Below, in pieces: positions 1 to 11,748 of a stretch of DNA of 11,748 nt (position 1 is the first letter of the stretch; every line of letters begins with the position of its first letter). The notes under the pieces are model-generated. The model searched no databases. It saw only the letters and a program-made list of their open reading frames with translations, and was not told the DNA's origin. A program made the translations under genes and the position numbers. The stretch comes from Rudanella sp. Its GTDB lineage: Bacteria; Bacteroidota; Bacteroidia; Cytophagales; Spirosomataceae. The DNA lies in NCBI GenBank assembly GCA_026785985.1, contig JAJAYX010000432.1, forward strand, positions 1 to 11,748, in the 5' to 3' direction.

Positions 1-1206
1 CCGCGCACACTCCACTTTTCGCTTATGGGTGCCCGCGACCTTTCGGTGATTGCCACACCTCCGCCCGACCGACAACCCGTTACGACTGAAGTCCACGTTT
101 TCAACGAGGCCACCGTCCGCGATTCCATTAGCTACGAACTCCGCCGTGGTGGGCAGGTTTTCTTCGTTCACAATCGCATCAACGACATTGAGTCCATTGG
201 AAATCTGATTTTGCGGCTCGTACCGGAAGCCAAAGTAGCTGTTGCACATGGTCAAATGGAAGGTGATAGGCTTGAACGGATTATGACTCGCTTCATTGAA
301 GGCGATTACGATGTGCTTGTTTCAACGAACATTATCGAGTCGGGCCTTGATATTCCGAATGCGAACACCATGCTGATTAACTCGGCCCACATGTTTGGTT
401 TGTCGGATTTACACCAGATGCGGGGTAGGGTAGGGCGGTCGAACCGAAAAGCGTTTTGTTACCTGATGACTCCGCCCACGTCTGTTTTGACTTCAGATGC
501 CCGCAAGCGACTCCAGACTCTCGAAGACTTTTCAGACCTCGGCGAAGGTTTCAAAATTGCCATGCGTGACTTGGACATTCGCGGAGCTGGTAACTTGCTT
601 GGGGCCGAACAGAGTGGTTTTATCAATGATCTTGGTTATGAGATGTACCACAAGATTCTTGACGAGGCCGTTCAGGAGTTGCGCGAAACTGAGTTTAAAG
701 ACCTCTTTGCGCCAAATTTGGATGCCCTCAAACCGATTTTGCCTGATACGGTTATCGAAACTGATTTGCAGGTTGTTATTCCTGATAAATACGTGTCGAA
801 TATATCAGAGCGTTTGGCGTTATATACTCGCCTTGATAGTATGAAGGATGAAAACGACCTATCGGCATTTCGACTGGAAGTGATTGATCGGTTTGGACCA
901 TTGCCAAAAGATGTAGAAAACCTTTTTAAAATGGTGAGTGTCCGATGGAAAGCTGAAAAACTGCATCTCGAAAAACTGACTCTAAAAAGTAATATCCTGA
1001 AGGGGTACTTCGTTTCTTCCGAAGGTGGCAGTAAAGCCGCCGATAGCTTCTTTAAGTCCGACGGGTTTGGCAAGGTTATTGACTACTTACGAGCGAATCC
1101 GGCGAAATTTTCGCTTAAGGAATTAAAGGGTCGTCCAGTTTTTACTCATTCTGATGTTCATTCGGTTGAACAGATGGATAAGGTGCTTGGGTCACTTACA
1201 AATTGA
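1..1206 (+). CDS. mfd: Transcription-repair coupling factor Mfd, C-terminal part (5' truncated by window edge)
   Basis: Mfd is an ATP-driven DNA translocase that pushes stalled RNA polymerase off lesions and recruits UvrA. The reading frame is open from base 1, with the characteristic PRTLHFSLMGARDLSVIATPP stretch at the edge, so the 401 visible codons are the last third of a protein that is usually about 1100-1150 aa. Seen in order (fragment residues): helicase motif V (STNIIESGLDIPNAN, about 108-122), motif VI (QMRGRVGR, 139-146), the RecG/Mfd translocation motif region (GEGFKIAMRDLDIRGAGNLL, about 181-200), then a C-terminal domain (about 245-370) matching the Mfd D7 regulatory domain. The N-terminal UvrB-like, RNA polymerase-binding and Walker A parts lie outside the window. 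The TGA stop is 35 nt before the gldJ start. Confidence 0.95.
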   Translation, partial: PRTLHFSLMGARDLSVIATPPPDRQPVTTEVHVFNEATVRDSISYELRRGGQVFFVHNRINDIESIGNLILRLVPEAKVAVAHGQMEGDRLERIMTRFIEGDYDVLVSTNIIESGLDIPNANTMLINSAHMFGLSDLHQMRGRVGRSNRKAFCYLMTPPTSVLTSDARKRLQTLEDFSDLGEGFKIAMRDLDIRGAGNLLGAEQSGFINDLGYEMYHKILDEAVQELRETEFKDLFAPNLDALKPILPDTVIETDLQVVIPDKYVSNISERLALYTRLDSMKDENDLSAFRLEVIDRFGPLPKDVENLFKMVSVRWKAEKLHLEKLTLKSNILKGYFVSSEGGSKAADSFFKSDGFGKVIDYLRANPAKFSLKELKGRPVFTHSDVHSVEQMDKVLGSLTN

Positions 1207-1215
1207 TTATTTTTG
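1187..1215 (+). promoter_or_regulatory. Bacteroidota-type promoter for gldJ (candidate)
   Basis: TTG at 1187-1189 (the -33 element core) is followed after 18 bp by TATTTTTG at 1208-1215, an exact match to the TAnnTTTG -7 element of the Bacteroidota housekeeping sigma factor. Transcription would start near 1220, giving a leader of about 20 nt before the ATG at 1242. The site overlaps the end of mfd, so gldJ could be transcribed independently of mfd. Position and spacing fit, but a short motif like this also occurs by chance. Confidence 0.45.
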
Positions 1216-1241
1216 CAACTTCGATTGACACAGATACAGCG

Positions 1242-2510
1242 ATGATTAAAAAGTATCAGCTCACACGAGCAGCGTATGTGTTGTTGGCTACATTGGCTCT
1301 GGCCTCCTGTAAGTCGAAACACCCAACTAGTGTACAACCCGGCAAGAAAAGTACGGCAACGGGTATCGCCTACAACCAGAAAGACGGTTTTCAGGTAAAG
1401 TCATTCAAAGCTCCCAATGGTGGCCCTAACCTTATTTTTATTGAAGGCGGTCGTTTCACAATGGGTGCTTTAGAAGAAGACGTGATGAATTCGCGTGATA
1501 ACCGCGAACGGACAGTTAGCATCCAATCGTTTTACATGGACGAGACAGAGATGGCTAATGTTCACTACCTTGAATATTTGAATGCCATTCAGCGTGACTC
1601 ATCTGAAGAAGCTTACCGGGCAGCACTGCCTGATACAACAGTTTGGTCAAGCCAGTTATCATTTAACGACTCGTATGTAACACAGTATCTTCGTTATCCA
1701 GGTTATCGGTATTATCCGGTAGTGGGTGTTTCGTGGGTACAGGCAAGCGATTATGCTGCCTGGCGTACAGAGGCTGTCAATAACGAACTTGCTAAAGGCG
1801 GTCAGAAAACCAAGAAAAAAGGAGGAGGATTTTCGTTAAAGCGTAAGTCTAAGAAAGGCGCTGAACCTGCTTTAGCCGAAGCCACTGCTACCCCCGGCGC
1901 ACCTGCTCGTATGAGTGTTGAAAGTGGACTGGTTTTACCCGAATATCGGTTGCCAACTGAAGCCGAGTGGGAATATGCCGCTAAAGCTATGATTGGAACT
2001 CAGTACCTGGACGAAAACCAGGCCAATCAGCGAATTTATCCCTGGGATGGGTCTTCTGTTCGTAATCCTAAAAAAGGCAAAAAACAGGGCCAAATGCTGG
2101 CGAATTTCAAGCGAGGTCGCGGTGACTACGCAGGTATCGCTGGTCGTTCTAATGACAAGGCTATTATCACTGCTGAAATTTACGAATACCCAGCCAATGA
2201 CTTTGGCCTTTACAATATGTCTGGTAATGTAAATGAGTGGGTTTATGATGTATATCGTCCGTTGTCCTATCAAGACGTTAGTGACCTAAATCCAATTCGT
2301 CGGAATGGCTATTTAGATGAATCCAAGAACTATGATAAAAAAGGTAATAACTCAATTATCGACGATAATCTTCGCGTGTACAAAGGCGGTTCCTGGAATG
2401 ATGTAGCCTATTGGCTTTCGCCTGGTACTCGCCGTTCACTCACTCAGGATTCAGCTACTGCGACAATTGGATTTCGTTGCGCCATGATCGGTGTAGGCCG
2501 CAATCGGTAG
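1242..2510 (+). CDS. gldJ: GldJ-like gliding motility / type IX secretion lipoprotein (FGE-sulfatase fold)
   Basis: GldJ is an outer-membrane-associated lipoprotein required for gliding and for stability of the T9SS protein GldK in Flavobacterium. The ATG at 1242 gives 422 aa with a classical lipoprotein signal: positive start (MIKKYQLTR), hydrophobic core, then lipobox LASC with Cys23. A TTG 13 codons upstream, overlapping the mfd stop, would spoil this signal. An SUMF1/formylglycine-generating-enzyme-like domain runs from about residue 65 to the end (GGRFTMG, YMDETE, YRLPTEAEWEYAA, NDFGLYNMSGNVNEWV, YKGGSWND, GFRCA). GldJ-specific stretches such as LANFKRGRGDYAGIAG and VYDVYRPLS separate it from generic family members. 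The active-site cysteine pair of true FGE, which follows the GGSW segment, is absent (NDVAYWLSPGTRRS), so a structural role is expected. A Lys/Gly-rich insert lies at about 185-215. The protein is shorter than Flavobacterium GldJ (about 560 aa). GldK is a related alternative. Confidence 0.8.
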   Translation: MIKKYQLTRAAYVLLATLALASCKSKHPTSVQPGKKSTATGIAYNQKDGFQVKSFKAPNGGPNLIFIEGGRFTMGALEEDVMNSRDNRERTVSIQSFYMDETEMANVHYLEYLNAIQRDSSEEAYRAALPDTTVWSSQLSFNDSYVTQYLRYPGYRYYPVVGVSWVQASDYAAWRTEAVNNELAKGGQKTKKKGGGFSLKRKSKKGAEPALAEATATPGAPARMSVESGLVLPEYRLPTEAEWEYAAKAMIGTQYLDENQANQRIYPWDGSSVRNPKKGKKQGQMLANFKRGRGDYAGIAGRSNDKAIITAEIYEYPANDFGLYNMSGNVNEWVYDVYRPLSYQDVSDLNPIRRNGYLDESKNYDKKGNNSIIDDNLRVYKGGSWNDVAYWLSPGTRRSLTQDSATATIGFRCAMIGVGRNR

Positions 2511-2530
2511 ACAATGTATTGGTCTGTTAT

Positions 2531-2564
2531 AAAAGCGGAGGGAGAAATCCTTTCGCTTTTTTTT
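2531..2564 (+). terminator. Rho-independent terminator of gldJ, probably bidirectional
   Basis: Bases 2531-2542 pair with 2549-2560 as a 12-bp stem with two G-U wobbles and a 6-nt loop (agaaat). An uninterrupted T run continues to 2564 on the + strand and overlaps the comF stop codon. In the opposite direction the stem is followed by TTTTATAA, so it can also end comF transcription coming from the right. It sits exactly between two convergent genes. Confidence 0.85.
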
Positions 2565-3267
2565 ATTTGGTTGCGGCAATAGTCAGCACACTTACGGATC
2601 GGCACCCAGCCCGGTGCAGTTCAATGGCACAGGCTTCGAGAGTGGCCCCTGTTGTCAGTACATCATCAACGAGTGCAACATGCTTGCCGAGGATTGCATC
2701 GGGTTTAGCTACCCTAAATACCGTTTCTACATTTAACCAGCGTTGCAATCTGTTTCTGCGCGTTTGTGAACCATTGAACCGGATTCTCACCATTACATCA
2801 TCACGCATCGGCAATTGGGTGGTTTCGCTCAGTCCTTCGGCAATACAATCGGCCTGATTATAACCCCGTTTGCGAAGTCGTTTTTTGTGAAGAGGAACCC
2901 CGATCAATAAATCAATTTCGTTGATCCACGGGCATTCCTGTTGAAGTTGATGCCCATACCATTGGCCCACCAGCACCGCTGATTCTGGACGATCTTTGTA
3001 CTTTATTTCATGGATTAATTTCTGAATAATGGTCTTCTTGACAAACCTATAGTGAGCCGCAACGTGTTCAACTTTTACCTTGCCGGCAAATCTGTAAATC
3101 AGTTCTGACTCCATTTCACGATGGTAGCCAGTTTCAGGAAGGTTCATTCGGCAATGCACACAAAGCAACTTCTCCTGCTTATCCAATGTCTGTTTACAAC
3201 CGAGGCAAAGGTTCGGATAAACAACATCCCAAAAGTCTATAAACCATTCAGAAACAAACCTAAACAT
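2563..3267 (-). CDS. comF: ComF family phosphoribosyltransferase-like protein
   Basis: This 234-aa protein has the ComF/GntX layout. An N-terminal zinc-binding pair of CxxC motifs (C21/C24 and C36/C39) is followed by a type I phosphoribosyltransferase domain. The PRPP-binding signature VALVDDVLTTGATLE is at about 197-211, with the two acidic residues D201-D202 and the TTGAT loop. The conserved ComF stretch PLHKKRLRKRGYNQA lies in the middle. In naturally competent bacteria ComF supports uptake of single-stranded DNA, probably with ComFA/DprA. In non-competent bacteria the role is not settled, and no nucleobase substrate can be assigned from sequence. It lies alone on the minus strand, convergent with gldJ and divergent from the 121-aa gene 46 nt away. 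I saw no clean TAnnTTTG promoter in that short gap. Confidence 0.9.
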   Translation of the reverse strand: MFRFVSEWFIDFWDVVYPNLCLGCKQTLDKQEKLLCVHCRMNLPETGYHREMESELIYRFAGKVKVEHVAAHYRFVKKTIIQKLIHEIKYKDRPESAVLVGQWYGHQLQQECPWINEIDLLIGVPLHKKRLRKRGYNQADCIAEGLSETTQLPMRDDVMVRIRFNGSQTRRNRLQRWLNVETVFRVAKPDAILGKHVALVDDVLTTGATLEACAIELHRAGCRSVSVLTIAATK

Positions 3268-3313
3268 TACCTATTTACGTTATTGGATAAGAAGTTGTAA
3301 TTTAGTCAAGATT

Positions 3314-3679
3314 ATGGACGACGCTAGCACTTTACCAGTTGCCGATATTGATTTCGCCTGGGAATCTCTTTTAAATCAAATAGAATCGTTGGTGGGAAAA
3401 CGCCCTGCTGATTTGAACTCGGTACTGTTTTTGATCGGAATTCAGGAGTTAGGCCGAGGGCCGAAACGATTTACTAAAGAACAAAAACAAGACTTATTGC
3501 ACATTGCTGTTTGCCGGGTTATGAGTTTGTCAGGCTATTATTCTTTTGATGGATATGACGCTGACGGATGGCCCATGTGGACCTTACTAAAGCCAATTTC
3601 ACAATCGGGTTTACTGGAACAGGAAGCACTCATCAAAGCAAATGTAATTCGGTATTTTGATCAAACACTGACCTATTGA
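3314..3679 (+). CDS. Conserved Bacteroidota protein of unknown function (121 aa)
   Basis: I recognise this as a type of small soluble protein common in Bacteroidota genomes but know no function for it. There is no signal peptide or membrane segment. The strongest-looking blocks are LNSVLFLIGIQELG (about residues 36-49), FTKEQKQDLLHIAVCRVMSLSGYY (about 54-77, split by the family's Lys/Asp-rich helix) and DADGWPMW (about 82-89), followed by a helical tail. The first 30 residues look variable. It starts with ATG 46 nt from the divergent comF start and ends 34 nt before the DUF4175-like gene, so it is probably the first gene of a two-gene unit. TAATTTAG at 3298-3305 resembles the -7 element with one mismatch, but no partner element is at the right distance. 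Confidence 0.8.
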   Translation: MDDASTLPVADIDFAWESLLNQIESLVGKRPADLNSVLFLIGIQELGRGPKRFTKEQKQDLLHIAVCRVMSLSGYYSFDGYDADGWPMWTLLKPISQSGLLEQEALIKANVIRYFDQTLTY

Positions 3680-3713
3680 TTTCTTTTTACCTACAGACTT
3701 CTCCTGACACATC

Positions 3714-6700
3714 ATGCAGTCATACGACACCCTTCTTCAGCGCATCGAGGAATACAAGAAGCGTTATTTTCAGAATCAGCTCGTAAAAGGGTTGTTGTTT
3801 TTTGTGGCTTTAGTTGGGTCACTTTATTTGCTCATCAACACTGCTGAATTTGTTGGGCGGTTTGGTTCGTCGGGGCGGGCGGTCATGTTCTTTGGCTTTC
3901 TGCTGACGATTCTGACAACCCTCTATCTGTTCATCATTAAACCCATGCTCGGTTTGTATGGACTTCGCAGACCCCTCTCGAACGACGAAGCGGCCCGGCA
4001 AATCGGCACCTTCTTTCCTGAAGTGGGGGATAAGCTCCTAAACACATTACAGCTTCAGCGACTGTCTTCTGACCAGAGCGATTTGATGCAGGCCAGTTTG
4101 CAACAGCGGTCTCAGCAATTACTCATCACCCGTTTTGCCAATGCTATTCAGATAAATCGGAATCGCCGGTTTCTAAAATTTGCCGTACCTCCCTTGGCCC
4201 TGATTGCAGGAATCCTTTTGGTGAATCCTAATTTCTTTAAGATGTCATCGGCTCGGATCGTTAATTACAACCGGGAGTTTGCTGAAGAAGCCCCCTTCCA
4301 ATTTATCCTTCAAAACAAGTCGTTGAAGGCATTTCGGAATGAAGATTTTCCGCTGTCTGTGCGTTTAAAAGGGGATGCCATTCCCCAGGATGTTTATTTG
4401 GTAACAAACGAAACTCGCTTTAAGCTGGAACCTTCCAATGGTCTTTTTGTCTATACATTCGACAATGTCCAGCGAGATTTAGACTTCCATTTAGAAGCCT
4501 CTGGTTTCCGCTCTTCTGACTATAAAGTTGAATTAATTGACCGTCCGGCTGTGTTGAATTTCGATGTTAAACTGGTTTATCCAGCTTATCTTAACAAACC
4601 AGCCGAGCAGCTTTCAAACGTTGGCAACCTTCTGATTCCACAGGGCACCACCGTCACCTGGAACTTTGTTGCCGACCATACTGATTCGCTTTCGCTTCAG
4701 TTTGGGGCAGGAACAAAACCTGTTTTGGCCCAACACGTCGACGAAAATGGCTTTACGGCTTCGCGTCGGCTGATGCAAAACACAACCTTAAACGTGGTAT
4801 TGAAGAATGCGCAAGTGCCAACGCCTTCGTCAATCAACTATGCAATCCAGGTGATCCCGGATCGGTTTCCGTCCATTTCTGTGGATAAAATTCAGGATAC
4901 GATCTCCTATAGTGCCATTGCTTTGAATGGTTTAATTTCGGATGATTATGGTTTTACACGCCTTCGGTTGAATTATAAAATCATTCGTAAAGGCAAAGAA
5001 TCCCCTCTTTACAGCAAAGACATTATGATCAACCGTTCGTCCACTTCGCAAAACTTTGCCTACAACTGGTCGCTCGATAGTTTGAAGTTAGATAAAGAAG
5101 ACCGCATTGATTATTTTGTCCAGGTATGGGATAACGACGGAGCGAATGGCCCTAAATCAGCTCGGTCGAATCCCATGAATTTTGCCATTCCTTCTAATCA
5201 GGAAGTGCAGCAACAGATTGATAAATCGGCTGAGAAAACTGAGGAGCAAATTGATCAGGCTTTAAGTAAAACCCAGGAAATCAAGAAGGAGTTGAATCAG
5301 ATGGAAGACCGGCTTCGCACTAAAAAAGCAACCGATTTTCAGGATAAAAAGCAACTGGAAGACGTGTTGAAAAAACGCGAAGAACTGATTGAGCAAATCA
5401 GGCAGCTTCAGGAACAATTCCAGAAAACAAACCAAACTCAGGAACGCTTTGCCCAGACTGATCCACAGATGCAACAGAAAATGGATCAGTTGGAGAAGAT
5501 GTTCAAGGACTTGATGGATCCTGAATCAAAGAAACTTTATGAGGAATTGAAGCAGCTTTTAGAGCGCAAGCAAGACGATAAAGCCAGTGAAACGCTTGAT
5601 CGGTTGAGCCGGAAAGAAAAAAATATGCAACGCGATCTGGAGCGGGCCATGAAGTTGTTCAAGCAAATGCAGTTGGAGCAGAAGCTGGATAACGTGGTGA
5701 ACGATCTGGAAAAGCAAGCACAGGTACAGGAGAAAGAAGCTGAAGAAAACAACAAGCCCGAAAACGATAAGAACGATAAAAATAGCACTCCTGAACAGAA
5801 AGCGCAACAGGAAAAAGAACAGGAGAAGCAAGCTAAAGAGCAGGAAAAAGCAATGGAGAATTTTAAAAAGACTCAGGAGCAATTGAAAGAACTCGAAAAG
5901 CAGGCGGAGAAAGACGAACTTCGTTCGCCCGACAAGCAGGAAGATACGCAGAAAGACATCGAACAGGAGATGCAGGATGCTAAAAAGCAATTGGATCAAA
6001 AACAGAGTAAAAAGGCTTCGTCATCGCAAAGTAAGACGGCGAAATCCATGCGGAGCATGATGAAGTCGATGCAAATGTCTATGGCTTCGATGGAGGCTCA
6101 GGAATTACAGGAGAACATGGATGATCTTCGTAATCTACTTGAAAATCTAATTACCTTGTCGTTTGGCGAGGAGCGTCTAATGAAAGAGTTTCGCGGGATT
6201 AACCTACAGGATCCACGGGTAGGCAAACTTTCACAGGAGCAGTTGAAACTTCAGGACGATGCCCGGATTGTCGAAGACAGCCTGAATGCGTTGGCCTCCC
6301 GTGTTAATCAGATCCAATCGTTTGTCACTCGTGAGATGTCGAACATGAAGTATTACATGGATCAAAGTGTGCAACAGTTGAAAGAGCGTAAACTGGCTCA
6401 GGCTTCTTCCCGCCAACAATTTGCCATGACTTCCATGAATAATCTGGCGTTGTTATTGAGTGATGTTCTTAAGAATATGCAACAGCAAATGAACGCGATG
6501 GGTGCTCCCGGCTCTGGCAAGGGAAAGGGGAAAAGCAATAGCCCGTCGGGTGAAATGGGTGAAATGCAAAAGCAATTGAACGGCAAAATGAAACAAATGT
6601 CTCAGGGTGGTACAACTGGACGTGCCTTGTCGGAACAAATGGCACAGATGGCCGCAGAACAAGCAATGATCCGAAGTTTACTCAAAAAATTGCAGGAGGG

Positions 6701-7061
6701 AGCTAAGGGGACAGAAGTTGGCAAACAAATGGAAAAGCAAGTCAACGAACTGATGGAAAAGATGGATCAAACAGAAACTGAGTTAGTCAATAAACGTGTC
6801 AATCCGATTACCATCAATCGGCAAAACGAAATTCTTACTCGTTTACTGGAATCGGAAAAAGCCTTGAAGCAACAGGAAGAAGATCCAAAACGTCAATCGC
6901 AGACTGCTAAAAGCCCTAAAGTTAGCACACCTTCTTTCTTTGATTCGCTGAATAATCGTCCTCAAATAAAACAAGCTGAGGTATTACGTTCGGTGTTACC
7001 AACCTATAATCCGTACTATAAAAAGCAGGCGAACGACTATTTACAAAAAGTGTCGAAATAA
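3714..7061 (+). CDS. DUF4175-like inner-membrane protein with very long coiled coil (1115 aa)
   Basis: Function is unknown. The protein starts with two hydrophobic segments (about residues 23-42 and 57-77), then a short helical region and a third (about 153-170), placing the N-terminus in the inner membrane. Residues about 190-490 alternate like beta-sandwich domains (for example VYLVTNETRFKLEP and IDYFVQVWDNDGA) and would be extracytoplasmic given three membrane segments. From about 495 to 770 the sequence is an almost pure Gln/Glu/Lys coiled coil, with low-complexity KEQEKQAKEQEK around 700. Met-rich helices (about 777-825 and 903-993) flank a Gly/Ser/Lys linker (about 929-942). The C-terminal 60 residues are less biased (PTYNPYYKKQANDYLQ). 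It matches the size and layout of Bacteroidota proteins annotated as DUF4175, which often stand beside mnmG as here. Leu/Phe-rich reading frames on the opposite strand are artefacts of the biased codons. Confidence 0.8.
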   Translation: MQSYDTLLQRIEEYKKRYFQNQLVKGLLFFVALVGSLYLLINTAEFVGRFGSSGRAVMFFGFLLTILTTLYLFIIKPMLGLYGLRRPLSNDEAARQIGTFFPEVGDKLLNTLQLQRLSSDQSDLMQASLQQRSQQLLITRFANAIQINRNRRFLKFAVPPLALIAGILLVNPNFFKMSSARIVNYNREFAEEAPFQFILQNKSLKAFRNEDFPLSVRLKGDAIPQDVYLVTNETRFKLEPSNGLFVYTFDNVQRDLDFHLEASGFRSSDYKVELIDRPAVLNFDVKLVYPAYLNKPAEQLSNVGNLLIPQGTTVTWNFVADHTDSLSLQFGAGTKPVLAQHVDENGFTASRRLMQNTTLNVVLKNAQVPTPSSINYAIQVIPDRFPSISVDKIQDTISYSAIALNGLISDDYGFTRLRLNYKIIRKGKESPLYSKDIMINRSSTSQNFAYNWSLDSLKLDKEDRIDYFVQVWDNDGANGPKSARSNPMNFAIPSNQEVQQQIDKSAEKTEEQIDQALSKTQEIKKELNQMEDRLRTKKATDFQDKKQLEDVLKKREELIEQIRQLQEQFQKTNQTQERFAQTDPQMQQKMDQLEKMFKDLMDPESKKLYEELKQLLERKQDDKASETLDRLSRKEKNMQRDLERAMKLFKQMQLEQKLDNVVNDLEKQAQVQEKEAEENNKPENDKNDKNSTPEQKAQQEKEQEKQAKEQEKAMENFKKTQEQLKELEKQAEKDELRSPDKQEDTQKDIEQEMQDAKKQLDQKQSKKASSSQSKTAKSMRSMMKSMQMSMASMEAQELQENMDDLRNLLENLITLSFGEERLMKEFRGINLQDPRVGKLSQEQLKLQDDARIVEDSLNALASRVNQIQSFVTREMSNMKYYMDQSVQQLKERKLAQASSRQQFAMTSMNNLALLLSDVLKNMQQQMNAMGAPGSGKGKGKSNSPSGEMGEMQKQLNGKMKQMSQGGTTGRALSEQMAQMAAEQAMIRSLLKKLQEGAKGTEVGKQMEKQVNELMEKMDQTETELVNKRVNPITINRQNEILTRLLESEKALKQQEEDPKRQSQTAKSPKVSTPSFFDSLNNRPQIKQAEVLRSVLPTYNPYYKKQANDYLQKVSK

Positions 7062-7100
7062 CTTAAGCCTTTTAATAGCTCGAACTTTTTCTCAGGTTTC

Positions 7101-7152
7101 TGCATTTTTCATAAAAGTTTCCACGTGAAACGTTTTGCAATTTTTCATAAAA
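7101..7152 (+). repeat. Imperfect direct repeats flanking the parS-like site in the mnmG leader
   Basis: TGCATTTTTCATAAAA at 7101-7116 recurs as TGCAATTTTTCATAAAA at 7136-7152, differing by one inserted A. The copies start 35 bp apart, and the second ends directly at the mnmG ATG. Between them lies the palindromic CACGTG site. The arrangement could be a local duplication or paired binding sites. Confidence 0.75.
7117..7132 (-). promoter_or_regulatory. parS-like ParB binding site (candidate)
   Basis: Read on the minus strand the 16-mer is CGTTTCACGTGGAAAC. Against the general chromosomal parS consensus TGTTNCACGTGNAACA it matches 13 of 16 positions, including an unbroken 13-base core GTTNCACGTGNAA. 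On the + strand the same bases form the inverted repeat GTTTC / GAAAC around CACGT. ParB/Spo0J loads here in ParABS chromosome partition, and parS sites cluster near the origin; mnmG (gidA) is a classical origin neighbour. The outer three positions deviate and only one copy was seen, so binding is not certain. Confidence 0.5.
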
Positions 7153-9015
7153 ATGTACGAAACATACGATGTAATTGTAGTTGGTGCCGGACATGCCGGG
7201 TGTGAGGCTGCACATGGGGCTGCAACAATGGGATCAAAGGTTCTGCTCATTACAATGAACATGCAAACAATAGCCCAAATGTCCTGCAACCCGGCAATGG
7301 GTGGCGTGGCCAAAGGGCAAATTGTGAGAGAAGTGGATGCACTAGGGGGTATGTCAGGTATTATCAGCGATAAAAGCATGATCCAGTTCAGGATGCTCAA
7401 TCGCTCGAAAGGCCCCGCCATGTGGAGCCCCCGCTGCCAAAGCGATAGAAATATGTTCGCCAACGAATGGCGACTAACACTCGAAAGAAATTTAAATATT
7501 GATTTTTGGCAAGACAGCGTCAACGAAGTGATCGTGAAAGATGGCCGGATTCAAGGTGTAAAAACCAATATGGGAATCACATTTATGTCTAAATCAGTAG
7601 TATTGACAAACGGTACATTTCTGAATGGGCGGATATTTATAGGCCAAAAAACCTTTGGAGGGGGCCGCACCGCCGAACGGGCTGCAACCGGATTAACGGA
7701 ACAATTGATCCAATTGGGGTTTGAATCAGGCCGGATGAAAACAGGAACACCTCCAAGAATAGACGGAAGAAGTCTGAATTATGATGCAATGGAAGAGCAG
7801 GCAGGAGACGAAAATCCTGGCAAATTTTCCTACAGTAATACCAAAGCATTAACGAAACAGCGTAGTTGTTGGATCACCTATACTAATACGGAAGTGCATG
7901 AAACTTTGAAAGAAGGCTTTGAACAATCACCCATGTTCACAGGTCGGATCAAAGGATTGGGGCCACGTTACTGCCCGTCAATTGAAGATAAGATCAACCG
8001 ATTCGCAGACAAGGATCGACATCAGATTTTTGTGGAACCAGAAGGGTGGGAGACAGTGGAAGTGTATGTAAATGGTTTCTCTACCTCACTGCCAGAAGAC
8101 GTTCAACAAAAGGCTTTGCAAAAAATTCCGGGATTTGAGAAGGCCAGAATGTTTCGACCGGGTTATGCAGTAGAATACGATTTCTTTCCGCCAACACAGT
8201 TAAAACACACGCTGGAAACTCATTTGGTGCATAATCTCTTCTTTGCAGGCCAGATAAACGGGACAACGGGATATGAAGAAGCCGCTTGCCAGGGACTGAT
8301 TGCCGGGATAAATGCGCACCAGGTTGTGGCGGAAAAGAACCCATTTACAGTGAGCCGCTCAGAGGGTTACATTGGTGTTTTAATTGATGATCTGATTACC
8401 AAAGGCACCGAGGAACCCTATCGGATGTTTACTTCACGGGCTGAATACCGAACACTTTTGCGCCAGGATAACGCCGATTTACGATTGACTGAAAAAGGAT
8501 ATGGTGTAGGTTTGGCTTCTCATGAACGACACGAAAAAGCGCAGAAAAAGCGAAAGCAAATTGCTGCTTTGATTGACGATATACGCACAACAAAAGTAAA
8601 ACCAGACGAAATAAACGGATGGTTATCTGGAGTTCAAAGTGCGCAATTGAAGGAAAAAAACAGCCTTTATGGGCTGATCAAACGGCCAGAAATTGGATTA
8701 TCCGAAATCGATTATTTATTACAGTTTCTGCCGAGTTCAGAAAGTAAGCCAACTTTGGAGACAATTGAGCAGGCTATGATTGAAATTAAGTACGAAGACT
8801 ATCTCGGTCGTGAACGGGTAAATGCTGACAAAATTGGGAAATGGGAAGGTTTAGAGATTAAGCAAGATTTTGACTATGACCGCATTAAAGCACTCTCGTT
8901 TGAAGGCCGTGATAAACTGAAACGATTAAAACCAGCAACCATTGGACAAGCTTCACGCATTAGTGGGGTCAGCCCATCTGATATTTCGATCTTGCTTGTT
9001 TATATGGGCCGGTAA
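7153..9015 (+). CDS. mnmG: tRNA uridine-5-carboxymethylaminomethyl modification enzyme MnmG (GidA)
   Basis: MnmG is the FAD-dependent partner of the GTPase MnmE. Together they install the cmnm5 group on wobble U34 of certain tRNAs using methylenetetrahydrofolate, NADH and glycine. The 620-aa length equals the usual family size. The N-terminal dinucleotide-binding motif [12 protein letters not shown] (about residues 9-20) is intact. So are [24 protein letters not shown] with Cys45, [23 protein letters not shown] with the functional Cys274, [14 protein letters not shown], and [20 protein letters not shown]. The C-terminal helical MnmE/tRNA-binding region is complete. The ATG at 7153 is preferred over the TTG six codons upstream because [11 protein letters not shown] is the normal family start, and the A-rich leader is typical of this phylum. 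A parS-like site and direct repeats occupy the leader. From this gene on, third codon positions favour A over T, unlike the genes to the left. Confidence 0.97.
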
Positions 9016-9028
9016 AATTTTTATAACG

Positions 9029-9059
9029 AATCCCGCTCCTGAACAGGGGCGGGATTTTT
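9029..9059 (+). terminator. Rho-independent terminator after mnmG
   Basis: Bases 9029-9040 pair with 9045-9056 in a 12-bp GC-rich stem containing one T-G wobble, with the loop GAAC, followed by a T run through 9059. It is one of the strongest hairpins in the window. It ends only 13 nt before the ATG of the next gene, so it lies in that gene's leader. Confidence 0.9.
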
Positions 9060-9072
9060 GTTTCTAAACAAC

Positions 9073-9957
9073 ATGACTCAGGAAATAATACAAAACTGCC
9101 CCATCTGCCAACACACAACTTTCAAACCATACATAGTTTGCAAAGATTATTTAGTTAGTCAGGATGAATTCACCATTCAGAACTGTGAGGAATGTGGGTT
9201 TAGGTTCACCGATCCACGGCCAGATAGTAAGTCAATTGGGAGCTATTATCAGTCAACCGATTATGTTTCGCACAACGATAAAAGTGGGGGCCTTGTCAAT
9301 AAACTATACCGCTTGGTTCGGCAATTTACATTGCGTCAAAAACTGAATCTCATCAATTCCATACAACCAGAAAAAGGAAAACTATTGGATATTGGATGTG
9401 GAACAGGGCTATTTTTAGAAACATGCCAACAAGGAGGATGGTCGGTCGAAGGGGTTGAACCAGATGGTAGCCCACGAAGCGCAGCGGCTGATCGGCTGAA
9501 AAAAGCAGTGGTAGAAACCATTCACGAAGTAGGGGAGGAGTCCTACAATATTATTACGATGTGGCACGTTTTGGAACATGTTCCTAATCTTCAGGAAACG
9601 ATCAACGAACTAAAAAATCTATTGCAAAATGGTGGAACACTCTTGTTAGCCCTACCAAACTCAGATTCTTATGATGCGAAGCATTTTAAACAATATTGGG
9701 CTGCCTATGATATTCCCCGGCATTTATCTCACTTCACACCAGAGAGCGTAAACCGATTAGTTACTCAGGCGGGATTTACGTTAGCAGCAATACGCCCCAT
9801 GTATTTCGACTCATTTTATATTGGGATGCTCAGTACACGCCACCGCGACGGACAAACAAATTGGATCGAAAGCATTTTTCAGGGCATACGCTCAAACTGG
9901 TCAGGGAGCAAAACAGGCAATTACTCCAGTCTCATTTATATGTTTAAGAAGGACTAA
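9073..9957 (+). CDS. Class I SAM-dependent methyltransferase with N-terminal zinc-binding motif
   Basis: This 294-aa protein starts with a probable zinc ribbon: CPIC (C9/C12) and CEEC (C38/C41). A UbiG-like Rossmann methyltransferase domain follows: motif I LLDIGCGTG at 104-112, the acidic residue of motif II in VEPDG at about 132-136, the post-II motif HVLEH at 165-169, and HLSHFTPESVNRLVTQAGF in the C-terminal part. Enzymes of this layout methylate small molecules, lipids or sugars; no substrate can be named. The same kind of methyltransferase often follows mnmG in Bacteroidota. ATG 9073 is chosen over TTG 9058, which lies inside the terminator's T run. Codon use is strongly A-ending (32 of 60 codons at 9361-9540). 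Confidence 0.88.
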   Translation: MTQEIIQNCPICQHTTFKPYIVCKDYLVSQDEFTIQNCEECGFRFTDPRPDSKSIGSYYQSTDYVSHNDKSGGLVNKLYRLVRQFTLRQKLNLINSIQPEKGKLLDIGCGTGLFLETCQQGGWSVEGVEPDGSPRSAAADRLKKAVVETIHEVGEESYNIITMWHVLEHVPNLQETINELKNLLQNGGTLLLALPNSDSYDAKHFKQYWAAYDIPRHLSHFTPESVNRLVTQAGFTLAAIRPMYFDSFYIGMLSTRHRDGQTNWIESIFQGIRSNWSGSKTGNYSSLIYMFKKD

Positions 9958-9972
9958 CTGAAACCCGTGAGG

Positions 9973-9995
9973 ACAGGGGTATTAACCTCTGTTTT
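9973..9995 (+). terminator. Probable terminator after the methyltransferase gene
   Basis: ACAGGGGT (9973-9980) pairs with ACCTCTGT (9985-9992), 8 bp with one G-U wobble around the loop ATTA, followed by a short T run ending at 9995. It begins 16 nt after the stop codon. The run of T is short, so termination may be incomplete. Confidence 0.6.
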
Positions 9996-10134
9996 CAACA
10001 GCCACGGAAAAGGTCAATTCAAAATAAAAAATAGATAAGAATTTAGTGGAAAACAGTGTTGAAAACTATGCGTTTGCCGTGTATAAGCGGAGAAATTCCG
10101 GCATCACAATTGTGTATATCTGGATAGTTATCCC

Positions 10135-10155
10135 AGAAGGTGTATAAATCCTTCT
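10135..10155. repeat. Inverted repeat enclosing a DnaA-box-like site
   Basis: AGAAGG (10135-10140) and CCTTCT (10150-10155) are perfect inverted copies around a 9-nt loop that overlaps the box-like GGTGTATAA (10139-10147). Directly to its left, 10120-10136 (CTGGATA, GT, TATCCCAG) is another near palindrome. Confidence 0.5.
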
Positions 10156-10215
10156 ACACATATGGATAACCACCGTCGAACCAACATCATAGTAACAAGT
10201 TTTAAGCAGGTGCTT

Positions 10216-10227
10216 ATTGTTAACAAT
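10216..10227. repeat. Perfect 12-bp palindrome
   Basis: ATTGTTAACAAT is its own reverse complement. It lies between the left and right groups of DnaA-box-like sites and may be a binding site for a dimeric protein; which one is unknown. Confidence 0.55.
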
Positions 10228-10265
10228 CTGACTTAGTTGATAAGTGCAAAAACATGTAAGCCGAA

Positions 10266-10274
10266 TGTGTATAA
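10266..10274 (-). promoter_or_regulatory. DnaA box, exact match to TTWTNCACA
   Basis: The minus strand reads TTATACACA, matching every defined position of the consensus. It is followed within 4 nt by the perfect palindrome at 10278-10287 and lies near the centre of the box cluster. Confidence 0.6.
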
Positions 10275-10277
10275 CTT

Positions 10278-10287
10278 GTTAATTAAC
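10278..10287. repeat. Perfect 10-bp AT-rich palindrome
   Basis: GTTAATTAAC is its own reverse complement and stands 3 nt from the exact DnaA box at 10266-10274. Confidence 0.45.
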
Positions 10288-10385
10288 TGGTTATGAGACA
10301 ACTAAAAGTGGATAACAAATTACGGGCTGGGTATAACTATGTTGAGAAAAAAGACGTTATTGTGAAGTGTATGTGGAAAGAAAAG

Positions 10386-10402
10386 CTGTCCACATATCCA
10401 CA
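10386..10402 (+). promoter_or_regulatory. Overlapping pair of DnaA-box-like sites beside AT-rich DNA
   Basis: CTGTCCACA (10386-10394, two mismatches to TTATCCACA) is immediately followed by ATATCCACA (10394-10402, one mismatch), both in + orientation. They directly abut the 14% GC stretch beginning at 10406, the arrangement expected for boxes next to a DNA unwinding element. Confidence 0.5.
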
Positions 10403-10405
10403 GCC

Positions 10406-10447
10406 ATAATAGGTTTTAATAGCTTTAAGAATTAATTAAACTATAAA
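10406..10447. other. Very AT-rich stretch, candidate DNA unwinding element and leader of the TPR gene
   Basis: Only 6 of 42 bases are G or C. It runs from the last DnaA-box-like site to the start codon of the TPR gene. It must also contain that gene's leader and perhaps its promoter: TAGCTTTA at 10420-10427 resembles TAnnTTTG with one mismatch but has no TTG partner at a suitable distance. Confidence 0.45.
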
Positions 10448-11748
10448 ATGAAATATAGGTTTGTGAATATCTTTATTTGCTTTGGACTCCTGTTGAGCGG
10501 GGTATCCCTAAGCTATGCCCAGTCACCATCGGAACTGGCAGACGAGTATTACAAAAAAGATGAGTTCGACAAAGCAGCGAACGAATATGCGCGGGTGTTG
10601 AAAAACCAGGTAAGCTGGCCCGTTGCGTTTCGCTATGTGAATAGTCTGATTCGGGTCAACAAAACAGATGAGGCTGAAAAGTACCTTAAAAGACAAACCC
10701 GCTCGGAAAACGAAAACACACATCTTTACGAAATTCTGTCAGGTTTTCTAGCCAGTAAGAAACCCGATACGCTTGAGGTGAGCAAACATTTCAATGCAGC
10801 CCTCAAAGGAGCGCAGAGATCAACGGCAAAGGCCGAGCAGACAGCTACGGCGTTTGCAGACATTAGCGAGCCTAAATGGGCCATTGCTGCCCTTCTGTTG
10901 GCCCGTGAACAAAGCCGCGAAGCAAATTCCTACAGTGAGGAACTGGCAAGCCTGTATCGAGCAACCGGGCAAAACGAAAAATGGCTGGGTGAGTTATTCA
11001 CGCTAAATCGGTTTTCTGAAAAGCGCGAAAAGGTGATGGCGGCTTTGCAGGGAGTTATCAACACCAAAGAGGAAGAAATGTTGGAAAAGGCTCTATACTC
11101 GCGGGTGCAACAGGAGCCAAACGAACTAAGTTATGTGGAACTGCTAACGTGGTATCTGGTACAAAAGCAAAAATTTAGCCGGGCATTGCTACAGGAGAAA
11201 GCCACCGACCGGCGTTTGAAACTGAACGGTAGCCGGGTGTATGACCTCGGAAACATTGCCCTTAGCAACAAAGAATATAAAACAGCCACCGATGCGTTCG
11301 ACTATGTAGCGGCCAATTATCCACAGGGACAACTGTATCCGTTCGCCCGCCGATTGACGATCAATGCCCGGGAAGAACAAATCAAAAATACCTATCCGGT
11401 CGATCCATCGGAGATTCGTAAATTAATTGCGAGTTACCAGAGTATGTTGCAGGAGATTGGCTCCAACGCCAAAACGCTGGAAGCTCTGCGGAGTACGGCG
11501 AATTTATACGCCAACTACCTCGATCAGAAAGATACGGCCCTCACAGTTTTGGATTTAGCCATTGAATTGGGGAAAACCGACCGGAATTTTGTGGATAAGT
11601 GTAAACTCGACAAAGGCGATATTTATTTATTGAAAAATGAGCCGTGGGAATCCACATTATTATACTCCCAAGTGGAAATGTCGCAGCGGGAGGAGCAAGT
11701 GGGCCACGAGGCAAAACTGAAAAACGCCAAACTGCATTACTACAGCGG
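10448..11748 (+). CDS. Exported tetratricopeptide-repeat protein, 3' end beyond window
   Basis: The frame is open for 433 codons to the edge with no stop. The start ATG follows an A-rich leader and opens a clear signal peptide: MKYRFVN, a hydrophobic core, and a likely signal peptidase I site after SLSYA (cleavage about 24/25), so the protein is exported. The mature part is all-helical. TPR-like pairs are visible at the start (ADEYYKKDEFDKAANEYARVL, split here at residues about 32-52), around 260-290 (YDLGNIALSNKEYKTATDAF) and near the edge (DKGDIYLLKNEPWESTLLYS then AKLKNAKLHYYSG). Similar TPR proteins of about 600 aa are common in Bacteroidota; no function is known to me. It is transcribed away from the candidate origin. 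Confidence 0.85.
   Translation, partial: MKYRFVNIFICFGLLLSGVSLSYAQSPSELADEYYKKDEFDKAANEYARVLKNQVSWPVAFRYVNSLIRVNKTDEAEKYLKRQTRSENENTHLYEILSGFLASKKPDTLEVSKHFNAALKGAQRSTAKAEQTATAFADISEPKWAIAALLLAREQSREANSYSEELASLYRATGQNEKWLGELFTLNRFSEKREKVMAALQGVINTKEEEMLEKALYSRVQQEPNELSYVELLTWYLVQKQKFSRALLQEKATDRRLKLNGSRVYDLGNIALSNKEYKTATDAFDYVAANYPQGQLYPFARRLTINAREEQIKNTYPVDPSEIRKLIASYQSMLQEIGSNAKTLEALRSTANLYANYLDQKDTALTVLDLAIELGKTDRNFVDKCKLDKGDIYLLKNEPWESTLLYSQVEMSQREEQVGHEAKLKNAKLHYYS

Follow-up and report, generated by a model that had tools for sequence, protein, structure and literature searches.

A conserved DnaA-box array upstream of a TPR gene as the very probable chromosomal origin of Rudanella sp. 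and its relatives

Genomic context of the locus

The window analyzed here, a stretch of 11,748 nucleotides from Rudanella sp., is one entire contig of an 891-contig assembly that is 71.7% complete. Its annotated genes are the following:

1-1206, mfd, 3' part
1203-2510, gldJ (open reading frame)
2563-3267, minus strand, ComF-like gene, scoring under the cut-off of the ComF family
3314-3679, small open reading frame without a family match
3714-7061, DUF4175 protein
7153-9015, plus strand, mnmG (gidA), reading frame open from 7135 (TIGR00136, 823.5 bits; cut-off 524.9)
9073-9957, plus strand, class I SAM methyltransferase gene, reading frame open from 9058 (Pfam Methyltransf_23, 105.9 bits)
10448-11746, plus strand, TPR gene, 5' 433 codons, truncated where the contig stops (in relatives the gene has about 605 codons)

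The methyltransferase gene and the TPR gene are the left and right neighbors of the gap on which this study centers. The presence of gldJ is indicative of Bacteroidota. The closest named record, locus L032, is labelled 'Flavobacterium sp. SUN052' and matches the window at 67% in the best methyltransferase segment and at 89% in the TPR protein. A search for structured RNA in the window returned no Rfam match at the gathering score.

DnaA boxes and base composition of the gap

The features of the gap that are discussed below are these:

9958-10447, no strand assigned, intergenic DnaA-box array, the proposed oriC; 490 bp from the methyltransferase stop (9957) to the TPR start (10448)
10004-10045, no strand assigned, left AT-rich block, from AAAAGGTCAATT onward
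10266-10274, minus strand, sole exact DnaA box of the gap, TTATACACA
10386-10402, plus strand, right-hand tandem DnaA boxes CTGTCCACA (two mismatches) and ATATCCACA (one mismatch), overlapping by one base and directed toward the AT-rich stretch
10403-10447, plus strand, candidate unwinding element: a short spacer, TAATAG (two trio-like triplets) and AT-rich sequence up to the TPR start codon

The original prediction had described positions 9996-10447 as a gap of about 35% GC carrying one exact DnaA box, at least eleven one-mismatch boxes on both strands, perfect palindromes and a 42-bp stretch at 14% GC, with a box density far above that of the rest of the window. Each of these descriptions was recovered by measurement. 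The GC content is 34.1% in that interval and 35.1% in the full 490-bp gap, against 44.3% in the whole window; the 42-bp stretch, which is the lowest-GC 42-mer of the gap, lies at 10406-10447; the exact box is TTATACACA at 10266 on the minus strand; 13 one-mismatch matches to TTWTNCACA were counted (2 on the plus and 11 on the minus strand); and the best 450-bp stretch outside the gap holds 4.

When up to one mismatch was allowed, the 490-bp gap contained nine sites for TTATNCACA (10078-, 10111-, 10139-, 10152+, 10161-, 10266-, which is exact, 10307-, 10328- and 10394+) and 15 for TTWTNCACA, whereas the means in dinucleotide shuffles were 1.06 and 2.35, respectively, and neither count was reached in any of 300 shuffles. 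The exact box taken alone is within chance, one exact TTATNCACA appearing in 15 and one exact TTWTNCACA in 44 of the 300 shuffles. The strength of the array lies in its near-consensus boxes, and the single exact box is unremarkable.

An alignment of 12 gap sequences, inspected by eye, displayed a left AT-rich block, several GTGGATAA-like blocks and, on the right, the tandem boxes, after which come TAAT and a run of AT-rich sequence. The left block was the most conserved stretch other than the boxes by this inspection and is a candidate second opening site or protein-binding site. The three perfect palindromes of 10-12 bp (10105, CACAATTGTG; 10216, ATTGTTAACAAT; 10278, GTTAATTAAC) look incidental, because only the first was retained in the alignment, and in one relative (L032); they were therefore rejected as conserved elements.

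Conservation of the box cluster in relatives

Two sets of loci were compared. The first, collected by the methyltransferase gene, comprises 32 loci including the window's own copy (L002), with a second copy of the window (L001) excluded. In 25 of the 32 the TPR gene follows directly, and all 25 of these gaps (475-623 bp) hold 6-16 box sites. The remaining seven have no TPR gene within reach; in six of them it comes some 2.2-2.3 kb later, and the seventh is a distant MAG (L033). On the other side, 0-4 sites were found in the roughly 2.4 kb ahead of the methyltransferase stop, or 5 in L032, where 8.9 kb are available on that side. In genera with a distant TPR gene, the 560 bp before it hold 12-18 sites in L217-L222, 13 in L234 and 7 in L236.

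The second set, collected by the TPR gene, comprises 46 loci from 22 genera, the window (L194) included. Here 4-18 sites lie directly upstream of the TPR gene, with at least 6 at 45 of the 46 loci. The boxes thus stay with the TPR gene across genera, which makes this gene the better landmark in the window's family. Loss of the boxes in close relatives had been named in advance as evidence against an origin; instead, all 24 relatives that share the gene order retain the cluster, with 6-16 sites per gap, and so do the 45 TPR loci.

Outside the family, the TPR gene does not serve as a landmark in at least three genomes of family f2 of the same order, where it and the tight box pairs are separated by more than 1 Mb. 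Dense exact-box clusters at that distance were seen at G178:C1:2058870-2059395, G214:C1:2117989-2118577 and G165:C1:3016750-3017118, and probably represent the origin of the f2 family in another setting. Within genus g27, genome G062 has its box pairs close to where the TPR gene ends (3' side), and its congener L227 has 8 sites upstream. The TPR match in G105 is partial and the locus is partly N.

Tandem boxes and the candidate unwinding element

The right-hand tandem motif was retained in 37 of 45 TPR loci, window included. The stretch after the last box has a GC content of 13-27% in 43 of 44 loci, the exception being L207 (42%). A TAA triplet begins four bases past the last box in 27 of the 44 loci, compared with 2.7 in shuffles, and further TAA peaks occur in the same phase at offsets 13 (19) and 16 (16). 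Two trio-like triplets follow the tandem boxes of the window, and three follow four other boxes of the gap. Runs of three trios were found at 28 of 44 loci against 26.6 expected, and 118 of 300 shuffles gave values as high, so that the length of a DnaA-trio run was rejected as evidence.

GC skew, position of dnaA and uniqueness of the cluster

Since the window's assembly consists of many fragments (891 contigs at 72% completeness), skew was examined in six relatives, each sampled with 20 segments of 20 kb spaced 285-351 kb apart. An origin had been predicted to coincide with the skew minimum, and in five of the six relatives the cumulative GC-skew minimum falls at the orthologous place. Its distance from the locus is 53 kb in G004, 131 kb in G113, 139 kb in G105, 83 kb in G038 (same genus as the window) and 61 kb in G088, which at the given spacing is the closest match that such sampling can show. 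The skew contrast was reached by 2, 0, 2, 0 and 0 of 500 permutations, respectively, under a control that is slightly lenient owing to its use of three arm lengths (7, 10 and 13) against seven (7-13) in the observed search. The sixth relative, G130, has no usable skew: 246 of 500 permutations gave a contrast as large as its 0.022, and the minimum, taken at face value, lies 2.2 Mb from the locus. The assemblies of G038, G113 and G105 consist of 2-4 contigs and were handled as one circle. Finer samples of G038 placed the lowest point in a segment centered on 3.264 Mb, within a nearly flat stretch at 3.25-3.32 Mb; the locus lies at 3.246-3.249 Mb.

A position beside dnaA is common among bacterial origins but is no requirement; here dnaA is 0.8-2.3 Mb from the locus in all six sampled relatives. 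The 20 loci at dnaA matches, including a weak fragment of the window's own genome, have no more than 3 sites in any 500 bp, and an origin beside dnaA was rejected on these counts. The window's own assembly carries a C-terminal DnaA fragment with GGRDHSTVIHA, which we take to be the canonical box-binding motif of DnaA.

The sampled relative DNA amounts to 2.61 Mb (30.6 kb of it N), or 4.5-9.6% of each of the six genomes. In it, the only 500-bp segments with at least 6 sites belong to the locus itself, at L184 (G038) and L156 (G105), and the next best segment holds 5; in the other four genomes the cluster at the locus lies outside the sampled segments. Over five distance classes, with the two samples holding or adjoining the locus excluded, the density of one-mismatch boxes is flat (0.53-0.62 per kb), and a broad gradient of such boxes toward the origin was accordingly rejected. 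For exact boxes the density rises somewhat close to the locus, the nearest fifth containing 12 in 360 kb and the other classes 6-9 in 400 kb.

Pairs of exact boxes at most 30 bp apart occur elsewhere in many genomes, some of them 20-100 kb from the locus. In G038 such pairs miss the locus and match two other places, which makes them a poor genome-wide detector. Those situated 20-50 kb from the locus (G148:C1:7861632, G004:C1:6576119, G026:C1:2757842, G063:C1:4250782 and G074:C1:5872318) are possible DnaA-regulated or titration sites.

DnaA boxes within and behind the TPR gene

The coding sequences of 45 TPR genes, with L228 omitted from the count since its gene start was not resolved, contain 60 exact DnaA boxes against 8.9 expected from synonymous shuffles that use the same codons, and 250 boxes with up to one mismatch against 117 expected. 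Applied to 358 control ORFs, the test gave 16 exact boxes against 13.4 and 397 boxes against 380, and this nearness to expectation indicates that the synonymous-shuffle null is sound. An exact box is present in 30 of the 45 TPR genes and in 16 of the 358 controls; two or more are present in 19 of the TPR genes and in none of the controls, among which the TPR gene of G038 happens to be included and tops the list. The 24 methyltransferase genes exhibited no box excess (0 exact against 0.30, and 7 with one mismatch against 15.2). In the TPR part of the window there are 2 exact boxes (11317+ and 11590-; shuffle mean 0.38, reached by 9 of 200 shuffles) and 6 sites with up to one mismatch (mean 2.35, reached by 1 of 200).

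The 60 exact boxes are distributed over 12 alignment sites, and 46 of them fall at four of these sites. The excess is uneven: in 8 of 21 genera (g16, g32, g27, g19, g34, g21, g20 and g12) the TPR gene has no exact box. Genus g4 contributes 16 of the 45 genes, and related sequences are not independent. From the computed excess we infer that the boxes in the TPR gene may act as accessory DnaA-binding or titration sites.

Enrichment continues behind the TPR stop, where 34 exact boxes were counted in 28.4 kb (29 loci), against 42 in 1.96 Mb of samples, with 27 of the 34 lying within 150 bases of the stop. In genus g4, two exact boxes in inverted orientation form the outer stem of the terminator between the TPR gene and the next gene, and the inner stem and loop vary between species. 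This feature is located as follows:

just past the TPR stop, g4 box-flanked terminator, at 10 loci (L200-L202, L204-L206, L209, L210, L212 and L213)

A pattern search recovered the box-flanked terminator in 10 of 13 g4 genomes, with one extra match elsewhere in each of G145 and G125; it was not seen in L195-L197, which belong to the window's genus, or in L032, and the window itself ends before the site. The g4 terminator could be a DnaA-dependent roadblock or an extra binding site. The next gene in G038 is a convergent threonine synthase gene (TIGR00260, 256.8 bits). Of four loci whose TPR-side flank was examined for rRNA genes, L032 and L153 have them at a distance of up to about 10 kb, and none were found at L184 and L156, both of which are partly N. 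Many draft contigs (G097:C1, G054:C19, G029:C45 and others) end about 4 kb past the TPR match, as would be expected if an rRNA operon follows.

The gap as a chromosomal origin

The claim of a candidate chromosomal origin is supported by the box counts, the conservation and the skew minimum in five of six relatives, and on the sequence evidence the gap at 9958-10447 is very probably the chromosomal oriC. The low counts at dnaA matches, the uniqueness of the cluster in the sampled 2.61 Mb, the DnaA fragment of the window's own assembly and the rRNA genes at two of four loci speak for it as well. Speaking against it are the single exact box of the gap, the lack of a skew signal in G130, the two instead of three trio-like triplets after the window's tandem boxes, and the exact-box pairs at other places in many genomes. 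The box array, its conservation, the geometry of tandem boxes, spacer and AT-rich stretch, and the skew switch in relatives are computed; DnaA binding, the side of opening and helicase loading at the gap are what we infer from them. Under this interpretation, DnaA supplied by a far-off dnaA gene would bind the box array on both strands, and the tandem boxes at 10386-10402 would guide a DnaA oligomer rightward over the short spacer and the trio-like start TAATAG. The AT-rich stretch ahead of the TPR start codon would then open, to be followed by helicase loading and bidirectional replication.

In a different account replication would start at another place, and the cluster would either titrate or reactivate DnaA in the manner of datA/DARS-like sites or act as a promoter through which DnaA controls the TPR gene. 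DnaA boxes do cluster at datA/DARS-like sites too, according to the portion of PMC12371093 consulted, and between genera the boxes track the TPR gene rather than the methyltransferase gene. This account is nevertheless very unlikely in view of the skew minimum at the locus in five of six relatives, the lack of a rival cluster of at least 6 sites in the 2.61 Mb sampled, and the dnaA loci, which are without such a cluster. That the gap serves a secondary replicon or an integrated plasmid as its origin instead of the main chromosome, a thought invited by the window being a lone 11.7-kb contig, is scarcely credible, given that the window carries mfd, gldJ and mnmG and that the orthologous locus sits on the main contig (5.7-8.8 Mb) of the six sampled relatives. 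The predominance of one-mismatch sites and the unexceptional exact box might suggest degenerate matches that arose by chance in AT-rich DNA; this reading was rejected with near certainty, since none of 300 shuffles reached the counts and the cluster is kept in all 24 relatives of the same gene order.

If the gap is the chromosomal oriC, the origin may extend past it. We lean slightly toward a reading in which the TPR gene, holding exact boxes through synonymous codon choice, and the terminator behind it, which in one related genus has inverted exact boxes on its flanks, would make up an accessory half of oriC, on one side only, for binding or titrating DnaA. If true, the coding-sequence boxes would offer a clear example of a protein-coding gene constrained by the function of the origin next to it, testable by recoding. 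The gap itself provides a defensible oriC for a group in which dnaA does not lead to the origin, and a simple landmark for it, directly upstream of one TPR gene (45 of 46 loci, 22 genera), which is useful for coverage-based growth estimates and for the orientation of assemblies.

Comparison with known systems

Origins beside gidA/mnmG occur in other bacteria. The present locus resembles them in that mnmG lies two genes from the gap, and differs in that a methyltransferase gene stands between and dnaA is not near. The titles and abstract openings searched gave no account of an origin in this gap, and the origin of a relative may already stand in DoriC; in the portion of PMC11354047 consulted, oriC appears solely within a protein name. 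As far as the literature search reached, this oriC is ordinary in kind and new for the window's group; the exact boxes within the TPR coding sequence and the box-flanked g4 terminator are its more unusual traits.

In E. coli, DnaA boxes are enriched near oriC for titration, as stated in the part of PMC12371093 used here. The surplus of boxes beyond the origin proper is a shared trait, whereas the enrichment described here is local and one-sided, covering the TPR gene and about one kb behind it. A further comparison is with the basal unwinding system (BUS): in the sections of PMC8287927 consulted, tandem boxes are the commonest BUS arrangement (57%), and the BUS search required a run of three or more NAN triplets no further than 16 bases from a box. 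The gap has a box array, tandem boxes, a short spacer, AT-rich DNA and an in-phase TAA start on the same strand in common with that system, but departs from the search rule of three trios, two trio-like triplets following the tandem boxes of the window. Judged by its layout, the gap appears to work like a BUS origin, and we do not file it as a proven BUS.
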